Of a DNA stretch of 64,000 nucleotides, positions 1 to 64,000 are shown in pieces. Where the stretch lies: assembly GCA_027484425.1 (NCBI GenBank), contig JAIXSZ010000015.1, forward strand, positions 62,001 to 126,000, in the 5' to 3' direction. The position numbers were made by a program, and so were the translations under genes. This DNA comes from Sphingobacteriales bacterium. GTDB lineage: Bacteria; Bacteroidota; Bacteroidia; Chitinophagales; Chitinophagaceae. The notes beneath the pieces are model-generated. The model worked only from the letters and a program-made list of their open reading frames with translations. It made no database searches and was not told the origin of the DNA. Every line of letters begins with the position of its first letter. Within the stretch, counting starts at the first letter, position 1.

Positions 1-923
1 CCAATGCTGGTCAAAAAGTGTGCTTTGTGTTGCAGTAAACCTCTGAATCCGTAAGAGCCTAAAACCTGCAGCAATCGTACCAACACAAACTGCACATAAC
101 CTCTTCTGAAGTGAATTTCATCCATCCTAGGTACATGAAGGTCGGCAAGACTGCTAATGTAGCCATTTAGCAAGTCTTCTTTCCAAGCTTCTGGTAGTTG
201 TGCTTTGGCTTGCCACAGCAGAGATGCCAGGTCATATTGTGGAGGCCCCTGCATACAGCCTTGGTAATCAATGAAATAGATTTTACCATCATACACCATA
301 ATGTTTCTACTTTGAAAATCGCGAAACATAAGTGTTTGAGGTTGTACTCTACCTAAATCTTTGCTCAACAACTCCATTTCGCTTATTAGCAATGATCGAT
401 CGTATGGAATATTTTGTAGGTCAGCAAAATAGTACTTGAAATACAAAAGATCTGACATAATAGCCTTTTCGTCAAACTGTTTTGAAGCAAAGCACTGTTT
501 ATAATCAGCTTCTCTGCCCGCTATCCATTGCAGTTTGGCTAGTTGTGTTAGCGATTTGTGGTAGAGTTTGCGATTAGTTTCTGTAAACCCATCTTTTGTA
601 ATCAAGTCGAATAGAGAGGTATCGCCAAGGTCCTGTTGCAGGTAAGCTCTACGGTCTTTATTTATAGCAAATATCTCTGGCACATTTACCTGATGCTTGC
701 GCAGCAGCTCAGTGAAATAAAAAAAGGTATTGTTTTCTGCTATATTTGTGTTGTAGGTTCCTATTGCAGTAACCTTTCCGGCTGTTAGACGATAATATCT
801 TCTGTCTGAACCAGACACAGCAAGTGCTTCTATCGATTCTGGTGTTTTCTCAAAATGTTCCTCAAATAGTTTTTCAAGGATAACAGTAACCTGTACGGTG
901 GTTTTATTAGGAGTCATGTTCAT
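1..923 (-). CDS. Aminoglycoside phosphotransferase-fold sugar kinase, probably with a RapZ C-terminal domain beyond the edge (partial)
   Basis: The reading frame starts at 923 (alternative ATG at 917) and is open for about 307 residues to the left edge, so the 3' end is missing. The translation has an APH/choline-kinase fold: a catalytic loop FRDFQSRN near residue 200 and a metal-binding FIDYQG motif about 15 residues later, followed by the family's QYDLASLLW stretch. Related Bacteroidota proteins resemble the MurNAc/GlcNAc kinase AmgK and often carry a RapZ C-terminal domain after the point where this window ends; the last visible residues (LGSYGFRGLL) match the linker I associate with that fusion. 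The usual catalytic His is Phe (FRD rather than HRD). The start overlaps the end of sixA by 17 bp, suggesting translational coupling. The sugar substrate is inferred from family only. Confidence 0.8.
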   Translation of the reverse strand, partial: MNMTPNKTTVQVTVILEKLFEEHFEKTPESIEALAVSGSDRRYYRLTAGKVTAIGTYNTNIAENNTFFYFTELLRKHQVNVPEIFAINKDRRAYLQQDLGDTSLFDLITKDGFTETNRKLYHKSLTQLAKLQWIAGREADYKQCFASKQFDEKAIMSDLLYFKYYFADLQNIPYDRSLLISEMELLSKDLGRVQPQTLMFRDFQSRNIMVYDGKIYFIDYQGCMQGPPQYDLASLLWQAKAQLPEAWKEDLLNGYISSLADLHVPRMDEIHFRRGYVQFVLVRLLQVLGSYGFRGLLQHKAHFLTSI

Positions 924-1413
924 TTTTAGGATAATCAAATATTATTACTTTTCTTTTCGAAACAGGGAAATCTTCCCATCTGTCAGATTCAAATGTAGCG
1001 GCAACTATACCACATGTAGGCATGTTATTGGTAAAAAAGTGGGGAGAAAGTTGGTTCACAAACTCAGTTATTCCCGGATTATGTGCTACAATTAAGACTG
1101 TTTTTATACTGTTTTTTACTACATAGAGGGTTTCTTCTATTACAGATGGTATGCAATGGTACAATTTGTCCTCCCACTGCACTAGAGCAACATCATAGCC
1201 AGATTGCTGAGCAATATAAGATGCCGTTTCTCTTGTTCTTTTTGCAGTGCTTGATATAATTAGTTCAGGGATAAGACCTGCTTTTACTAGACGGGCTCCC
1301 ATGGCTGGTGCATCTTTAGCTCCTCTCTCATTAAGCGGTCTGTCAAAATCGCTTTGAAGCGGGTTTGCCCAACTAGATTTTGCATGCCGTACTATAATTA
1401 GCGTCCGCTTCAT
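907..1413 (-). CDS. sixA: SixA-type histidine phosphatase
   Basis: This 168-residue protein belongs to the histidine phosphatase (phosphoglycerate mutase-like) superfamily, SixA branch. The N-terminal RHAKSS motif supplies the phospho-accepting His10, and a second catalytic His111 lies in VAHNPG; an Arg-containing TAKRTRET segment near residue 57 also fits. SixA enzymes remove phosphate from histidine in phosphorelay or PTS proteins; the actual target here is unknown. Length is normal for the family. The 3' end overlaps the start of the APH-fold gene by 17 bp, so the two are likely co-transcribed. No exact TAnnTTTG element was found just upstream. Confidence 0.9.
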   Translation of the reverse strand: MKRTLIIVRHAKSSWANPLQSDFDRPLNERGAKDAPAMGARLVKAGLIPELIISSTAKRTRETASYIAQQSGYDVALVQWEDKLYHCIPSVIEETLYVVKNSIKTVLIVAHNPGITEFVNQLSPHFFTNNMPTCGIVAATFESDRWEDFPVSKRKVIIFDYPKNEHDS

Positions 1414-1526
1414 AATGCGTATTCACTGTAGATTACAGTTTATTTTTGTAAAAGACAATTCCCAGTAACTACTGTTGCCCAAATTGAACGTGCAAATTAC
1501 GCAAAAACCTGCCACATGAGGGTAGT

Positions 1527-1904
1527 TTAACTTTCTTCACTATAAAGGTCTCGTTCTAGTATCTCCATGCTTATTATATCTATAGCTTCTATCATTTTGG
1601 GGGTCACATTCAGCAAAGTGTCTGTTTCGCTTTCTTTTAGCGATGCAAGGACCTTACCTTTTACACCGGTAAAGACCAAAGATCTTCCCATTGAGTAACA
1701 TTCTTCATGCATTTCTATCAAGCTCAGCTTTGCATCATCTTCTATAGTTTTACAATTCTGAAAGTCTACGATAAAACTTTGACTGCCACTTTGTCTCATT
1801 TTTTCAAACATGGCGCGCAAATCCTCTGCCATATTTGCTGTAATAGTTTCAGATTCGGGAGTAATAACCGAAAAGGTGTCTCTGGTATCAATTTTGAAGT
1901 CCAT
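1527..1904 (-). CDS. STAS-domain protein
   Basis: A soluble protein of 125 residues when started at the ATG at 1904; an in-frame start at 1943 would add 13 residues of atypical sequence. The pattern of an early beta strand (FSVITPESETI), a FIVDFQNCKTI strand-loop and a later SLVFTGVKGKVLASL segment fits a STAS domain as in anti-sigma factor antagonists. The position where antagonists carry the phosphorylated Ser is not clearly conserved (CKTIEDDAK), so partner-switching regulation is uncertain. It is transcribed away from clpC and no sigma-factor kinase gene is adjacent. Confidence 0.65.
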   Translation of the reverse strand: MDFKIDTRDTFSVITPESETITANMAEDLRAMFEKMRQSGSQSFIVDFQNCKTIEDDAKLSLIEMHEECYSMGRSLVFTGVKGKVLASLKESETDTLLNVTPKMIEAIDIISMEILERDLYSEES

Positions 1905-2083
1905 GATGTTGCAGTTTTGCTTTGTTAAAGAATCGAATAACAATAACCAACCAAGAGAGTACTTTGTATCGTAAGTTCTTCAAAGGAAAGGTTGCTGTGA
2001 GACAGGTGTTTATTGGGAATGTTAATCTTAAAAATAATCATTCCTGCATATTTACCACATTTTTTTTGCTAGCAGTGTGAAGG

Positions 2084-2115
2084 CAAAGTTAATATGCCAA
2101 ATTACGTACTATCAA
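2084..2115 (-). promoter_or_regulatory. Candidate promoter for the STAS gene
   Basis: On the minus strand a perfect TAnnTTTG element (TAACTTTG, 2084-2091) is preceded after 21 bp by TTG (2113-2115), close to the Bacteroidota -33/-7 arrangement. It would give a long leader of about 170 nt before the ATG at 1904, and it lies in the clpC upstream region, so assignment is tentative. Confidence 0.3.
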
Positions 2116-2190
2116 CGATGTGTCTATAACAATTGGCAATACTTCAAGTCTTATTTAATCACTAACTTTATTCAAAAATCAGGACTATAC

Positions 2191-4743
2191 ATGGATTCAA
2201 ACTTCTCGCCAAAAGTCAAAGAGATCATTTCGTACAGTAGGGAGGAAGCACTGAGGCTCGGTAATGATTTTATAGGTACAGAGCACTTGTTGCTTGGTCT
2301 CATTCGTGAGGGCGACGGCATGGCTCTAAAGGTCCTCCAAAGTATGCAGGTCGATCTATTCGAGCTTCGTAAAGAGCTAGAAAGTGCTATAAAAGACAAA
2401 AACAGCAAACCCTTACTTAATATCAATAGTTTGCCACTTACTAAGCAGGCAGAAAAAGTAATTCGCATCACAGTACTTGAAGCCAAAGCACTTAAAAGTA
2501 CTACAGTAGAAACAGAACATCTCATGCTATCTATTCTTAAAAACAAAGAAAATGTAGCAACCCAGATTCTAGGCAATCTGGATGTAGATTACGAGCGTTT
2601 TAAAGGAGAATTAAGCATACTGCAAGGTGGTAGCCCAACTAGCGACTACAACGATCCGGGGTCAGAAGACTTTGAAGATGACGATGAGCGCAAACAACAA
2701 TACCAGCAGCGCAAACCAGCGACAGGCAACACAAAATCTAAAACACCTGTACTGGATAATTTCGGAAGAGATATCACCAAATTTGCAGAGTTGGGAAATC
2801 TCGACCCTATAGTGGGAAGAGAAGAAGAAATAGAGAGAGTATCACAAATATTATCCCGACGCAAGAAGAACAATCCTATATTGATTGGTGAGCCTGGAGT
2901 AGGTAAAACCGCAATAGTTGAAGGTCTGGCACTACGTATCGTACAAAGGAAAGTATCCAGAGTACTGTTTGACAAACGAGTAATCAGTTTAGATCTTGCA
3001 GCCCTCGTTGCAGGTACTAAATACCGCGGCCAGTTCGAAGAACGTATGAAAGCGATAATGAACGAACTGGAAAAAAACAGGGATGTGATTCTTTTTATCG
3101 ATGAAATTCATACGATTGTAGGTGCTGGTGGAGCGTCAGGGTCGCTCGATGCATCTAACATTTTTAAGCCAGCACTTGCTCGTGGCGATCTTCAATGCAT
3201 TGGTGCGTCAACTCTTGATGAATATCGTATGTACATAGAGAAGGATGGTGCCCTAGATCGCCGCTTTCAAAAAGTACTTATAGAGCCACCGAGCGTTGAA
3301 GAAACTATAATCATTCTCAATAACATTCGCTCGAAATACGAAGACTTCCACAATGTAATTTATGACGCTGAGTCGATAGAAGCTTGTGTGAAACTGAGTG
3401 ATAGGTACATGACCGATAGGCTGTTGCCCGACAAAGCAATTGACGTAATGGACGAAGCAGGAGCTAGAGTGCACCTCAAGAATATCAATGTGCCACAGAG
3501 CATATTGGATCTGGAGAAACAAATAGAAGATATAAAACAAGAGAAAAATAAGGTAGTGAAAAGTCAGCGATTCGAAGAAGCCGCTGCACTGCGCGATCGT
3601 GAGAAAAGATTGGGCGAAGAGCTAGAGCGCGCTAAAGCTGAATGGGAAGAAGAAGCAAAACACAAACGTTTCCCGATCAACGAAGAAGCGATAGCAGAGG
3701 TGATAAGTATGATGACGGGTATACCCGTTATGAGGATGGTGGAGGCAGAGAGTAACAAACTGCGTAGAATGGGCGATGACCTGCAAGGTGCTGTTGTGGG
3801 CCAAGATGATGCAATAAACAAAATAGTAAAAGCTATTCAACGAAACAGAGTAGGTCTTAAGGACCCGCGCAAACCAATAGGGTCTTTCATTTTCTTAGGT
3901 CCTACAGGTGTTGGTAAAACAGAATTAGCTAGAGCATTAGCCCGTTATATGTTTGACGGAGAAGATGCTCTGATTAGAGTAGATATGAGCGAATATATGG
4001 AGAAGTTCTCTTTAAGCCGTCTTATAGGTGCTCCTCCAGGGTATGTGGGTTATGAAGAAGGCGGACAGCTTACCGAAAAAGTAAGGCGTAAACCCTATTC
4101 AGTTGTATTGCTCGACGAAATAGAAAAAGCACACCCAGATATTTTCAATATTATGCTCCAAGTATTAGATGATGGTCAACTTACGGATGGGCTGGGTAGA
4201 AAAGTAGATTTCAAGAATACGCTTATCATAATGACGTCCAACATTGGTGCTCGTCAGCTCAAAGACTTTGGCACAGGAGTTGGTTTTGCCACAACAGCGA
4301 AAACAACTAGCAGTGAAGAAAATAGCCGTGGTGTTATAGAGAAAGCACTAAAACGCACATTCTCTCCAGAGTTTCTGAATCGTATTGACGATGTAGTTAT
4401 TTTCAATTCGCTCGATGACTCTAATATAGCGCAGATCATTGATATTATAATGAAAGATGTCCTGAAACGTCTAAATGCTCTGGGCTTTACATTGCATTTA
4501 GCGGACAGTGCCAAAAAGTTTATAGCAGAAAAAGGATATGATCAGCAGTTCGGTGCTCGTCCTCTGCATAGGGCTATTCAGAAATACTTGGAAGACCCAC
4601 TAGCAGAAGAAATACTAAACCACAGAATAAAATCGGGAGATACGGTATCTGCAGAATATAATGAAACAGAAAAGAAAATTGTTTTCGACATTAACCATGC
4701 GCCCACTATCGTAGAAACCGAAAAACCACTGGACGGACAATAA
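2191..4743 (+). CDS. clpC: ATP-dependent Clp protease ATP-binding subunit ClpC
   Basis: An 850-residue Hsp100 unfoldase that feeds substrates to ClpP. Two Clp N-terminal repeats occupy residues 1-140, AAA-1 has Walker A GEPGVGKT near 232 and Walker B LFIDEIH, a UVR-type coiled segment (RFEEAAALRDREKRL) sits near 455-475, AAA-2 has Walker A GPTGVGKT near 569, and the ClpB-type D2-small domain closes the protein. The short middle region identifies ClpC rather than the ClpB disaggregase. The frame extends upstream to a GTG at 2077, but the ATG at 2191 begins the conserved N-terminal domain (MDSNFSPKVKEII) and is chosen. A strong hairpin terminator follows the stop. It is monocistronic. Confidence 0.96.
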   Translation: MDSNFSPKVKEIISYSREEALRLGNDFIGTEHLLLGLIREGDGMALKVLQSMQVDLFELRKELESAIKDKNSKPLLNINSLPLTKQAEKVIRITVLEAKALKSTTVETEHLMLSILKNKENVATQILGNLDVDYERFKGELSILQGGSPTSDYNDPGSEDFEDDDERKQQYQQRKPATGNTKSKTPVLDNFGRDITKFAELGNLDPIVGREEEIERVSQILSRRKKNNPILIGEPGVGKTAIVEGLALRIVQRKVSRVLFDKRVISLDLAALVAGTKYRGQFEERMKAIMNELEKNRDVILFIDEIHTIVGAGGASGSLDASNIFKPALARGDLQCIGASTLDEYRMYIEKDGALDRRFQKVLIEPPSVEETIIILNNIRSKYEDFHNVIYDAESIEACVKLSDRYMTDRLLPDKAIDVMDEAGARVHLKNINVPQSILDLEKQIEDIKQEKNKVVKSQRFEEAAALRDREKRLGEELERAKAEWEEEAKHKRFPINEEAIAEVISMMTGIPVMRMVEAESNKLRRMGDDLQGAVVGQDDAINKIVKAIQRNRVGLKDPRKPIGSFIFLGPTGVGKTELARALARYMFDGEDALIRVDMSEYMEKFSLSRLIGAPPGYVGYEEGGQLTEKVRRKPYSVVLLDEIEKAHPDIFNIMLQVLDDGQLTDGLGRKVDFKNTLIIMTSNIGARQLKDFGTGVGFATTAKTTSSEENSRGVIEKALKRTFSPEFLNRIDDVVIFNSLDDSNIAQIIDIIMKDVLKRLNALGFTLHLADSAKKFIAEKGYDQQFGARPLHRAIQKYLEDPLAEEILNHRIKSGDTVSAEYNETEKKIVFDINHAPTIVETEKPLDGQ

Positions 4744-4767
4744 AGCAAGATTATTTTATACTATTCC

Positions 4768-4804
4768 AAATGAACCGCAACCCACTTTGCGGTTCATTTG
4801 TTTT
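4768..4804 (+). terminator. Rho-independent terminator of clpC
   Basis: A 13-bp perfect stem (4768-4780 with 4787-4799), six-base loop, then TTTT after a G. It begins 25 bp after the clpC stop. Confidence 0.75.
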
Positions 4805-4925
4805 AAAGTAATACAAGGTTAGCTTATTTTCTAGTTAATAAAAGCACCAATTTATTGGTCATAATTGATGTACTCACACCTAAAAAGTGTCAACGGTACT
4901 GCATAGCTTTGCAATCAAACCTGTT

Positions 4926-6590
4926 ATGCCTAAAATTCCATTCTGGATATTTGTTATCATAGCTATTATCTACATCTCAGCGGTGAGGGTAGACACTATG
5001 GATGTTGATGCTTCTCAGTACGCTGAAATAAGCCGCGAAATGATGGAAAGCGGCAGCTATCTTCAAATATTCGACCGAGGCGTTGACTACCTTGATAAGC
5101 CCCCGCTGCATTTTTGGCTCAGTGCTCTGTCCATGCGTTTATTGGGAGTTAACAATCTAGGCTATAAGTTACCATCTATTTTGTTTGCCCTTTGGTCGCT
5201 GTTTGCAACTTGGCGATTGGGCAGACTATTATACAATGATATTACTGGTAGAATGGCTGCACTCATTCTTGCTACCTGTCAAGGTTTGTTTCTTATCACT
5301 AACGATGTCCGATGCGACACCATTCTCATGAGTTGTGTTATCACTTCTATTTGGCTCATTCAAGAGTGGGTCGTTAGCCGAAAAGTCCACTATCTATTGG
5401 CGGGAAGCGCGGCTATAGCTTTAGGTATGATGACCAAAGGTCCAGTAGCACTTATGGTTCCAGGATTTTGTTTTGTCACAGATTGGGTTTTTCGTCGTCA
5501 ATGGAAAAATTTTCTCACACCAGCATTTATACCCGCACTCTTAGTTATAGGCATTTTACTCGTTCCCATGAGTATTGGTCTTTATCAGCAGTTTGACCTA
5601 CAACCCCAAAAAGCTGTCAACGGTACCACTGGTGTTTCAGGATTACGTTTTTTCTATTGGTCACAAAGTTTTGGTAGGCTAACAGGCGAGAGCCCTTGGA
5701 ACAATGGGGCTAAACTAGACTTTCTTTTACTTAATATGTTGTGGTCGTTCTTGCCATGGATTTTTTTATTTCTTACCGCTCTCACCATAAACACATCCAC
5801 GCTTATCCGTCAACGGTTCCGCCTTCTGGCAGGTCAGGAGTGGGTCACTTCAGGTGGGTTTATTTTGGCATACCTTACCTTGGGGTCTTCTGCCTACCAG
5901 TTACCCCATTATATTTTTGTGGTTTTTCCTTTGGCAGCTATCCTTACAGCAAATCTCGTTTACAAAACAGGAGTAGATAGTAGTTACTCTAGGCTTTTGA
6001 AATTCATGGCTTCTGCACACACTGTAATCTCATTTTTGTTGCTTGTTGCTGTGGGTTTTCTAGTTATAGTAGTTTTTCCCGCAGGTATTGTTGTAATGTT
6101 ACTTTGGGCAATTTGTTTGGCTGGTTGGCTTTATCTTGCTTTCATTCAAAAATTCGAAAAGTTTAGCTTGTTATGGTTGCCTTCAGCAGCGATAATTATT
6201 GTCAATCTTTTTCTTACCAATTGGTTTTACTATCCTCTTTTGGGTTACCAAGCAGGCTCTCAGGTAGGCAGATTTATACACGATACCAAGATAGATCCAG
6301 GTACAGTTATGATATACAAACCAGAAGACCCACTAAATGCGCTGCATTTTTATGCTCAAGGCGCTATTCCTAGTACTGATACTTCCATTGCACTCAGCAG
6401 ACAATATGTACTAACAATGAGTAAAGGCTTAAATAGTCTTAAAGATCAAGGCTATCATTTTAAAATCATAAAACAAGGAGTATACTACAAGGTTAGCGAA
6501 TTAACACTACCATTTCTCAATCCCTCATCTCGAAGTGCTGTGGTACAAAATTATTATTTACTAAGAATAACTTCAATCGCCTCTCAATAA
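4926..6590 (+). CDS. Glycosyltransferase family 39 / ArnT-like membrane protein
   Basis: A polytopic membrane protein of 554 residues. After the first membrane segment comes an acidic loop (VDTMDVDASQYAEISREM) ahead of YLDKPPLHFWL, the signature of GT-C fold glycosyltransferases of the ArnT/PMT type, where the acidic residues in the first periplasmic loop are catalytic. About ten or more hydrophobic segments follow, then a soluble C-terminal part. Such enzymes transfer a sugar from a polyprenyl-phosphate donor to lipid A, protein or glycan; the acceptor cannot be told here. A GTG at 4887 could add 13 residues, but the ATG at 4926 directly precedes the hydrophobic N terminus and is preferred. 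It ends 3 bp from the convergent Fn3 gene. Confidence 0.82.
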   Translation: MPKIPFWIFVIIAIIYISAVRVDTMDVDASQYAEISREMMESGSYLQIFDRGVDYLDKPPLHFWLSALSMRLLGVNNLGYKLPSILFALWSLFATWRLGRLLYNDITGRMAALILATCQGLFLITNDVRCDTILMSCVITSIWLIQEWVVSRKVHYLLAGSAAIALGMMTKGPVALMVPGFCFVTDWVFRRQWKNFLTPAFIPALLVIGILLVPMSIGLYQQFDLQPQKAVNGTTGVSGLRFFYWSQSFGRLTGESPWNNGAKLDFLLLNMLWSFLPWIFLFLTALTINTSTLIRQRFRLLAGQEWVTSGGFILAYLTLGSSAYQLPHYIFVVFPLAAILTANLVYKTGVDSSYSRLLKFMASAHTVISFLLLVAVGFLVIVVFPAGIVVMLLWAICLAGWLYLAFIQKFEKFSLLWLPSAAIIIVNLFLTNWFYYPLLGYQAGSQVGRFIHDTKIDPGTVMIYKPEDPLNALHFYAQGAIPSTDTSIALSRQYVLTMSKGLNSLKDQGYHFKIIKQGVYYKVSELTLPFLNPSSRSAVVQNYYLLRITSIASQ

Positions 6591-6593
6591 CTA

Positions 6594-8360
6594 TTATCTA
6601 CGCTTATTGTTTGCTGGTATTGCGACTACCGCAGGCGTGGAATTAGGGCCAGTTATTCCCCGAATTGTTATTGCACACAGCGTATAAGTCGTAGTGGTCC
6701 CAGGTGCTACGCCCTCAATAACGTGTGCTTTTACTGTCTTCCCTAATATGTTTTCATCTGCTATCAATACGCCATCAGCATAAAGCCTATAGCCGAGCAA
6801 GTCGGCTACATCAGGATAAACCCACATCAAGTATATTTTGCTGCCATCTGTTACATTTTTAACGAATGTAGGGGCTGGCAAGTCTAAACTTAATGATTTA
6901 GCCACAACTGTGTCACTGGGTTCACTTTCCATCCCGCTCAGGCTTACAGCACGAACAAAAAAATGATAGTCGGCAGCAAGACCAGATTCCGCTATGTGTG
7001 TAAAAGAGGTAGTACCAACAGGTAAGGTGTCTGCAAGGACATAATAGCGACGAGAAGTAGGATTGTAAGAGTAAACTTTGTAATGTTTTGTTACCACATC
7101 GCCGTTAATAATGCTGTCCCATTTTAAGCGCATTACAAATTTTTTGTGTTCGATACCACCAATCACTCGTATGTTAAGTGGTTTAGGTGGGTCTATCATC
7201 GGAAAGTAACTATACAGCATTTCAATTCCTGATACAGACGTGCGATCGTGATACAATGTAACCACTCGCATTCTAATTTTACTACTTACTGAAGATCCTG
7301 TTTTGTCTATAAATGTTCTGGAAGAAGGGGGCAGTAATTCAGATACACGCTTATAGCCATCAGGCATATTGTCTTTTTCTACATAAAAACCCTTTACGTA
7401 GTGCTCTTCTTCTATTGGAAAGGCCCAGTTTACTGTAATTCCATCCTTAAAATAATACCCTGACGATATAACATTAGTAACAACAGCTTTTGTGTAGTCT
7501 TCTGGGTGTTGTGAGGGTTCATATGTATATGATTTAATTATACCCTCTATTCCAAAAAGTGTTTGGGCACTAATACTATATTGTTCGGCAGTAAAGGCAT
7601 TGGCAGAAAGGTCATTCCAAGCATATTCAGATAAATGTGCTGCGTCAATGCTGATTATGGGGCTTTCATTTAATCTGATACCTTTTTTGTAAATGTTAAA
7701 ACCAGCTACGTAACTACTTTTTACTCTTTTCTCATCAGCAGTCCATATAACCTTTATACCTTTTTTCCCATTTCCTGCCTGTGATGTTATTTCTTTTATA
7801 ATGTTTAAATCCGGTATTTCACCATAATTCCAATTCACACTAGCCAACAGTTCATCATTTGAATGTGAAAAAACTGCGTATTCATAATCCGTTTTTTGTG
7901 AAAGAGTATGATCTACATACCCAAAACCGCACATAACCGAAATGTCAAAATCTTGACCAGCCATGTAAAGAATTTCCATTATATCCTTATCGCTTTGCTT
8001 CCACTTACTCAAAAAACTCTGATAGTCATACTCCTTAAGTCTTCCTGTCTTAATTAATTCCTTTAGTTTGTTCTGTATTCGTGTGGCTTCAGTATTGTCT
8101 TTTTCAAATATGGCTAGCGACTTCTTTACAGATATTCCTGGCAGCAGTGGCTCTGTGTTAAGTTTTACCCAACCACCGATACCATCTTTGCGTTTAATAT
8201 CAAATCCAGTAAAATCCGAAGGTATACTGTTCATAAACCACACCAACTTCACTGTTTTTCCGTCAGGGCTTTGTGCCAGTAGATTTGTAGTTGCGTTTTG
8301 CCCTAGGCAAACCGAATAATGTGCCAGAAAAGCACAAAAAGAAATTAAGAATGTTTTCAT
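6594..8360 (-). CDS. Secreted fibronectin type III-domain protein
   Basis: A 588-residue exported protein. A signal peptide with a cleavage-type end (SVCLGQ) covers about residues 1-21. The rest consists of repeated beta-sandwich segments with the Fn3 pattern: strand W residues (VKLVWFM, GIKVIWTAD, ITVNWAFP, MRLKWDS, IYLMWVYP) each followed by a Y/F-rich strand (GFDIKRKD, GFNIYKKG, GFYVEKD, YKVYSY, GYRLYADG). At least five such units can be counted. There is no T9SS sorting domain at the C terminus. Function is unknown; related proteins are cell-surface or periplasmic. It lies downstream of the SNF2 helicase gene with a 163-bp gap containing a hairpin. Confidence 0.75.
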   Translation of the reverse strand: MKTFLISFCAFLAHYSVCLGQNATTNLLAQSPDGKTVKLVWFMNSIPSDFTGFDIKRKDGIGGWVKLNTEPLLPGISVKKSLAIFEKDNTEATRIQNKLKELIKTGRLKEYDYQSFLSKWKQSDKDIMEILYMAGQDFDISVMCGFGYVDHTLSQKTDYEYAVFSHSNDELLASVNWNYGEIPDLNIIKEITSQAGNGKKGIKVIWTADEKRVKSSYVAGFNIYKKGIRLNESPIISIDAAHLSEYAWNDLSANAFTAEQYSISAQTLFGIEGIIKSYTYEPSQHPEDYTKAVVTNVISSGYYFKDGITVNWAFPIEEEHYVKGFYVEKDNMPDGYKRVSELLPPSSRTFIDKTGSSVSSKIRMRVVTLYHDRTSVSGIEMLYSYFPMIDPPKPLNIRVIGGIEHKKFVMRLKWDSIINGDVVTKHYKVYSYNPTSRRYYVLADTLPVGTTSFTHIAESGLAADYHFFVRAVSLSGMESEPSDTVVAKSLSLDLPAPTFVKNVTDGSKIYLMWVYPDVADLLGYRLYADGVLIADENILGKTVKAHVIEGVAPGTTTTYTLCAITIRGITGPNSTPAVVAIPANNKRR

Positions 8361-8398
8361 AAAGGATGAATAATGGTCATGTAAAAGTACAATATTTT

Positions 8399-8429
8399 AA
8401 TACCGGACAACAAAATATGGTCCGGTATT
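8399..8429. repeat. Perfect inverted repeat in the SNF2-Fn3 gap
   Basis: A 10-bp perfect stem (8399-8408 with 8420-8429, AATACCGGAC/GTCCGGTATT) around an 11-base loop. No T-run follows on either strand, so it is not a standard terminator. It lies about 95 bp after the SNF2 stop and 39 bp before the Fn3 start, so it could be a transcript-end structure or an operator. Confidence 0.6.
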
Positions 8430-8523
8430 AACCTAATTATGATCAGTCAATAATTGTAGATGTGTAAGCACAAAACAACCAACTTTTTACACATTCACTG
8501 AGTTCTCATGTTATCGCACGTCA

Positions 8524-11500
8524 TTAACTAAAAAGGAAGGCTATATCATCTTTAGTCAACCGCTTCATAAAGGCATTATCGTCGCTTACGAGTTCATTTG
8601 CAAGGTTACGTTTACGTTCTTGCAGTTGAAGCATTTTTTCTTCCAACGTGTCCTTACATATAAGTCTATATGCAAAAATGTTTTTGGTTTGTCCTATACG
8701 GTGTGTCCGGTCTATCGCCTGTTGTTCTACTGCTGGGTTCCACCAAGGATCTACAATGTAAACATAATCGGCAGCAGTAAGGTTAAGACCTATACCACCA
8801 GCTTTTAGCGATATCAAAAACACCCTGCACTCAGGGTTATTCTGAAATTCTTGTATCGCACGCTCTCTTTCTGCCGATGTGCTACTACCATCAAAGTAAA
8901 CATGACTTATACCCTCTTTGTTCAGTTTTTCTTTGATAAGTGCCAGCATTCCTAGGAACTGTGAGAAAATAAGTACCTTATGATCGCCTACATTTTCTGT
9001 TATTTCTCTGCTGAGCTCATCCAACTTTACTGAATAGTTGTGGAAACGTTCTTCTTCATTCAGTATTGCTGGGGAGTCACATATTTGCCTCAGGCGGGTT
9101 AGCCCCTGCAGTATGTGCATTTGTGAGCGCTCCATACCACGCTCTTCTATCATACCCAGTATTTGAGATCTATAGGTGTTACGGTAGGCATCGTAAATTT
9201 TACGTTGTTCTGTACCCATTTCACAATATAGAATTGTTTCTGTTTTTTCTGGTAGGTCTTTCGCCACCTGCTCCTTAGTGCGCCGGAGCAAGAATGGTCG
9301 GGTCAGTTTGCGCAATTGCTGTTTCACCTCATCTTCCATAAACTTATCTATGGGTGTGGCAAACTCACTCATAAAAAACTCTCGGCTACCTAGCATGCCA
9401 GGGTTCAGGAAGTTCATTTGGGCATAGAGGTCGAAAGTATTATTTTGTACTGGTGTACCACTTAGCGCCAACCTATTTTTACAATTGAGTAGCAAAGAAG
9501 CCTTAGCCACCTGCGATTGAGGATTTTTTATAGATTGCGACTCGTCTAGCACCACATAGTCAAACTCTATATCACGAAGACCTTTTATATCGCTACGCAT
9601 GGTACCATACGTGGTGATAATAACATCTGTGCCTTTGTAGGATAAAGGTGAAGGGTTCCTTTTGGGCCCATGATGAATCACATGTGTCAGTTCTGGTGTA
9701 AACTTTTTTATCTCGTTTTCCCAGTTATACATAAGTGTGGTAGGGCATACCACTAGGAAGGTAGCATCGGGATGCAGGTTTTTATAGTGTTGAAAGTAAG
9801 CTAAAGTCTGCACGGTCTTACCCAAACCCATATCATCTGCAAGTATACCACCCCAGCCAGCCTCATTAAGGAAAATAAGCCACTGAAAACCAGCTAACTG
9901 ATAAGGCCGTAGTGTGGCTGCCAGATGTTCTGGTGGCACTACCAGGCTATAATCAGTACTCAGTATGTTCTCTAGCTTTTCTCTTTTAAGTTCCAGTTCT
10001 TCATGTAGGGTGTCTTCGTCTATCTCTGACAACAACTCGTCTAGCACACTGAAGTGAAATTTCTTCAATCTCACTTTGTTACCTTTTGTTTCACCCATTT
10101 TCAGCAACAACCCATATTTTTTCAGCCACTCATCAGGGAGTAGCCCTATCGAGCCATCACCCAACCGAACAAAGTTCTGGCGTTGCGCCAATGCTTTTTT
10201 TACCTCTATTATAGACACCGACTGATCCCCGAAGGTTAGCTCTACCGAAGCATCAAACCAGTCTATGCCACTGCTTACTTGTATCTGTGTTTGAGGTTTG
10301 TGAACGTTTACGCGTAGGTTTTTCAGACCTTCAAAACCCATCATTTCTACACCATGCTCCCGCATCAGTTCGTTGAAACGGAAGAACCAGTTATTGGCGA
10401 GTACTGAGGTGCCAGGTAGGTGAAAGAAACCTTCTCTTTTATTATGTTGTATGTCCGTGTGCAATGTCATTAACAGGTCAAGGAATTCTTGTTCTGCTAC
10501 TTCATTGCGCTTCATTATTGTTACTATGCCATTTTGCGGTTGTATTACATCCCCAAAATAGCCAGGTTTAATTTCCAGATTACCATACAGATACATTGGC
10601 TGCAACACCAACGTTTGTTCACGTTCATAAAGGTAAACTCTATATCCTGGTTTAGATTGAAGTATATGTTCTACTAGCTCTTCAGAGAAGTGCACATGCA
10701 CCATATTGCTCCACTTCATCAGCTTTTCGCTCAGAAATGTCTCCCATTTGCCCGCGTCTATTGTTAGTACTCCGTCGGGCAGCAATTGTTCTGCTAGTTG
10801 CACTTCCTGTATACTTCCCAATGCATACATGCAGTTATCGTGCAATAGCATAGCTGCATTGACTATTTCCACATTTTTGTGCGGTATAGCCTTCGAATCT
10901 ATGTTCCACTCTAGTAGTACCTTATACTTCTTACCTACTTTCTGTGCCACAAGTTGCGGATGTGCCGCCCTACCAGAAAAAGATACAGGCTCTAATGATT
11001 TTGATGAAAGCGGTTTACCTTTCTTCTTAAGGTATAGAAATGGGTGTGCTGAGTATCTGTCTGCAAGTTTCTGGTACTTGGGTAACAGGTATTCCCACGC
11101 CTGTTCTCGTACTTCATCTTGTGGTATGTCTTTCAATACACTTTCGTAGTCGTGCAAAAAGTCACCAAAAGGCAGTGTTTTTTTCAGGTATTTAAGGAGC
11201 TCTTCAGGTAGAAATTTACGTACTACCGGTAGTAGGTCTCTGTCTTCTGTCACAAACCTAATAGGGTTTACATATTGGCTCAGCTCCAGTTTTTCAATGT
11301 TCCCCGTCAAAGATCTGCCATCTTCAGCGGCAAGGCTCGCTATTAGCAGCACTTCCACAAACGGGAAGGTGGTGATGCTAGTATCCACTACCACTCCTAC
11401 TCTCAATTCTTCTTTGGGTACCATTACTGCTGGCGAAGCTGTTACCACAGCCGCTACCACTTGCTCTTTAATTGTTGGCTTGCTGTCTATTTTTTTAATA

Positions 11501-12276
11501 GATGAGTCTAGTACCCTCAGAAAGGGTTTGTTGTTTTCGTACGTAAACTCAAACTTACCTTTCAGATCGTCCTTCAGAGAGTAACCATATTGTTCTAAAA
11601 GTTTATTTTTTTGAACATCCCAGTTTTGTACAGACTGAAAGTGTTGTGCGCCATGTGCTCTCAATACTTGCAAAAACAATGCTGCTTTGTGCATACACAG
11701 CGGGTGCGACTTCTCGTCACATCCGCAGGAGGTATCAAAATAGCGCTCTTCGTTTTGCTTAATGGTTACATGATAGGTGTTGTCATCTTCAGGCATATCA
11801 GCCTCTATACTGCCATTTTTATTGGTCACAATAGTTGCTCTGCCCGAGTTCGCCAGCCTTTCAGCGCGCTCGAGTGCTTCTGCTTCGGTAAACAGTTGTA
11901 ACATTTGTCTGTTCACTTGTCGCATACGCACTACAGTATGTTTTTGGTCATATTCAATGCTTACGTTTTCAAAGAAGCCACTTTGCAGTATATCATTCAG
12001 TTGAAAAAGCCCTGCCACTTCATGCCGGCATATCTCACCCAAGTTATATGGGCATTGACAGCGCACAGTCATTTCCTTAGGCTGCAGGTACTTATTGATG
12101 GTAACAGTGTAATAATTCTGGTACAGATCATTACGCACCCTGAAGCGCACCTGCTCTAGCAAATGATCTACATCCAGCATTTGTACGCCCGATGTATAAA
12201 AAATTTTCTTCCCACGCCGAATGACCTCCTCGGTACCGTGGTTGTAAACGTGTCTTAGTATTGGTGGTAATGACAT
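8524..12276 (-). CDS. SNF2-family DNA helicase/translocase with two SWIM zinc fingers
   Basis: A 1250-residue Swi2/Snf2 ATPase. Two SWIM-type CxC...CxH zinc fingers lie near residues 70-83 (CQC...CRH) and 183-196 (CGC...CMH). A long poorly conserved middle region follows. The motor has motif I ADDMGLGKT near 814, motif II DES (LDESQS), motif III LSGTPVQNN, and the C-terminal helicase lobe with FSQFLGM, GGIGLNLTAAD and DRTHRIGQ. Bacterial members are RapA/HepA-like and probably remodel protein-DNA or polymerase complexes; a precise role is not established. Motif II is DESQ rather than DEAH, as in many Snf2 proteins. A TACTTTTG element lies upstream. The gene stands alone, followed by the Fn3 gene on the same strand. 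Confidence 0.9.
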   Translation of the reverse strand: MSLPPILRHVYNHGTEEVIRRGKKIFYTSGVQMLDVDHLLEQVRFRVRNDLYQNYYTVTINKYLQPKEMTVRCQCPYNLGEICRHEVAGLFQLNDILQSGFFENVSIEYDQKHTVVRMRQVNRQMLQLFTEAEALERAERLANSGRATIVTNKNGSIEADMPEDDNTYHVTIKQNEERYFDTSCGCDEKSHPLCMHKAALFLQVLRAHGAQHFQSVQNWDVQKNKLLEQYGYSLKDDLKGKFEFTYENNKPFLRVLDSSIKKIDSKPTIKEQVVAAVVTASPAVMVPKEELRVGVVVDTSITTFPFVEVLLIASLAAEDGRSLTGNIEKLELSQYVNPIRFVTEDRDLLPVVRKFLPEELLKYLKKTLPFGDFLHDYESVLKDIPQDEVREQAWEYLLPKYQKLADRYSAHPFLYLKKKGKPLSSKSLEPVSFSGRAAHPQLVAQKVGKKYKVLLEWNIDSKAIPHKNVEIVNAAMLLHDNCMYALGSIQEVQLAEQLLPDGVLTIDAGKWETFLSEKLMKWSNMVHVHFSEELVEHILQSKPGYRVYLYEREQTLVLQPMYLYGNLEIKPGYFGDVIQPQNGIVTIMKRNEVAEQEFLDLLMTLHTDIQHNKREGFFHLPGTSVLANNWFFRFNELMREHGVEMMGFEGLKNLRVNVHKPQTQIQVSSGIDWFDASVELTFGDQSVSIIEVKKALAQRQNFVRLGDGSIGLLPDEWLKKYGLLLKMGETKGNKVRLKKFHFSVLDELLSEIDEDTLHEELELKREKLENILSTDYSLVVPPEHLAATLRPYQLAGFQWLIFLNEAGWGGILADDMGLGKTVQTLAYFQHYKNLHPDATFLVVCPTTLMYNWENEIKKFTPELTHVIHHGPKRNPSPLSYKGTDVIITTYGTMRSDIKGLRDIEFDYVVLDESQSIKNPQSQVAKASLLLNCKNRLALSGTPVQNNTFDLYAQMNFLNPGMLGSREFFMSEFATPIDKFMEDEVKQQLRKLTRPFLLRRTKEQVAKDLPEKTETILYCEMGTEQRKIYDAYRNTYRSQILGMIEERGMERSQMHILQGLTRLRQICDSPAILNEEERFHNYSVKLDELSREITENVGDHKVLIFSQFLGMLALIKEKLNKEGISHVYFDGSSTSAERERAIQEFQNNPECRVFLISLKAGGIGLNLTAADYVYIVDPWWNPAVEQQAIDRTHRIGQTKNIFAYRLICKDTLEEKMLQLQERKRNLANELVSDDNAFMKRLTKDDIAFLFS

Positions 12277-12644
12277 TTATCCTTGCTCCGGTTCAAAAAA
12301 GGCAATCTACAAAAGTACCGAAAAAAGCCCAATAGAAAATTAAGGTAGTCATATTAATCTGTAAAGTTTTGAAAGTCGACAATTACCCTTCTTTTTGTCA
12401 AAGAAGCAAGGTTCCATCATATTGAGACGGACACTTAAATAATAATTCAAACAACGAATATTCAAACCGATATTTAACTTTTAATAAAGCTAATAGGATT
12501 TGCTGAAAAGGCAGATTTACACTTTTTTGCATTTTTACAACAGTAATAAAATCCCCTATCATAAGATTTATTGTATTTTTCGGTCGCAAAAGATGCAGTT
12601 ACATGTAATAGGTGCATGTCACAGTATCACCATTTACCAAAGCT
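12277..12644. other. Divergent intergenic region between the SNF2 gene and the Pls-like gene
   Basis: AT-rich 368-bp spacer. It holds the SNF2 -7 candidate (12310-12317), a 7-bp stem hairpin (12388-12394 with 12400-12406) and a one-mismatch -7 candidate TATTTTTC (12574-12581) for the synthetase. I see no coding sequence that I can support. Confidence 0.5.
12310..12317 (-). promoter_or_regulatory. -7 element of the SNF2 gene
   Basis: TACTTTTG on the minus strand, an exact match to TAnnTTTG, 33 bp before the ATG at 12276. A TTG lies 12 bp further upstream (12330-12332) rather than at the usual 19-21 bp. Confidence 0.4.
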
Positions 12645-15600
12645 ATGACCCACCGCATTTTACATGGTACACATCGTCCCGATCTGTTGCAAGACGAAAC
12701 GCTTGCAACTATCTTTTGTGCCACAGCCTTGCGGTTTCCACACAAAACAGCCTTAATTTTCAATGATGTCAGTCTCACCTATGCACAGCTCCATCACTGG
12801 AGCGATGCAATGGCGGCACACCTTTTGCAACAAGGCATTACTTCAGGCGATAGTGTGGGCGTGTGGTGGCCCAGAGGGGCAGCACTACATGTGGCAATTC
12901 TGGGGATAGTAAAAGCTGGCGCCGCCTATGTGCCGCTCGACTATGAAATGCCCCCAGATAGAGTAGCCGGTGTGCTGCAAGAGGTAGGCGCAGCTGCCTA
13001 TATTAGCGACAGAGAATTGCCGTTATCATGCCCTGCAATAAAAGTGATAGACCAAACAGAGGAAAGTGCACAAACAATTTCTCTAAAAGGTCCTTCACCT
13101 GACAATACAGCATATGTACTCTATACATCTGGTAGTACGGGCAAGCCTAAGGGAATACCTATCTCACACCGGCAGATTTGCCATTTGGTTCGTGCTGAGA
13201 ATAGTATACTGCAAATAAACACAGATGACAAAGTATATCAAGGCTTTTCAGTTTCCTTCGATATGTGGTGCGAGGAAAGTTGGATAGCTTACATGGTAGG
13301 AGCTACGCTATGGGTAGCAGATGCGCCCACATCTAAATCAATAGATGAACTAGGCGAAGTATTGCGCCAAAACAACATTACAGTGCTGCATGCTGTACCT
13401 AGCTTATTGGCTGTGATGGACGACGACATTCCTTCAATTAGACTTGTAAATGCAGGCGGAGAGACGTGTACTACTCAGGTACTTGACCGTTGGTCTGCGC
13501 CGCCTAGGCTATTTTACAACACGTATGGTCCTACCGAAACCACAGTAACAGCAACAATTGCTGAGCTTAAACCCGGCGACAAAATAACCATAGGTGTACC
13601 CCTGCCCAATTATTCGCTGGCAGTTGTGGACGAACAATTAAACCCACTGCCTAATGGCGAACGTGGTGAGTTGGTAATATCTGGTCCAGGAGTGTGCAAT
13701 GGTTACATAAACAGACCAGACCTTACCAACGACAAATTTGTACCAAAGCCTCAAGCATTGCACCAAATGTCGGGCGACCGTGTATACCGTACAGGCGATG
13801 CCGCAGTGATAAACAATGATGGGAGCATCGACTTTCAAGGCAGATTTGACGACCAGGTCAAGTTGCGTGGATACCGTATTGAGCTCGGTGAGATTGAAAA
13901 CAGAATCGCTACGCTACGCGACATAACCGCAGCGGTAGTAGCCATCAAAAAAGACATTAACGGACAAGACCACCTGGCAGCTTATGTAGTCTGCGACGAT
14001 CCGGTGAGTATGACTCAGCAGCACATTCGCGAGGAGCTAGCTAAGGTGTTGCCCCCATATATGGTGCCGGGCGTCATCATGCAACTTCCCGAAATGCCAC
14101 GCCTACCCAGTGGCAAAATCGACCGAAAATCACTGCCAACACCAGCTATGTTGATGGAAAACATAGCTCCAGTTGTAGATGAGGTTATAGACATCGACAC
14201 ATCTACAGCTGAACGCACTATTGTAGTATTAAGACGTTTTTTCCCCAACCGAACTATAACGCTTGACGATGATTTTTTTACTGACTTAGGCGGACATTCG
14301 TTACTGGCTGCAGCAGTAGTATCTGGCTTGCGCAAAGACGCCGCCATAACTCAGGCATCGCTCAAAGACCTCTACCTGCATCGCCCACTCAGCAGGGTAG
14401 TAGCCCACTGGGAAGAAAAAACAGCAGATATCCCTAAGGCAAAAAGGGTGTTCAACCACATACCAAAGGCTCGTTATTATTTATGCTGGCTAGCACAAAC
14501 GGTAGCGTTGTTGCTTATGTATGGGCTGTTTGCCGTACAGATTTTTTTCCCCTATTTAGGCTATTACATCGTTAAAGAAGAGTATAATAACATACCCTAT
14601 GCTATAGCCGCAGCGCTCTGTCTGTTTCTGCTCATACCACCTTTTTTTGCGTTGAGCAGTGTGGTCATCAAGTGGTTAGTTATAGGTCGTATGAAGGAGG
14701 GCGATTATCCGCTATGGGGTAGTTATTACTTCAGGTGGTGGTTTGTCAAAACCATGCAGCGGTTGCTGCCCTCTCAGTTTCTTAATGGCACACCGCTTTA
14801 CAATGGCTATCTCCGTCGGCTAGGGATGAAGGTAGCTAAGGATGCACAACTTGGCTCCATGACAGTAGGTGCCGAAGACCTTGTGACTATAGGTAGCGAT
14901 GTAAGCATCAGCTCTCAAACCGTACTCAACAATGCCTTTGTTGAAGATGGACTCCTCAAGTTGCGTCGCATTCACTTGGGCGACCATGCCTATATAGGTA
15001 GCAGTGCGGTTATAGCTGGTGGGGCTAATATAGAGCCTTGGGGTGAGTTGCAAGACCTAAGCTACCTATCCGCAGGCAAAACCATAAAAACTGGTGAGGT
15101 ATGGCAGGGTAGCCCAGCTGTTCTCAAAGAGACCAAAGCGCCACAAGATCTACCTCAGCCACTACCTGTCAGCAATACCACCCGTAGGGCATATTCATTA
15201 TTGTTTCTCCTATCGTTACTTATATTCCCAGTGGTTGTGCTGCTTCCATTGTTACCCACGGTTATTATTATTCACAATCTCGACAACTCCACCCCCGATT
15301 ACGACTTCAGTTACCTCACCGTTACTCCTTCACTGGCGCTCAGCTACATCTTACTATTTACGCTTAGCACAGTATTACTCACTAGGCTATTGCAGCGGGG
15401 CATAAAGCCTGGCAAGTACCCTATATACAGCCTTTTTTACGTGCGAAAGTGGTTTGCTGATCAGTTGATGTCACTTTCACTTATTGTGCTGCACCCCATG
15501 TACGCTACAGTTTATGTGTCTCTACTATTCAGAGCACTGGGAGCCAAGGTTGGAAGCAACACCGAGATATCTACAGCCAGCAGTGTCACACACCCATTAT

Positions 15601-16583
15601 TGGAAATTGGCAAGGACGCCTTTGTAGCAGATGCCGTTACACTTGGCGAAAGCGATGTGCGCGCACAACAACTCATTCTAGAACGCACTACAATAGGCGA
15701 CAATAGTTTTGTGGGCAATAGTGCCCTCATTCCTCAAGGCTATAACCTCCCTACACGTATGCTGATAGGCGTGCTATCCACCCCTCCTAACAAGGAGCAA
15801 CTTGCTGCAAGCGATGCCAGAGATTGGTTTGGCTCACCTGCCATACCCTTGCCCCGTAGGCAGGAGAGCCGTGCATTTGCCGCCACCGAAACCCTTCGGC
15901 CCTCACCCTCCAAAGTCTTGGGTAGGAGTATTGTAGAGTTTGTTCGAATTATTTTGCCCGAGACTACTATTCTCATTTGCAGCATATTGTTCATCGCTTA
16001 CTCTCACAATCTTGTAGTAGACAAGCCATGGTGGCGTACAGTTATAGAGCTCCCGCTTTACTACCTGTTTTTTATGGGTGGACCCGCGCTACTAGTCACT
16101 GTTCTGTTGAAATGGCTAGTTGTGGGGCGTTATATACCAGAGCAAAAACCCATGTGGTCGCTTCGTGTGTGGCTTAGCGAGGCTGTTACATCTACTTACG
16201 AGTCATTAGCGGTTCCCTTTCTACTCGATTTCACAAAAGGTACTCCTTGGTTACCGTTCTTGCTGCGCCTATTTGGAGTGAAAACAGGGAAACGTGTATG
16301 GATGAATACCACCGACATCACAGAACACGATATGGTAACCATTGGTGATGATACTGCTATGAACGAAGATTGTGGCCCCCAGACACATCTGTTTGAAGAT
16401 AGGGTAATGAAAGTTGGTAAAATAAAAATTGGCAAGCGATGTAGCATAGGCGCCCGAAGCATTATACTATACGACAGCGAAACTGGTGATGATGTAAACA
16501 TTGATGCGCTATCGCTAGTTATGAAAGGCGAAAGCCTCCAACCCGATACCCAATGGATAGGCAGCCCAATAAGACCGTTATAA
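12645..16583 (+). CDS. Pls/PosA-family non-ribosomal peptide synthetase (poly-amino-acid synthetase-like)
   Basis: A 1312-residue enzyme with the architecture of epsilon-poly-L-lysine synthetase. Adenylation domain, residues about 20-500: A3 TSGSTGKPKG near 160, A5 NTYGPTE near 292, A7 YRTGD near 381, A8 with RGYRIELGE near 408, A10 SGKIDRK near 490. Carrier domain: LGGHSLLAA, Ser near 551. Then six membrane segments in three pairs (about 611-682, 848-915, 1094-1165) alternating with three soluble domains (about 719-826, 953-1042, 1196-1312) showing left-handed beta-helix hexapeptide repeats. There is no condensation or thioesterase domain. Known relatives (Streptomyces Pls, about 1319 residues) build isopeptide-linked homopolymers of lysine or similar diamino acids. 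The ATG at 12645 is preferred over the GTG at 12612. No tailoring, export or degradation gene is adjacent. Confidence 0.88.
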   Translation: MTHRILHGTHRPDLLQDETLATIFCATALRFPHKTALIFNDVSLTYAQLHHWSDAMAAHLLQQGITSGDSVGVWWPRGAALHVAILGIVKAGAAYVPLDYEMPPDRVAGVLQEVGAAAYISDRELPLSCPAIKVIDQTEESAQTISLKGPSPDNTAYVLYTSGSTGKPKGIPISHRQICHLVRAENSILQINTDDKVYQGFSVSFDMWCEESWIAYMVGATLWVADAPTSKSIDELGEVLRQNNITVLHAVPSLLAVMDDDIPSIRLVNAGGETCTTQVLDRWSAPPRLFYNTYGPTETTVTATIAELKPGDKITIGVPLPNYSLAVVDEQLNPLPNGERGELVISGPGVCNGYINRPDLTNDKFVPKPQALHQMSGDRVYRTGDAAVINNDGSIDFQGRFDDQVKLRGYRIELGEIENRIATLRDITAAVVAIKKDINGQDHLAAYVVCDDPVSMTQQHIREELAKVLPPYMVPGVIMQLPEMPRLPSGKIDRKSLPTPAMLMENIAPVVDEVIDIDTSTAERTIVVLRRFFPNRTITLDDDFFTDLGGHSLLAAAVVSGLRKDAAITQASLKDLYLHRPLSRVVAHWEEKTADIPKAKRVFNHIPKARYYLCWLAQTVALLLMYGLFAVQIFFPYLGYYIVKEEYNNIPYAIAAALCLFLLIPPFFALSSVVIKWLVIGRMKEGDYPLWGSYYFRWWFVKTMQRLLPSQFLNGTPLYNGYLRRLGMKVAKDAQLGSMTVGAEDLVTIGSDVSISSQTVLNNAFVEDGLLKLRRIHLGDHAYIGSSAVIAGGANIEPWGELQDLSYLSAGKTIKTGEVWQGSPAVLKETKAPQDLPQPLPVSNTTRRAYSLLFLLSLLIFPVVVLLPLLPTVIIIHNLDNSTPDYDFSYLTVTPSLALSYILLFTLSTVLLTRLLQRGIKPGKYPIYSLFYVRKWFADQLMSLSLIVLHPMYATVYVSLLFRALGAKVGSNTEISTASSVTHPLLEIGKDAFVADAVTLGESDVRAQQLILERTTIGDNSFVGNSALIPQGYNLPTRMLIGVLSTPPNKEQLAASDARDWFGSPAIPLPRRQESRAFAATETLRPSPSKVLGRSIVEFVRIILPETTILICSILFIAYSHNLVVDKPWWRTVIELPLYYLFFMGGPALLVTVLLKWLVVGRYIPEQKPMWSLRVWLSEAVTSTYESLAVPFLLDFTKGTPWLPFLLRLFGVKTGKRVWMNTTDITEHDMVTIGDDTAMNEDCGPQTHLFEDRVMKVGKIKIGKRCSIGARSIILYDSETGDDVNIDALSLVMKGESLQPDTQWIGSPIRPL

Positions 16584-16667
16584 AGAACCTTTTTACCGCA
16601 AAAACGTTGTTGATATTTCTTTTTTAGAACCGCAACGAACACCTTTAAGATAAAAGAGATGATGTTT

Positions 16668-17081
16668 TTACTTTTTCGTTTTTAGCAGTTTATCAATACC
16701 ATCTGAGCTGGTAATAAATCGGAAAGTGCTTAGATATTTCTTTTCATCTAAACTAAGGCTGGTTGTTTTTTCACCTACTACCGAATACTTCGTTTTAAAC
16801 ACTGCTAAACCTGGATTTGAGTCCTTAGTATCTATACCCACATATTCATACGAAAGTAACTTTCCATATTTTGTATGTAATGATTCCACAGCCTCTTTGT
16901 TCCACGATCGTTTTATACTTCCTAAATAGGGTGCATCAGCAGGCCACATGTTAACAATGCTATCGCACTGCTTGTTATTGTAAAATTTCATAAACATACT
17001 CATAGCATGTTCATGATCTGTTCGGGTTTGAGCATAACCAACTGAAGGTAACAGTAGGAATAAGAGAAGGATGTTTTTCAT
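16668..17081 (-). CDS. Small secreted hypothetical protein
   Basis: 137 residues with a clear signal peptide ending at GYAQ (about residue 18). The mature part has a helix with HEHAMSMFMKFYNNKQCDSIVNMW followed by a mixed alpha/beta pattern, similar in outline to small periplasmic domains of the DUF3887/SnoaL-like type, but I cannot assign it. The stop is 84 bp from the convergent Pls-like gene. Nothing near it suggests a role. Confidence 0.6.
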   Translation of the reverse strand: MKNILLLFLLLPSVGYAQTRTDHEHAMSMFMKFYNNKQCDSIVNMWPADAPYLGSIKRSWNKEAVESLHTKYGKLLSYEYVGIDTKDSNPGLAVFKTKYSVVGEKTTSLSLDEKKYLSTFRFITSSDGIDKLLKTKK

Positions 17082-17249
17082 ACTTTAAATGTAAGTAAAA
17101 AGCGTTTCTTTCTATTCAGAGTTGCCAACTTCTGCGCCTGATATTTTAATTATCACCCATTCTGTTAAATCGGGAAAGGTCCTACCCAAAAACATGATTG
17201 CTCAAACTCTTTTCTTGTTGGCTCACCATTACTTGAATTAGATGCTAAC

Positions 17250-17507
17250 TTATTTTAATGTTTGACGATTTAAGTGAGGTGCAGCTTTTTGAGCTTGCAT
17301 GTAAGCATAGTCTAGGGCATCTTCCAAATTCCGAAACCACTCGTCGTAGACCAATTTGCCATGATCTACTATTTCATATACACGCCACTTTTAGTTATAC
17401 TCGTAGTGAATCACAGTTGCTCCAAAGCTATCTGGGCCTTTTATTGAGAGCCAACCATCAGTAATACCTAATTCCTTTAATTTTTCATTGATTTCACCAA
17501 GTGTCAT
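17250..17507 (-). pseudogene. Small gene interrupted by an in-frame stop
   Basis: Starting at the ATG at 17507, the minus-strand frame reads a coding-like 38-residue segment (MTLGEINEKLKELGITDG...), hits a TAA at 17391-17393, and then stays open in the same frame for 46 more sense codons (KWRVYEIVDHGKLVYDEW...) before its own stop at 17250-17252. The residues after the stop (Trp/Tyr-rich strand, then an acidic helix) look like the second half of one small alpha/beta domain of about 85 residues, a size typical of immunity-type or DUF proteins. This suggests a point nonsense mutation or sequencing error in a short accessory gene beside a tRNA. No frameshift is needed. Family not recognised. Confidence 0.5.
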
Positions 17508-17581
17508 GTGTACTGCAAGTTTAATTGCAACCGGTTGGAAACAAAAAAGACCTTGATTGCTCAAAGTCTTATCTGTTTTTG

Positions 17582-17655
17582 TGGTCCCACTCGGGTTTGA
17601 ACCAAGGACCCCCTGATTATGAGTCAGGTGCTCTAACCAGCTGAGCTATAGGACC
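17582..17655 (-). tRNA. tRNA with CAU anticodon (elongator Met or lysidine Ile)
   Basis: Reading the minus strand, the acceptor stem GGTCCTA pairs with TGGGACC, the D arm has AGCTCAGCTGGTTAGAGC, the anticodon arm is CCTGA-CTCATAA-TCAGG with anticodon CAT, and the T arm contains GGTTCAAACC. Discriminator base is A and CCA is not encoded. The D arm shows it is not the initiator type. Whether it is elongator tRNA-Met or the lysidine-modified tRNA-Ile cannot be settled by eye. Confidence 0.92.
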
Positions 17656-17819
17656 TATGACGAATGACCGTCACTAAAAGGAGTGCAAATGTAGTGCTAT
17701 TTCTCATAAAAAAAAATAATTTTAGCACAAAACTCAATACCCTCAAGGCTACGAATGTACAAAAACGATATGGTATACAACACCGCAAAAAGAACAAGGA
17801 TTGATAGGGGGTAATGGCT

Positions 17820-17827
17820 TATTTTTG
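17820..17827 (+). promoter_or_regulatory. -7 element of paaZ
   Basis: TATTTTTG, an exact TAnnTTTG match, 30 bp before the paaZ ATG. No TTTG at the usual spacing. Confidence 0.35.
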
Positions 17828-17857
17828 AATCTGAAAAGATAACAACCAAATTTACTT

Positions 17858-19912
17858 ATGTCTGTAACACAACTTGAAAACTATGCTGCCGGCAGATGGG
17901 TGGGTGGTAACAATGAAGGCGAAGTGCTGCACAATGCAGTGACAGGTGCAGCTATATATACCGCCAGTAGCGGAGGGCTAAACTTTGCTGAGATGATGCA
18001 CTATGCCCGCAAAGTGGGCGGACCAGCACTGCGGAAATTGACGTTTCAGGAGCGAGGCAGAATGCTGAAAGCACTAGCTATGTACCTCATGGAGCGCAAA
18101 GAATTTTTCTACACTATCAGTGCTTACACTGGCGCTACTCGTGCCGACTCTTGGGTAGATATAGAAGGGGGTATAGGTAATCTGTTTGCTTATGCCAGTC
18201 TGCGTCGTCAGTTTCCAGACGAGCGTTTCTATGTAGATGGCGATGCTGCCAAACTGTCTAAAAACAACACATTTATAGGGCACCACATCATGGTGCCAAG
18301 AGAGGGTGTAGCTATACACATCAATGCATTCAACTTTCCGGTATGGGGTATGTTGGAGAAAATTGCGGTTAATTTGTTGGCTGGTGTCCCTGCCATTGTT
18401 AAGCCCGCTACGCTTACTTCATTCCTTACAGAGGCAGTGTTCAGAGAAATAATAAAATCGGGTATTCTGCCAGAGGGTTCGTTGCAGTTGATATGCGGTT
18501 CCGCAAGAGGGATTCTGGATAGTATCGAAACAATGGATGTAGTGACCTTTACGGGCTCGGCCAGTACAGGTAGAATGCTGAAATCGCACCCACGCATATT
18601 ATCTGAGGCAGTATCGTTCAATATGGAAGCAGATTCGCTCAACTGTTGCATTCTGGGTATGGACGTGTATCCGGGCATGGCTGAGTTTGACATTTTTATC
18701 AAAGAAGTAGTGCGCGAGGTTACTACAAAAGCAGGACAGAAGTGTACTGCCATCAGGCGTATAATAGTACCAGCCGACAGGGTAGAAGATGTGCAGATAG
18801 CACTGGGCAAACGCCTGCAAACAACCACTATAGGCGACCCTAGCCTAAAAGAGGTACGTATGGGCCCACTGGCAGGTATAAGCCAGCGTAATGAAGTACG
18901 TGAAAAGGTGCAGCAACTAGCTGCTACACAGCAGATAGTGATAGGCAATATGGAGCACTTTGAGGTATTAGGGGCCGACAAAGAAAAGGGCGCTTTTCTT
19001 CCTCCAGTCATATTCCTCAACAACAATCCATTTGTAAACACCGACTGCCATAACATAGAAGCTTTTGGTCCGGTATCTACAATAATTCCTTACTCAACTA
19101 CCGATGATGCCATAACATTGGCTCGTATGGGGCTAGGATCATTAGTATGCTCAGTTATTACACAAGACGATGATATAGCTAAAGAAATAGTACTTGGCAC
19201 AGCTACAATGCATGGCAGAATACTGATACTTAATGCCGATTGTGCCAAGGAAAGCACTGGGCATGGATCGCCCATGCCACTGCTAGTACATGGTGGGCCT
19301 GGACGAGCTGGAGGTGGAGAAGAAATGGGAGGCAAGCGTGGTGTATTGCATTATCTGCAGCGCACAGCCATTCAGGGGTCGCCTACCACCATTACCCGCA
19401 TCACCAATGTGTATCAGCAAGGAGGCAAACAACACGAAACAGACATACACCCCTTCAAAAAACATTTTGAAGACCTCCAAATTGGCGAAACGCTCACCAC
19501 TGCCAAACATACAGTAAGTGAGGCAGACATCACCAACTTTGCCAATGTAAGCGGCGACAACTTCTATGCCCATATGGATGCTACATCGCTGGAGGGTACC
19601 ATTTTTGAGCGTAGGGTAGCACATGGTTATTTTGTGCTGTCTAAAGCTGCTGGTTTGTTTGTAGATGCTAAGAAGGGTCCGGTATTGCTCAACTATGGCA
19701 TAGATGAAGCAAGGTTTACCAAACCTGTTTACCCAGGTATGACTATAGGTGTGCGCCTGACAGTAAAAGAAAAAACAGCTCAGGAAAAACGTACTCCTGA
19801 AGATATAACAAAAGGGATAGTAAAATGGCTGGTAGATGTGTATGACGAAACAGGCGAAACAGTAGCAATTGCTACCATTCTAACCATGGTGCGCATGAAA
19901 AACCAAGACTAA
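17858..19912 (+). CDS. paaZ: Bifunctional oxepin-CoA hydrolase / aldehyde dehydrogenase PaaZ
   Basis: A 684-residue fusion. The N-terminal part (about 1-530) is an NAD(P)-dependent aldehyde dehydrogenase with the FTGSASTGR nucleotide motif, the general-base region FNMEADSLN and the nucleophile Cys in AGQKCTAIRR. The C-terminal part (about 535-684) is a MaoC-like hot-dog domain (DLQIGETLTTAKHTVSEAD, FANVSGDNFYAHMD, VAHGYFVLS). In phenylacetate degradation PaaZ opens the oxepin-CoA ring and oxidises the resulting semialdehyde. No paaABCDE, paaK, paaG or paaJ lies beside it, but a PaaE-like reductase lies about 8 kb away. It ends at a hairpin shared with the convergent msrB. Confidence 0.93.
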   Translation: MSVTQLENYAAGRWVGGNNEGEVLHNAVTGAAIYTASSGGLNFAEMMHYARKVGGPALRKLTFQERGRMLKALAMYLMERKEFFYTISAYTGATRADSWVDIEGGIGNLFAYASLRRQFPDERFYVDGDAAKLSKNNTFIGHHIMVPREGVAIHINAFNFPVWGMLEKIAVNLLAGVPAIVKPATLTSFLTEAVFREIIKSGILPEGSLQLICGSARGILDSIETMDVVTFTGSASTGRMLKSHPRILSEAVSFNMEADSLNCCILGMDVYPGMAEFDIFIKEVVREVTTKAGQKCTAIRRIIVPADRVEDVQIALGKRLQTTTIGDPSLKEVRMGPLAGISQRNEVREKVQQLAATQQIVIGNMEHFEVLGADKEKGAFLPPVIFLNNNPFVNTDCHNIEAFGPVSTIIPYSTTDDAITLARMGLGSLVCSVITQDDDIAKEIVLGTATMHGRILILNADCAKESTGHGSPMPLLVHGGPGRAGGGEEMGGKRGVLHYLQRTAIQGSPTTITRITNVYQQGGKQHETDIHPFKKHFEDLQIGETLTTAKHTVSEADITNFANVSGDNFYAHMDATSLEGTIFERRVAHGYFVLSKAAGLFVDAKKGPVLLNYGIDEARFTKPVYPGMTIGVRLTVKEKTAQEKRTPEDITKGIVKWLVDVYDETGETVAIATILTMVRMKNQD

Positions 19913-19938
19913 AATAAACAGTAACTGTAGTTAAAAAG

Positions 19939-19969
19939 CAAAGCCACCGCAATATTTGAGGTGGCTTTG
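19939..19969 (+). terminator. Hairpin between convergent paaZ and msrB
   Basis: A 10-bp stem CAAAGCCACC/GGTGGCTTTG with an 11-base loop, 26 bp after the paaZ stop and 21 bp before the msrB stop. The T-run is weak, but the position suggests a bidirectional terminator. Confidence 0.55.
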
Positions 19970-19990
19970 TTGCTATTATCGGATCTAGTA

Positions 19991-20509
19991 TTATTTATCT
20001 TCTTCAAAATCCAATACCGCAGAATTCATACAGTATCTTTTGTAAGTAGGGGCAGGACCATCGTCAAATATATGTCCTAGATGAGATTCGCACCTGCCAC
20101 ATTCTACCTCTATTCGCGACATACCATGTGTATCATCGGGGAGGTAATTTACGCTGTTCTTTTTCAGGGTTTCAAAGAAACTGGGCCATCCGCAAGAGCT
20201 TGCAAACTTTGCAGTAGACTTAAACAGCGGATTGCCACAAACGGCACAGTAATATGTACCCTTCACATCTGTTTTCCAGTATTTCCCACTGAAGGCATAC
20301 TCCGTGCCTTGCTCACGAGCTATATTGTATACACCACTCGGCAATATTTTTTTCCATTCGCTGTTGGGCACATTCAGTTTTTTGGTGTCTGTGCGTGAGT
20401 AATACGGATTGTTGCTTTTATCTGTCATAGTTGTATTGTTTTGAGCTGTGCTGCATTGCGCCAGCAACATCATGCTGGCAATAGCGGTTACAAAAAGTGA
20501 ATATCGCAT
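19991..20509 (-). CDS. msrB: Exported peptide-methionine (R)-S-oxide reductase MsrB
   Basis: A 172-residue protein with the complete MsrB fold after an export signal. Zinc-binding pairs CAVCG and CGRC, the CGWPSFF motif, HLGHIFDDGP and the catalytic Cys in RYCMNSAVL near the C terminus are all present. It reduces methionine-R-sulfoxide in oxidised envelope proteins. The N terminus (about 20 hydrophobic residues ending LLAQCSTAQ) is a signal peptide, possibly a lipoprotein signal, although Gln before the Cys is unusual for a lipobox. The selenocysteine-type position is Cys. It is a single gene divergent from the photolyase gene. Confidence 0.93.
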   Translation of the reverse strand: MRYSLFVTAIASMMLLAQCSTAQNNTTMTDKSNNPYYSRTDTKKLNVPNSEWKKILPSGVYNIAREQGTEYAFSGKYWKTDVKGTYYCAVCGNPLFKSTAKFASSCGWPSFFETLKKNSVNYLPDDTHGMSRIEVECGRCESHLGHIFDDGPAPTYKRYCMNSAVLDFEEDK

Positions 20510-20667
20510 AAAAATTGTTGGTTTAGTAAAGATAAACGGAACGTAGGTAGGATTGGTTTGTTAGCAATTGTTAATTTATATGCTGCTATAGACATCTGGT
20601 AATGAAGATGATACCATCAACAAGCCATACATAGGTGTTGATTGTGTAGCTTTATCCATTTTTTATT

Positions 20668-21978
20668 ATGCTACCTACAGTTTCTATATTCTGGTTTCGC
20701 CGCGATCTGCGCCTTAGCGACAATGCAGGTCTTTATCATGCACTAAAGGCTGGCATACCAGTATTGCCCATATTTATATTTGATACCGAAATACTGAATA
20801 AGCTACACGAAAAAAAGGATAAAAGAGTAACCTTCATTCACAAAGCACTTGCTCGTCTGCATCAACATTTAGTGGCAATTGGCAGCACGCTACTAGTAAT
20901 GCATGGCAAACCCACAGAGTGTTACGAGCAATTGCTAGAAAGGTATGATGTAAAAGCTGTGTACACCAACCATGATTATGAGCCATATGCCTTGGGAAGA
21001 GATAGAGAGATAGGTGTTATGTTGGAAGAGAAAGGAATAGAAATACATACGTATAAAGATCAGGTAATTTTTGAACGTAGCGAAGTAGTAAAAGATAACG
21101 GAGAACCTTATACAGTATATACTCCATATAGCAAAAAGTGGAAAGCCAAACTGAACGATTTTTATCTAAAGCCCTACCCTACCCATAAATACATGGGCAA
21201 CTTCTATCAATGTGAACAATTAGCTATGCCCACATTGTCAGATATTGGCTTTGTACCTACTGATCCTGGTTCTCTACCTTCAGATTTAGACGAAACTATT
21301 GCCATACATTACGATAAAACCCGCGATTACCCAGCTGTGAACGGCACCACCCGTCTTGGGGTGCATTTACGTTTTGGTACTGTTAGTGTACGCCAATTGG
21401 CAGCACAAGCAATGTCCCTAAACCCTGTACTGCTCAATGAACTGGTGTGGCGCGAATTTTACATGGCTATACTGTGGCACTACCCACATGTGGTAAACGG
21501 AGCCTTCAAAAAAGAATATGATAATATAATTTGGCGAAATAATGAGCATGAATTTGCAGCATGGTGTGCCGGGCAAACCGGTTTCCCTATAATAGACGCT
21601 GGTATGCGCCAACTAAACGAAACTGGATATATGCACAATCGTGTGCGGATGATAGTAGCGAGTTTTTTGACCAAAGACCTACTTATAGACTGGAGATGGG
21701 GCGAAGCCTATTTTGCAGAAAAACTACTGGATTATGACCTCAGCGCCAATAATGGTGGCTGGCAGTGGGCGGCTGGCAGTGGCTGCGATGCCGCACCCTA
21801 CTTCAGGGTGTTTAATCCGTTATTGCAAACTCAAAAATTTGACCCCGAACTTAAATACATACGTCAATGGGTGCCCGAGTATGACCAGCTAACTTATGTG
21901 CGGCCAATCGTTGCTCATGATGTGGCTAGAGACCGATGCTTGAAAGTTTATAAAGAAGGACTAGGAAAGGGAGTATAA
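20668..21978 (+). CDS. phrB: Deoxyribodipyrimidine photolyase
   Basis: A 436-residue class I cryptochrome/photolyase. The N-terminal Rossmann domain begins VSIFWFRRDLRLSDN; the FAD-binding helical domain has TRLGVHLRFGTVS, LVWREFYMAILWHYP, GFPIIDAGMRQLNETGYMHNRVRM and the GGWQWAAGSGCDAAPYFR signature. These enzymes split UV-induced pyrimidine dimers using light and FADH-. Length is slightly below the E. coli enzyme but no motif is missing. The upstream sequence has a near-match -7 element (TAGCTTTA). It ends 10 bp from the convergent TPR gene. Confidence 0.94.
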   Translation: MLPTVSIFWFRRDLRLSDNAGLYHALKAGIPVLPIFIFDTEILNKLHEKKDKRVTFIHKALARLHQHLVAIGSTLLVMHGKPTECYEQLLERYDVKAVYTNHDYEPYALGRDREIGVMLEEKGIEIHTYKDQVIFERSEVVKDNGEPYTVYTPYSKKWKAKLNDFYLKPYPTHKYMGNFYQCEQLAMPTLSDIGFVPTDPGSLPSDLDETIAIHYDKTRDYPAVNGTTRLGVHLRFGTVSVRQLAAQAMSLNPVLLNELVWREFYMAILWHYPHVVNGAFKKEYDNIIWRNNEHEFAAWCAGQTGFPIIDAGMRQLNETGYMHNRVRMIVASFLTKDLLIDWRWGEAYFAEKLLDYDLSANNGGWQWAAGSGCDAAPYFRVFNPLLQTQKFDPELKYIRQWVPEYDQLTYVRPIVAHDVARDRCLKVYKEGLGKGV

Positions 21979-21988
21979 GTGAAAAATA

Positions 21989-23803
21989 CTACTGCACGCC
22001 CTGTGCTTTTAGTTCGGCAAGTTTTTGCCTAGCAGCTTGTGCATAAGTGCTGCCAGGGTAGTCGATAATAAGTTGCTCGTAGTAGTTTTTAGCCTCTAAT
22101 GGTTGGTGAAGGTCATTATAATATATCTCGGCGGTTTTGTACACGGCATCGTCACCTTGTACATCTTTGCCATATTTTTCAATAACTTCTTTCAAGTACG
22201 CCAATGCTTTTGGAAAGTCACGGTGTTTCATAGCTATGCTGGCTCGCATCATCACCAAGTCGTCATTTAGTGGGTGTTTGGGGTATGCTTTACTTATACT
22301 ATCAACTAGAGCTTCTGCTTCTATATCTTTATTCTGAAACAATAACAAACCAGCAGTAGCAAAGCGCTCTAAAGGGAGGGTCACACTATCTTCTACATTT
22401 TCTGTGATGAGCACCGATAAATCTATTGCATCATTAGATATCAGGTTAGTCGTCCCGGACTTAAGAATACCTAACTGTTTCTGTGCCAAGTCAAAATCAC
22501 CTCTGTAAAATGCCAATCGAGCATTTCTAAACCTTGCATCTTCACCCATCACGTCTTGCTTAAATTCTTTTTCTACCTGGCTATATGTTAGTGATGCGTC
22601 CCACACCTTACCTTGCAGCAGATAATAATCGCCCAGCTGTAATTTAAAAACGCCCATCATATTTCGGCGAGTATCGGGCTCGGCAATGGAGCGCTTCAAT
22701 ATTTCAACCGCTTTTTTTACGTTGGTGCCATATACAGCATGAAGCGTAGCGAAGTCTGCAGCCGTTTTCATCGTATAGTGTTTAGGATAGTCGATAAGAA
22801 AGCTATCATACAAAGCAGCCAAAGCCGCTACATCCTCAGGTTTTCTTGCGTGGTTTTCTTGCAGTTGAGCAAGCGATGCTGCTAGTTTCTCACTTCTTGC
22901 TAGTATGTAATAGGGTACGTCTTTACCCTTAGCTATTATCCCGTCAAATCCTTTATTAGCTATTTCGTATTGTTTGGCAGCCACTGCAGTTCTAGCAAAA
23001 TCCATTACTCTTCTTCCATTCTCTTGGTTACGTTCGTCAATAGCTTCTATCTGTATTAGTGCACCTTCCCAGTCATTTTTCTGGGTGTATATCCAAGTCA
23101 GTATTTCTCCATAGTAATTGTTGCTAGGGTCCTGATTAATTTTCTTTATCAGTCCTTTTTGTACCTGCTGTATTTTCTGAGCATCAGTTCCCACCAGCTC
23201 CAATAAGGTTTCTTTGGCACTTTCAGCTGTCATAAATACACTCGGTCCTCCACGTAGCAGCGCTTCTACAGCTTTTTCCAGATTGCCAACCTTGGCATAT
23301 AGAGCAGCTAGAGGTCGCCCATACATAGGTGGGTTTCCAAGCAGCATTAGTGCACGCTCATAGGTCAATATTGCATAATCATTTCTGTTGATTTCAGTGA
23401 ATGCCTTGGCTACATTGGTAGTAAGTATATCATCTCCATTGAGCATCGCCAAAACACTATCATACTGAACCTTAGATTTTTCAGGGTGCGAACATTCATC
23501 GTACACCCTACCTAATTCCAAGTTCACCTCAGGCTGACGGGAGTAGGCAGGATAGGCTGCAGCTCGCTTTTCTACTAGTTTTTCAGCAACCTTGCACTTG
23601 TTCCCCAGTATCAGCACGCTTATGTATTCTTCATACACAGAGTCAGGGCTCTGTTTGTACAGTTCACCATAGAGTTCTATCGCTTTATCATAGTTCTTTT
23701 CCGTTGCGTATTGTCTTGCCTTTTCCGCTACAGACTGAGCCTGAGCGAGAGTACATGCCAGAAATGACAGTAAAACCGCAATACCGCATTTCACTTTGTT
23801 CAT
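21989..23803 (-). CDS. Exported tetratricopeptide-repeat protein
   Basis: A 604-residue protein started at the ATG at 23803, which begins a good signal peptide ending LAQAQ; an in-frame start at 23842 would place the N terminus over the -7 element and is rejected. The body consists of helical TPR-like repeats (for example KNYDKAIELYGELYKQ, NDYAILTYERALMLLG, GNLEKAVEALLRGG, RGDFDLAQKQLGILKS, LEAKNYYEQLIIDYPG). The last units resemble YbgF/BamD-type repeats of cell-envelope scaffold proteins. No enzymatic domain is visible. Role unknown; TPR proteins of this size in Bacteroidota often work with outer-membrane machinery. Confidence 0.8.
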   Translation of the reverse strand: MNKVKCGIAVLLSFLACTLAQAQSVAEKARQYATEKNYDKAIELYGELYKQSPDSVYEEYISVLILGNKCKVAEKLVEKRAAAYPAYSRQPEVNLELGRVYDECSHPEKSKVQYDSVLAMLNGDDILTTNVAKAFTEINRNDYAILTYERALMLLGNPPMYGRPLAALYAKVGNLEKAVEALLRGGPSVFMTAESAKETLLELVGTDAQKIQQVQKGLIKKINQDPSNNYYGEILTWIYTQKNDWEGALIQIEAIDERNQENGRRVMDFARTAVAAKQYEIANKGFDGIIAKGKDVPYYILARSEKLAASLAQLQENHARKPEDVAALAALYDSFLIDYPKHYTMKTAADFATLHAVYGTNVKKAVEILKRSIAEPDTRRNMMGVFKLQLGDYYLLQGKVWDASLTYSQVEKEFKQDVMGEDARFRNARLAFYRGDFDLAQKQLGILKSGTTNLISNDAIDLSVLITENVEDSVTLPLERFATAGLLLFQNKDIEAEALVDSISKAYPKHPLNDDLVMMRASIAMKHRDFPKALAYLKEVIEKYGKDVQGDDAVYKTAEIYYNDLHQPLEAKNYYEQLIIDYPGSTYAQAARQKLAELKAQGVQ

Positions 23804-23830
23804 TTTACCAGTAATTGGTTGTGTTAGTGC

Positions 23831-23838
23831 CAAATGTA
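23831..23838 (-). promoter_or_regulatory. -7 element of the TPR gene
   Basis: TACATTTG on the minus strand, exact TAnnTTTG, 27 bp before the ATG at 23803. TTG lies 12 bp upstream. It decides the start codon choice. Confidence 0.42.
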
Positions 23839-23909
23839 ACATTTATTATACAACAGTATTCTTAGTGAAATTATAAATGTGAGAGTTTTTCAACAAACAC
23901 ATTGCTTGC

Positions 23910-24362
23910 TTATCTGAGTACAAAATGTTGTTTTTCTTTAAATTCTGGTCTAGAAAGTAATATGCCTGAGTGATAAAGGTCAATACTCATAGATACTGAA
24001 GTCAGACTTTTAGCATTCTCCCAGCTATTGGTTTGTTTTGTTGATTGATGAATAGACGGCAGGACAACAAAACCGTTCGAAAGCACGGATTTATAGGCAC
24101 TTACTAAAGACACCCAATCATTTTCTTCATCGCTGTTTAGCAACACTATCGTAGCAGTTAACATGGGATTACTTCCCATTGGCATACCATACACACTTGA
24201 CAATCGTAGTACCAATTCTTGTGTGCTGGAGGATATCCTATTACCTTCTTCATCACGTAATACCTGTTCCACAAACCTGTATACAAAGGGTGAATGGGTG
24301 CCATGTCTCCCCCTGGCTTGCATACGAAATTGAAGGTACTGGAAAACAGCATGTAATGTCAT
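23910..24362 (-). CDS. Methyltransferase-family protein lacking the SAM-binding core
   Basis: 150 residues. The N terminus (RMQARGRHGTHSPFVY) and the C terminus (VSMSIDLYHSGILLSR followed by KEKQHFVL) match the two ends of a Bacteroidota class I SAM-dependent methyltransferase family that is normally about 230-250 residues. The middle, which should hold the Gly-rich SAM loop and the acidic motif after strand 4, is missing or replaced: there is no GxGxG-like loop and the expected Asp pair is Pro-Ser (VVLPSIHQ). About 80-100 residues seem lost. The frame is intact, so this is either a decayed but still open gene or a protein with a non-catalytic role. It starts 21 bp after folA and is probably co-transcribed. 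Confidence 0.6.
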   Translation of the reverse strand: MTLHAVFQYLQFRMQARGRHGTHSPFVYRFVEQVLRDEEGNRISSSTQELVLRLSSVYGMPMGSNPMLTATIVLLNSDEENDWVSLVSAYKSVLSNGFVVLPSIHQSTKQTNSWENAKSLTSVSMSIDLYHSGILLSRPEFKEKQHFVLR

Positions 24363-24383
24363 ATAACAAGTAGCGATGAATAA

Positions 24384-24887
24384 TCAGAGCTGTATGGCCT
24401 CATAAAGTTGAAAGGTAAAAGAGTAAACATGTTTCTCGTCGCTAGCATGAGGCTCCTCCCACACTAATTTCCAATGAGTGTGGTCTATCGGTCCGAAAAA
24501 AATATCAGCACCAGATATTGTGGCATGTACCTTTGTTACATATAGCTTATCTGCATTGGCGATAGTTTGTTGGAAAATATGCCCACCACCTATTATGAAA
24601 ACTTCTGGCGCACCAGTTTCTTCAATGTGTTTAAGAGCAGTAGTTACATCCTGAAACAGCAACACACCATCAGGTACATTAAAAGCAGGGTCAGAAGATA
24701 AAACCACATTTAATCTGCCCGGTAATGGTTTTCCTAACGATTGAAAAGTTTTTCTGCCCATTAGTACAGGTTTGCCCAATGTCGTGTGTTTGAAAAACTT
24801 CAAATCGTCTGGCAAGTGCCATGGCAGGTTGTTATCTTTTCCTATAGCACCATCATCTGCCACAGCTACTATCAGTGATTGTATCAT
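24384..24887 (-). CDS. folA: Dihydrofolate reductase
   Basis: A 167-residue DHFR that reduces dihydrofolate with NADPH for thymidylate, purine and methionine synthesis. It shows the N-terminal SLIVAVADDGAIGKDNNLPW, the acidic substrate-binding residue in LPDDLKFFKHTT, the NADPH-binding GRKTFQSLGKPLPGR, and FIIGGGHIF. The ATG at 24887 is chosen; the frame continues upstream to a TTG at 24896 that lies inside the -7 element. A gutted methyltransferase gene follows 21 bp downstream. Confidence 0.95.
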   Translation of the reverse strand: MIQSLIVAVADDGAIGKDNNLPWHLPDDLKFFKHTTLGKPVLMGRKTFQSLGKPLPGRLNVVLSSDPAFNVPDGVLLFQDVTTALKHIEETGAPEVFIIGGGHIFQQTIANADKLYVTKVHATISGADIFFGPIDHTHWKLVWEEPHASDEKHVYSFTFQLYEAIQL

Positions 24888-24893
24888 ATACCC

Positions 24894-24901
24894 CAAAAGT
24901 A
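24894..24901 (-). promoter_or_regulatory. -7 element abutting the folA start codon
   Basis: TACTTTTG on the minus strand ends 7 bp before the A of the ATG, so transcription would begin at or next to the start codon. TTG lies 12 bp upstream. Confidence 0.42.
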
Positions 24902-25068
24902 AAGAGTAAAAAGCAAAAAAACAGAGTAATTAAAGAGTACTGTTAGGCATAAAGAACCAAAAAATTAATACCCTTTTACAGAGAAATTGAGGTAATTTCG
25001 CCTACTTTTTGCTTTTAAGAGTAAACACTCTGCTAGGATTCTAAATAATTTTAAAAACATGACAGGCA

Positions 25069-26439
25069 ATGCTGGCACCGGAACTGATGGAGCGAATTCT
25101 GGAAGGCGACCTAACAGGGTTGTTGCAGCACAGCGGAGATGAAGATTTTCCGGCTGAGGTAGCCCGTATGTTCGAGTCCTTTAGCAATGAAGAAGCAATT
25201 ACAGCTTTCTTGTCGCTGCCAGATAACCTACAATCAAAAATATTCCCTTACTTCGACCATGTGCTGCAGCTAGGCATTATGGAAGAGCTGCCCAAAGCAC
25301 AGATTTCCACCATACTCAACAATCTGGAATCTAATGAAAGGGTTGCGTTTTTCGATACCCTAGATGGTATAGAAGTTACCGAATACCTGAACTTACTGAA
25401 TGATAAAAACAGGCTTGCCACATATGACCTTTTGGGTTATCCTGAGCAAAGCGTAGCCAGGCTCATTAATACTAAGTTTACCACAGTACGCAAGGAGTGG
25501 ACTCTTGGGCAAGCCATAGATCATATTCGCAGGTTTTACACAGATACCCCTGCCGCAAACGTGATTTTTGTGGTAGATAATAATGGCAAACTGGTAGATG
25601 ACCTACACATTAGAAGGTTGATTCTCAATGATCAAACAAAAAAAATTGAGGATATAATGGATGGCTTTTATGTAAAGCTAGACATACAGGACAGCATAGA
25701 CGACGCTATACAGAAGTTTAAAGAATATGACCGTGTGGCAATACCAGTTACTAACAGCAACAATGTGGTAATGGGTGTAGTGACCATTGATGATGTCATC
25801 GATGAGGCAGAGGAAAAAGACACCAAAGACATGCAACAGTTTGGTGGTGTGGAAAGCTTGGACCTACCATATGTAAAGACAGATTTCTTTACTATGATCC
25901 AGAAGCGTGCTGGTTGGCTTATTGTTCTTTTCATTGGTGAGTTGTTTACGGCTACTGCCATGGCACATTTCGAGCTGGAGTTATCAAAGGCTATTGTTTT
26001 GCAGTTATTCATTCCACTTATCATATCTAGCGGGGGCAATTCTGGTTCTCAGGCAGCAACCCTTATTATTAGGGCCATGGCGCTCAAAGAACTATCTTAC
26101 AGGGACTGGTGGTATGTAATGAAGCGCGAAATTTTCTCTGGTCTTACACTTGGTCTTATACTAGGTATCATTGGTTTCATACGCATAGTTATTTGGCAGT
26201 ATATGGGCTGGTACAATTACGGTGCCCATTTCAATTGGGTACTTGTTGGTCTTACAGTGTCTCTGTCCGTAATAGGTATTGTACTTTGGGGTACACTTAC
26301 AGGATCTATGATACCCATGATACTAAAACGACTAAAGCTTGATCCAGCTACATCTTCTGCACCTTTTGTTGCTACACTTGTCGATGTCACAGGTCTTGTA
26401 ATATACTTCAGCATAGCGGCTGTTATTTTGGGTATTTAA
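25069..26439 (+). CDS. mgtE: Magnesium transporter MgtE
   Basis: A 456-residue Mg2+ channel/transporter. The N-terminal superhelical Mg-sensing domain covers about 1-130, a CBS pair about 135-260 (with VIFVVDNNGKLVDDL and AIPVTNSNNVVMGVVTIDD), and the C-terminal pore domain has about five membrane segments with the selectivity-region motif SSGGNSGSQAATLIIRA. The start at 25069 gives a standard N terminus; an ATG ten bases earlier is out of frame. The 181-bp upstream region does not show an M-box fold that I can support by eye. Confidence 0.94.
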   Translation: MLAPELMERILEGDLTGLLQHSGDEDFPAEVARMFESFSNEEAITAFLSLPDNLQSKIFPYFDHVLQLGIMEELPKAQISTILNNLESNERVAFFDTLDGIEVTEYLNLLNDKNRLATYDLLGYPEQSVARLINTKFTTVRKEWTLGQAIDHIRRFYTDTPAANVIFVVDNNGKLVDDLHIRRLILNDQTKKIEDIMDGFYVKLDIQDSIDDAIQKFKEYDRVAIPVTNSNNVVMGVVTIDDVIDEAEEKDTKDMQQFGGVESLDLPYVKTDFFTMIQKRAGWLIVLFIGELFTATAMAHFELELSKAIVLQLFIPLIISSGGNSGSQAATLIIRAMALKELSYRDWWYVMKREIFSGLTLGLILGIIGFIRIVIWQYMGWYNYGAHFNWVLVGLTVSLSVIGIVLWGTLTGSMIPMILKRLKLDPATSSAPFVATLVDVTGLVIYFSIAAVILGI

Positions 26440-26446
26440 CCTACAT

Positions 26447-26478
26447 TTTGTTTCTGCCTATAGCATGTACTATATTTG
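26447..26478 (+). promoter_or_regulatory. Canonical promoter of the polytopic membrane protein gene
   Basis: TTTG (26447-26450), a 20-bp spacer and TATATTTG (26471-26478), an exact match to the Bacteroidota -33/-7 consensus with ideal spacing. The TTG at 26476 lies inside the -7 element and so cannot be the start codon. Confidence 0.55.
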
Positions 26479-26499
26479 TTATTCATCGCTCTTTTTGAT

Positions 26500-28221
26500 T
26501 TGACTACCAACAAAACCTTTGAAGCAAGTAAACTATCCCATATAAACACCGCAAAGCTCTTCGGCTGTTTATGGGTTTTAATGTTTGTATTGTATTATCC
26601 GGCAGCAAAAGCCGGTTTTGTTTCAGACTTTACTGGTTGGTTAGATCAAGTAAAAAACCATAGTTTCTACGATTACATTAACCGAAGCAACTTCAAGGTA
26701 GTTAGTCTGTATCAGTTTACTCAGTTAGTTACTTATTTGTTCTACCTTATTCTAGGCACCAATGCATGGCTCTGGCATTTGCTTTTTATAACATTGCATG
26801 TCGTCAATGTATGTCTAATGGCTATTTTTTGCAACAGATTACTGTATGATGCAGGTGTTACAAATCATAATGCCCCAATATATATAGGTTCGGTTTTGTT
26901 CTGCGTCACACCTTATGTTTCCGAGGTAGTAGTGTGGGAGCCATCTTTTCATTATTTGACAGGATTGCTTATGGTTTTGCTCACTTTAGTTTGGGTTCAA
27001 CAATACGTTTACACACAAAACAGGAAGTACATAATTCTGTCGGGTGTTGTATACCTTTTTTCTACTCATGCGCTCGAAGTCTTTTATGTTACTCCTTGGT
27101 TGGTTCTTGCCTTAGCGTTGTTTTATAAGAAACAGTCGTTTGTGAGCAAAAAAGTGTTTTGGAATGTGATTTGGGGTTTTGTTATTGCTGAGCTTGTGAT
27201 TTTTGTGTTTCGTATGGCAGAGTTCCGTCTGTTGTATGGCGATTGGGTATCACGTATTGGCTCTGGAACAGTTCTATCTACCCAAGATACAGGTTTCGGT
27301 AAACCAGCCAAATATATATTTCATTTATTGCTATTGGGTAGGTATATTCCTGCAGAGTGGCATATGGGCAGTATTGCTGTAGGCGACATAAAAAACTACA
27401 TTTATGACTTTTGTGATAGTACCACGGGCATCATTTGTTTTTACAGTATTTGTGGCATCTTGTTTGTTTGGGTTTCTTTGAGGTTTCGCACGTTGACAGG
27501 TTTCGCTCAAGCCATCTCTTTGTTGTCCTTTTATACGTTAGTTCTATTGTTGCTTGTATCCCCATTACATTTCGAGACTAACATGCTTATCAAGTATGAT
27601 CGCTACAGCTATTTCGCTTGTGCTTTTCTCTTTATGGTGTTAGTTTTATGCATCAGCAATATACCCAATAAGGATGTAAAATGGGTAGTTCTAAGTTTGC
27701 TAATCCTTGCCAACCTCAGGTATTCAATTCAAGCTAGCAGATACTGGGGCAAATCATCAAAAATCGTCGATAGTTTGTTACATAACCTTCCACCTTCAGG
27801 TAATAAAACAATCATCTTGCTTAATCTTCCTCACACTATGCATGGAGCAGCTATGATAGGGGCATCAGAACAAAGTGAATACAAATTGATGCACAATCTC
27901 TTGTTGCATAAGCCTCTTCCAAACAAAGTATTCGATGTGCTAGGATACAACATGCTTACTCCCGATGACGGAGCTCATGTAACAGTACTAAATGATAGTG
28001 TTGTCCGTGTGACATTGAACCAGTGGGGTACTTGGTGGTGGTACGAAGACAGAGGAGGGATCAGTTATGAAAACGAAGCGTACAAATTGAATTTGGTAGA
28101 TGTAGGACACTTTTACGAACTAACACTCAAAAACAGTTCAGCACAATATCTTTTGTTGTACAATATAGGAAGCAAATGGAAAACGGTTGACATGCAAAAG
28201 AATAACGAAGAACAGAATTAA
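26500..28221 (+). CDS. Polytopic membrane protein, possible GT-C glycosyltransferase
   Basis: About 573 residues with roughly 10-12 membrane segments and a soluble C-terminal domain of about 150 residues. The order (first membrane helix, then AGFVSDFTGW, then a second long hydrophobic helix pair) resembles Bacteroidota membrane proteins related to GT-C glycosyltransferases, but the acidic catalytic loop is weak (SDFTGWLDQ). The open frame begins with TTG at 26476, which overlaps the -7 element, so a TTG at 26500 is chosen; the next ATG, at 26581, would remove half of the first membrane helix. The last bases overlap the convergent reductase gene. Function is not established. Confidence 0.6.
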   Translation: MTTNKTFEASKLSHINTAKLFGCLWVLMFVLYYPAAKAGFVSDFTGWLDQVKNHSFYDYINRSNFKVVSLYQFTQLVTYLFYLILGTNAWLWHLLFITLHVVNVCLMAIFCNRLLYDAGVTNHNAPIYIGSVLFCVTPYVSEVVVWEPSFHYLTGLLMVLLTLVWVQQYVYTQNRKYIILSGVVYLFSTHALEVFYVTPWLVLALALFYKKQSFVSKKVFWNVIWGFVIAELVIFVFRMAEFRLLYGDWVSRIGSGTVLSTQDTGFGKPAKYIFHLLLLGRYIPAEWHMGSIAVGDIKNYIYDFCDSTTGIICFYSICGILFVWVSLRFRTLTGFAQAISLLSFYTLVLLLLVSPLHFETNMLIKYDRYSYFACAFLFMVLVLCISNIPNKDVKWVVLSLLILANLRYSIQASRYWGKSSKIVDSLLHNLPPSGNKTIILLNLPHTMHGAAMIGASEQSEYKLMHNLLLHKPLPNKVFDVLGYNMLTPDDGAHVTVLNDSVVRVTLNQWGTWWWYEDRGGISYENEAYKLNLVDVGHFYELTLKNSSAQYLLLYNIGSKWKTVDMQKNNEEQN

Positions 28222-29270
28222 ATAGTAATTGTTATGTCTCCACTTACTGGGTGTCCTGTACAGGTAAGCACACACCCTTTTTTCAGTTCCACGTCCATCA
28301 ATACCTCATTGTATGAATGCCAAACTTTGCCCTCAGTACAGATAGCAGCACAACTCCCACACCGGCCTACTTCACAGCTATAGGGCAATAATAATCCTTG
28401 TCGCCGAGCAGCTTGTAATATGCTATCGGGATAAGAAACAGATATGTAGTGTGTTCGTTGTTTGTAATGAATGGTAGCGGTATGGGTTTGCATATCAGGA
28501 GGCTGAGGTAATGAGTTTATTCTGTCTGTAGTATTAAAGTTTTCTTTGTGTATCCGCTCTGGTTTAACGCCTGCTTCTTGCAAAGCGTAAGTAACCATTC
28601 GCATGTAGCTATACGGACCACAAATGTAAAATATACTATCTCTCATCTCTGTTATGTTGTATTCTTTCAAAAGCACGCGAACCAACGACTTGCTGAGCCG
28701 CGCTCTAGCAAGGTTAAAGGCATTGCTGTAAAGAAACTCTATTTCAAACCTATCTTCAAACGATTGCTGTAACTGCTGTAATGCATCAATAAAAAGCACA
28801 GCAATAGGGCTGCTATTGCTATAAAATAGCACAATATTGGTGCTTGAATTTTCATGAAGCAAAGCTTTTATCATGGGCAATATTGGTGTAATTCCCACAC
28901 CAGCAGCATAAAAAACATATCGTTTGTACCGTGCAGTATTTTGAGGTAAGGTGAAAAAACCACCTATTCCAGAAGAAAGCAATAGATCTCCTGGCTGCAC
29001 ATTGTCGTGCAGAAATCTGGAAAATGTACCATTATCCACCCGTTTCACTGTTATTGATGCTTGTTCATTAAGAGCAAGACAAGACGAAAATGAGTAAGAT
29101 CTACGTTCTTCATTTTCCCCATTTTTAAGCGAAAGCGTCACAAACTGACCTGGTTTATAGTCTATCGACTTTCCATCTTCCCGCTTCAACCCAAAAGTCT
29201 TGACATTATCCGTTTCATTAGTAATCGTTGTTACAATGAGGGAGTTAAATGATGGTAAAAAATCTGACAT
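28218..29270 (-). CDS. Ferredoxin-NAD(P) reductase-type flavoprotein with C-terminal 2Fe-2S domain (PaaE-like)
   Basis: 350 residues in three parts: FAD-binding barrel with RRSYSFSS (about 55-65), NAD(P)-binding domain with YAAGVGITPILPM and FYICGPYSYM, and a plant-type 2Fe-2S ferredoxin domain at the C terminus with CEVGRCGSC plus a fourth Cys in VLTCTG. This order is that of PaaE, the reductase of phenylacetyl-CoA epoxidase, and of related Hcr/HmpX reductases. Without paaABCD beside it, the electron acceptor is uncertain. It is divergent from arfB (32 bp between starts) and its TAA overlaps the stop of the convergent membrane-protein gene in the sequence TTAA. Confidence 0.85.
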   Translation of the reverse strand: MSDFLPSFNSLIVTTITNETDNVKTFGLKREDGKSIDYKPGQFVTLSLKNGENEERRSYSFSSCLALNEQASITVKRVDNGTFSRFLHDNVQPGDLLLSSGIGGFFTLPQNTARYKRYVFYAAGVGITPILPMIKALLHENSSTNIVLFYSNSSPIAVLFIDALQQLQQSFEDRFEIEFLYSNAFNLARARLSKSLVRVLLKEYNITEMRDSIFYICGPYSYMRMVTYALQEAGVKPERIHKENFNTTDRINSLPQPPDMQTHTATIHYKQRTHYISVSYPDSILQAARRQGLLLPYSCEVGRCGSCAAICTEGKVWHSYNEVLMDVELKKGCVLTCTGHPVSGDITITI

Positions 29271-29302
29271 AGTATAATCAAACGTTCACTGTAAAATTAA
29301 GT

Positions 29303-29734
29303 ATGATACAGCTATATGTGCGTACTTTTGATTCTGTGAACGACTTTTCAACAGAAATACAATTTAAGACAGCACGCAGTGGCGGCAAAGGCGGTCAAAA
29401 TGTCAACAAGGTAGAAACAATGGTAGAAGCTTTGTGGTGTGTGGCAGAGTCACGGTTTTTTAATGCCGAAGAAAAAGAAAGAATACAACTGAAACTTGAA
29501 AACAAGATAAATAAAGACGGGTATTTGATTGTAAAGTGCAGTGAAACCCGATCGCAGCTAGAAAATAAAGAAATTGCTATTAGTAAAATGGAGACTTTGG
29601 TTACCAAAAGCTTAGTTATCCCTAAAAAAAGAAAGGCAACCAAACCTACGAAGGCAGCAAAAGAAAAAAGATTAGAAGGAAAACGGATAGACTCATTGAA
29701 AAAAGAAATGAGAAGAACTCCACCTGCTGAATGA
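29303..29734 (+). CDS. arfB: Alternative ribosome-rescue factor / peptidyl-tRNA hydrolase ArfB
   Basis: A 143-residue protein with only the class I release-factor catalytic domain. The GGQ motif is in [15 protein letters not shown], and the C-terminal tail is rich in Lys/Arg (PKKRKATKPTKAAKEKR), as needed to enter the empty mRNA channel of stalled ribosomes. It lacks the codon-recognition domain of RF1/RF2. It frees ribosomes stalled on mRNAs without a stop codon. It ends exactly one base before the convergent cdsA stop. Confidence 0.92.
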   Translation: MIQLYVRTFDSVNDFSTEIQFKTARSGGKGGQNVNKVETMVEALWCVAESRFFNAEEKERIQLKLENKINKDGYLIVKCSETRSQLENKEIAISKMETLVTKSLVIPKKRKATKPTKAAKEKRLEGKRIDSLKKEMRRTPPAE

Positions 29735-30583
29735 TTACATAAACAAACTGTAGTACACCCACACGAAAGGAATAGCTATAAGCAACGAATCAAATCTATC
29801 CAATGCTCCGCCATGACCTGGCATTATGTTACCAGAGTCTTTTACATTAGCCAGCCTTTTTAGTTTCGACTCTAATAAATCTCCTAAAGTACCTGCCACG
29901 GCTACTATGGTGGCAATCAATATCCAATCTATAGTTCGACTATTGCTAATAGTACCTCCTACAGGCCAATAGCCATATATACCGGCCACTATAACTGTTA
30001 AGACCGCTCCACCAGCGGTTCCTTCCCAAGTTTTTTTGGGAGAAATAGTAGAAAAAGGAGTTTTACCTATGAAAGAACCAACAATGTAGGCCATTGTGTC
30101 ATTGATCCAAATCATCACAATTATCGCAATAGGCAATATAAAATCATGATTGCGCATATCGCCCAGCAGTATCATCGACAATGTTATGTAGAAAAGACCG
30201 CTCACCGACTGAATAAGCGCTGGCAATGCATTTTTAACAGGCAAAACACAAGCTAGTAAAAGTATCGGGGTGGTAAGGGGCAGAACAGTAAAAGTAAGCC
30301 AAAGAGGTTTCTCTATAGATAAATAACCCATAGGACGTGCAAAAAGAACCAGCAAAAAAAGCGAAATGATTTGCAGTGCTACATGTAGCCACCTAGGCCA
30401 GTACTTGCCCTCGTCTATCTTTTGCAGCAACCCAAAATACTCGCGCAGGCACAGCAAATTAATGAGCGCTACTAAACTTACAAAAACCCATGGATGCTCA
30501 AATAATAGCCCCGAGAGCATGATTGCCCCAAAAACAACGGCACTACCAGTGCGCTTGTAAAACGTGGGCATGTTGAGAGCCAT
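29735..30583 (-). CDS. cdsA: Phosphatidate cytidylyltransferase
   Basis: A 282-residue integral membrane enzyme that converts phosphatidic acid and CTP to CDP-diacylglycerol. About seven hydrophobic segments are visible and the C-terminal CDS signature is complete: SPKKTWEGTAGG, GDLLESKLKR, then KDSGNIMPGHGGALDRFDS. It starts 28 bp after dcd on the same strand, suggesting a dcd-cdsA operon, and its product is the substrate of PssA encoded at the right end of the window. Confidence 0.95.
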   Translation of the reverse strand: MALNMPTFYKRTGSAVVFGAIMLSGLLFEHPWVFVSLVALINLLCLREYFGLLQKIDEGKYWPRWLHVALQIISLFLLVLFARPMGYLSIEKPLWLTFTVLPLTTPILLLACVLPVKNALPALIQSVSGLFYITLSMILLGDMRNHDFILPIAIIVMIWINDTMAYIVGSFIGKTPFSTISPKKTWEGTAGGAVLTVIVAGIYGYWPVGGTISNSRTIDWILIATIVAVAGTLGDLLESKLKRLANVKDSGNIMPGHGGALDRFDSLLIAIPFVWVYYSLFM

Positions 30584-30611
30584 ACAGTAAATTGTAAATT
30601 TAACTAGTGAA

Positions 30612-31148
30612 TTAGAACTTGTTTTTCCACATCATGCTTTCTACAGGCTTGTCAGTGCGCCCAGTGTACTTTGCATCGGTTTTACTATTGTATTTGTTAA
30701 GCACTTCACCCTCCACCGGAAAGTATATCAACTGACCTATCGGCATACCAGCATATATTCTTACTGGGTGTACACAAGAAATCTCTAACGTCCATGCGTT
30801 ACAAAATCCCACATCTCCTTTGCCAGCGGTAGCATGAATATCTATGCCCAGCCTACCTGTAGATGATTTACCCTCCAGAAAAGGAACATGAGCATGCGTT
30901 TCGGTGTATTCTAACGTAACCCCCAGATACAGCGTGTGTGGCTGCAGCACATACCCCTCAGCAGGTATCTCAAAGTGGGTAATTGTATTATGCTTGCGGG
31001 CATCTAGCATTGTATCATTGTACATAGCCAGATATTTGCCTAAGTGCACATCATACGAGTTTGAACCAAGCTTTTTAGGGTCGAATGGCTCTATAACAAT
31101 GGTGCCTTTTTCTATTTCTTCAAGGATACGGGAGTCTGACAATATCAT
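30612..31148 (-). CDS. dcd: dCTP deaminase
   Basis: A 178-residue trimeric dUTPase-fold enzyme that deaminates dCTP to dUTP. Conserved parts are the N-terminal MILSDSRILEEIEKG, SYDVHLG, the nucleotide-binding EGKSSTGRLGIDIHATAG and the catalytic-Glu strand WTLEIS. The start at 31148 is chosen; the upstream in-frame start at 31196 lies beyond the -7 element, which sits 4 bp before the ATG. cdsA follows after 28 bp. Confidence 0.94.
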   Translation of the reverse strand: MILSDSRILEEIEKGTIVIEPFDPKKLGSNSYDVHLGKYLAMYNDTMLDARKHNTITHFEIPAEGYVLQPHTLYLGVTLEYTETHAHVPFLEGKSSTGRLGIDIHATAGKGDVGFCNAWTLEISCVHPVRIYAGMPIGQLIYFPVEGEVLNKYNSKTDAKYTGRTDKPVESMMWKNKF

Positions 31149-31152
31149 AAGG

Positions 31153-31160
31153 CAAATATA
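31153..31160 (-). promoter_or_regulatory. -7 element abutting the dcd start codon
   Basis: TATATTTG on the minus strand with only four bases between its G and the ATG, predicting a leaderless mRNA. TTG lies 13 bp upstream. Confidence 0.42.
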
Positions 31161-31223
31161 TAACGACGAAAGGCAATAAAGGAACTTTTTTAGCAAAAGT
31201 ACACGTGTTAACTATAAAAATGA

Positions 31224-31231
31224 TATTTTTG
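31224..31231 (+). promoter_or_regulatory. -7 element of the DUF5606 gene
   Basis: TATTTTTG, exact TAnnTTTG, 20 bp before the ATG. No -33 element recognised. Confidence 0.35.
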
Positions 31232-31251
31232 CTCCCCTTTCAAAACATATT

Positions 31252-31794
31252 ATGGAATATAGAGAAATAGTAGCGGTTACCGGACTTAGCGGATTATATC
31301 AGTTAATGACCACTAAAAGCGATGGCGCAATAGTACGAAGCGTGTCAGACAAAACTACCAAGTTTATATCTGCTCGTCAGCACAACGTAACCCCATTGGA
31401 GAGTATAGAAGTATACACTACAGGTGATAACGTACGTTTACAGGTCGTTTTTATAAAAATGCTCGAAAACGAAACATCAAACCCAGCAGCAGCTGTAAAA
31501 TCCAGCGATAACAATGCTGTTAAATCCTACTTCAAAAACATTTTTCCCGAATTTGACGAAGAACGTGTCTATGTCAGCGACATGAAAAAAATGTTGAAGT
31601 GGTTCGAAATTCTCAAGTCTAATGACCTGCTGAAATTTGAAGAACCTACTGAAGAAGTAATAGCGGAGGAAGTAGCGGAAGAAGTTGTAGAAGAAGCTCC
31701 TAAAAAAGCGGCTGAAGCACCCGAAACTAGTGAAGAATTAACCGAGGAAAAACCAGCTAAGAAGACTGCTAAGAAGAAGAAAACTGAGGAATAA
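31252..31794 (+). CDS. DUF5606-family protein
   Basis: A 180-residue cytoplasmic protein. The N-terminal part (MEYREIVAVTGLSGLYQLM, then ATTKFISARQHN-like strand and SIEVYTTGDNVRL) matches DUF5606, a family found in Bacteroidota without an assigned biochemical role. The second half carries an acidic Glu/Val-rich stretch (about 130-160) ending in a lysine-rich tail (KKTAKKKKTEE), giving the protein strongly opposite-charged ends. It is transcribed away from dcd, with the starts 103 bp apart. Confidence 0.85.
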   Translation: MEYREIVAVTGLSGLYQLMTTKSDGAIVRSVSDKTTKFISARQHNVTPLESIEVYTTGDNVRLQVVFIKMLENETSNPAAAVKSSDNNAVKSYFKNIFPEFDEERVYVSDMKKMLKWFEILKSNDLLKFEEPTEEVIAEEVAEEVVEEAPKKAAEAPETSEELTEEKPAKKTAKKKKTEE

Positions 31795-31883
31795 TTTTCT
31801 GTTCTTTTATCTTGTCGAGTAGACTGTCTTTTTTTAATGATTTACTTTTATATCTTTAATCCCGTTACGAAATGTAATTGCTG

Positions 31884-32108
31884 ATGAAAAGAATATTTAT
31901 CTTATTGTTTGTTTTTTTTGCGCTTATAGCAAGCATGGGCAGCTGCAGAATGCGTGGCGTAAGCGGAACTTCTTACAAGATGTATAAGCAACCTGTAAGA
32001 ACATCAAAGCACTATGGTGCCAAGAAGAACGTATGGACACGCTCACATTTCTGGGGTAAAAAAAGATACGGGTACCGTCCGTACCAGCACAGAGGAAGAT
32101 ATAGGTAG
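31884..32108 (+). CDS. Small very basic lipoprotein
   Basis: A 74-residue protein started at the ATG at 31884 (an upstream TTG two codons earlier is ignored). The hydrophobic N terminus ends in SMGSC, a good Bacteroidota lipobox, putting the lipidated Cys at residue 21. The mature 53 residues are rich in Lys, Arg and Tyr (SKHYGAKKNVWTRSHF, KKRYGYRPYQHRGRYR) with almost no acid. It may bind nucleic acid, LPS or anionic surface glycans; no family was recognised. A strong terminator follows. Confidence 0.65.
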   Translation: MKRIFILLFVFFALIASMGSCRMRGVSGTSYKMYKQPVRTSKHYGAKKNVWTRSHFWGKKRYGYRPYQHRGRYR

Positions 32109-32130
32109 TTAAATAGTTTTTTGTTTATAT

Positions 32131-32157
32131 AGCCGGGTCGCACAACCCGGCTTTTTT
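32131..32157 (+). terminator. Rho-independent terminator
   Basis: GCCGGGT/ACCCGGC stem with a six-base loop and TTTTTT tail, 23 bp after the small lipoprotein stop. The priA gene converges on it. Confidence 0.85.
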
Positions 32158-32168
32158 GTTAGCTATAG

Positions 32169-34610
32169 TTACATCGGGTCCACATCAAATACTATTTGCA
32201 CATTCGCATTTCCCTTCAGCCCCAGTATATACAGCCTTTGCTCTTTGATAAAAAATTTTACTTTATTGACCAAAATATTATTTCTAGGGCATTTTATCCA
32301 TATCTCCCTTATGTACTGATTGCGCACCCTAGGTACCATTGCTGGTCCCGGACCTTGCACTGCTATTCCTTCTATTGTTGCTAGCGCTTCTGCCATTATC
32401 TGAGCGGCCTGTGCTGCTCTATCCTCTTCAGTATGCTTAAATGAAATTTTTATTATTCTACTAAAAGGTGGGTAGAAAAACTGTTCCCTATATCTTATTT
32501 CGTTGGTGTAAAACGCATGTACATCATGGTTTTTCACCCATTGCAACACTGGGTGTTGAATGTTGTAAGCCTGAATGATAACCTTACCTTGCCCGTCTGC
32601 CCTTCCAGCTCTTCCACTTACCTGCTCCATAAGTTGAAAAGCCCTTTCGTTGACCCTGAAATCTGGAAATGACAACAAACTGTCAGCACTTATCACACCC
32701 ACCAGTGTTACCGCTTCTAGGTCCAGACCTTTAACCACCATTTGTGTTCCTGTAAGTATGTCTATTTTTTTCTTTTCCAGTTTGCTCAGCAGTTCGGTTA
32801 CCGTATGTTTTCCGCGCATACTATCTACATCCATTCGGGCTACACGCGCATCCGGAAACACTATTTTTACTTCCTCTTCTATCTTCTCTGTACCAAACGA
32901 CTTGCTGGTAAGTGTATTGCTGCCACATTGATGACAAGTCTGCATCACTAAGTTCTTGAAGCCGCAATAGTGGCAGTGCAGCTTATCTGTGCTTTTGTGG
33001 TAGGTTAACGACACATCGCAGTTGGTGCATTTGGGTGTCCAGCCACAGGTAGTACAGAGCAAAAACGGTGCGTATCCCCTCCTGTTCTGAAACAAAATTA
33101 CTTGCCGGCGTTGCTGTAACGTTTCTTTTATTGAGTCTTGCAGCTCTGGTGTCAGCATTTTCACACCTAGCGTCCTTACTTTGTTGAGCGATCGGGCATC
33201 TACAATGGTTATTTCTGGCATGCCTACGCCCAGATACCTCTCTTTAAGTGATACATAGGCATACTTGCCTTGCCGAACATTATAAAGAGTCTCCACAGAA
33301 GGCGTAGCTGAGCCCAGCAGTACTTTAGAGCCGTACATCGATGCCAAGTAGATGGCAGCATCTCTAGCATGAAACCTCGGTGCCGGATCTTTTTGTTTGT
33401 AAGAGGAGTCATGTTCTTCGTCGGCTATTATGAGTCCTACATCCACATATGGTAGCCACATTGCAGACCTTGGGCCTACTACTACCTTATATTTACCTTT
33501 TCGTACCTTCTCCCATATTTCTACTCGTTCATTGTTGCTGAAGTGCGAATGATATACACCCAACTCATCGCCAAAGAAAGCCCTAAGTCTGCTTACCAAC
33601 TGTGTTGTAAGTCCTATCTCTGGCAGTAGCAGTATAGCTTGTTTCCCTTCTGCTATGCATTCTTTTATCTTTCTTATGTACAGTAATGTTTTACCGCTTC
33701 CAGTCACACCATGCAGCAGAGTAACATTCTTTTCGTTCAGCGCTTTGCATAGTTGATCATAAGCAGTTTGTTGAGCCGGAGTAAAAATAATTTCTTTTTT
33801 TTCGGCCACATTTGTATAAAGAAGACGGTCGGCATTTTGTTCGGTAATTGCAAAAACGCCCTTCTCTATAAGTGTTCTCAGCTGAGAGGTAATACCTGTT
33901 ACTCTGTCCAGTAATTCTTGTTGCCGAACTACACCGTTTTTTTGTTTCAGCTCTATATACCCCATCAACAGTTGTAGTTGTTTGGGCGCTTTACCCAGTT
34001 CGTCAAACAGTGCAATCAATTGTTTTTCTTCTACAAATCTCGGGTGTAGTGTTACCACTTTTTCGCGCTTGGGTCTATAAACCGTTTCCAGAGCCTCGTT
34101 TATCACTACTACTTCATTTTCTAGCAGCTCGTTGAGCACAGCCGCAAAGTGGGTATTATGCACTATAGTCCTTAGCTCTGTAATGGTTACTTCTTTACGC
34201 ATTCGTATAGCCTGAGCAGCGCCATAGGCAGCGTCGCTCCAGTCATACACTACACTATCATCACCCACCCACTCCAGCCGTGTTTCGCCCATCATCTTTA
34301 GGTGTGCCGGCAGCGCTGCATTCATTACCTCTCCTGGCGATGCCATATAATAGTCGGCTATCCACCGCCAAAACTTAAGTTGCTGCTCTGAAACTACAGG
34401 CTCTTCGTCTATAATGCCTTTTATGGGCTTTACTATATAGTTTTCTGGTTTGTTGTTGTGCAGCCGCTCTACTATCCCCGAGTACTGTTTGTTTTTGCCC
34501 AGCGCTACTTCCACACGCATGCCAGACCGTAGCTGGTCTTGCAAGTCTACAGGTACACCATAAGTTAAAACCTGAGGTAAATTGAGTGGTAATATTATGT
34601 CGGCAAACAT
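32169..34610 (-). CDS. priA: Primosomal replication restart helicase PriA
   Basis: An 813-residue 3'-to-5' DNA helicase that reloads the replisome at stalled forks. It has the N-terminal DNA-binding domain (LPLNLPQVLTYGVP), winged-helix part, Walker A GVTGSGKTLLY, Walker B ADEEHDSSYKQ, and the eight-Cys zinc region starting CTTCGWTPKCTNC and continuing with CHYC and CHQC, followed by the C-terminal helicase lobe (GTQMVVKGLDLEAV, QVSGRAGR). Length is normal. The start lies 100 bp from the divergent metH start. Confidence 0.95.
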   Translation of the reverse strand: MFADIILPLNLPQVLTYGVPVDLQDQLRSGMRVEVALGKNKQYSGIVERLHNNKPENYIVKPIKGIIDEEPVVSEQQLKFWRWIADYYMASPGEVMNAALPAHLKMMGETRLEWVGDDSVVYDWSDAAYGAAQAIRMRKEVTITELRTIVHNTHFAAVLNELLENEVVVINEALETVYRPKREKVVTLHPRFVEEKQLIALFDELGKAPKQLQLLMGYIELKQKNGVVRQQELLDRVTGITSQLRTLIEKGVFAITEQNADRLLYTNVAEKKEIIFTPAQQTAYDQLCKALNEKNVTLLHGVTGSGKTLLYIRKIKECIAEGKQAILLLPEIGLTTQLVSRLRAFFGDELGVYHSHFSNNERVEIWEKVRKGKYKVVVGPRSAMWLPYVDVGLIIADEEHDSSYKQKDPAPRFHARDAAIYLASMYGSKVLLGSATPSVETLYNVRQGKYAYVSLKERYLGVGMPEITIVDARSLNKVRTLGVKMLTPELQDSIKETLQQRRQVILFQNRRGYAPFLLCTTCGWTPKCTNCDVSLTYHKSTDKLHCHYCGFKNLVMQTCHQCGSNTLTSKSFGTEKIEEEVKIVFPDARVARMDVDSMRGKHTVTELLSKLEKKKIDILTGTQMVVKGLDLEAVTLVGVISADSLLSFPDFRVNERAFQLMEQVSGRAGRADGQGKVIIQAYNIQHPVLQWVKNHDVHAFYTNEIRYREQFFYPPFSRIIKISFKHTEEDRAAQAAQIMAEALATIEGIAVQGPGPAMVPRVRNQYIREIWIKCPRNNILVNKVKFFIKEQRLYILGLKGNANVQIVFDVDPM

Positions 34611-34698
34611 AACTGCAAGTTAGCGATATCGCAAGCAATCTGTGGATCAAAGACAGGTTAAAATATATTCTTCCACCAAAGGTTATTCTCCTATTCCC

Positions 34699-34706
34699 TA
34701 CCTTTG
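34699..34706 (+). promoter_or_regulatory. -7 element abutting the metH start codon
   Basis: TACCTTTG, exact TAnnTTTG, with four bases before the ATG at 34711; predicts a leaderless mRNA and argues against the GTG at 34642. Confidence 0.45.
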
Positions 34707-34710
34707 GTAT

Positions 34711-35736
34711 ATGAATACAGAAACCAAGCTGCGGGAACTACTCGATAACCGCATTCTAATAATAGACGGTGCTATGGGCACCATGATACAACGTTACAAA
34801 CTGCAAGAAGAAGATTACAGGGGCGAACGTTTCAAAGATTGGCACACAGATGTCAAGGGCAATAATGACTTGTTATGCCTTACCCAGCCCGATATTATAA
34901 AAGCCATACACAAAGAATACCTTGATGCTGGAGCAAATATTATAGAAACAAACACCTTCAATGCACAAACCGTCTCTATGGCCGACTACGACATGCAGCC
35001 ATTAGCTTTCGAGATTAATGCTGCTGCTGCAAAGGTTGCCAAAGAGGCTATTATCGAGTACGGCAAGGAAAAAGGAATAGATGTAAGCGACCGCTTTGTA
35101 GCAGGAGCTATTGGTCCTATGAACAAAACGCTCTCTCTGTCTCCTGACGTCAACAATCCAGGTTATAGAGCTATATCTTTCGATGAAGTAGCGGACGCTT
35201 ATTACGAACAAATAAAAGCGCTGGTAGAAAACGGAGTAGATGTACTCCTTATCGAAACCATTTTTGACACGCTGAATGCAAAAGCTGCTATTTACGCCAT
35301 CAATAAATATTTCAAAGACACCAAAACTGAAAAATTGCCGGTGATGATTTCTGGCACCATCACAGATGCCTCAGGCAGAACACTTAGCGGACAAACACTG
35401 GAGGCGTTCTATATTTCTGTTATGCATGCCAATCCCCTTAGTATAGGGCTCAACTGTGCGTTAGGTGCAGCAGAGATGCGCCCACACGTAGAGGAGCTGG
35501 CCAATATAGCTGCTTGTTATGTAACGGCTTACCCCAATGCTGGCCTACCTAATGCAATGGGTGAATATGACGAAAGCCCAGAGCAAACAGCTGCTATTGT
35601 GGCAGAATGGGCTAAAGAAGGCTGGGTGAATATGTTAGGCGGTTGCTGTGGCACCACACCACCTCACATCGCAGCTATTGCTAAGGCAGTAAAAAACTAT
35701 TCTTCAAGACCACTACCTACCCTCACAGAGGCATAA
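34711..35736 (+). CDS. metH: Methionine synthase homocysteine-binding module (split MetH)
   Basis: A 341-residue protein equal to the first domain of cobalamin-dependent methionine synthase. It begins with [18 protein letters not shown] and has the zinc-site Cys in SIGLNCALG and the Cys pair in [11 protein letters not shown]. The folate, cobalamin and activation domains are absent. Bacteroidota often encode MetH in two pieces; here the second piece is not downstream, where a thioredoxin gene starts 11 bp later. The ATG at 34711 is chosen over a GTG at 34642 because the latter lies upstream of the -7 element. No cobalamin riboswitch is recognisable. Confidence 0.9.
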
Positions 35737-35747
35737 TTTAATCAAAA

Positions 35748-37220
35748 ATGATATTTCTTAAAACGCTACTTTACTTCCGTTTTGTTTTGTTACAGCGGTG
35801 GCTTAGTAGCGTTTTTTTATGTTGCTTGTCATTGTTAACTACCAATGCTTATAGTGTTGTTAAGCTATCTGGTATTATTACTCATCCTATATCAGATAGC
35901 ATAAAAATTAGTTACAATGACAACAAGCTAGCATATTATCCCAAAGAGTTTTATGCATTGGTAGATAAAAACGGATATTTTTCTATTGCGCTCCCTTTCC
36001 CTTCAGGCATATATGTGCAGACAGAAATTACACACGGAAATCATTTGGCAGAAATAATGTTGTATGATGGCGATAGCCTGCACCTTTCTGCCGATACTCG
36101 CCGTTTCGATAGTAGCATTCATTATGGTGGCACAGGTAGTGAGGTGCAAAATTTTGTTGCGCTGCACACAATTACCAGAGGCAGACTTAACCAATACACA
36201 TTGCGCATAAAGAATATTCTGGGCAAAGAGCCAGAACAATTTTATGCAGGTATAGAAGAAGAGCGCAAAAAGGAAGAAGACTTTGCCAACAAAAGCCAAT
36301 ACAAATTGCCTCCACTGTTCAAAAAAGTTTGGCTGTCACATTTTGAGTATTACAACTACTTTTTTCTTCAGCAGTATCCGCTTATGCACCAAATGATGAA
36401 GTTGCAGCGATATACAGATACTGTACCCCCAGAAAATTATATAGTGCTAAAGCACATGCCGCAAAAGTTCAACGATGATTTGTTACAGGTCCCATCTTAT
36501 CTGTTATATCTTACTGGTGTCTTCGAAAGTAAACTCAAAGCGGCTGGTTTGGGTTTTCCATCATCCGATACCCAAAAAGCAAGGATATTGCTAGACAGCA
36601 TTATCGCTCTTGGGTACAAAAACCTACCCAAACAGAGTAGTGAATATTGTATAGCGCAGGGACTTTATGCACGAATCAGAGTTCAGCAAGTTGGCAGAAC
36701 AAAACAAGAATTGAATAAATTTACCACTTACTTTCCCAGTAGCCAATACTTGCCTTTTTTGCAGAAACAACTAGATATCGTAGAAAGGTTATCACCTGGA
36801 ATGCCTGCCCCCGATTTTCAAACTACTACATTATCTGGAATTGCTGTGCAGCTTTCTAGTCTTAAAGACACCGTGGTATATGTTACATTCTGGGCCAGCT
36901 GGTGCAAACAGTGCGTAGGCGAAATGCGAATGATGGAGCGCAAAGTGAAACAATCTTTTCTAAACAAACCAGTGCGTTTCGTTTATGTTTCCCTCGATGA
37001 AGATACTGCCTTAGCAAAGCAAGTAACGAATCAATTCAAAGTATCGGGTTATCACACCTACACTTCTGGTAGCTGGTACGCAGATATTGCTGTTAAATAT
37101 GGTATACAGGCACTTCCAGCCTATTTTCTCATAGATAAATATGGCAAGTTTGCGCTTAGCAATCCGCCTACTCCCCAGCGCCCCACAGAGCTCATTGTGG
37201 CTATTTCTCGCTTGTACTAG
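35748..37220 (+). CDS. Exported TlpA-family thioredoxin-like protein
   Basis: 490 residues. An N-terminal signal or anchor segment (RWLSSVFLCCLSLLTTNAYS) is followed by a DUF4369-like beta domain, a helical middle, and a C-terminal thioredoxin fold starting at PAPDFQTTTLSG with the active site FWASWCKQC at about 381-387. The cis-Pro region is present (GIQALPAYFLID). Such envelope thioredoxins reduce disulfides or act in cytochrome maturation and stress. Starts 11 bp after metH, so probably the same transcript. Its TAG stop shares CTAG with the convergent threonine aldolase stop. Confidence 0.85.
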   Translation: MIFLKTLLYFRFVLLQRWLSSVFLCCLSLLTTNAYSVVKLSGIITHPISDSIKISYNDNKLAYYPKEFYALVDKNGYFSIALPFPSGIYVQTEITHGNHLAEIMLYDGDSLHLSADTRRFDSSIHYGGTGSEVQNFVALHTITRGRLNQYTLRIKNILGKEPEQFYAGIEEERKKEEDFANKSQYKLPPLFKKVWLSHFEYYNYFFLQQYPLMHQMMKLQRYTDTVPPENYIVLKHMPQKFNDDLLQVPSYLLYLTGVFESKLKAAGLGFPSSDTQKARILLDSIIALGYKNLPKQSSEYCIAQGLYARIRVQQVGRTKQELNKFTTYFPSSQYLPFLQKQLDIVERLSPGMPAPDFQTTTLSGIAVQLSSLKDTVVYVTFWASWCKQCVGEMRMMERKVKQSFLNKPVRFVYVSLDEDTALAKQVTNQFKVSGYHTYTSGSWYADIAVKYGIQALPAYFLIDKYGKFALSNPPTPQRPTELIVAISRLY

Positions 37221-38257
37221 TATTGCGCTTGTGGTTGTAATTTACTCAGTGCCGACTTGAAGTTTTTTATATCCTCTTCCGTAGTATCCCACGCACACAT
37301 CAGGCGCACTTCGTGTGTATCGTCTTTCCACACATAAAACGGATAGTGCACTTGCAGTGGTTCATACCAGTGTCTGGGAATTTCAGCAAACACTGCATTA
37401 GCCTGTACGGGTCTCGTAATTTTCACTTCCTTATTTTCTACTAGCGCTTCATAGAGCAGTTGCGCCATCTTATTGGCGTGGCTTCCTGTGGTGCGCCATA
37501 GCTGATTATTCAGCATTGCCTCAAACTGTGCTGCTATGTACCTTGTTTTAGATGCCAACTGCATTACCTGTTTATGTTTGTATGCAATGTTTTTCGACAG
37601 CTCTTTATTAAACACTACAACGGCTTCGCCATACATCATCCCAGACTTAGTGCCCCCAAGCGATAGAATGTCTGCCCCAGCATCGGAGCTTATTTCAGCC
37701 AAACTACAACCCAAAGCAGATGCCGCATTGAAAAATCTTGACCCATCTATGTGCAAGTACAAACCATTCTCTTTGCAAATAGCACTCAGTGCTTTTATTT
37801 CTGCGGCACTGTAAACTGTTCCATATTCAGTTGATTGGGTAATAGATAACATCGTGGCTTGTGCATAGTGCACGTCTCCTTTCCTTATCAATCTTGCTGA
37901 TAGAATCTCAGGTGTTAGCTTACCTTCGTTATTAGAGGGTAAAGGAAAAAAGCGACAACCTGTAAATGTTTCTGGAGCCGACGATTCGTCACAATATATA
38001 TGAGAGGTATCCGCACATAGCACCGCATTGTGCGACTGGGTTGCGCTCGCTATACTCAGCACATTAGCACCAGTGCCATTAAACACAAAATACACTTGTG
38101 CATCACTACAATTAAACTCTTTTCTGAATAGCGCTATCGTTCGGGCGGTAATGTCATCTGCACCATATGATCTTACATGGTTCTCGTTCGCAGCACTTAA
38201 GGCCAACATTACTTCTGGCAACACTCCTGCATAATTATCGCTCGCAAAACTCTTCAT
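37217..38257 (-). CDS. ltaE: Low-specificity L-threonine aldolase
   Basis: A 346-residue fold-type I PLP enzyme that cleaves threonine or allo-threonine to glycine and acetaldehyde. Visible motifs: N-terminal SDNYAGVLPEVMLAL, SYGADDITAR, the HIDGSRFFNA metal/PLP region and the PLP-lysine in SLGGTKSGMMYG. The ATG at 38257 is preferred to an in-frame start at 38308, which adds a basic stretch not typical of the family. It ends within CTAG shared with the thioredoxin gene. Confidence 0.93.
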   Translation of the reverse strand: MKSFASDNYAGVLPEVMLALSAANENHVRSYGADDITARTIALFRKEFNCSDAQVYFVFNGTGANVLSIASATQSHNAVLCADTSHIYCDESSAPETFTGCRFFPLPSNNEGKLTPEILSARLIRKGDVHYAQATMLSITQSTEYGTVYSAAEIKALSAICKENGLYLHIDGSRFFNAASALGCSLAEISSDAGADILSLGGTKSGMMYGEAVVVFNKELSKNIAYKHKQVMQLASKTRYIAAQFEAMLNNQLWRTTGSHANKMAQLLYEALVENKEVKITRPVQANAVFAEIPRHWYEPLQVHYPFYVWKDDTHEVRLMCAWDTTEEDIKNFKSALSKLQPQAQY

Positions 38258-38323
38258 AATCGCTATTTTGGTGGTAAATTTAGTTGTTTTAAGTCCTTTA
38301 TTAAGCAATAAATAATCAGACTG

Positions 38324-38833
38324 ATGAAGTATGCATTACTGCTCACATTGTCGCTGGCTATGTTTGTGGAGCTATCTGCCCAGCGCACAATAAAGCTACA
38401 CAACCTCTGGGCAAAACCTCAGGTTCATGTATTATTTGAAGGGCATACCCTTTCTTTTAAAATTAAAGACATAAATAGAACAATCGAAATACTAAACGAA
38501 ATAGGCGATTCTACTTACGGCACCACATCAGGTCTAGACACCTTGCGAAACTACCCTTTAGAGTTGTATCCGGGCTTAAGATTGCAATACCGAAACGCGC
38601 TACAACCCCTCATGCAACGAGGCGTTGGTTGCTTTCTATTATTATCAGGGCAGGCATATATCATTAATAAAAAGAAGAAAAAAATCAAAGAAATTGTCGC
38701 AAATATCCTTCCTGTAAATGGAGACGATGAGTTGGCATACGTCAATTTTTATGACCCTAAAAGCAATAAACTACTATTCTCCGGCTGCATGCCAGTAGGT
38801 CTCTACAACAAAGATTTAGGTATCGACTACTAA
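38324..38833 (+). CDS. Exported hypothetical protein
   Basis: 169 residues with a signal peptide ending at LSAQ (about residue 19). The rest is a predicted alpha/beta domain with a hydrophobic helix (GVGCFLLLSGQAYII) followed by five consecutive lysines. No family recognised. It lies between ltaE (divergent, 66 bp) and the convergent terC (19 bp). Confidence 0.6.
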   Translation: MKYALLLTLSLAMFVELSAQRTIKLHNLWAKPQVHVLFEGHTLSFKIKDINRTIEILNEIGDSTYGTTSGLDTLRNYPLELYPGLRLQYRNALQPLMQRGVGCFLLLSGQAYIINKKKKKIKEIVANILPVNGDDELAYVNFYDPKSNKLLFSGCMPVGLYNKDLGIDY

Positions 38834-38852
38834 CCGCATATTCATAACTTTT

Positions 38853-39620
38853 TTACTCCTGCGACTTACGTGGGAAATTAAAAAGTAGACTAGTCAAAAC
38901 AGGTATAAAAAACACAGCTACTGTCATCAATGTTATCGATACATCGGCAGTGTGGCTACCCAAAAACACAGATAGTGTAGCTTGAGGGTAAAAATGCTCA
39001 TATAGCGACAGCATTAATTTCATCCCCAATATTGCTATTACTACAAATGCCGATGTCTCTAAAAAGACGTATTTCTCCATCAGTTTCACAAACCATTGTG
39101 CTATAAAGCGCATAGCCAGTATACCAATAAACACGCCTGTGCATACCAAAACTATATTTGGAGTAAAAGCCACCGCTGCGAAAACATTATCTATCGAAAA
39201 CGCCATATCCATTATTTCTACTAGGGCTACTGTAGCCCAGAAATTACCAATTTTTCCTACTGTAGCCCTATAAAACCAATTGGATTTTTTGTCTATCACA
39301 TCATCCGTATCCATTGGAGTTTGTTTTCCTTTCCACCATTTATACACCAGAAAAAGAAGGTACAACCCGCCTATCGGTTTCAGCCACCAGATAGTTATAA
39401 GCACCGCAGCAAATAGCATAGCAAGTCCCCTGAAAAAATAGGCACCCCATATACCGTACCGCAACGCTCTATTTCGCTCATCTTCAGGCAAGTCCATTAC
39501 CATAGTTGCTAATACTGCTGCATTATCAACAGACAATAAACTTTCTATCAGTATCAGATTTCCTATTATTGCTAAAGAAGGTACTGGGTTGTTAATTATC
39601 TGATAGATCATCTCTTCCAT
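38853..39620 (-). CDS. TerC-family integral membrane protein
   Basis: 255 residues, about seven membrane segments. The two TerC signatures with buried acids are present: LIESLLSVDNAAVLA near residue 25 and VEIMDMAFSIDNVFAAVAF near 130. The family is linked to tellurite resistance and to metal (Mn/Ca) export that supports secreted metalloenzymes. No other ter gene is nearby. Confidence 0.88.
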   Translation of the reverse strand: MEEMIYQIINNPVPSLAIIGNLILIESLLSVDNAAVLATMVMDLPEDERNRALRYGIWGAYFFRGLAMLFAAVLITIWWLKPIGGLYLLFLVYKWWKGKQTPMDTDDVIDKKSNWFYRATVGKIGNFWATVALVEIMDMAFSIDNVFAAVAFTPNIVLVCTGVFIGILAMRFIAQWFVKLMEKYVFLETSAFVVIAILGMKLMLSLYEHFYPQATLSVFLGSHTADVSITLMTVAVFFIPVLTSLLFNFPRKSQE

Positions 39621-39912
39621 ATCAATTCAAAGTTGTTTCAAAATTCAACTGCAATTTACTTCATTAAAAATCATCCAATAATATCTTGATCTTATTCACA
39701 TGTATCCGTCGATAATCCATTAGCGCTTACTCTATTCTTTCATTCCACACGAATGAGCATTTTCAATCATTCTTCTTTTTCACTTCACAAATTAGATTTT
39801 TGTGACTATCTTTAATGGCTGTACTTAACACACGAGCCCTTTACATAGAACAGTAGATTCGTATTTGTAAAAGCTTACTAGTGTTACATTAAGTACAGCG
39901 TCCTTTTATACA

Positions 39913-41550
39913 ATGAGTAAACGCATAAATGTTCCTTCTTTAAGTACTTTGATGTTGCAAATGCCAGCATCTGTTGCCATGTATGACACAGAAATGAATC
40001 TCATTTCTGCAAGTAATAATTGGCTATCACGCTATGGGTTTATTGAGCAAGAGGTAATTGGCAAAAATTTCTATTCATTATTTCCAATAATCTCCGAACA
40101 ATGGCGCTCTGTTCACAAACGATGTTTAGCTGGAGCAACAGAGAAAAAGGAAAATGATATTTTCTATATGCCTGATGGCACAGAAGAATACGTGAGATGG
40201 GAAATTACGCCTTGGAAACAGAATGATGACGCCATCGGGGGAATTATAGTATATTCTGAAATTATTACTAAAACAGAAACAGTTAGATTGAGTAATCTCA
40301 AATTAATAAGAGAATTAAACTTACTCAACGAAGTTGGTAACGTAATTTACAGTACTGCCGACGACTATGACATGATAGATGATGTATGCAAAAAAATTAT
40401 CCAGCTCGGCGGCTACCAGCTTGTGTGGTTTGGCTTCGCCCCCAATCCTTTACACGAAAAGCAATTAGTTTTCCCAATGCATAAATATGGTTCAGCCCTA
40501 CACTATCTTGATAATTTCATGATCGATCTAAACAACGAGGTACAAAAAAATGGCCCCACAGCTACTGCTTTGTTTACAGGAAAACCCCAAGTAATTAATG
40601 ACTTTTCAAAATCTTTAGTTTTTTCTCCTTGGCTACAAAATGCAATTTCACATAATATTCATGCTTCTATTAGTTTGCCTATGAACTTAGTTGATGGTCA
40701 AAAATGTGTGCTTTGTATATATTCCGACAAACCTGGCGTTTTTGATTCACAAGAAATAGGTATACTCGAACGCTTAGCAAACAAATTTGCGTATGCACTA
40801 AATGCCATAAAACTCAGGTATGATAGCAAAGTAGCACAGATTAAACAGGATAAACTGATAAGAGATCTCAGTTTAAGAAATAGAAGCCTTGAAGATTTTA
40901 CTTATTTAGTGTCTCACAATTTCAGGGCAAAGGTTGCCGATTTATTAGGGGTTTCTACACTTATTACCGAACACACTTTGAGCGAAACTGACGCAAAAGA
41001 ACTAAATGGTGAAGTAGGAAGAATAGCTCAAAAACTCGACGAGGTAATAAGAGACCTCCACAATACTTTGCTTGTAAAAGGACATGCTCTAATAAACATT
41101 GATAGCATAGACTTATCAAGAATGTTCCTCGATCTCAAACAAACCTTTACTAACATTCTTCCCAATACTCATATCAACCTCATAACCGATTTCTCTCATG
41201 TCAACTATCTACGCACTGACAGATATTATCTTTTCGAAGCCTGCTTACAATTAATGCTCAATTTTGTAAAGAACTCAGATGGGAAAACACATACCCAAAT
41301 AAAAGTATCGAGTAATAAAACAAATAATAAAGTACAATTGATTTTGGAAGACCAGCAATATGGATTCAAACTAAATGACACAGAAGACAGTATTTCTGCA
41401 ATCTATAAAAAACTCTATCAACACTTGACAGGAGGCAGTATTAAGCTTCTATATGTAAAAGAAATAATCGAAAATATGGGGGGTGTTTTTTCTGTAAATA
41501 GCAAAGAAGAGGAAAACATAAAGTTTTTAATAGAGTTTCCTGACACGTAA
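39913..41550 (+). CDS. PAS-GAF sensor histidine kinase with a divergent ATPase domain
   Basis: 545 residues, no membrane segment. A PAS domain (about 12-125), a GAF-like domain (about 135-300), and a histidine-containing DHp helix with LVSHNFRAKVADLLGV (His near 336) are clear. The C-terminal region has the outline of a HATPase domain but with weak boxes: LMLNFVKNS for the N box, LEDQQYG in place of DNGxG, and GGSIKLLYVKEIIENMGG in place of the GTGLGL box. It may bind ATP poorly or act through a partner kinase. The next gene on the same strand is a stand-alone receiver. Confidence 0.75.
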   Translation: MSKRINVPSLSTLMLQMPASVAMYDTEMNLISASNNWLSRYGFIEQEVIGKNFYSLFPIISEQWRSVHKRCLAGATEKKENDIFYMPDGTEEYVRWEITPWKQNDDAIGGIIVYSEIITKTETVRLSNLKLIRELNLLNEVGNVIYSTADDYDMIDDVCKKIIQLGGYQLVWFGFAPNPLHEKQLVFPMHKYGSALHYLDNFMIDLNNEVQKNGPTATALFTGKPQVINDFSKSLVFSPWLQNAISHNIHASISLPMNLVDGQKCVLCIYSDKPGVFDSQEIGILERLANKFAYALNAIKLRYDSKVAQIKQDKLIRDLSLRNRSLEDFTYLVSHNFRAKVADLLGVSTLITEHTLSETDAKELNGEVGRIAQKLDEVIRDLHNTLLVKGHALINIDSIDLSRMFLDLKQTFTNILPNTHINLITDFSHVNYLRTDRYYLFEACLQLMLNFVKNSDGKTHTQIKVSSNKTNNKVQLILEDQQYGFKLNDTEDSISAIYKKLYQHLTGGSIKLLYVKEIIENMGGVFSVNSKEEENIKFLIEFPDT

Positions 41551-41746
41551 CGAATAACTATATTTAAAATGTTATTTTGCCTTTTATATAGAATGATAAA
41601 GTACTGACAAAGTTTGACTCTAATCAACACAAAACAGGCTATAATTGAAACAAAACTTAATTTAAGAATACCCTAAAAAACGAAATACCCTTTTCCCTTG
41701 TCCTTTATAGAAACTAAAAAAGAAAGGTTCAAAAAAACCAACAAAA

Positions 41747-42184
41747 ATGACAGAAGAATACTGTTTTATATTGATCGATGATGTAGCAATGAACAATTTG
41801 CTCAGCAGGTACATACTTAAAAATAATTTTCCCAATTCAAGTATTATTGAGTTTACTGACCCTAAATTAGGGTTGACATACATTGAAGAAAACTGTGACA
41901 ATGCTAATAGCATACATTTTATCACATTGCTAGATATTTATATGCCAGTAATAGATGGTTGGGATTTTTTAGATAGTTATGAGAATTTTAACGACAATAT
42001 TAAGAAAAACTGCTCCATATATGTACTGTCTTCATCTATCAACAAAGCTGACTCCGATAAGGCTACAGCAAATAAAAATGTAAACGGATATGCTCTTAAG
42101 CCACTTACAGACACTTTGATAAATGCTATTGTGAAAGAGATTGAAAACAGAAAAAATTTGGCAGGAAGGAATAGCAAAAAATGA
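41747..42184 (+). CDS. Single-domain response regulator receiver
   Basis: A 145-residue CheY-like receiver with no output domain. The acidic pair (LIDDVAMN), phospho-acceptor Asp in TLLDIYMPVIDGWDF, switch Ser in YVLSSSI and the Lys in GYALKPL are all in place. It is likely the phospho-acceptor of the neighbouring PAS kinases and could relay phosphate to other proteins. It starts 196 bp after the PAS-GAF kinase and is followed 43 bp later by the TPR-PAS protein. Confidence 0.88.
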   Translation: MTEEYCFILIDDVAMNNLLSRYILKNNFPNSSIIEFTDPKLGLTYIEENCDNANSIHFITLLDIYMPVIDGWDFLDSYENFNDNIKKNCSIYVLSSSINKADSDKATANKNVNGYALKPLTDTLINAIVKEIENRKNLAGRNSKK

Positions 42185-42227
42185 AATAAATGCTACAAGT
42201 TATTAATGCATAATTTTGCAATTAGCC

Positions 42228-44213
42228 ATGCTAAATCAGGTTACATATCTGCTCTTTCACACGTTCCTTTGGGGTATTCTTTGCATGTCCATTAGTTGCA
42301 AAACACCCATCAAAACACCCCCTACTAAAGTTGAAGAAAAACAATTACTGGATAATATCTCTAGAGTAAATGATACCGCGGGCCCAAAAGTATGCTTGCA
42401 ATTTATAGATTCAATCTCCACACGCGTTACTTTTTCACCACCATCTAAATTTAAAATATATAATAGAAAGCACACTATTTTCCTGCTTTATTTACCCGAT
42501 GTTCGCTTAGCTTCAGCTTACGCAGACTCCATGTATTATCTTGCCACAACAGACCCCGTTATAAAACAAGATACAGGATTCAAATTCAACGCTTATTTGG
42601 CAATGGCTGACGCTGCTTTTGCGTCCGACCAATTTGATGTTGCATTTCGGTATTACAACCTAGCCAGAGAAATAGTTAGCACCTCCTCCTTACCTTGCAA
42701 AGAGTGTTCTTATCTATTCAGAATAGGTATGGCATATTATCGTAGTGGCAAATATCTTCATGCTGCTCATCTCTTCAAGCAGTCTGCTGATAAATTTGAA
42801 TATTGCAACAACGTCAATTTCGTCGAATCCTTTCGAGGGCAGGAAACTATTTCTAATATTGGGATTTCTTACGAGAAGGCAGGCATGTCTGATAGTGCGA
42901 TATTTTACTATGACAAGTGCCTGAAATACATTGCAAACAACAAGCAACTTTACCCCGCCCCCAATAATTATTGGGACATTGCTGTTTCTGTCGTGATGGG
43001 CAACATAGGGAGTGCATATCTCCAATTGGGCAAAAAAGACTCCGCTGTTTATTATCTCAATAAAAGCATTTTGCTCAGCACACAAGTGAATGGAGACATG
43101 ACCGATAGAATTTTCAACAAACTAAAACTAGCCCATATTTATATTGAAGATGGTAGAATGTCTGAAGCGAATAAAGAGTTAACTTATTGCGATTCATTAA
43201 AATCTCAAATTCTACAGCTTGGTTTTTCTAATGACACCTTGGAACTAGCATTCAGAATATCAGACGTTTACTACAAATTTTACACAAAATTGGGCAACTA
43301 CCCTGAGGCTATAAGATACCTCAATACACATCATAATATTCACGAACAAAAATGGCTGAAAGCCCAGAAAATTATTGTCAATGATCTAGAGCAGGGTATC
43401 ATAAGAGAAGCAGATAAACAGAAAATTGACTCACTAGAAAAAGATGTAAAAATTAATAAACTACGTACTGCAGTACTTGTTTTACTTATTCTATTGTCCG
43501 TTTTACTCATACTCTATATCAACAGATCATATAAAAAGCGACACCAATCGCTTGAGCAACAGAATAAGAAGATTGTAAGCCAAAGTGCTGAGGTGGAGGA
43601 GAAATTACAAAATAAGATTAAAGAAGACCAGCAAAACTTCTTTTCACTAATAGAAAATACCGACGACTTCCTGTGGTCGGTTGACAAAAACTTTTCATTA
43701 CTTGCCTTCAATAAAGCATACAGAATAGGTATGTTTCAATACTTTGGTACTTACCCCGAAATCGGCAAACCAGAATTACTTATAAAGGATCATGCACCAC
43801 AATTCTACAGCAAACTTGTTGACTGCTACCAGAGAGTTTTAGCCGGATTGCTGTATGAGCCAATAGATAAAGGTATAAGATACAACAATGAAGAACCAGA
43901 CATAGAAGTTAGATTTAGGCCTATTACCGATGAGCATGGAAACATAACAGGTGTCAGCTGTTACAGACGAGACATTACCGAATATCTTAGACTCATTAAA
44001 ATCCTTGAGAAAAACAATAAACAACTGTTGTCCATAGCTTGGGTACAGTCACATAAATTGCGAGGTCCACTTACTACTATTCAAGGCATTATCAATTACC
44101 TCAAAAATAACAATCCAGATAGCGATAATTATGAAAGTATGCTAGATGGTCTTAGGGCTGCAGTTATTGAAATGGACAAAGTAATTCACGAAATAGTTGA
44201 AGAAACAGACTAG
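42228..44213 (+). CDS. TPR-PAS sensor lipoprotein/membrane protein ending after a DHp-like helix
   Basis: 661 residues from the ATG at 42228 (an upstream TTG is not used). The N terminus ends in SISCKTP, a lipobox-like site. A periplasmic TPR region (about 80-395) precedes one membrane helix (about 410-428, LRTAVLVLLILLSVLLILYI), a coiled coil, a PAS domain with RRDITEYL, and a terminal DHp-like helix pair containing QSHKLRGPLTTIQGI with a potentially phosphorylated His. The protein stops about 55 residues after this His, without any HATPase domain. It therefore cannot be a self-sufficient kinase; it may be phosphorylated in trans or act as a sensor scaffold. Confidence 0.78.
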   Translation: MLNQVTYLLFHTFLWGILCMSISCKTPIKTPPTKVEEKQLLDNISRVNDTAGPKVCLQFIDSISTRVTFSPPSKFKIYNRKHTIFLLYLPDVRLASAYADSMYYLATTDPVIKQDTGFKFNAYLAMADAAFASDQFDVAFRYYNLAREIVSTSSLPCKECSYLFRIGMAYYRSGKYLHAAHLFKQSADKFEYCNNVNFVESFRGQETISNIGISYEKAGMSDSAIFYYDKCLKYIANNKQLYPAPNNYWDIAVSVVMGNIGSAYLQLGKKDSAVYYLNKSILLSTQVNGDMTDRIFNKLKLAHIYIEDGRMSEANKELTYCDSLKSQILQLGFSNDTLELAFRISDVYYKFYTKLGNYPEAIRYLNTHHNIHEQKWLKAQKIIVNDLEQGIIREADKQKIDSLEKDVKINKLRTAVLVLLILLSVLLILYINRSYKKRHQSLEQQNKKIVSQSAEVEEKLQNKIKEDQQNFFSLIENTDDFLWSVDKNFSLLAFNKAYRIGMFQYFGTYPEIGKPELLIKDHAPQFYSKLVDCYQRVLAGLLYEPIDKGIRYNNEEPDIEVRFRPITDEHGNITGVSCYRRDITEYLRLIKILEKNNKQLLSIAWVQSHKLRGPLTTIQGIINYLKNNNPDSDNYESMLDGLRAAVIEMDKVIHEIVEETD

Positions 44214-44257
44214 TTTTCTCTACATCCATTCTAGTGTTTGCAGGTATTTTTTGAACT

Positions 44258-45034
44258 TTATACAGAATGTGAAATATGTTCATGTATATGGTTCCACAAT
44301 GCTATTCTAGCTCTCAATGCCTCTTTCACAGCATTAGTTGCCTCAGCCCAATACTCGTTATTGTCGGCACATAACTGTTCTGTCATTTCATAGGCCAACA
44401 AAGAATGATGCCCACCATCTACTTCTATATGTCGCTCTAGGTAATATTGAAATGTACTTACCTTATAGTTTGTTTGTTTATTCAATTCATCTACAAATGA
44501 CAAAAACATTCCAGGTATTAGATCCTCACGCCCAAAAGTAAAAACAGCCGCTAGCACATGAGCCTTGTCCGTTGCTATTGTATTAAACGTATTTTCTACA
44601 AAATCGGCTATCGGCTTGGCTACTTTTATTGCATCCAATGCATTTGTTACACTCTTTCCTTCCCCTATATGACGTATTAGTTTCTCAATTGATGTCGTAT
44701 CACTGCCTGCTTCTTTCATTGCGTTAAGGTATAGCTCAAAATGGCTTAGTCTCATTCCACTTTGGTCCACATCACTCTCTTCGCCAGTTACTATCTCATT
44801 TATCAGGTAACGAGTGGCTGCATTTCCTCTTGGCACCCATGGCACGTCTACACAAGTTAGTTTACGTTGTAGCGATTTCAGCAAAGACATGAAATCCCAT
44901 ACCGCAAAAACATGATGTTCCATAAAAACATTCAAAGATCTGAGCGTTTTTATGCTCGCATATAATGGGTGGTTTATCAGTTCATTGCGCAACGGTGCTA
45001 TCTCTCTTCTCAGTACTTCTATCTCTTTGCTCAT
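44258..45034 (-). CDS. DUF3050 family protein (heme oxygenase-like fold)
   Basis: 258 residues started at ATG 45034; an in-frame start at 45094 adds an atypical N terminus. The sequence matches DUF3050: [22 protein letters not shown] with its conserved His pair, [18 protein letters not shown], and a later [16 protein letters not shown] with more conserved histidines. The His/Glu pattern fits a heme-oxygenase-like di-metal oxidase fold. The substrate is unknown. It interrupts the sensory gene block on the opposite strand. Confidence 0.82.
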
Positions 45035-45305
45035 GCTATTGTCGTAGTTATCGTAAAGGTACGTTTGCCTGTTTTCACCGCAAGTATCGGTCACTTAAGT
45101 ACTCATACTATTTAGTGATAACATAGTAGAGTATGTTTATTTACAACCGTCACTCCTACACTTGCAATATTACACAAATTGACAGTTTTGTTATCAGCAA
45201 GTCAAAATAATGCCTTGTTACTGCTAACATTAGTATAACGGTTACCGTTATTTGTTTCTATGTTTACAATGTTAACATACTAGTTCCCTCCCAATCCCTT
45301 TCATT

Positions 45306-47312
45306 ATGCTTTACAAAAATGGCGGCTCACTCAAACAAATAACACTACTAATTCTGCTTACTGTGTTGCCTGCTATTACTTACAGCAAAATAAAAGTAGA
45401 ACAGTACCAAAACATCATACAAGGTTCATTCGCTATTCCAGAGAAGAGTAATGCTTACTATGAATTGTCTCAATATTACAAGAATTCAAACTATGATTCT
45501 GCCGAGTATTATCAGCAAAGAGGGTATGAATATTGCATAAAGAACAATTATAAAGAGGGTATTGCATGGATGGAACTCATAAAACTTGCCATTTTAGCCG
45601 AAAAAGGGAATTTAGACATTGCAATGAATAGCGTACAAGGAGTTCTAAAAGTTTTTGAAAAGCAAAAAGATACAGTAGGCATAATAAAAACCTATTGCTT
45701 CAACGGAACATTATTGGGAAAGAGGGGCAAATACGTAGAGGCTACCAATCTATTTATTGGCGCACTAAGCTTAAGCAAAAAAATAAACAGTGAATACTTA
45801 GAAGGATTGGCCTATATGAAGCTTGCTGTTTTGAACGAGCAGATAGGCAACCTAGAAAAGGCAGCGGAGTATTACAATATTTTGATGCTTCGTCCTTCTA
45901 ATGACTCCTTCGTGATGTCTGAAAAATGGACAATCATGAACAATATGGGAATAATCTTTGCTAAAGAAGGAAATCTCAGAACAGCAATACACAATTTCAA
46001 GACTGTTTACGACAGTACAAAATCAAGAAAAGAATTTCTAGAATCTAATGTTCTCTCTGTTACAAATTTGGGGCACGCGTATTCTCTGCTAGAAAATAAA
46101 GATAGTGCAATTTTTTATTTAAAAATCGCAGAGAATTCTGTTAAGGTATATCATCAACCAGAAAGGTACGTGCAAGTTATTGGCTTGATGGCTTCAGAAA
46201 TAATGAAAGACAAACCCAGTGAGGCAATAGCATATGTAAAAGAGGCAATCAAAATGTGTGCTGAGATGGGGTACAACCCGCAATTAAAAGCTGATTTGCT
46301 AAAATTGCTGTCTGATATATACTATGATGAAGGCATGTATAAAGAATCTGTAGATGCAATGCGCGAACATGACGGGGTACACAAATCTGTTTATGACATA
46401 AATATTGCCAAAGAAGTAAACAACTTGCAGGCAATACACGAACTAAAAGAATCTAAAGCAATAGTAAAAGAGTTGACCCTTGCAAAGAAAAATAGTCAAC
46501 TGCAAAATAATCTAGGCTTAGTCATATTGGTTTCTCTACTCATTCTGGTCATCACCACATTTTTTTACAATGCTAAGATTAAAAAAGATGCCCAAAAGTT
46601 AGCAGAAAACTACGTGCTATTGCAAAATTCTAATATGATCAAAGACAAATTATTCTCCATTATTGGTCACGACTTAAAAGGCCCTGTAGGCAATGCCTCT
46701 ATGATTTTAGATATGTATTTGGATGAAAGCGTAGATGAAAAAGAAAAAGAAAAAATTCTTGATATACTTCAAAACTTATTATCCAGCACTTACGAAACCT
46801 TAAGCAAAATTTTAGCTTGGGGTAGCTCATCCATAAAGGGAATAACTAGCGTAATAACACGTTTTTCTCCGATTGAGTTCTTAGCTGCCAATTTCAAATT
46901 GATAGAAGCAAGCGCTTTCAGAAAAAACATCACTATCACCAATCAAATAATAGATTGCCCAGAATTGAATGTTGATCCTTCACATTTCGATTTCGTAATC
47001 AGAAACTTGTTGAGCAACGCTGTGAAATTTACAAATAATAATGGCAGTATAGATGTTAGCTGCAACCACTCTCCAGACAATGGTATGGTAATATTCTGTG
47101 TAAGTGACAATGGGGTTGGTATTCACAATGAAGATATAGATAAATTGTTCTCGCCTTCTATAACTAGCCAGTATGGAACCAACAACGAAAAGGGTACTGG
47201 AATTGGTCTTACCCTGTGCAAAGAGTACATAAAAGAAAATGGAGGAGAAATATGGGTAGAAAGCGAATATGGAAAAGGTTCTTCATTCTATTTTTCATTT
47301 AAAGCCGCTTAG
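45306..47312 (+). CDS. TPR-containing membrane sensor histidine kinase
   Basis: 668 residues. Signal/anchor at residues 10-28, a periplasmic TPR array (about 40-380), one membrane helix (about 400-420, LGLVILVSLLILVITTFFY), a DHp domain with SIIGHDLKGPVGNASM (His near 457), and a complete HATPase domain: N box RNLLSNAVKFTN, G1 VSDNGVGI, G2 GTGIGLTLCKEYI. This is the only kinase of the cluster with all ATP-binding boxes intact. It has no receiver of its own; the receiver about 3 kb upstream is a candidate partner. Confidence 0.9.
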   Translation: MLYKNGGSLKQITLLILLTVLPAITYSKIKVEQYQNIIQGSFAIPEKSNAYYELSQYYKNSNYDSAEYYQQRGYEYCIKNNYKEGIAWMELIKLAILAEKGNLDIAMNSVQGVLKVFEKQKDTVGIIKTYCFNGTLLGKRGKYVEATNLFIGALSLSKKINSEYLEGLAYMKLAVLNEQIGNLEKAAEYYNILMLRPSNDSFVMSEKWTIMNNMGIIFAKEGNLRTAIHNFKTVYDSTKSRKEFLESNVLSVTNLGHAYSLLENKDSAIFYLKIAENSVKVYHQPERYVQVIGLMASEIMKDKPSEAIAYVKEAIKMCAEMGYNPQLKADLLKLLSDIYYDEGMYKESVDAMREHDGVHKSVYDINIAKEVNNLQAIHELKESKAIVKELTLAKKNSQLQNNLGLVILVSLLILVITTFFYNAKIKKDAQKLAENYVLLQNSNMIKDKLFSIIGHDLKGPVGNASMILDMYLDESVDEKEKEKILDILQNLLSSTYETLSKILAWGSSSIKGITSVITRFSPIEFLAANFKLIEASAFRKNITITNQIIDCPELNVDPSHFDFVIRNLLSNAVKFTNNNGSIDVSCNHSPDNGMVIFCVSDNGVGIHNEDIDKLFSPSITSQYGTNNEKGTGIGLTLCKEYIKENGGEIWVESEYGKGSSFYFSFKAA

Positions 47313-47416
47313 GTTAATATTCAATCCGCAAAAGAAGTAGCTATCCTTTGTCTTATGCTTACCATTGCCTATAATGCCATAATAGAAATTAATACTCAAA
47401 ATTGCGTGTATGTACA

Positions 47417-47424
47417 TATATTTG
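47417..47424 (+). promoter_or_regulatory. -7 element of the YceI gene
   Basis: TATATTTG, exact TAnnTTTG, 37 bp before the ATG at 47461. TTG lies 12 bp upstream (47402-47404). Confidence 0.42.
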
Positions 47425-47460
47425 CACTACAAAACAATCAAACAACTAAAAATCAAAAAA

Positions 47461-48054
47461 ATGAACAAGACTAAATCGATTTTTACCGCAGCATTCTTAT
47501 TTGTAAGTGCTGCAGTTTCTGCACAATCTGCTAAATGGGGTGTAGATGTAAGCCACTCTTCTGTAAAATTTGAAGTTACCCACCTTATGGTTTCTGAGAC
47601 AGAAGGTCGTTTCAACAAATTTGATGGTAGCATAGAGTCGCCAGCTGCCGATTTTAATGGTGCTAAGATCAACTTTACTGTTGATGTAAACAGCATTAAT
47701 ACCGATAACGAAATGAGAGACAAACACCTGAAAGGTGATGATTTCTTCAATGCTGAAAAATTCCCACAAATCAAATTCACTAGTACATCTTTCAAAAAAT
47801 CTAAAGGAAACAATTATGTATTGGAAGGTGATATGACCATCCGCGACGTTACCCAAAAAGTAAAGTTTGATGTGGTTTACGGCGGTACTATGGTAGATCC
47901 TTACGGCAATACTAAAGCAGGTTTTAAAACAACTGCAAAAATTAGCCGCAAAGCGTTCAATCTTCGTTGGAGTGCTACTACCGAAGCTGGTGGAGCAGTA
48001 GTTGGCGACGAAGTAACTATGATATTGAAACTTGAGTTTGCTAAAGCAAAATAA
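47461..48054 (+). CDS. YceI-family secreted lipid-binding protein
   Basis: 197 residues with a signal peptide ending SAAVSAQ (about residue 20). The mature part is the YceI lipocalin-like beta barrel: WGVDVSHSSVKFEVTHLMV, GRFNKFDGSI, FNAEKFPQIKFTSTSF, the central DMTIRDVTQKVKFDV and a terminal VTMILKLEFAKAK. Family members bind isoprenoid-type lipids in the periplasm. The ATG at 47461 is chosen, since an upstream start at 47410 would cover the -7 element. A palindromic terminator follows. Confidence 0.93.
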   Translation: MNKTKSIFTAAFLFVSAAVSAQSAKWGVDVSHSSVKFEVTHLMVSETEGRFNKFDGSIESPAADFNGAKINFTVDVNSINTDNEMRDKHLKGDDFFNAEKFPQIKFTSTSFKKSKGNNYVLEGDMTIRDVTQKVKFDVVYGGTMVDPYGNTKAGFKTTAKISRKAFNLRWSATTEAGGAVVGDEVTMILKLEFAKAK

Positions 48055-48088
48055 GTTAGTATAAGATATAAGTGACGAATAAATACAT

Positions 48089-48119
48089 TGCGGTGCAGTT
48101 AACTGCACCGCATTTTTTT
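48089..48119 (+). terminator. Terminator of the YceI gene
   Basis: A 24-bp perfect palindrome (12 + 12 bases, centre GTTAAC) followed by seven T, 35 bp after the stop. Confidence 0.82.
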
Positions 48120-48158
48120 GCACCACATTTTACTTAATTTGTACCTGAAAACTGAATT

Positions 48159-48446
48159 ATGGAAATCACAAATAACAAGAGGATGTTTAGGTTCGAGGCA
48201 ATGCTACCTGATGGCGAAATGGCATCTTTGGAGTACAGGTGGCTCAAAGGGAGCATGGTGCTTATGCACACACTAATTCCAGTATCGGCCAGAGGTTCGG
48301 GCATAGGTACACAATTAGTCTCTTACGTGCTAGAACATGCACGTTCACACAGTCTCTCCATAATAGTTTACTGCAGCTATGTCCAGCACTTTATAGATAC
48401 ACACGTTGAGTACTCCGATCTGTTAGCAAACAAAGGTGCTTCCTGA
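48159..48446 (+). CDS. Small GNAT-family N-acetyltransferase
   Basis: 95 residues, a short GNAT of the YidJ/COG2388 type. The acetyl-CoA pyrophosphate loop is ARGSGIGTQLV, preceded by the beta-4 segment LMHTLIPVS, and the C-terminal motif is IVYCSYVQHFIDTHVEYSDL. The substrate is unknown. It ends 2 bp from the convergent uvrD stop. Confidence 0.85.
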   Translation: MEITNNKRMFRFEAMLPDGEMASLEYRWLKGSMVLMHTLIPVSARGSGIGTQLVSYVLEHARSHSLSIIVYCSYVQHFIDTHVEYSDLLANKGAS

Positions 48447-48448
48447 GG

Positions 48449-50734
48449 TTACTTTCCCACTATCCTCAGTTTTGCAAAATTCAGCATGATTTTTTTAACG
48501 CCATGCACAGCGCCAAAGTCTATGCTGGCTATTCTGTTTGCCGGATTTCCTTCCAATGATGTAATTATTCCAAACCCAAACTTCTGATGTTCTATCTGCA
48601 TTCCTACATCCATCGCAGATGCATCATCAGATACAAAATCAGCCGATGGTGTGTGCGCCTGTGGCTTAGGTGCAGCCAGCTTATCGGCAAGTTTTTTTAG
48701 AGAAGGTAGTTTATCCAAAGATTGGTTGAATAAATTTCCTGTCGGCGTATTTTGAGCTGGTCCCCTATTGCCAGTGCCAGTAAATGTATTGTCTATATGG
48801 TTGGCAGGTATCTCCTTTATAAATCTGCTTGGGTCGTTTTGTACCAGACTTCCAAATCTATATCTGCTATTGGCAAACGTTATCCACAAGCGAGCTTTAG
48901 CACGAGTGATGGCTACGTAAAACAGTCTTCTTTCTTCCTCTAAGTCTGCACGGTCATACATACTCATTGCACTCGGAAACAAGTTTTCTTCCATACCCAC
49001 CACAAACACACATGGAAACTCTAATCCCTTAGCAGCATGTACCGTCATCAACTTCACAGCATCTGCATTTTCATCCTTGTCTTGGTCTGCATCTGTTAGC
49101 AGTGTTATCTGTTGCAGATAGGTGCCAAGTGTTTTTTCTTGTAGTTCTCCTTCTTCATCTGGCGTTTCTGTAAATTCTTTTATAGAGTTCAGCAGCTCTT
49201 GTACGTTTTCATACCTGGCTATACCTTCTACACTCTTATCGTTATAAAGGTCGGCTACAAGTCCAGTATGTTTACCCACTGCAAACGCCACATCATAAGC
49301 ATTTTGCTTCTGCAGCATAGTACCAAAACTCTTGATCATGTTTACAAAGGCATCTGTTTGTGAGGATCGCACACCGTCTATATCAGGATTAGAGATCGTT
49401 TCCCAAAAACTTACATCTAGCTGATTTGCCCTTACTATTATCCTATCTATCGATGTTTTACCTATACCTCTTGCCGGATAATTGATAATACGTTTTAGGT
49501 TCTCTTCATCTTGCGGATTTACTATTACTCGCAGATATGCCAAAAAATCCTTCACTTCCTTACGCTGATAAAAGGAGGTGCCACCTACCAATTTATAAGG
49601 AATATTCATTCTTCTCAGGCTCTCTTCAAACGAACGACTCTGAGCATTGGTTCTATATAGCACCACAAAATCTTTGTTGGCATAGTGGTTACGCATTTGC
49701 TGTTCTTTAATGCTATCTGCCACAAATCGTCCTTCATCGTTATCAGTCATTGTTCGGGCCAGCAGTATCTTCTCGCCCTCTGCATTGCTCGTCCACAGTT
49801 GTTTGGGAATCTGATTTTTATTGTTGCCTATTACAGTATTCGCCACATCCAGTATGGTTTGTGTACTTCGGTAGTTTTGCTCCAGTTTTATCACTACTAC
49901 ATCGTCATAGTCATCCTGAAATTGTAGTATGTTCTGTACTGTAGCGCCCCTAAACGAGTAGATACTTTGGGCATCATCGCCTACCACACATATATTCTCA
50001 TTTCGTGCACCAAGCATTTTTATGATCGCATACTGTGCAGTATTGGTATCCTGATACTCATCAATCAGTATATACTTAAATCTGCCTTGATACTTAGCCA
50101 GCGCATCTGGGTGCTGTGTAAGCAGTATATGCATATTAAAGAGCAAATCATCAAAATCCATCGCACCATTTCTGAAACATTTCTTGACATACATCTCATA
50201 TATATCAGCTAGTAGTGGTCTATTGCTCTTTGCATCTTCTTGCTGTATATACGTGTCTAGCCTGTATGTGGCCGGGTTTATAAGTCCGTTTTTGGCAGCA
50301 GATATTCGGTTATAAATAAAGGATGGCTTATAGTGTTTATCATCTAGGTTCATATCTTTTACTATGCCCTTTATGATACTTTTGGCATCGTCGGTATCGT
50401 AAATAGTAAAGTTGTTAGGGTAGCCTAGTTTATGAGCATCTGAGCGAAGTATTTTAGCAAATACAGAGTGAAACGTGCCAATATAAAGGTTGCGCGCCTC
50501 TGTATTGCCAAGCGCCTTCTCCACACGCTCTTTCATCTCGGCCGCAGCCTTATTAGTAAAGGTTAATGCCAGTATATTAAACGCATCCACACCATTATTC
50601 ATCAGGTGAGCTATACGTGTAGTAAGTACTTTGGTTTTTCCGCTTCCAGCACCAGCCACTATCATTATAGGACCATTAATATGTTGCACTGCAGCAAGCT
50701 GCTGTTCATTCAATCCGGCTAAATAATTCTGCAT
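48449..50734 (-). CDS. uvrD: UvrD/PcrA-type DNA helicase
   Basis: A 761-residue SF1A 3'-to-5' helicase for nucleotide-excision and replication-fork repair. It has the Q motif NEQQLAAV, Walker A VAGAGSGKTKVL, motif Ia ALTFTNKAAAEM, motif II LIDEYQDTN, motif III VGDDAQSIYSFRGA, motif IV LEQNYRST, motif V MTVHAAKGLEFP and motif VI FYVAITRAK. A C-terminal tail (VGMQIEHQKFGFGII) matches the PcrA/UvrD Tudor-like RNAP-binding region. The start at 50734 lies 6 bp from a perfect -7 element. Confidence 0.96.
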   Translation of the reverse strand: MQNYLAGLNEQQLAAVQHINGPIMIVAGAGSGKTKVLTTRIAHLMNNGVDAFNILALTFTNKAAAEMKERVEKALGNTEARNLYIGTFHSVFAKILRSDAHKLGYPNNFTIYDTDDAKSIIKGIVKDMNLDDKHYKPSFIYNRISAAKNGLINPATYRLDTYIQQEDAKSNRPLLADIYEMYVKKCFRNGAMDFDDLLFNMHILLTQHPDALAKYQGRFKYILIDEYQDTNTAQYAIIKMLGARNENICVVGDDAQSIYSFRGATVQNILQFQDDYDDVVVIKLEQNYRSTQTILDVANTVIGNNKNQIPKQLWTSNAEGEKILLARTMTDNDEGRFVADSIKEQQMRNHYANKDFVVLYRTNAQSRSFEESLRRMNIPYKLVGGTSFYQRKEVKDFLAYLRVIVNPQDEENLKRIINYPARGIGKTSIDRIIVRANQLDVSFWETISNPDIDGVRSSQTDAFVNMIKSFGTMLQKQNAYDVAFAVGKHTGLVADLYNDKSVEGIARYENVQELLNSIKEFTETPDEEGELQEKTLGTYLQQITLLTDADQDKDENADAVKLMTVHAAKGLEFPCVFVVGMEENLFPSAMSMYDRADLEEERRLFYVAITRAKARLWITFANSRYRFGSLVQNDPSRFIKEIPANHIDNTFTGTGNRGPAQNTPTGNLFNQSLDKLPSLKKLADKLAAPKPQAHTPSADFVSDDASAMDVGMQIEHQKFGFGIITSLEGNPANRIASIDFGAVHGVKKIMLNFAKLRIVGK

Positions 50735-50739
50735 ATCCG

Positions 50740-50747
50740 CAAATTTA
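50740..50747 (-). promoter_or_regulatory. -7 element abutting the uvrD start codon
   Basis: TAAATTTG on the minus strand, exact TAnnTTTG, five bases before the ATG. It overlaps a divergent plus-strand TATATTTG (50763-50770) region. Confidence 0.42.
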
Positions 50748-50961
50748 AGATTGTGCCACCGATATATTTGCGTACCAGTGATGAAATAATAATGTCACCT
50801 TGTTTCTTAAGTCTTTTATTCTGCGGTGTAGCAGCCGCTATTCTTTTGCCACCTTAAATACAAGGTCACGAAACGCAACCTGCGAGGAGTGCTTTTACCC
50901 TCGTAAATTGTATTGTCAATCCACGAAATAAACCTGTGTATACAGCGACAACGCAAAAAAA

Positions 50962-51522
50962 CTATAGATCAGCCCAGTTTTTCAGAATTTGTAATCCATA
51001 TTCAGTACCTACAGATTCTGGATGAAATTGCACACCCATACTTGGAAAGTGTCGATGTGACACCGCCATCACTGTCCCATCTTCGCACTTGGCTATCTCA
51101 TCAAGTTCTGTCGTGTCTAGTGCAGTAATCATTAGCGAGTGGTACCGCATTACAGTAGTCGGTGATGGTATGTTTTTAAACAACCCATGCCCATTGTGTT
51201 TAATGGCACTTGTTTTGCCATGCATAGGGTAGTTTGTATGTGTCAGCTGGCCACCAAAGAACATTCCTATTGCCTGATGACCCAAACATACCCCTAATAT
51301 CGGAACTCGACTATGAAAATACTCTATCACCTGCATAGATATTCCAGCCTCTAGAGGAGTGCAAGGTCCTGGTGAAATAATTATTCTTTCAGGATTGATG
51401 GCTATTAATTGGCTCAGCGATATTTCATCATTCCTGTACACCTCACACTGATTACCTGTTTGTAGCAAATAGTGTTGAAGTATCCATGTAAACGAATCAT
51501 AATTATCAATGAGTACCCACAT
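50962..51522 (-). CDS. Aminodeoxychorismate/anthranilate synthase glutaminase component (PabA/TrpG)
   Basis: A 186-residue class I glutamine amidotransferase. It starts WVLIDNYDSFTW, has the nucleophile Cys in GVCLGHQAIG, and the catalytic His-Glu in GVQFHPES. It supplies ammonia to PabB for folate or TrpE for tryptophan; no trp or pab gene is adjacent to decide. It overlaps the end of cvpA by 17 bp, and no terminator separates them, so they are likely co-transcribed. Confidence 0.9.
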   Translation of the reverse strand: MWVLIDNYDSFTWILQHYLLQTGNQCEVYRNDEISLSQLIAINPERIIISPGPCTPLEAGISMQVIEYFHSRVPILGVCLGHQAIGMFFGGQLTHTNYPMHGKTSAIKHNGHGLFKNIPSPTTVMRYHSLMITALDTTELDEIAKCEDGTVMAVSHRHFPSMGVQFHPESVGTEYGLQILKNWADL

Positions 51523-52057
51523 TGCCCGATTGTTGATTTATGGTATCAAAGAAATGATCTAGTTTACTAAAAGTATCTTGTACAAAAGGAAGTAGTTTGC
51601 CCGCCTGCTCCCAAAACCATGGTGCTAATAGCGATAGCCAAGAATAACTTTTAGAACTTAATATAGTTTCTGCTGAGAATGCATGCACCCTGGCACCAAT
51701 CCACAATATGGAACTCCATACTACTGCACCCAAAAAAGCATAAAGAAGCCCACCCAATAGTTTGTTTACCTGACCTAATAACAAGCCTTCGGCAGCCTTT
51801 TCAATGATGCGGGCTACAAATTTCACCAGTATCACCACTCCTACAAATAGTATTACATAACTAGCTACTTGGGCCCAGCCAGATGCTATATAATCGTGGG
51901 CCAGCAACCACGATGCAAAAGACTGTGACAGCTTAAGCGCCACCAGCAATCCTAACAAAATAGCAATTACCGAAAATGCAGCCACGATCAGCCCCTTCAT
52001 GTATCCACGAACGAAAAACAAAAGAATAATGACAACACTTGCTAAATCTATAGACAT
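51506..52057 (-). CDS. cvpA: CvpA-family membrane protein
   Basis: 183 residues with four membrane segments. The N terminus DLASVVIILLFFVRGYMKGLI and the G-rich second half (LGGLLYAFLGAVVWSSIL) match CvpA, a family needed for colicin V secretion in E. coli and for envelope homeostasis elsewhere. Start at 52057 lies 12 bp after a -7 element. The 3' end overlaps pabA/trpG. Confidence 0.9.
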   Translation of the reverse strand: MSIDLASVVIILLFFVRGYMKGLIVAAFSVIAILLGLLVALKLSQSFASWLLAHDYIASGWAQVASYVILFVGVVILVKFVARIIEKAAEGLLLGQVNKLLGGLLYAFLGAVVWSSILWIGARVHAFSAETILSSKSYSWLSLLAPWFWEQAGKLLPFVQDTFSKLDHFFDTINQQSGNVGTH

Positions 52058-52068
52058 ATTTCGATACT

Positions 52069-52076
52069 CAAATGTA
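52069..52076 (-). promoter_or_regulatory. -7 element of cvpA
   Basis: TACATTTG on the minus strand, 12 bp before the ATG at 52057, giving a leader of at most a few nucleotides. TTG lies 13 bp upstream. Confidence 0.42.
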
Positions 52077-52176
52077 CTCTCAAAACAACCAATTTAAAAC
52101 AATCACTTTTCACAAAAATGGTCACCTAATTAAGGTGACCACATAGTATGAATAAGATGATGCTAAATAAAGAATA

Positions 52177-52626
52177 CTAACCTAGCAGAATTTTTACCAT
52201 CTCAGATATTGATTTGCCGTCAGTTTTTCCTGCCAGTTGTTTGCTGGCAACACCCATTACCTTGCCCATGTCTGCAGCAGTTGTAGTACCTACCTGTGCA
52301 ATGATCTCGGTCACAGCTGCTTTGAGTTCTTCTGACGTCATTTGCTGAGGCAAAAATCTTTCAATTATTGCTAGTTCTTCGCGTTCCTTGGCCGCCAGGT
52401 CTTCACGGTTTTGTTTCACAAATATGTCCAGCGAATCCTTTCTTTGTTTAGCAAGTTTTTGCAGCATTTTTAGCTCCATAGCTTCAGTTATTTCGCCTGT
52501 TGCACCCTCCGCTGTTTTCTCTATAATTATTGCCGCTTTTATAGCTCGTAACGTACGCAGTCCCGCTTCATCTTTTGCGCGCATTGCGTTTTTTAGTTCG
52601 TCCATTACTCTTAATTCCAGAGACAT
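52177..52626 (-). CDS. GatB/YqeY domain protein
   Basis: 149 residues matching the YqeY family, which resembles the tRNA-binding tail of GatB. It has the family's LKNAMRAKDEAGLRTLRAIKAAI start, LAKQRKDSLDIFVKQNREDL, and AADMGKVMGVASKQLAGKTDGK near the end. Role is probably linked to tRNA or amidotransferase function, but is not established. It is a single gene between cvpA and gldC. Confidence 0.92.
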   Translation of the reverse strand: MSLELRVMDELKNAMRAKDEAGLRTLRAIKAAIIIEKTAEGATGEITEAMELKMLQKLAKQRKDSLDIFVKQNREDLAAKEREELAIIERFLPQQMTSEELKAAVTEIIAQVGTTTAADMGKVMGVASKQLAGKTDGKSISEMVKILLG

Positions 52627-52699
52627 AAATTTATTTTTTTAAAAAGTGATAACCTATTTGTTGTGTTTAATTAGCTGAAAAAATTGCGCAGTCAATTTA

Positions 52700-53047
52700 T
52701 TACGATTGTTTGTCGGCTTGCTCCAGTGCATCACTGGCTTTTTTCAAAAAACCTTTTGCAAACGCTTTCATTTCTTTACCTAGCTCTTCGTTTCTGGTAG
52801 CTCGCACATACGTATCTGCCATCCCAAACAACGTCTGGTAGAAAAAGTCATTCATTTCGTCTACCATCATTTTGCTTGTCCAAAGGTCTATCCTAAGCGC
52901 CGATTTTTCCTCGCCATCCCACAGCCCCAGCAATATTGCTTTCGCTTTCTGTAGGTCTGGTACTCCTCCGTCTGGTGCAGTCCACATTATATTTTCTGGC
53001 ATCTTGTCTTCAGCCAGCTCCACCTGTATACTTATTGTTGATTTCAT
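52700..53047 (-). CDS. gldC: Gliding motility protein GldC
   Basis: A 115-residue soluble protein of the GldC family found in Bacteroidota with gliding or T9SS functions. Conserved stretches are WTAPDGGVPDLQKAKAILL, LRIDLWTSKMMVDEMNDFF and QTLFGMADTYVRAT. The ATG at 53047 is chosen because the upstream in-frame start at 53068 is a TTG inside the -7 element. No other gld gene lies in the window, though an exported T9SS cargo gene is divergent next to it. Confidence 0.9.
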   Translation of the reverse strand: MKSTISIQVELAEDKMPENIMWTAPDGGVPDLQKAKAILLGLWDGEEKSALRIDLWTSKMMVDEMNDFFYQTLFGMADTYVRATRNEELGKEMKAFAKGFLKKASDALEQADKQS

Positions 53048-53065
53048 ATTGTTTATAATAGTTGG

Positions 53066-53073
53066 CAAAAGTA
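53066..53073 (-). promoter_or_regulatory. -7 element of gldC
   Basis: TACTTTTG on the minus strand, exact TAnnTTTG, 19 bp before the ATG. It rules out the longer start. Confidence 0.42.
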
Positions 53074-53195
53074 AGGCTAATTTAGAAATGGTTAACCCTC
53101 TTAAGATAACAGTAAGCTAAAACCATCGCGAAAACACACAAAGAGAATAACAACAAATTTCATAGCAACTTTTTCGTTAAAAAATCAACAATTTT

Positions 53196-53227
53196 TTTGT
53201 TAGTTATGCTCAAAGTTGTTAAATTGC
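53196..53227 (+). promoter_or_regulatory. Promoter of the Omp28-like gene
   Basis: TTTG (53196-53199), 20-bp spacer, TAAATTGC (53220-53227; near-match to TAnnTTTG). The ATG is 41 bp downstream. Confidence 0.4.
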
Positions 53228-53267
53228 GATAACAAAAATTCTTTTTAACAACCTAAAACATAAAACA

Positions 53268-54491
53268 ATGAAGGTGAAATCTATTCTTTTAAGTGCTTCT
53301 GCGCTACTTATAGCTGGCGCAGTTTCTGCACAAAGTAAAGTAACTAGTGGTGGTGAAAAACACGTGCTAGTAGAAGAGGGTACTGGTACATGGTGTCAGT
53401 GGTGTCCTGATGGTGCTCAAGTAATTCAGGAAAGAATAGAACCCTATGGTGTTAATGCAAATTATCCAAAAGCAATAATTGCATCGTTTCACAACGGAAG
53501 CAGCGATAAAATGAAACTAACAGGTGACCCATTTAATAGCAATGAGGCAAGTGGTGGCACAGGATACATCGCAGGTTTTCCTATGGGTACGGTTGATAGA
53601 GCTCCATATCCTACCAACATTGGTCTCAGCAGAGGTTCATGGCCGGGAGCTACAGGTGCACGTGCAGCATTGACGCCTACGTTCGATGTGAGTATGGTGT
53701 GCTTGTGGGATAGCGTTACTCGTGTTATTTCAATAAAAATTAAAGCAAAAGCACTAGCAGCAGCAACTGGCAATTATCGTATTAATGGATATATCGTAGA
53801 AGATAGCATTTCATCTGGTCTAGGTTCTGGTTATACTCAAACAAGTGCTATTGGTCTTAACAATCCGGGTAGTATGAGCGCTAGTGGTAGCCCTTCTTGG
53901 TTTATAGGAAAGGGTCTAAGCCTTGCTAGCCCTACTGTTTATTCTCACATGGATGTAGTACGCAAAATCCTTGCTACAGCTGGTGGTAATGGTATCTGGG
54001 GTGATACTGCTTTCACTAATCCTGCTGTGGGCGATTCAATAGAGCGCAGCTACACTTACACAATACCAGCTACTATCAATGGTAGCACTTGTTATCCTAA
54101 GTACACTAAGGTAATAGGTATGGTACAAAAATATGGTGCTACAACTGCCGACAGAGCAATAGAAAACTGTATTGAAGCGAAAGTACGCCTAATGTGGAAA
54201 ACACTTCCTTCTACTAACGTTGCTAGCCTCGAACCAATGCAAGATATTCAGGTATATCCAAATCCAGCATCTAGCAGAATAGTAGTAAAAGGTATGCTTC
54301 AAAATCCATCTGATGTAACTGTTGCTATTTATAATGTGTTGGGTCAGCAAGTATTTGCTAACGAATATAAAGCAGGTAGTAGCATGTTCGGTGAGTTTAT
54401 ATCTGTAGACAACCTCAGCAACGGTGTTTATTTTGTAAACATCACTAACGAAGGTGGTACTGTTACAAAACAATTCACCGTAAACAGATAA
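53268..54491 (+). CDS. Omp28-related T9SS cargo protein
   Basis: 407 residues. Signal peptide to about residue 22 (AGAVSAQ). The Omp28-like domain follows, containing EEGTGTWCQWCPDGAQVI, a thioredoxin-like WCxWC pair around residue 43-46, then a beta-rich region. The last about 80 residues are a type A T9SS sorting domain: IQVYPNPASSRIVVKG, IYNVLGQQV, LSNGVYFVNI and a basic end. It is therefore exported through the outer membrane and probably attached to the surface. The strong terminator and dedicated promoter indicate a single-gene transcript. Confidence 0.9.
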   Translation: MKVKSILLSASALLIAGAVSAQSKVTSGGEKHVLVEEGTGTWCQWCPDGAQVIQERIEPYGVNANYPKAIIASFHNGSSDKMKLTGDPFNSNEASGGTGYIAGFPMGTVDRAPYPTNIGLSRGSWPGATGARAALTPTFDVSMVCLWDSVTRVISIKIKAKALAAATGNYRINGYIVEDSISSGLGSGYTQTSAIGLNNPGSMSASGSPSWFIGKGLSLASPTVYSHMDVVRKILATAGGNGIWGDTAFTNPAVGDSIERSYTYTIPATINGSTCYPKYTKVIGMVQKYGATTADRAIENCIEAKVRLMWKTLPSTNVASLEPMQDIQVYPNPASSRIVVKGMLQNPSDVTVAIYNVLGQQVFANEYKAGSSMFGEFISVDNLSNGVYFVNITNEGGTVTKQFTVNR

Positions 54492-54520
54492 TTAAACATA
54501 GAAATCTTTAATTAATAAAA

Positions 54521-54557
54521 GAGGGCTGTCTCATTTATACGAGACAGCCCTCTTTTT
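54521..54557 (+). terminator. Terminator of the Omp28-like gene
   Basis: A 12-bp perfect stem (GAGGGCTGTCTC with its complement), 8-base loop and five T, 29 bp after the stop; A-run before the stem. Confidence 0.9.
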
Positions 54558-54619
54558 GTTCTCCAGCCTAATGAATGTAATAATACGTACAGCATAAACC
54601 CCTAATTATCAGTCAAATA

Positions 54620-54651
54620 TTTGGGGAAAAACATAATACTCCCTAAGTTTG
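54620..54651 (+). promoter_or_regulatory. Canonical promoter of the 38-residue membrane peptide gene
   Basis: TTTG (54620-54623), 20-bp spacer, TAAGTTTG (54644-54651): exact match to both Bacteroidota elements with ideal spacing. The ATG follows after five bases. Confidence 0.55.
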
Positions 54652-54656
54652 TAGGA

Positions 54657-54773
54657 ATGAAAATCAGGTATTCATATAAAGATATAAGCCAGTCAGATAC
54701 TACTACCTATTTACTGGTGGCAGTGGTGGTGCTTACCACTATTCTGGGTGCTATCAAGATTGTCTTTCTTTAA
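54657..54773 (+). CDS. 38-residue single-pass membrane peptide
   Basis: A short reading frame of 38 codons that would be missed by ordinary length cut-offs. The peptide starts MKIRYSYKDISQSDTTTY, a polar and basic N-terminal part, and ends with one hydrophobic helix of about 18 residues (LLVAVVVLTTILGAIKIV) and FL, so it should insert with one membrane pass. It lies between the Omp28 terminator and the convergent S41 protease gene (13 bp away) and has its own textbook promoter, with the ATG five bases beyond the -7 element, indicating a leaderless mRNA. No relative was recognised. The main doubt is length; the promoter match is the main support. Confidence 0.5.
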   Translation: MKIRYSYKDISQSDTTTYLLVAVVVLTTILGAIKIVFL

Positions 54774-54786
54774 AGCTGCCTCTATT

Positions 54787-56478
54787 CTACTTCTTTATCG
54801 GCTTCAATAATTTACTATATTCTGCTGGTGTGTTTATGAGCGATACTGCTTTCTCTAGTTCTTTATCATACTGCATCGATTGTGCCATGCGCCCACGTGT
54901 GTAGTAATAACGCGATGCTATTTCACTTTCCAGCATGTGCTTTACCTGATCTTTATGCTTTATAAGGTCTTGTTTTTTGTCGTGCGATAGTTTATTTTTC
55001 AATGCGTCAAACTCTCCTTTCACATTCTCAAAGTACTTCTCCTTTTGAGCAGTTTTCTTCAGCGAATCCAATTGCAGTTCTGTTTCTGATTTGTAGGAAT
55101 AGTCCTTGTTCTCTACCCATTTAGCAAACTGATCAAACTCTTCATCCGTAAGCGCAAATTTGTCTGGTGCAGCTATTGTCTTGTGTTTAGAAGCATAGTC
55201 GGTAGCATAATCAAAAATGTAGTTTTTTGTATACAGCGTTACAGCTATCAGGCTCATTGGCTCATCTTTCACTATCACATCTGGCGATACACCGCCGCCA
55301 CTCAGCACATTACGTCCGCCTTTTGTCTTAAACGTCTTTTTCAGCGAGTCGGCTATGAGCCCCACACTTCCATCAGCATTTCTTCTCGTATAGTCTAGCG
55401 CTTGTATACATCTGCCACTTGGAGTATAGTACCGAGCCACAGTCAACTTTAAGTGCGATTTAAAGCCCAAAGGGCGCGTTACCTGTACCAGTCCCTTACC
55501 ATACGAGCGCTCACCTATTACCACACCTCTGTCAAGGTCTTGAATGGTACCCGCCACTATCTCCGACGCCGATGCCGAACTTTTATTCACCAGCACCGCC
55601 AATGGCAGGTCTTTATTCCATGCAGCAATAGTGGTTTTGTACTCCTTATTCATTTCTTCTATTCTGTACCGGGTAGTAAGTACGCTCTGTCCCTTGTCTA
55701 TAAAAATGTTACAAATGTTCACGGCCTCATCTAGCAGTCCTCCAGGGTTGTTGCGTAGGTCCAGTACCACTCCCCTCAACGATGGCTGCACTTTTTTCAG
55801 GCTGTCGTAGGCATCCTTCACAGCATTGCCACACTGTTGTGTAAACTGTGTTAGGCGCACATACGCTATGTCGTTTTGTGCACCTACTAGCCCTGCATAC
55901 GGCACGCTCGATATCTCTATTTCCCCTCTTGTTATTAGTTTTTCACTTACCACTTGTGTATAGGCATCTTTTACCTTCATTTTCAGTTGTGTGCCCGGCG
56001 AGCCTTTCAGTAGCGACCCCAAATCTTCTATTGTTTTTCCTTTCAGCGGCTGCCCATCTATCGACTCCACCATATCCCCTGGGTGTAGTCCTGCTTTGTG
56101 CGCAGGGCTGTTTTCATACACATCTGCTACATATATGTCGTTGCCTTTTCGCTGCATATTGGCACCAATACCTCCATATTTACCAGTGGTCATAATCTCA
56201 TATTCTTCTACATCAGCCTCCGATATGAAGTTGGTATACGGATCCAGCTCCTGCAGCATGGCATCTACACCAGTTTTTACCAGTTTACCTGGTTCTATAG
56301 GGTCTACATAAAAGGTGTTCAGCTCTTTAAACAGGTTGGTATATATATCCAGATTCTTGGCAATCTCAAAGTATGGGTCGTTGTTTTGCGCCCTTATAAA
56401 CATAAAAGCTGTTGCCGAAAGGGCTGCTCCTGCTATAAAACCCTTTGCTCCTTTAAATTTTTTCAGTCGCTCTCTCAT
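54787..56478 (-). CDS. S41-family C-terminal processing protease
   Basis: 563 residues. An N-terminal membrane anchor or signal (about 12-28), a PDZ domain (PAHKAGLHPGDMVESIDG), and the S41 catalytic core with VVLDLRNNPGGLL, nucleophile Ser in VNKSSASASEIVAG and the Lys in RSYGKGLVQ form a Ser-Lys dyad protease as in CtpA/Prc. A long charged C-terminal extension (about 450-563) follows. It trims C termini of envelope proteins. A bulged inverted repeat lies 27 bp upstream of its start. Confidence 0.92.
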   Translation of the reverse strand: MRERLKKFKGAKGFIAGAALSATAFMFIRAQNNDPYFEIAKNLDIYTNLFKELNTFYVDPIEPGKLVKTGVDAMLQELDPYTNFISEADVEEYEIMTTGKYGGIGANMQRKGNDIYVADVYENSPAHKAGLHPGDMVESIDGQPLKGKTIEDLGSLLKGSPGTQLKMKVKDAYTQVVSEKLITRGEIEISSVPYAGLVGAQNDIAYVRLTQFTQQCGNAVKDAYDSLKKVQPSLRGVVLDLRNNPGGLLDEAVNICNIFIDKGQSVLTTRYRIEEMNKEYKTTIAAWNKDLPLAVLVNKSSASASEIVAGTIQDLDRGVVIGERSYGKGLVQVTRPLGFKSHLKLTVARYYTPSGRCIQALDYTRRNADGSVGLIADSLKKTFKTKGGRNVLSGGGVSPDVIVKDEPMSLIAVTLYTKNYIFDYATDYASKHKTIAAPDKFALTDEEFDQFAKWVENKDYSYKSETELQLDSLKKTAQKEKYFENVKGEFDALKNKLSHDKKQDLIKHKDQVKHMLESEIASRYYYTRGRMAQSMQYDKELEKAVSLINTPAEYSKLLKPIKK

Positions 56479-56778
56479 ATATTATTTGTATAAAAAACCA
56501 AAACAGCTACGAATTTACACCATTTCAAATCGTAGCTCTATAAATAAATAGTCGCTTACACAGTAATTATTGTTATAATCTTGGTAATTTGTATCCCTTT
56601 ATGGTATCTCAAGCAGCAGAAACGAAGCTGTAAAACGATGATAGTAAGTACGAACTGCTGTATTTCTAACATGGGTGTAGTGCTGAGTAGTGTAGAACGT
56701 GTTATAAATACTAGCCTATAGCAACTTTCTTCTTTTACACATTTCCTTCTGTAGCTTTCGCAAACACTAAATACTACT
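56479..56778. other. Intergenic region between the S41 protease and the hypothetical 216-residue gene
   Basis: Divergent spacer of 300 bp. It contains the inverted repeat at 56505-56537. I see no exact TAnnTTTG in either direction and no credible coding sequence. Confidence 0.45.
56505..56537. repeat. Inverted repeat upstream of the S41 protease gene
   Basis: AGCTACGA (56505-56512) pairs with TCGTAGCT (56530-56537); inner ATTT/AAAT extends the symmetry with a one-base bulge. No T-run. Placement 27 bp before the S41 start suggests an operator or leader hairpin. Confidence 0.45.
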
Positions 56779-57429
56779 ATGAAATATATCTATTGCTCAC
56801 TTTTATTACTACTTCACTGGCTTGGCATTACCAACGTCTATGCTCAGCAACCTTTTTCCGAAGGTACCATCGAATACAGTGTTTTGCTCACAGCCCCAGA
56901 TAACAATAAGATATCTGGTGTGTATGCAATATCATTCAAAGGGGCAGAAATAAAAAAAGTAATGAAAATGGACAATGGATATGAAGACATTACCCTTTTC
57001 GATTGCAAAAACAATACTATTTATTCCCTCCAAAATAGAAATGGAACCAAATATGCGATACAATTGAGCATGGAAGAGTTCGTAGCCAAACAAGAAAAGT
57101 ATTCAGGATATCGAGTCATCAATGAAAAAAAACAAAATCAACTAATAGATAGTCTAGTTGTATATCAGGGTACAGTAAAGTACAAAAACAATGCAAAGGT
57201 TACTATTTTATACACCAAAGATTGGAAACCGGCAGAGCCCATTACCTACACTCGCTTCCCTAATGCCACATTTTTACCACTTCGGTTCCAGTACGACGAA
57301 GAAAATGGCATGGGCATGGTATTCCAAGCTACTAAAGTATCTGCTACTCCATTATCAACCTCGATCTTCAAAATACCTGCCGACTACAAGATGATCTCTT
57401 ATGAAGAATACAAGCAGTTGAGCAAATAA
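56779..57429 (+). CDS. Exported hypothetical protein, GLPGLI/DUF4412-like
   Basis: 216 residues with a signal peptide ending in VYAQ (about residue 23). The mature part reads as a beta-rich barrel-like domain: EGTIEYSVLL, GVYAISFKGAEIKKVMKM, TLFDCKNNTIYSLQ and later PNATFLPLRFQYD, the same outline as GLPGLI and DUF4412 exported proteins of Bacteroidota, but the match is not decisive. It overlaps the L,D-transpeptidase start by one base (TAATG), so the two are translationally coupled and may both act in the envelope. Confidence 0.6.
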   Translation: MKYIYCSLLLLLHWLGITNVYAQQPFSEGTIEYSVLLTAPDNNKISGVYAISFKGAEIKKVMKMDNGYEDITLFDCKNNTIYSLQNRNGTKYAIQLSMEEFVAKQEKYSGYRVINEKKQNQLIDSLVVYQGTVKYKNNAKVTILYTKDWKPAEPITYTRFPNATFLPLRFQYDEENGMGMVFQATKVSATPLSTSIFKIPADYKMISYEEYKQLSK

Positions 57430-58106
57430 TGAAAAACAGATCACTCGCTTCTTTTATTGGTTGGCTATTGGTTGCAATGCTGCATGTCACTATCAGTCTC
57501 GCACAGCCTACAGATGTAAAAATATTGAACGAGCGAAAAGACAAAGATGGAAACATCATTCGCACCATACAATACTACCAAGGATCTCAGCGTGTAACAG
57601 AAACCCGAATCATTCGTCCCTTCGTAAACCTCAATGCACCCATCAACCCTGATACACTTGACAACGACTCGCTTATGGTTGTTGTTAGTAAGTCCCGTTT
57701 TGTGTTGGATGTATATTATCGCAAACGCAAAATCAGGTCATACAAAGTCGTTTTCGGTCCCAAACCCCAGGAAAATAAAATGATGAAGGGCGACCGCCGT
57801 ACACCAGAGGGCTGGTATAAAGTGCAGGAAAAACACATTAGCGGTAGGTACAACAAATTTATTCATATTGACTACCCAAACGATTCGGCTTATGCACGAT
57901 TCAATAAATTGAAACTACAAGGCGCAATACCAAAAGATGCCGAAATAGGCGGCGATGTGGGCATTCATGGCGTATGGAAAGGGGGCGAAGACATGATAGA
58001 CATGGGCATAGGTTGGACAGACGGCTGCATTGCTTTGAAAAACACAGATGTAGATGACCTCTATCGAATTGTAAAACCAGGTGCACGTGTGCTGATACGA
58101 AAGTGA
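57429..58106 (+). CDS. L,D-transpeptidase (YkuD domain)
   Basis: 225 residues with an N-terminal signal (LLVAMLHVTISLAQ). The YkuD domain begins VVVSKSRFVLDVYYRKRKI, contains the GDRRTPEGWYKV segment, and has the catalytic His in GGDVGIHGVW and catalytic Cys in GWTDGCIALKN. The usual SxGC is TDGC here. Such enzymes form 3-3 peptidoglycan crosslinks or attach proteins to peptidoglycan and resist most beta-lactams. Its ATG overlaps the stop of the upstream exported protein gene. Confidence 0.9.
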   Translation: MKNRSLASFIGWLLVAMLHVTISLAQPTDVKILNERKDKDGNIIRTIQYYQGSQRVTETRIIRPFVNLNAPINPDTLDNDSLMVVVSKSRFVLDVYYRKRKIRSYKVVFGPKPQENKMMKGDRRTPEGWYKVQEKHISGRYNKFIHIDYPNDSAYARFNKLKLQGAIPKDAEIGGDVGIHGVWKGGEDMIDMGIGWTDGCIALKNTDVDDLYRIVKPGARVLIRK

Positions 58107-58191
58107 TAGGACGCTCTTACAAATTCTCATTCGTACAATTACCAATAACTTTTGAATCAGAACCATTAATTTAGCACACAAAATAACTTTC

Positions 58192-58890
58192 ATGAAAAAA
58201 GTAGTGGCTGGTGCCGATGCTGCGGTACACGACATTCCATCTGGCGCAACAATAATGCTAGGTGGCTTTGGGCTATGTGGCATACCCGAAAACTGTATTG
58301 CCGCACTGGTGCGCAAAGGAGTAAACAACCTTACTTGTATTTCTAACAATGCCGGTGTAGATGGTTTTGGTATAGGCTTGCTCCTCGAACAAAAGCAGGT
58401 CAAAAAAATGATCTCTTCTTATGTAGGCGAAAATGCCGAGTTCGAACGCCAGTTGCTCAGCGGCGAGCTAGAAGTAGATCTCGTACCTCAGGGAACCCTT
58501 GCTACACGCTGCATGGCTGCTGGATATGGTATGCCTGCAGTATTTTTACTGGCAGGTGTAGGCACAGAGGTAGCAGATGGCAAAGAAACACGCGAATTCA
58601 ATGGTAAAACATACCTACTGGAGCATGCGTTCGATGCCGATTACGCAATAGTAAAGGCTTGGAAAGGCGACACTATGGGCAACTTAATATTCAAAGACAC
58701 CGCTCGCAACTTCAACCCGCTAATGGCTATGGCTGGCAAAATCACCATCGCCGAGGTTGAAGAACTAGTACAACCCGGCGAACTTGACCCCAACCATATA
58801 CACGTGCCTGGCGTATACGTTCACCGTATTTTTCAGGGCACTGATTACGAAAAACGCATAGAGCAAAGAACAGTAAGAAAGAAAGACTAA
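58192..58890 (+). CDS. 3-oxoacid CoA-transferase subunit A
   Basis: A 232-residue family I CoA-transferase alpha subunit (ScoA/AtoD type). It has [20 protein letters not shown] near the N terminus, [15 protein letters not shown], and the [19 protein letters not shown] segment. With subunit B it moves CoA between succinyl-CoA or acetyl-CoA and acetoacetate. Subunit B follows after 86 bp, which is long for an operon but without an intervening terminator. Confidence 0.93.
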
Positions 58891-58976
58891 AAACTACCAA
58901 CGGTAATAGTCTTTCACAATGTTACTTCTGTTCAATAATTATTTAATCAATCACATTTCCCCACATTTTTTATAAC

Positions 58977-59633
58977 ATGGGACTCAATAAAGAACAAATA
59001 GCTAAACGTATAGCCATGGAACTCAGAGATGGGTTTTATGTAAATCTCGGTATTGGTATACCTACACTTGTAGCCAACTATATTCCTGAAGGTGTAAACG
59101 TGGTACTGCAATCCGAAAATGGATTGCTGGGCATGGGCCCATTCCCTTTCGAGGGCGAAGAAGATCCAGACCTGATAAACGCAGGTAAACAAACCATTAC
59201 TACATTGCCTGGTTCTGCATTCTTCGATAGTGCCATGAGTTTTGGTATGATACGCGCTGGCAAGGTAGACCTCACTGTTCTAGGTGCTATGGAGGTCGCC
59301 GAAAACGGTGACATAGCCAACTGGAAAATACCCAAGAAAATGGTGAAAGGTATGGGTGGTGCTATGGATCTTGTCGCTGCTGCCAAAAACATTATTGTAG
59401 CCATGCAGCACACCAACCCAAAGGGCGAAAGCAAGTTACTTCCGCGCTGCTCGTTGCCACTAACAGGTGTTGGCTGTGTTAAAAAAATTGTGTCAGATTT
59501 AGGGGTGTTTGATGTTACACCAGATGGCTTTGTGTGTATTGAATACGCACCAGGAGTAACTATCGACGAGATTATAGCCAAAACAGCTGGCAAATTAACT
59601 ATTTCTCCTTCTGTAAAAGAAATGACAGTTTAA
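58977..59633 (+). CDS. 3-oxoacid CoA-transferase subunit B
   Basis: A 218-residue beta subunit. The catalytic Glu, which forms the CoA thioester, is in LQSENGLLGMGP near residue 45; GLGIG-type phosphate loop is NLGIGIPTLV; other family parts are DLTVLGAMEVAENGDIANW and CVKKIVSDLGVFDVTPDG. Length is normal. A long terminator follows the stop. Confidence 0.94.
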   Translation: MGLNKEQIAKRIAMELRDGFYVNLGIGIPTLVANYIPEGVNVVLQSENGLLGMGPFPFEGEEDPDLINAGKQTITTLPGSAFFDSAMSFGMIRAGKVDLTVLGAMEVAENGDIANWKIPKKMVKGMGGAMDLVAAAKNIIVAMQHTNPKGESKLLPRCSLPLTGVGCVKKIVSDLGVFDVTPDGFVCIEYAPGVTIDEIIAKTAGKLTISPSVKEMTV

Positions 59634-59661
59634 CGCACAGCGCTGAGTGCGCTATAAATAT

Positions 59662-59718
59662 AAAAAGTACCATTGTTCATGCTTATAATATGCCAGCATG
59701 AGTAATGGTACTTTTTTT
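59662..59718 (+). terminator. Long terminator of the CoA-transferase genes
   Basis: An outer perfect 13-bp stem (59662-59674 with 59704-59716) plus a near-perfect inner 9-bp stem, ending in seven T. It also separates the convergent ridA gene. Confidence 0.8.
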
Positions 59719-59749
59719 AGTAAAATATTGTGGCTATTGCCCTGTAAAT

Positions 59750-60175
59750 TTAGTCTATCACTGCTATACACTTCAGCTCTATGGCTATAGCGCTAGGCAG
59801 AGAATCTACACCTACCGTTGTTCGGCAAGGTTGATTATCCTTAAAGTATTCTGCATACAGCTTGTTATAAGTATGGAAATCTCGCTTCATATCTACCAAA
59901 AACACGGTTACATCTACCAGCTTATCCCAGCTACTACCACTTTCTTCAAGTATCACACGCACATTCTCAAACACACTATGACATTGCTCAGCAAAGTCAA
60001 AAGACTGATGATTGCCGTGTTTGTCACTTTTCAAGCCTGGTATCTCGTCTGTTCCGGGTTTACGTGGCCCAACACCCGATAAGAATAATAAGTTACCTAC
60101 TCGCCTTGCATGCGGATAAAGCCCCATTGGTTGAGGTGCTTTTTCTGTAGAAATCTGATTGTTTTGCTCACTCAT
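59750..60175 (-). CDS. ridA: RidA-family reactive intermediate deaminase
   Basis: A 141-residue YjgF/YER057c/UK114 protein. It has the family parts LLFLSGVGPRKPGT, VTVFLVDMKRDF and the active-site Arg and Glu region RTTVGVDSLPSAIAIELKC. It hydrolyses reactive enamine/imine intermediates formed by PLP enzymes. The first 15 residues (QISTEKAP) form a normal lead. It is in the same direction as the EGF-like lipoprotein gene, 34 bp after it. Confidence 0.9.
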   Translation of the reverse strand: MSEQNNQISTEKAPQPMGLYPHARRVGNLLFLSGVGPRKPGTDEIPGLKSDKHGNHQSFDFAEQCHSVFENVRVILEESGSSWDKLVDVTVFLVDMKRDFHTYNKLYAEYFKDNQPCRTTVGVDSLPSAIAIELKCIAVID

Positions 60176-60209
60176 TATTATCTATTTTTTATACTACGGT
60201 TCCTAAGTA

Positions 60210-60740
60210 CTAAAATCTGATGTAACTATTGAAATACAGGTTGGTAGATCCACCTAGTGTGTCTGTTTTGGTCAGTCTCAGGCTGGCAGTAGTGCCATCT
60301 ACACTGCCTATACCTGTGTATCTATAATTGTTTACTGTTACAGGAGACACATTGAAATTAGAACCAGCACTACTATTGTTGGTCAACTCTATCGATAGAT
60401 TAACAGCTACATTACCACTAGTGTCTATCCACAATACATCCATCAGGTTAAAATTAGTAGTATCTGATGTGGTGCTAAAAATTAAAGTGTTTGTAGTGTC
60501 CGATGATGCATCATCAGGTGGCAGCCCTTTATAGATACCTTGATACTTTTTACTGTATATCAGCTCACAATTAGCACCATATATACCAGTAGTGCATTTA
60601 CATATGCCGCCCACACACACACCTTTATTGAGGCAAGTAACTGCTCCGCATTCGTTTTTTGAGCACGAACTGTAAATGACTGCACTAAAAATACTCAGGG
60701 TCAACAACACACCCAGCGCAATTTGTTTTATTGGTTTCAT
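60210..60740 (-). CDS. Lipoprotein with an EGF-like domain
   Basis: 176 residues started at ATG 60740. The N terminus ends in VIYSSC, a lipobox. Immediately after it is an EGF-like cysteine module (CGAVTCLNKGVCVGGICKC then GIYGANC), six Cys in the 1-3, 2-4, 5-6 order expected of EGF. The remaining about 120 residues form a Thr/Ser-rich beta domain (LIFSTTSDTTNFNLMDVL, TASLRLTKTDTLGG). Such short EGF lipoproteins occur in Bacteroidota, with unknown ligands. An upstream start at 60782 would lie across the -7 element. Confidence 0.75.
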   Translation of the reverse strand: MKPIKQIALGVLLTLSIFSAVIYSSCSKNECGAVTCLNKGVCVGGICKCTTGIYGANCELIYSKKYQGIYKGLPPDDASSDTTNTLIFSTTSDTTNFNLMDVLWIDTSGNVAVNLSIELTNNSSAGSNFNVSPVTVNNYRYTGIGSVDGTTASLRLTKTDTLGGSTNLYFNSYIRF

Positions 60741-60779
60741 ATCTCTAAAATGCTTTTTATTTCTGCGGAAACAATATCC

Positions 60780-60787
60780 CAAAGATA
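60780..60787 (-). promoter_or_regulatory. -7 element of the EGF lipoprotein gene
   Basis: TATCTTTG on the minus strand, exact TAnnTTTG, 39 bp before ATG 60740. Confidence 0.4.
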
Positions 60788-60994
60788 CGTTTTTGCAGGT
60801 AATTGCAGTTGCGCACCTCTTTCTAGCTGTGCCGTTTTCTTTGGTCTCAATGAGTTCCCCAATTAACGTTGCTGTCTATTGCTTTGTTGTGTAGCAGTTG
60901 CTATTCTTACGGCGCTACTCTCCATCACCTACTCTCACTTGCACCCCCACCCCATTAATTCCATCCCCCACATCAATAGTTCAACGATTGTACG

Positions 60995-61002
60995 TAACTT
61001 TG
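60995..61002 (+). promoter_or_regulatory. -7 element of prfA
   Basis: TAACTTTG, exact TAnnTTTG, 55 bp before the prfA ATG. Confidence 0.45.
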
Positions 61003-61057
61003 CACACTTTTATACTGTATATTACAGCAAGAAAATATATTATTCAACAACACAACT

Positions 61058-62143
61058 ATGAGTTCTATAGTAGAAAAACTGGAGGCAATCAAAGCCCGTT
61101 TCGACGATTTGGGCGTAGCACTTACCAATCCTGAGATTGTGAGTGACAATACCCGTTTTTCGCAGGTATCAAAAGAATACCGCAAGCTAGAGAAAATAGT
61201 TGTTGTTTATAAAACTTACAGAACCTGTGTAGATAGTCTCGACTTTGCCAGAGAAGTGCTCGAAACCGAAAGCGACGAAGAACTACGCAGCATGGCAAAA
61301 GAAGACCTAGAGAAACTGGAAGTTCAGAAAAACGAACTGGAGGAGGAAATGCGCAAACTCCTTATACCCAAAGACCCACAAGACGAGAAAAATGCCATTC
61401 TCGAGGTGCGCGCAGGTACAGGTGGCGACGAAGCCAGCATTTTTGCCGGCGACCTTATGCGTATGTATCTCCGCTACTGCGAGCGCAGAGGCTGGAAGGT
61501 AGCTGTACTCAGCGAAACAGAAGGTACAGTGGGTGGCTATAAAGAGGTGCAGCTAGAGGTAGTTGGTGAGGATGTGTATGGCACACTCAAATTTGAGAGT
61601 GGCGTACATCGTGTGCAGCGTGTACCAGCCACCGAGGCCAGCGGCAGGGTGCATACTTCGGCAGCCACGGTAGCGGTGCTGCCTGAGGCTGAGGAGGTAG
61701 ACTTTGAACTGAAGGAGAGTGATGTGAAAATGGAAACAGCACGCAGTGGTGGTGCAGGTGGCCAGAACGTAAACAAGGTGGAAACCAAAGTAATACTTAC
61801 CCATGTACCCACAGGTACAGTCATTATGTGCCAAACAGAACGCTCGCAGCTAGGCAACCGCGAGAAAGCAATGAACATGATGCGTACTCGCCTCTACGAA
61901 GAGCAGGTACGCAAACAAGAAGACGAAATAGCCCGCCACCGTAAAAGTATTGTTAGCACTGGCGACCGCTCTGCCAAGATTCGCACCTACAACTATCCGC
62001 AGGGGCGCATCACAGACCATCGCATCAACATGACCCTCTACAACCTCGACGACTTCATGAATGGCAACATCCAGGAAATGCTCGAAGCATTACAATTCGC
62101 CGAAAACGCCGAAAAAATGCAAGCCGGAGAAATGGTGATATAG
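61058..62143 (+). CDS. prfA: Peptide chain release factor 1
   Basis: A 361-residue class I release factor that hydrolyses peptidyl-tRNA at UAA and UAG. The GGQ loop is [15 protein letters not shown] and the codon-recognition region contains [17 protein letters not shown], with the PxT motif of RF1 (PAT). The N-terminal helical domain, [17 protein letters not shown] and the C terminus are complete. It is a single gene with its own -7 element. Confidence 0.96.
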
Positions 62144-62216
62144 TGCTTCTGCGTTACAGAAATTGCTTATTGTGGCTGTGATTTACGTGCCATTCCCACT
62201 TTCCCCCGATTATCAT

Positions 62217-62224
62217 TACTTTTG
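62217..62224 (+). promoter_or_regulatory. -7 element abutting the pssA start codon
   Basis: TACTTTTG, exact TAnnTTTG, 7 bases before the ATG at 62232. Confidence 0.4.
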
Positions 62225-62231
62225 ATGCACA

Positions 62232-63032
62232 ATGAAGCATCTACCTAATCTGCTTACTCTAGCCAATCTCTTTTGTGGTTGTCTGGCTATTGCATATGTG
62301 CTCACAGCGCAGCCTTACACCAGTATGCGTATGGATACTGGCATGCCCACATGGAGCTGGGTATATGGAGCCGAGCAAATCTTTTATGGCAGTGTTTTTA
62401 TAGGCATAGCTGGTATCTGCGACATGCTCGATGGTTTTGTGGCGCGTGCACTCAATGTTTTATCCCCCATCGGCAAAGACCTCGACTCTCTTGCAGATGT
62501 GGTTTCTTTTGGTGTTGCGCCCTCTGTTATCCTATATAAGTTCCTTTGGGATGCACTGATGAGCGAAAAAAACGCCATGGACATCAGTATGTTGGCTATG
62601 GCTCCTGCTTTTTTGTTGGCTTGTTTTGCAGCATTGCGTCTGGCTATATTTAATGTCACTACCGACGTCCCTAAAGGGTTTTTCAGAGGAATGCCTACTC
62701 CTGCCGTTGGCATTTTCGTAGCATCTTTCCCCCTTATAGCCTGGTACAATCCATGGGGTATAGGTCAGTTCCTGCAAAACAAATATGTACTTTATGCTAT
62801 TATAGGTATACTTAGCTGGCTTATGGTATCAAAGGTGAGCTTCTTCAAGCTTATGCCTGCTCGGTGGACTATCGCCACAGCTTGGCCTCAACTCACACTG
62901 GTAGTATGTTCTGCTGTTGCCATACCGTTTTTGCATGTAGCGGCTGTGCCATTTGGTTTTGCACTGTACGTTTTGCTTTCATTGGTATACAAGCAGCCAG
63001 AGGTAACAATGGCGGAAGAGTCGGGCAAATAA
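62232..63032 (+). CDS. pssA: CDP-diacylglycerol-serine O-phosphatidyltransferase
   Basis: A 266-residue CDP-alcohol phosphatidyltransferase with about seven membrane segments. The signature DGFVARALNVLSPIGKDLDS, followed by LADVVSFG, carries the DGxxAR, G and two Asp positions. It makes phosphatidylserine, the precursor of phosphatidylethanolamine, from the product of CdsA. The pssA gene stands between prfA and purS. Confidence 0.94.
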   Translation: MKHLPNLLTLANLFCGCLAIAYVLTAQPYTSMRMDTGMPTWSWVYGAEQIFYGSVFIGIAGICDMLDGFVARALNVLSPIGKDLDSLADVVSFGVAPSVILYKFLWDALMSEKNAMDISMLAMAPAFLLACFAALRLAIFNVTTDVPKGFFRGMPTPAVGIFVASFPLIAWYNPWGIGQFLQNKYVLYAIIGILSWLMVSKVSFFKLMPARWTIATAWPQLTLVVCSAVAIPFLHVAAVPFGFALYVLLSLVYKQPEVTMAEESGK

Positions 63033-63141
63033 ACATTCTCCTATCACAAGCACTTTTATTTGCCTTCTGTTTGCCTATCTACCGCATACTATCTACTTTT
63101 GACCCCATACTTTTATTCATTGTCATATAGCATATAATATT

Positions 63142-63393
63142 ATGAAATACACTGCACACATCAACATCATGCCACTCAAGGAATTGCTAGATCCACAGGG
63201 CAAAGCCGTAAACAATAGCCTGCACAATCTGGGCCTTACTGGCGTCAATGATGTACGTATAGGCAAACACATAACACTGCATGTAGAGGCTGTCAGTGCC
63301 GATGCCGCAGAGGTTATCACCCGCGATGCCTGCAAAAAACTATTGGCCAATCAGGTGATGGAATCATTCGATTTTCAGATTACTGAAGGGTAA
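63142..63393 (+). CDS. purS: Phosphoribosylformylglycinamidine synthase subunit PurS
   Basis: An 83-residue PurS subunit: YTAHINIMPLKELLDPQGKA with VNNSLHNLGLTGVNDVRIGK, the standard dimer-forming fold that bridges PurL and PurQ in the multi-subunit FGAM synthase. The separate PurS implies the small PurL type, with purQ and purL encoded elsewhere. The next gene, rsmI, begins 127 bp later and may not be part of the same unit. Confidence 0.93.
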   Translation: MKYTAHINIMPLKELLDPQGKAVNNSLHNLGLTGVNDVRIGKHITLHVEAVSADAAEVITRDACKKLLANQVMESFDFQITEG

Positions 63394-63520
63394 TAGCTAG
63401 GCAGCTGCACAGCTACTCTATAGCTTTCAGCATTCATTAGTTCGGACATCCTGCATACCATCAGGTAGCAGGGTGTTTCGATAGTATCTATCTTCCTCAC
63501 TCATTGCTTACACACCTGCT

Positions 63521-64000
63521 ATGCGTCTGTATCTTATACCATCGCCTATCGGCAATCTTGGCGACATGACCTACCGTGCGGTAGAAACCCTGCGCAGTGC
63601 CGATGTGTTGCTTTGCGAGGATACACGCACCACTGGTGTGCTACTGAGGCACTACAGCATACAGAAACCCCTCACCCCCTACCATGCCCACAACGAGCAC
63701 AAGGTACTGCCTCACCTCATAGAGCAGCTACTGGCGGGCAAGGTCTTTGCGCTCATCACAGATGCGGGTACTCCGGGCATATCAGACCCCGGTTTTCTGC
63801 TGGTGCGCGAGTGTGTCAAGCACAATATACCTGTAGAGTGCTTACCTGGTGCCACGGCTTTTGTGCCCGCATTGGTGCAGTCGGGCTTACCTGCTAGCAG
63901 GTTTGTTTTTGAGGGCTTCCTCCCCCTCAAAAAAGGCCGCCAAACCATGCTTAAAACCCTTGCCGAAGAACCACGCACCATCATTCTATATGAGTCGCCA
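63521..64000 (+). CDS. rsmI: 16S rRNA (cytidine(1402)-2'-O)-methyltransferase RsmI (partial)
   Basis: Open from ATG 63521 to the right edge, 160 residues visible; the 3' end is cut. It begins MRLYLIPSPIGNLGDMTYRA and contains CEDTRTTGVLL, ALITDAGTPGISDPG and the LPGATAFVPAL segment, all RsmI signatures of the tetrapyrrole methylase fold. It methylates the ribose of C1402 in 16S rRNA at the decoding centre. About half of a typical 225-280 residue protein is outside the window. Confidence 0.94.
   Translation, partial: MRLYLIPSPIGNLGDMTYRAVETLRSADVLLCEDTRTTGVLLRHYSIQKPLTPYHAHNEHKVLPHLIEQLLAGKVFALITDAGTPGISDPGFLLVRECVKHNIPVECLPGATAFVPALVQSGLPASRFVFEGFLPLKKGRQTMLKTLAEEPRTIILYESP

Follow-up and report, generated by a model that had tools for sequence, protein, structure and literature searches.

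A PosA-type homopolymer synthetase predicted from a Sphingobacteriales genome, with delta-poly-L-ornithine as its probable product

A 64,000-nucleotide stretch of a Sphingobacteriales contig, referred to below as the window, carries an intact gene for an enzyme that, judged by its sequence, is of the same type as PosA, the enzyme of Acinetobacter baumannii that makes delta-poly-L-ornithine (Patel & Gulick 2023, PMC10522769). The window enzyme has a PosA-type pocket code, whose D-M-E residues recur in all 80 rows examined from its Bacteroidota clade, and therefore the best prediction for the product is a known polymer, delta-poly-L-ornithine; we consider this reading, which includes a proposed catalytic centre shared by the domains C3 and C2, to be likely. 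A sequence-only reading of the same DNA had put forward a homopolymer of a diamino acid, and this is still the best interpretation, given the TIGR02353 match, the intact key residues and the Pls-like architecture. Its further suggestion of a new polymer was rejected as the leading reading, since PosA, with the same type of code, makes delta-poly-L-ornithine (PMC10522769). The kind of enzyme is already known and the branch is common to many Bacteroidota; what is added here is the homology of C1, C2 and C3, the conservation pattern of C1 and the C3 motif.

An intact Pls/PosA-family gene

The gene and its first two domains are located as follows.

12645..16583, + strand: Pls/PosA-family single-module NRPS-like homopolymer synthetase gene (intact ORF, TIGR02353, identity to PosA)
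12693..14135, + strand: adenylation domain, about aa 17-497 (TIGR01733, PDB matches, alignment to PosA)
14172..14430, + strand: carrier (thiolation) domain, about aa 510-595, bounds approximate (PF00550)

The reading frame opens with ATG and encodes 1312 aa with no internal stop; an alternative in-frame GTG at 12612, 33 bases 5' of the ATG, would give 1323 aa. The profile search that had been suggested as a check gave 654.3 bits for the 1312-aa protein against TIGR02353 (the NCBIfam model 'Pls/PosA family non-ribosomal peptide synthetase', curated cut-off 423.1). This model covers the terminal domain, and the alignment runs over aa 617-1309 and profile positions 2-695 of 695. At a loose E of 0.001 it matches 325 of 395 genomes and 13 of 14 controls, nearly everywhere, as lone hexapeptide proteins are also picked up; hits were counted only above the cut-off. 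Six Pfam families match the protein at E <=1, namely AMP-binding, AMP-binding_C, PP-binding, Hexapep and two weaker hexapeptide models that score below their cut-offs, with no condensation or thioesterase model among them. Together, TIGR01733 and Pfam give a layout of one adenylation and one carrier domain followed by the terminal domain, in which canonical condensation and thioesterase domains are absent.

The carrier domain is barely over its threshold (PF00550, 20.9 bits against 20.8). Its motif LGGHSL contains the phosphopantetheine serine, S552, at 14298-14300 (+), a residue conserved in 92/92 family rows. The protein passes the curated cut-off of the family, has the three helix pairs with C1-C3, and carries the Asp and Glu of code positions 1 and 3; it is predicted to be a homopolymer synthetase of the Pls/PosA type. 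Loss of key residues was looked for and not found, nor was a best match to a non-polymerising family.

The substrate pocket

The adenylation domain scores 390.6 bits against TIGR01733 (cut-off 317.4, aa 45-432), and its core stretches are kept in the family alignment. Among its PDB matches are the Pls adenylation domain 7wew, which we take to be that of Streptomyces albulus, and the PosA adenylation domain structures 8g95 and 8g97, which belong to the set 8G95-8G98 (PMC10522769).

Alignment to PosA, in the published PosA register, gives the pocket code DMEHNGTVTK (D206, M207, E210, H249, N269, G271, T293, V301, T302 and K491), identical at 9 of 10 positions to the DMEHNGTVSK of PosA. The one difference is at position 9, where Thr302 stands in place of PosA Ser313, a residue that contacts the delta-amine (PMC10522769). 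The Asp and Glu of positions 1 and 3, described as conserved across these synthetases (PMC10522769), are present in 89/89 family rows. Within the Bacteroidota clade, D-M-E and N-G are kept in 80/80 rows and His in 79/80. Position 2 marks the chain length of the substrate, with Met for ornithine, Ala for lysine and Phe for DAP/DAB (PMC10522769). The window enzyme has the ornithine marker, Met207, and not the Ala of Pls, and a Pls-type lysine code was rejected on this basis.

The pocket code alone does not distinguish ornithine with certainty from closely similar amino acids. An enzyme of the same type might instead use L-lysine, DAB, beta-lysine or D-ornithine and so make epsilon-poly-lysine or an undescribed polymer. 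The PosA pocket has also been crystallised with D-ornithine and with L-lysine (PMC10522769; 8G95-8G98), position 9 departs from PosA, and position 7 is Ser in 74/80 rows of the Bacteroidota clade, against Thr304 in PosA, although the window enzyme retains Thr. We nevertheless regard another substrate as unlikely: position 2 holds the Met published as the marker of ornithine, the window enzyme has T as well as M and shares H, N and G with PosA, and a synthetase from another Bacteroidota lineage (L089), with the lysine-type code DAESIGTVIK, shows what the contrasting code looks like within the phylum.

Phylogenetic position

One relative (L016) has a 93% identical protein; others are 72-81% identical and of about the same length. 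The nearest characterised enzyme compared is PosA, with 40% identity end to end, against about 32% for two Streptomyces lysine-code enzymes. The earlier description of the enzyme as Pls-like holds for the Pls/PosA type as a whole, but its closest counterpart among the characterised enzymes compared is PosA rather than Streptomyces Pls, and the accompanying statement that characterised members are mainly actinobacterial and fungal overlooked PosA, from a gammaproteobacterium. One sequence (L114) was identified with PosA by its pocket: positions 217, 218, 221, 260, 280, 282, 304, 312 and 313 read D, M, E, H, N, G, T, V and S, exactly as published (PMC10522769).

The rows were chosen as follows. 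The fragments L033, L069, L071, L083 and L084 were left out of the 80 loci, and L001 was omitted as a duplicate of the window. Thirteen plasmid stretches were added, 11 of which are in the 92-row alignment; the other two, L118 and L119, lie outside it, since the row filter did not admit their core motif, TSGSSG, and are included in the 91-row counts, with DFEY-type codes and every named C2/C3 residue kept. Three C-terminally cut sequences (L065, L076, L082) are excluded from the 89- and 91-row counts. A2-A4, the 23-row alignments, do not contain L123 and L124, which diverge most, and the 91-row counts are preferred.

In a quick, unrooted tree of 44 of the 92 rows, for which the program noted long branches, the Bacteroidota clade comprises 32 rows (SH-aLRT 100). 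Its neighbour is a group made up of PosA and three enzymes from Alphaproteobacteria, joined to it with SH-aLRT 99; the lysine-code enzymes of Actinobacteria lie elsewhere, and PosA is sister to the clade and not within it. Tree position alone would not fix the substrate, because the alphaproteobacterial neighbours of PosA carry another code, of the DLED type, while a Sphingomonas enzyme (L115) with a code identical to that of the window branches outside the PosA/Bacteroidota grouping. The Bacteroidota branch includes named cultured species of Chitinophaga and Mucilaginibacter, among them Chitinophaga eiseniae (L032) and Mucilaginibacter lappiensis (L074). A search of open-licence papers for polylysine synthetase in Bacteroidetes found nothing relevant, and the homologue list in the supplement of PMC10522769 may name Bacteroidota members.

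The predicted polymerising domain

The part of the protein that follows the carrier is divided as follows.

14466..14684, + strand: membrane helix pair 1, aa 608-680 (AlphaFold2 helices, hydropathy)
14787..15149, + strand: C1 beta-helix domain, aa 715-835 (conservation in 91 rows, hhalign to C3)
15174..15392, + strand: membrane helix pair 2, aa 844-916 (AlphaFold2 helices, hydropathy)
15492..15869, + strand: C2 beta-helix domain, aa 950-1075 (conservation in 91 rows, hhalign to C3)
15906..16124, + strand: membrane helix pair 3, aa 1088-1160 (AlphaFold2 helices, hydropathy)
16227..16580, + strand: C3 beta-helix domain, aa 1195-1312 (conservation in 91 rows)
16380..16403, + strand: QTHLFEDR motif in C3, aa 1246-1253 (conservation, hhalign register)

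Strong hydrophobic stretches occur in pairs (aa 612-640/649-681, 846-881/893-917 and 1096-1126/1133-1161), and two further stretches, aa 78-98 and 943-962, exceed the same threshold. An AlphaFold2 model of aa 510-1312 (mean pLDDT 80.4, pTM 0.83; structure alignment of 33 Bacteroidota sequences) has six long helices arranged as three pairs, each followed by a beta-helix domain. Hydropathy and this model, with TIGR02353, TIGR01733 and Pfam, agree with the architecture first proposed: one adenylation and one carrier domain, three helix pairs, three hexapeptide domains and no condensation domain.

Both C1 (hhalign E 1.2e-33) and C2 (E 4.2e-20) align with C3, and the three domains are, by these alignments, mutually homologous. 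Only 3 of 121 positions in C1 are invariant in 91 rows (G727, G822 and P824), none of them reactive, and its role is probably structural only. C2 and C3 have nine invariant positions each, out of 126 and 118, respectively; those of C2 include D996 and N1025, with E974 and S976 nearly invariant, and those of C3 include Q1246, H1248 and D1252. The latter three form a Gln-x-His-x-x-x-Asp motif, QTHLFEDR in the window, kept in 91/91 rows and located in C3 alone; its R1253 is found in 87/89 rows. In the hhalign register, H1248 aligns with Ala 764 in C1 and Ser 1003 in C2, so that the His occurs only in C3; D1252 corresponds to D768 in C1. QTHLFEDR is a candidate amide-forming centre. The letters QTHLF were found in none of the open-licence papers searched.

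Weak sequence matches and local fold matches relate the C-terminal domains to beta-helix acyltransferases. Foldseek against PDB structures to April 2026 gave local beta-helix matches and no whole-length match, with TM-scores over the query of 0.08-0.14 among the 50 matches listed. A profile comparison did not link the C3 His to the catalytic His of LacA-type sugar O-acetyltransferases: it yielded E 0.97-1.1, with an alignment that stops at the preceding Thr. We tentatively propose, at slightly less than an even chance, that in the polymerising domain of all Pls/PosA enzymes three beta-helix acyltransferases are fused into a pseudo-trimer: the C1 site was lost, a single centre composed of the C3 motif and invariant C2 residues (D996 and N1025, plus E974 and S976) forms all the amide bonds, and the aminoacyl-pantetheine of the carrier replaces acyl-CoA.

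The usual reaction of beta-helix acyltransferases is the transfer of a single acyl group, with a sugar or a lipid as acceptor. The product might then be a short ornithine oligomer, or result from a single acyl transfer to another acceptor (lipid, polyamine or sugar), instead of being a free homopolymer; the product of PosA in vitro has only 7-12 units (PMC10522769). This seems improbable for an enzyme related over its full length to a homopolymer maker, with C2/C3 invariant residues common to PosA and the Streptomyces lysine-code enzymes.

Genomic context

Upstream of the synthetase gene, and divergent from it, is a gene for an SNF2 helicase (8524-12276, -); the downstream neighbour (16668-17081, -) is small, convergent and matches no Pfam family. 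The sequence-only reading had seen no degrading or transport gene nearby, which holds for these adjoining genes. A biosynthetic operon was rejected: across 81 stretches (ORFs >=110 aa), even the most frequent neighbour family is found in only 20, and the genes that flank the synthetase gene of the window are shared by its closest relatives alone. The -33/-7 pattern, which we take to be the Bacteroidota promoter consensus, has 3 matches in the window against 2.74 expected by chance, none of them near the synthetase gene. A decayed or inactive paralogue is scarcely credible: the lack of partner genes is all that was found to point to it, posA likewise stands alone (PMC10522769), the frame is intact, the core motifs are kept and relatives of about equal length have the identities given above.

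The host genome contains a single full copy of the synthetase and two phosphopantetheinyl transferase genes above the Pfam cut-off. An arginase-like gene is a potential source of ornithine. The ornithine supply is uncertain, because the score of this gene (210.1 bits) is below the curated cut-off of 227.6 and no ornithine-type carbamoyltransferase was found in the genome, only aspartate carbamoyltransferase. PF13444, presumably the acyltransferases of the ornithine-lipid type, has no match there.

Proposed mechanism

In the favoured reading, as a PosA-type delta-poly-L-ornithine synthetase, the adenylation domain would adenylate L-ornithine, Asp206 gripping the alpha-amine and Glu210 the delta-amine while Met207 limits chain length, as may be supposed from PosA, where the roles of the counterpart residues were shown (PMC10522769). 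A phosphopantetheinyl transferase of the genome would activate the carrier, and ornithine would then be loaded on the Ser552 pantetheine. The C-terminal three-in-one beta-helix acyltransferase would repeatedly link the ornithine carboxyl to the delta-amine of the next unit. Conservation suggests a single working site, formed by the C3 QTHLFEDR motif and the invariant C2 residues, with C1 as a structural partner; the membrane helices would keep this site at the membrane and perhaps aid chain release. A short isopeptide of cationic character would result; synthetic delta-poly-ornithine is antifungal (PMC10522769), and this product may be so too.

Such a prediction extends delta-poly-ornithine synthesis, shown in one gammaproteobacterium (PMC10522769), to a large Bacteroidota branch, where the polymer might act as an antifungal or surface substance that nobody has looked for. 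It further indicates specific residues for how Pls/PosA enzymes may polymerise without a normal condensation domain, and the Bacteroidota clade offers dozens of natural variants on which the C3/C2-centre reading can be tested.

Comparison with known synthetases

The left-handed beta-helix of hexapeptide proteins such as LpxD, sugar O-acetyltransferases and gamma-carbonic anhydrases bears a weak likeness to the C-terminal domains described here; unlike them, the window enzyme has three fused copies and membrane helices in one chain. Gene clusters for non-alpha poly-amino acids form a class of their own, NAPAA (PMC13291983). Pls, the epsilon-poly-L-lysine synthetase, shares with the window enzyme the order of adenylation domain, carrier and three units of helix pair plus beta-helix. 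A Streptomyces lysine-code relative (L120) has the QTHLF.DR motif in common with it, but its pocket, like that of L121, reads DAESIGTVVK, and its gene, in contrast to that of the window, adjoins an M1 peptidase gene. Nothing tested places the window protein outside the TIGR02353 family. The closest parallel is PosA: the two are alike in architecture, in length (1332 and 1312 aa), in the pocket, in the carrier motif, in the invariant C2 and C3 residues and in being encoded by a single stand-alone gene, and the C-terminal layout of PosA, six helices and three beta-helices, is matched by the AlphaFold2 model (PMC10522769). They differ in their moderate identity, in the Thr at code position 9 and in phylum, and the window enzyme is known from sequence alone.

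Family membership

The sequence-only reading had described a Pls-like synthetase, and this description is confirmed. The gene concerned is:
12645-16583, plus strand: Pls/PosA-type synthetase of 1312 amino acids (aa)
Its reading frame is intact. Aa 617-1309 align with TIGR02353, the curated 'Pls/PosA family non-ribosomal peptide synthetase' model, along its full length at 654.3 bits (cut-off 423.1), and aa 45-432 score 390.6 bits against the adenylation model TIGR01733 (cut-off 317.4). Pfam adds AMP-binding_C, hexapeptide repeats and a carrier domain whose score lies barely above cut-off. In its own 4.58-Mb genome this gene is the sole match to TIGR02353 above cut-off, the other three scoring 19.8-23.6 bits. 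Membership in the Pls/PosA family is as secure as sequence allows.

Pocket code and predicted substrate

An Acinetobacter protein from a plasmid collection (L114, CP040041.1) carries exactly the published code at the published PosA positions and was therefore used as PosA, the delta-poly-L-ornithine synthetase. In this register, the ten pocket residues read DMEHNGTVSK in PosA and DMEHNGTVTK in the window protein. According to PMC10522769, the pocket of PosA depends most on Asp217 and Glu221, and Met218 governs chain length, its counterpart being Ala in lysine enzymes and Phe in DAP/DAB enzymes; the M218A substitution raises lysine use nearly ten-fold. Compared with these published roles, the window protein has the ornithine residue set at its pocket, and we predict its substrate with moderate confidence. 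The earlier suggestion that a Bacteroidota member might make a new polymer is thus not borne out, and no such polymer is indicated.

Within the Bacteroidota clade, D-M-E and N-G are kept in 80/80 aligned proteins and the code His in 79. At position 7, 74 of them have Ser and six, including the window protein, have Thr; at position 9, Thr (61 proteins) outnumbers Ser (19). The 12 sequences from outside the clade comprise PosA itself, a Sphingomonas protein (L115) with exactly the window's code, three alphaproteobacterial proteins with DLED-type codes, five with DAES-type codes (the actinobacterial L120, L121, L122 and L126, and the Bacteroidota L089), L124 (DFECLSVVTK) and L123 (DSECYGGVTK). 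PMC10522769 gives the last code for an enzyme from Bdellovibrionales that is modestly active with arginine. L118 and L119, added later to the alignment, have DFEY-type codes. L123 lies on a plasmid of Streptomyces sp. NBC_00648 (2935-6954); its terminal domain falls short of E 1e-110 against TIGR02353, a value reached by the other five proteins scanned alongside.

Distribution and phylogeny

A contig search with the window protein as the one query, which retrieves close relatives only, gave 111 loci. The best 80 of these (57-93% identity) all have titles of Bacteroidota or its subgroups, including Taibaiella, Flavipsychrobacter, other Chitinophagaceae, Chitinophaga, Mucilaginibacter, Parafilimonas and MAGs. 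In an evenly drawn sample of the phylum, 6 of 395 genomes, the window's own counted, scored above the TIGR02353 cut-off, in five families. An even draw from the window's own family found the synthetase in 43/294 genomes and 21/101 genera; in its own genus it occurs in four of five, among the genomes listed. The main text of PMC10522769 contains no word starting 'Bacteroid' and none of the six Bacteroidota stems looked for.

In a quick tree of 44 sequences, for which the program warned of long branches, the ornithine-code Bacteroidota fall into a single clade (SH-aLRT 100) whose sister group is PosA with Azospirillum/Rhizobium (SH-aLRT 99). L089, with its lysine-type code, and L115, with the window's code, both lie outside the clade. 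This topology is compatible with a PosA-like enzyme but is not enough to assign the substrate. L089 (genome G394, code DAESIGTVIK) represents a second lineage of the family in the phylum.

Neighbouring genes and possible ornithine supply

In the 81 stretches compared (the best 80 of 111 loci and the window; ORFs of at least 110 aa), the most frequent neighbour family is present in 20. The window gene is flanked by SNF2 helicase and fibronectin-type genes, which are also present in six other loci, those of its closest relatives. In 11 loci, ten from Chitinophaga plus L037, a same-strand gene of one family lies 3' of the synthetase, starting 4 to 31 bases past it in ten and 131 in the eleventh:
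L028, L030, L031, L032, L034, L035, L036, L037, L039, L040, L045: downstream gene of one family
The one member examined by Pfam is a GNAT-type acetyltransferase, and the product may serve polymer acetylation or producer protection. The Sphingomonas copy is followed by genes for a phosphopantetheinyl transferase, a GNAT protein (by annotation) and an S8 peptidase. The window has neither the downstream gene of the 11 loci nor any of these three. On a plasmid of Streptomyces sp. NBC_01454 (L120, 2911-8273), a lysine-code synthetase gene overlaps by 4 bases a following M1 metallopeptidase gene, possibly a polymer-degrading partner.

The window's own genome encodes two phosphopantetheinyl transferases and an arginase-like protein that scores 210.1 bits, below the cut-off of 227.6. 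The draft genome (G000; stretches L129 and L130) yielded aspartate carbamoyltransferase only and no ornithine-type carbamoyltransferase. If the substrate is ornithine, it may therefore have to be derived from arginine, which this organism may take up rather than make.

The terminal membrane domain

Three pairs of helices are seen both in the hydropathy profile and in the AlphaFold2 model for aa 510-1312 (33 Bacteroidota sequences as input; mean pLDDT 80.4, pTM 0.83), with a beta-helix domain after every pair (C1, C2 and C3). Profile comparison by hhalign shows homology of C3 with C1 (E 1.2e-33) and with C2 (E 4.2e-20). Over 91 sequences from Bacteroidota, Proteobacteria and Actinobacteria, C1 has three invariant positions out of 121 (two Gly, one Pro), C2 nine out of 126 and C3 nine out of 118; an earlier count over 23 sequences, the two most divergent excluded, gave 3, 13 and 18. 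Of the invariant residues, those whose side chains are reactive comprise D996 and N1025 (C2) and Q1246, H1248 and D1252, together with T1200 (C3). E974, S976 and E1227 are kept in 88/89 sequences, D1229 and R1253 in 87/89. L124 has Gly in place of R1253, Ser for T1247, Gln for E974 and Gly for S976; L123 has Ala for T1247. In the hhalign register, the C3 His aligns with Ala 764 of C1 and Ser 1003 of C2. From the conservation we infer that one of three ancestral sites probably survives. A profile search gave no sequence link between the C3 His and the catalytic His of sugar O-acetyltransferases.

PMC10522769 describes the terminal domain as being without any structural information at the time of writing, and Foldseek comparison of our model with structures solved to April 2026 returned local beta-helix matches only. 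The modelled layout of the window protein is the one that Patel and Gulick obtained by modelling PosA (PMC10522769), in which six helices and three beta-helices pack in a roughly three-fold symmetric arrangement.
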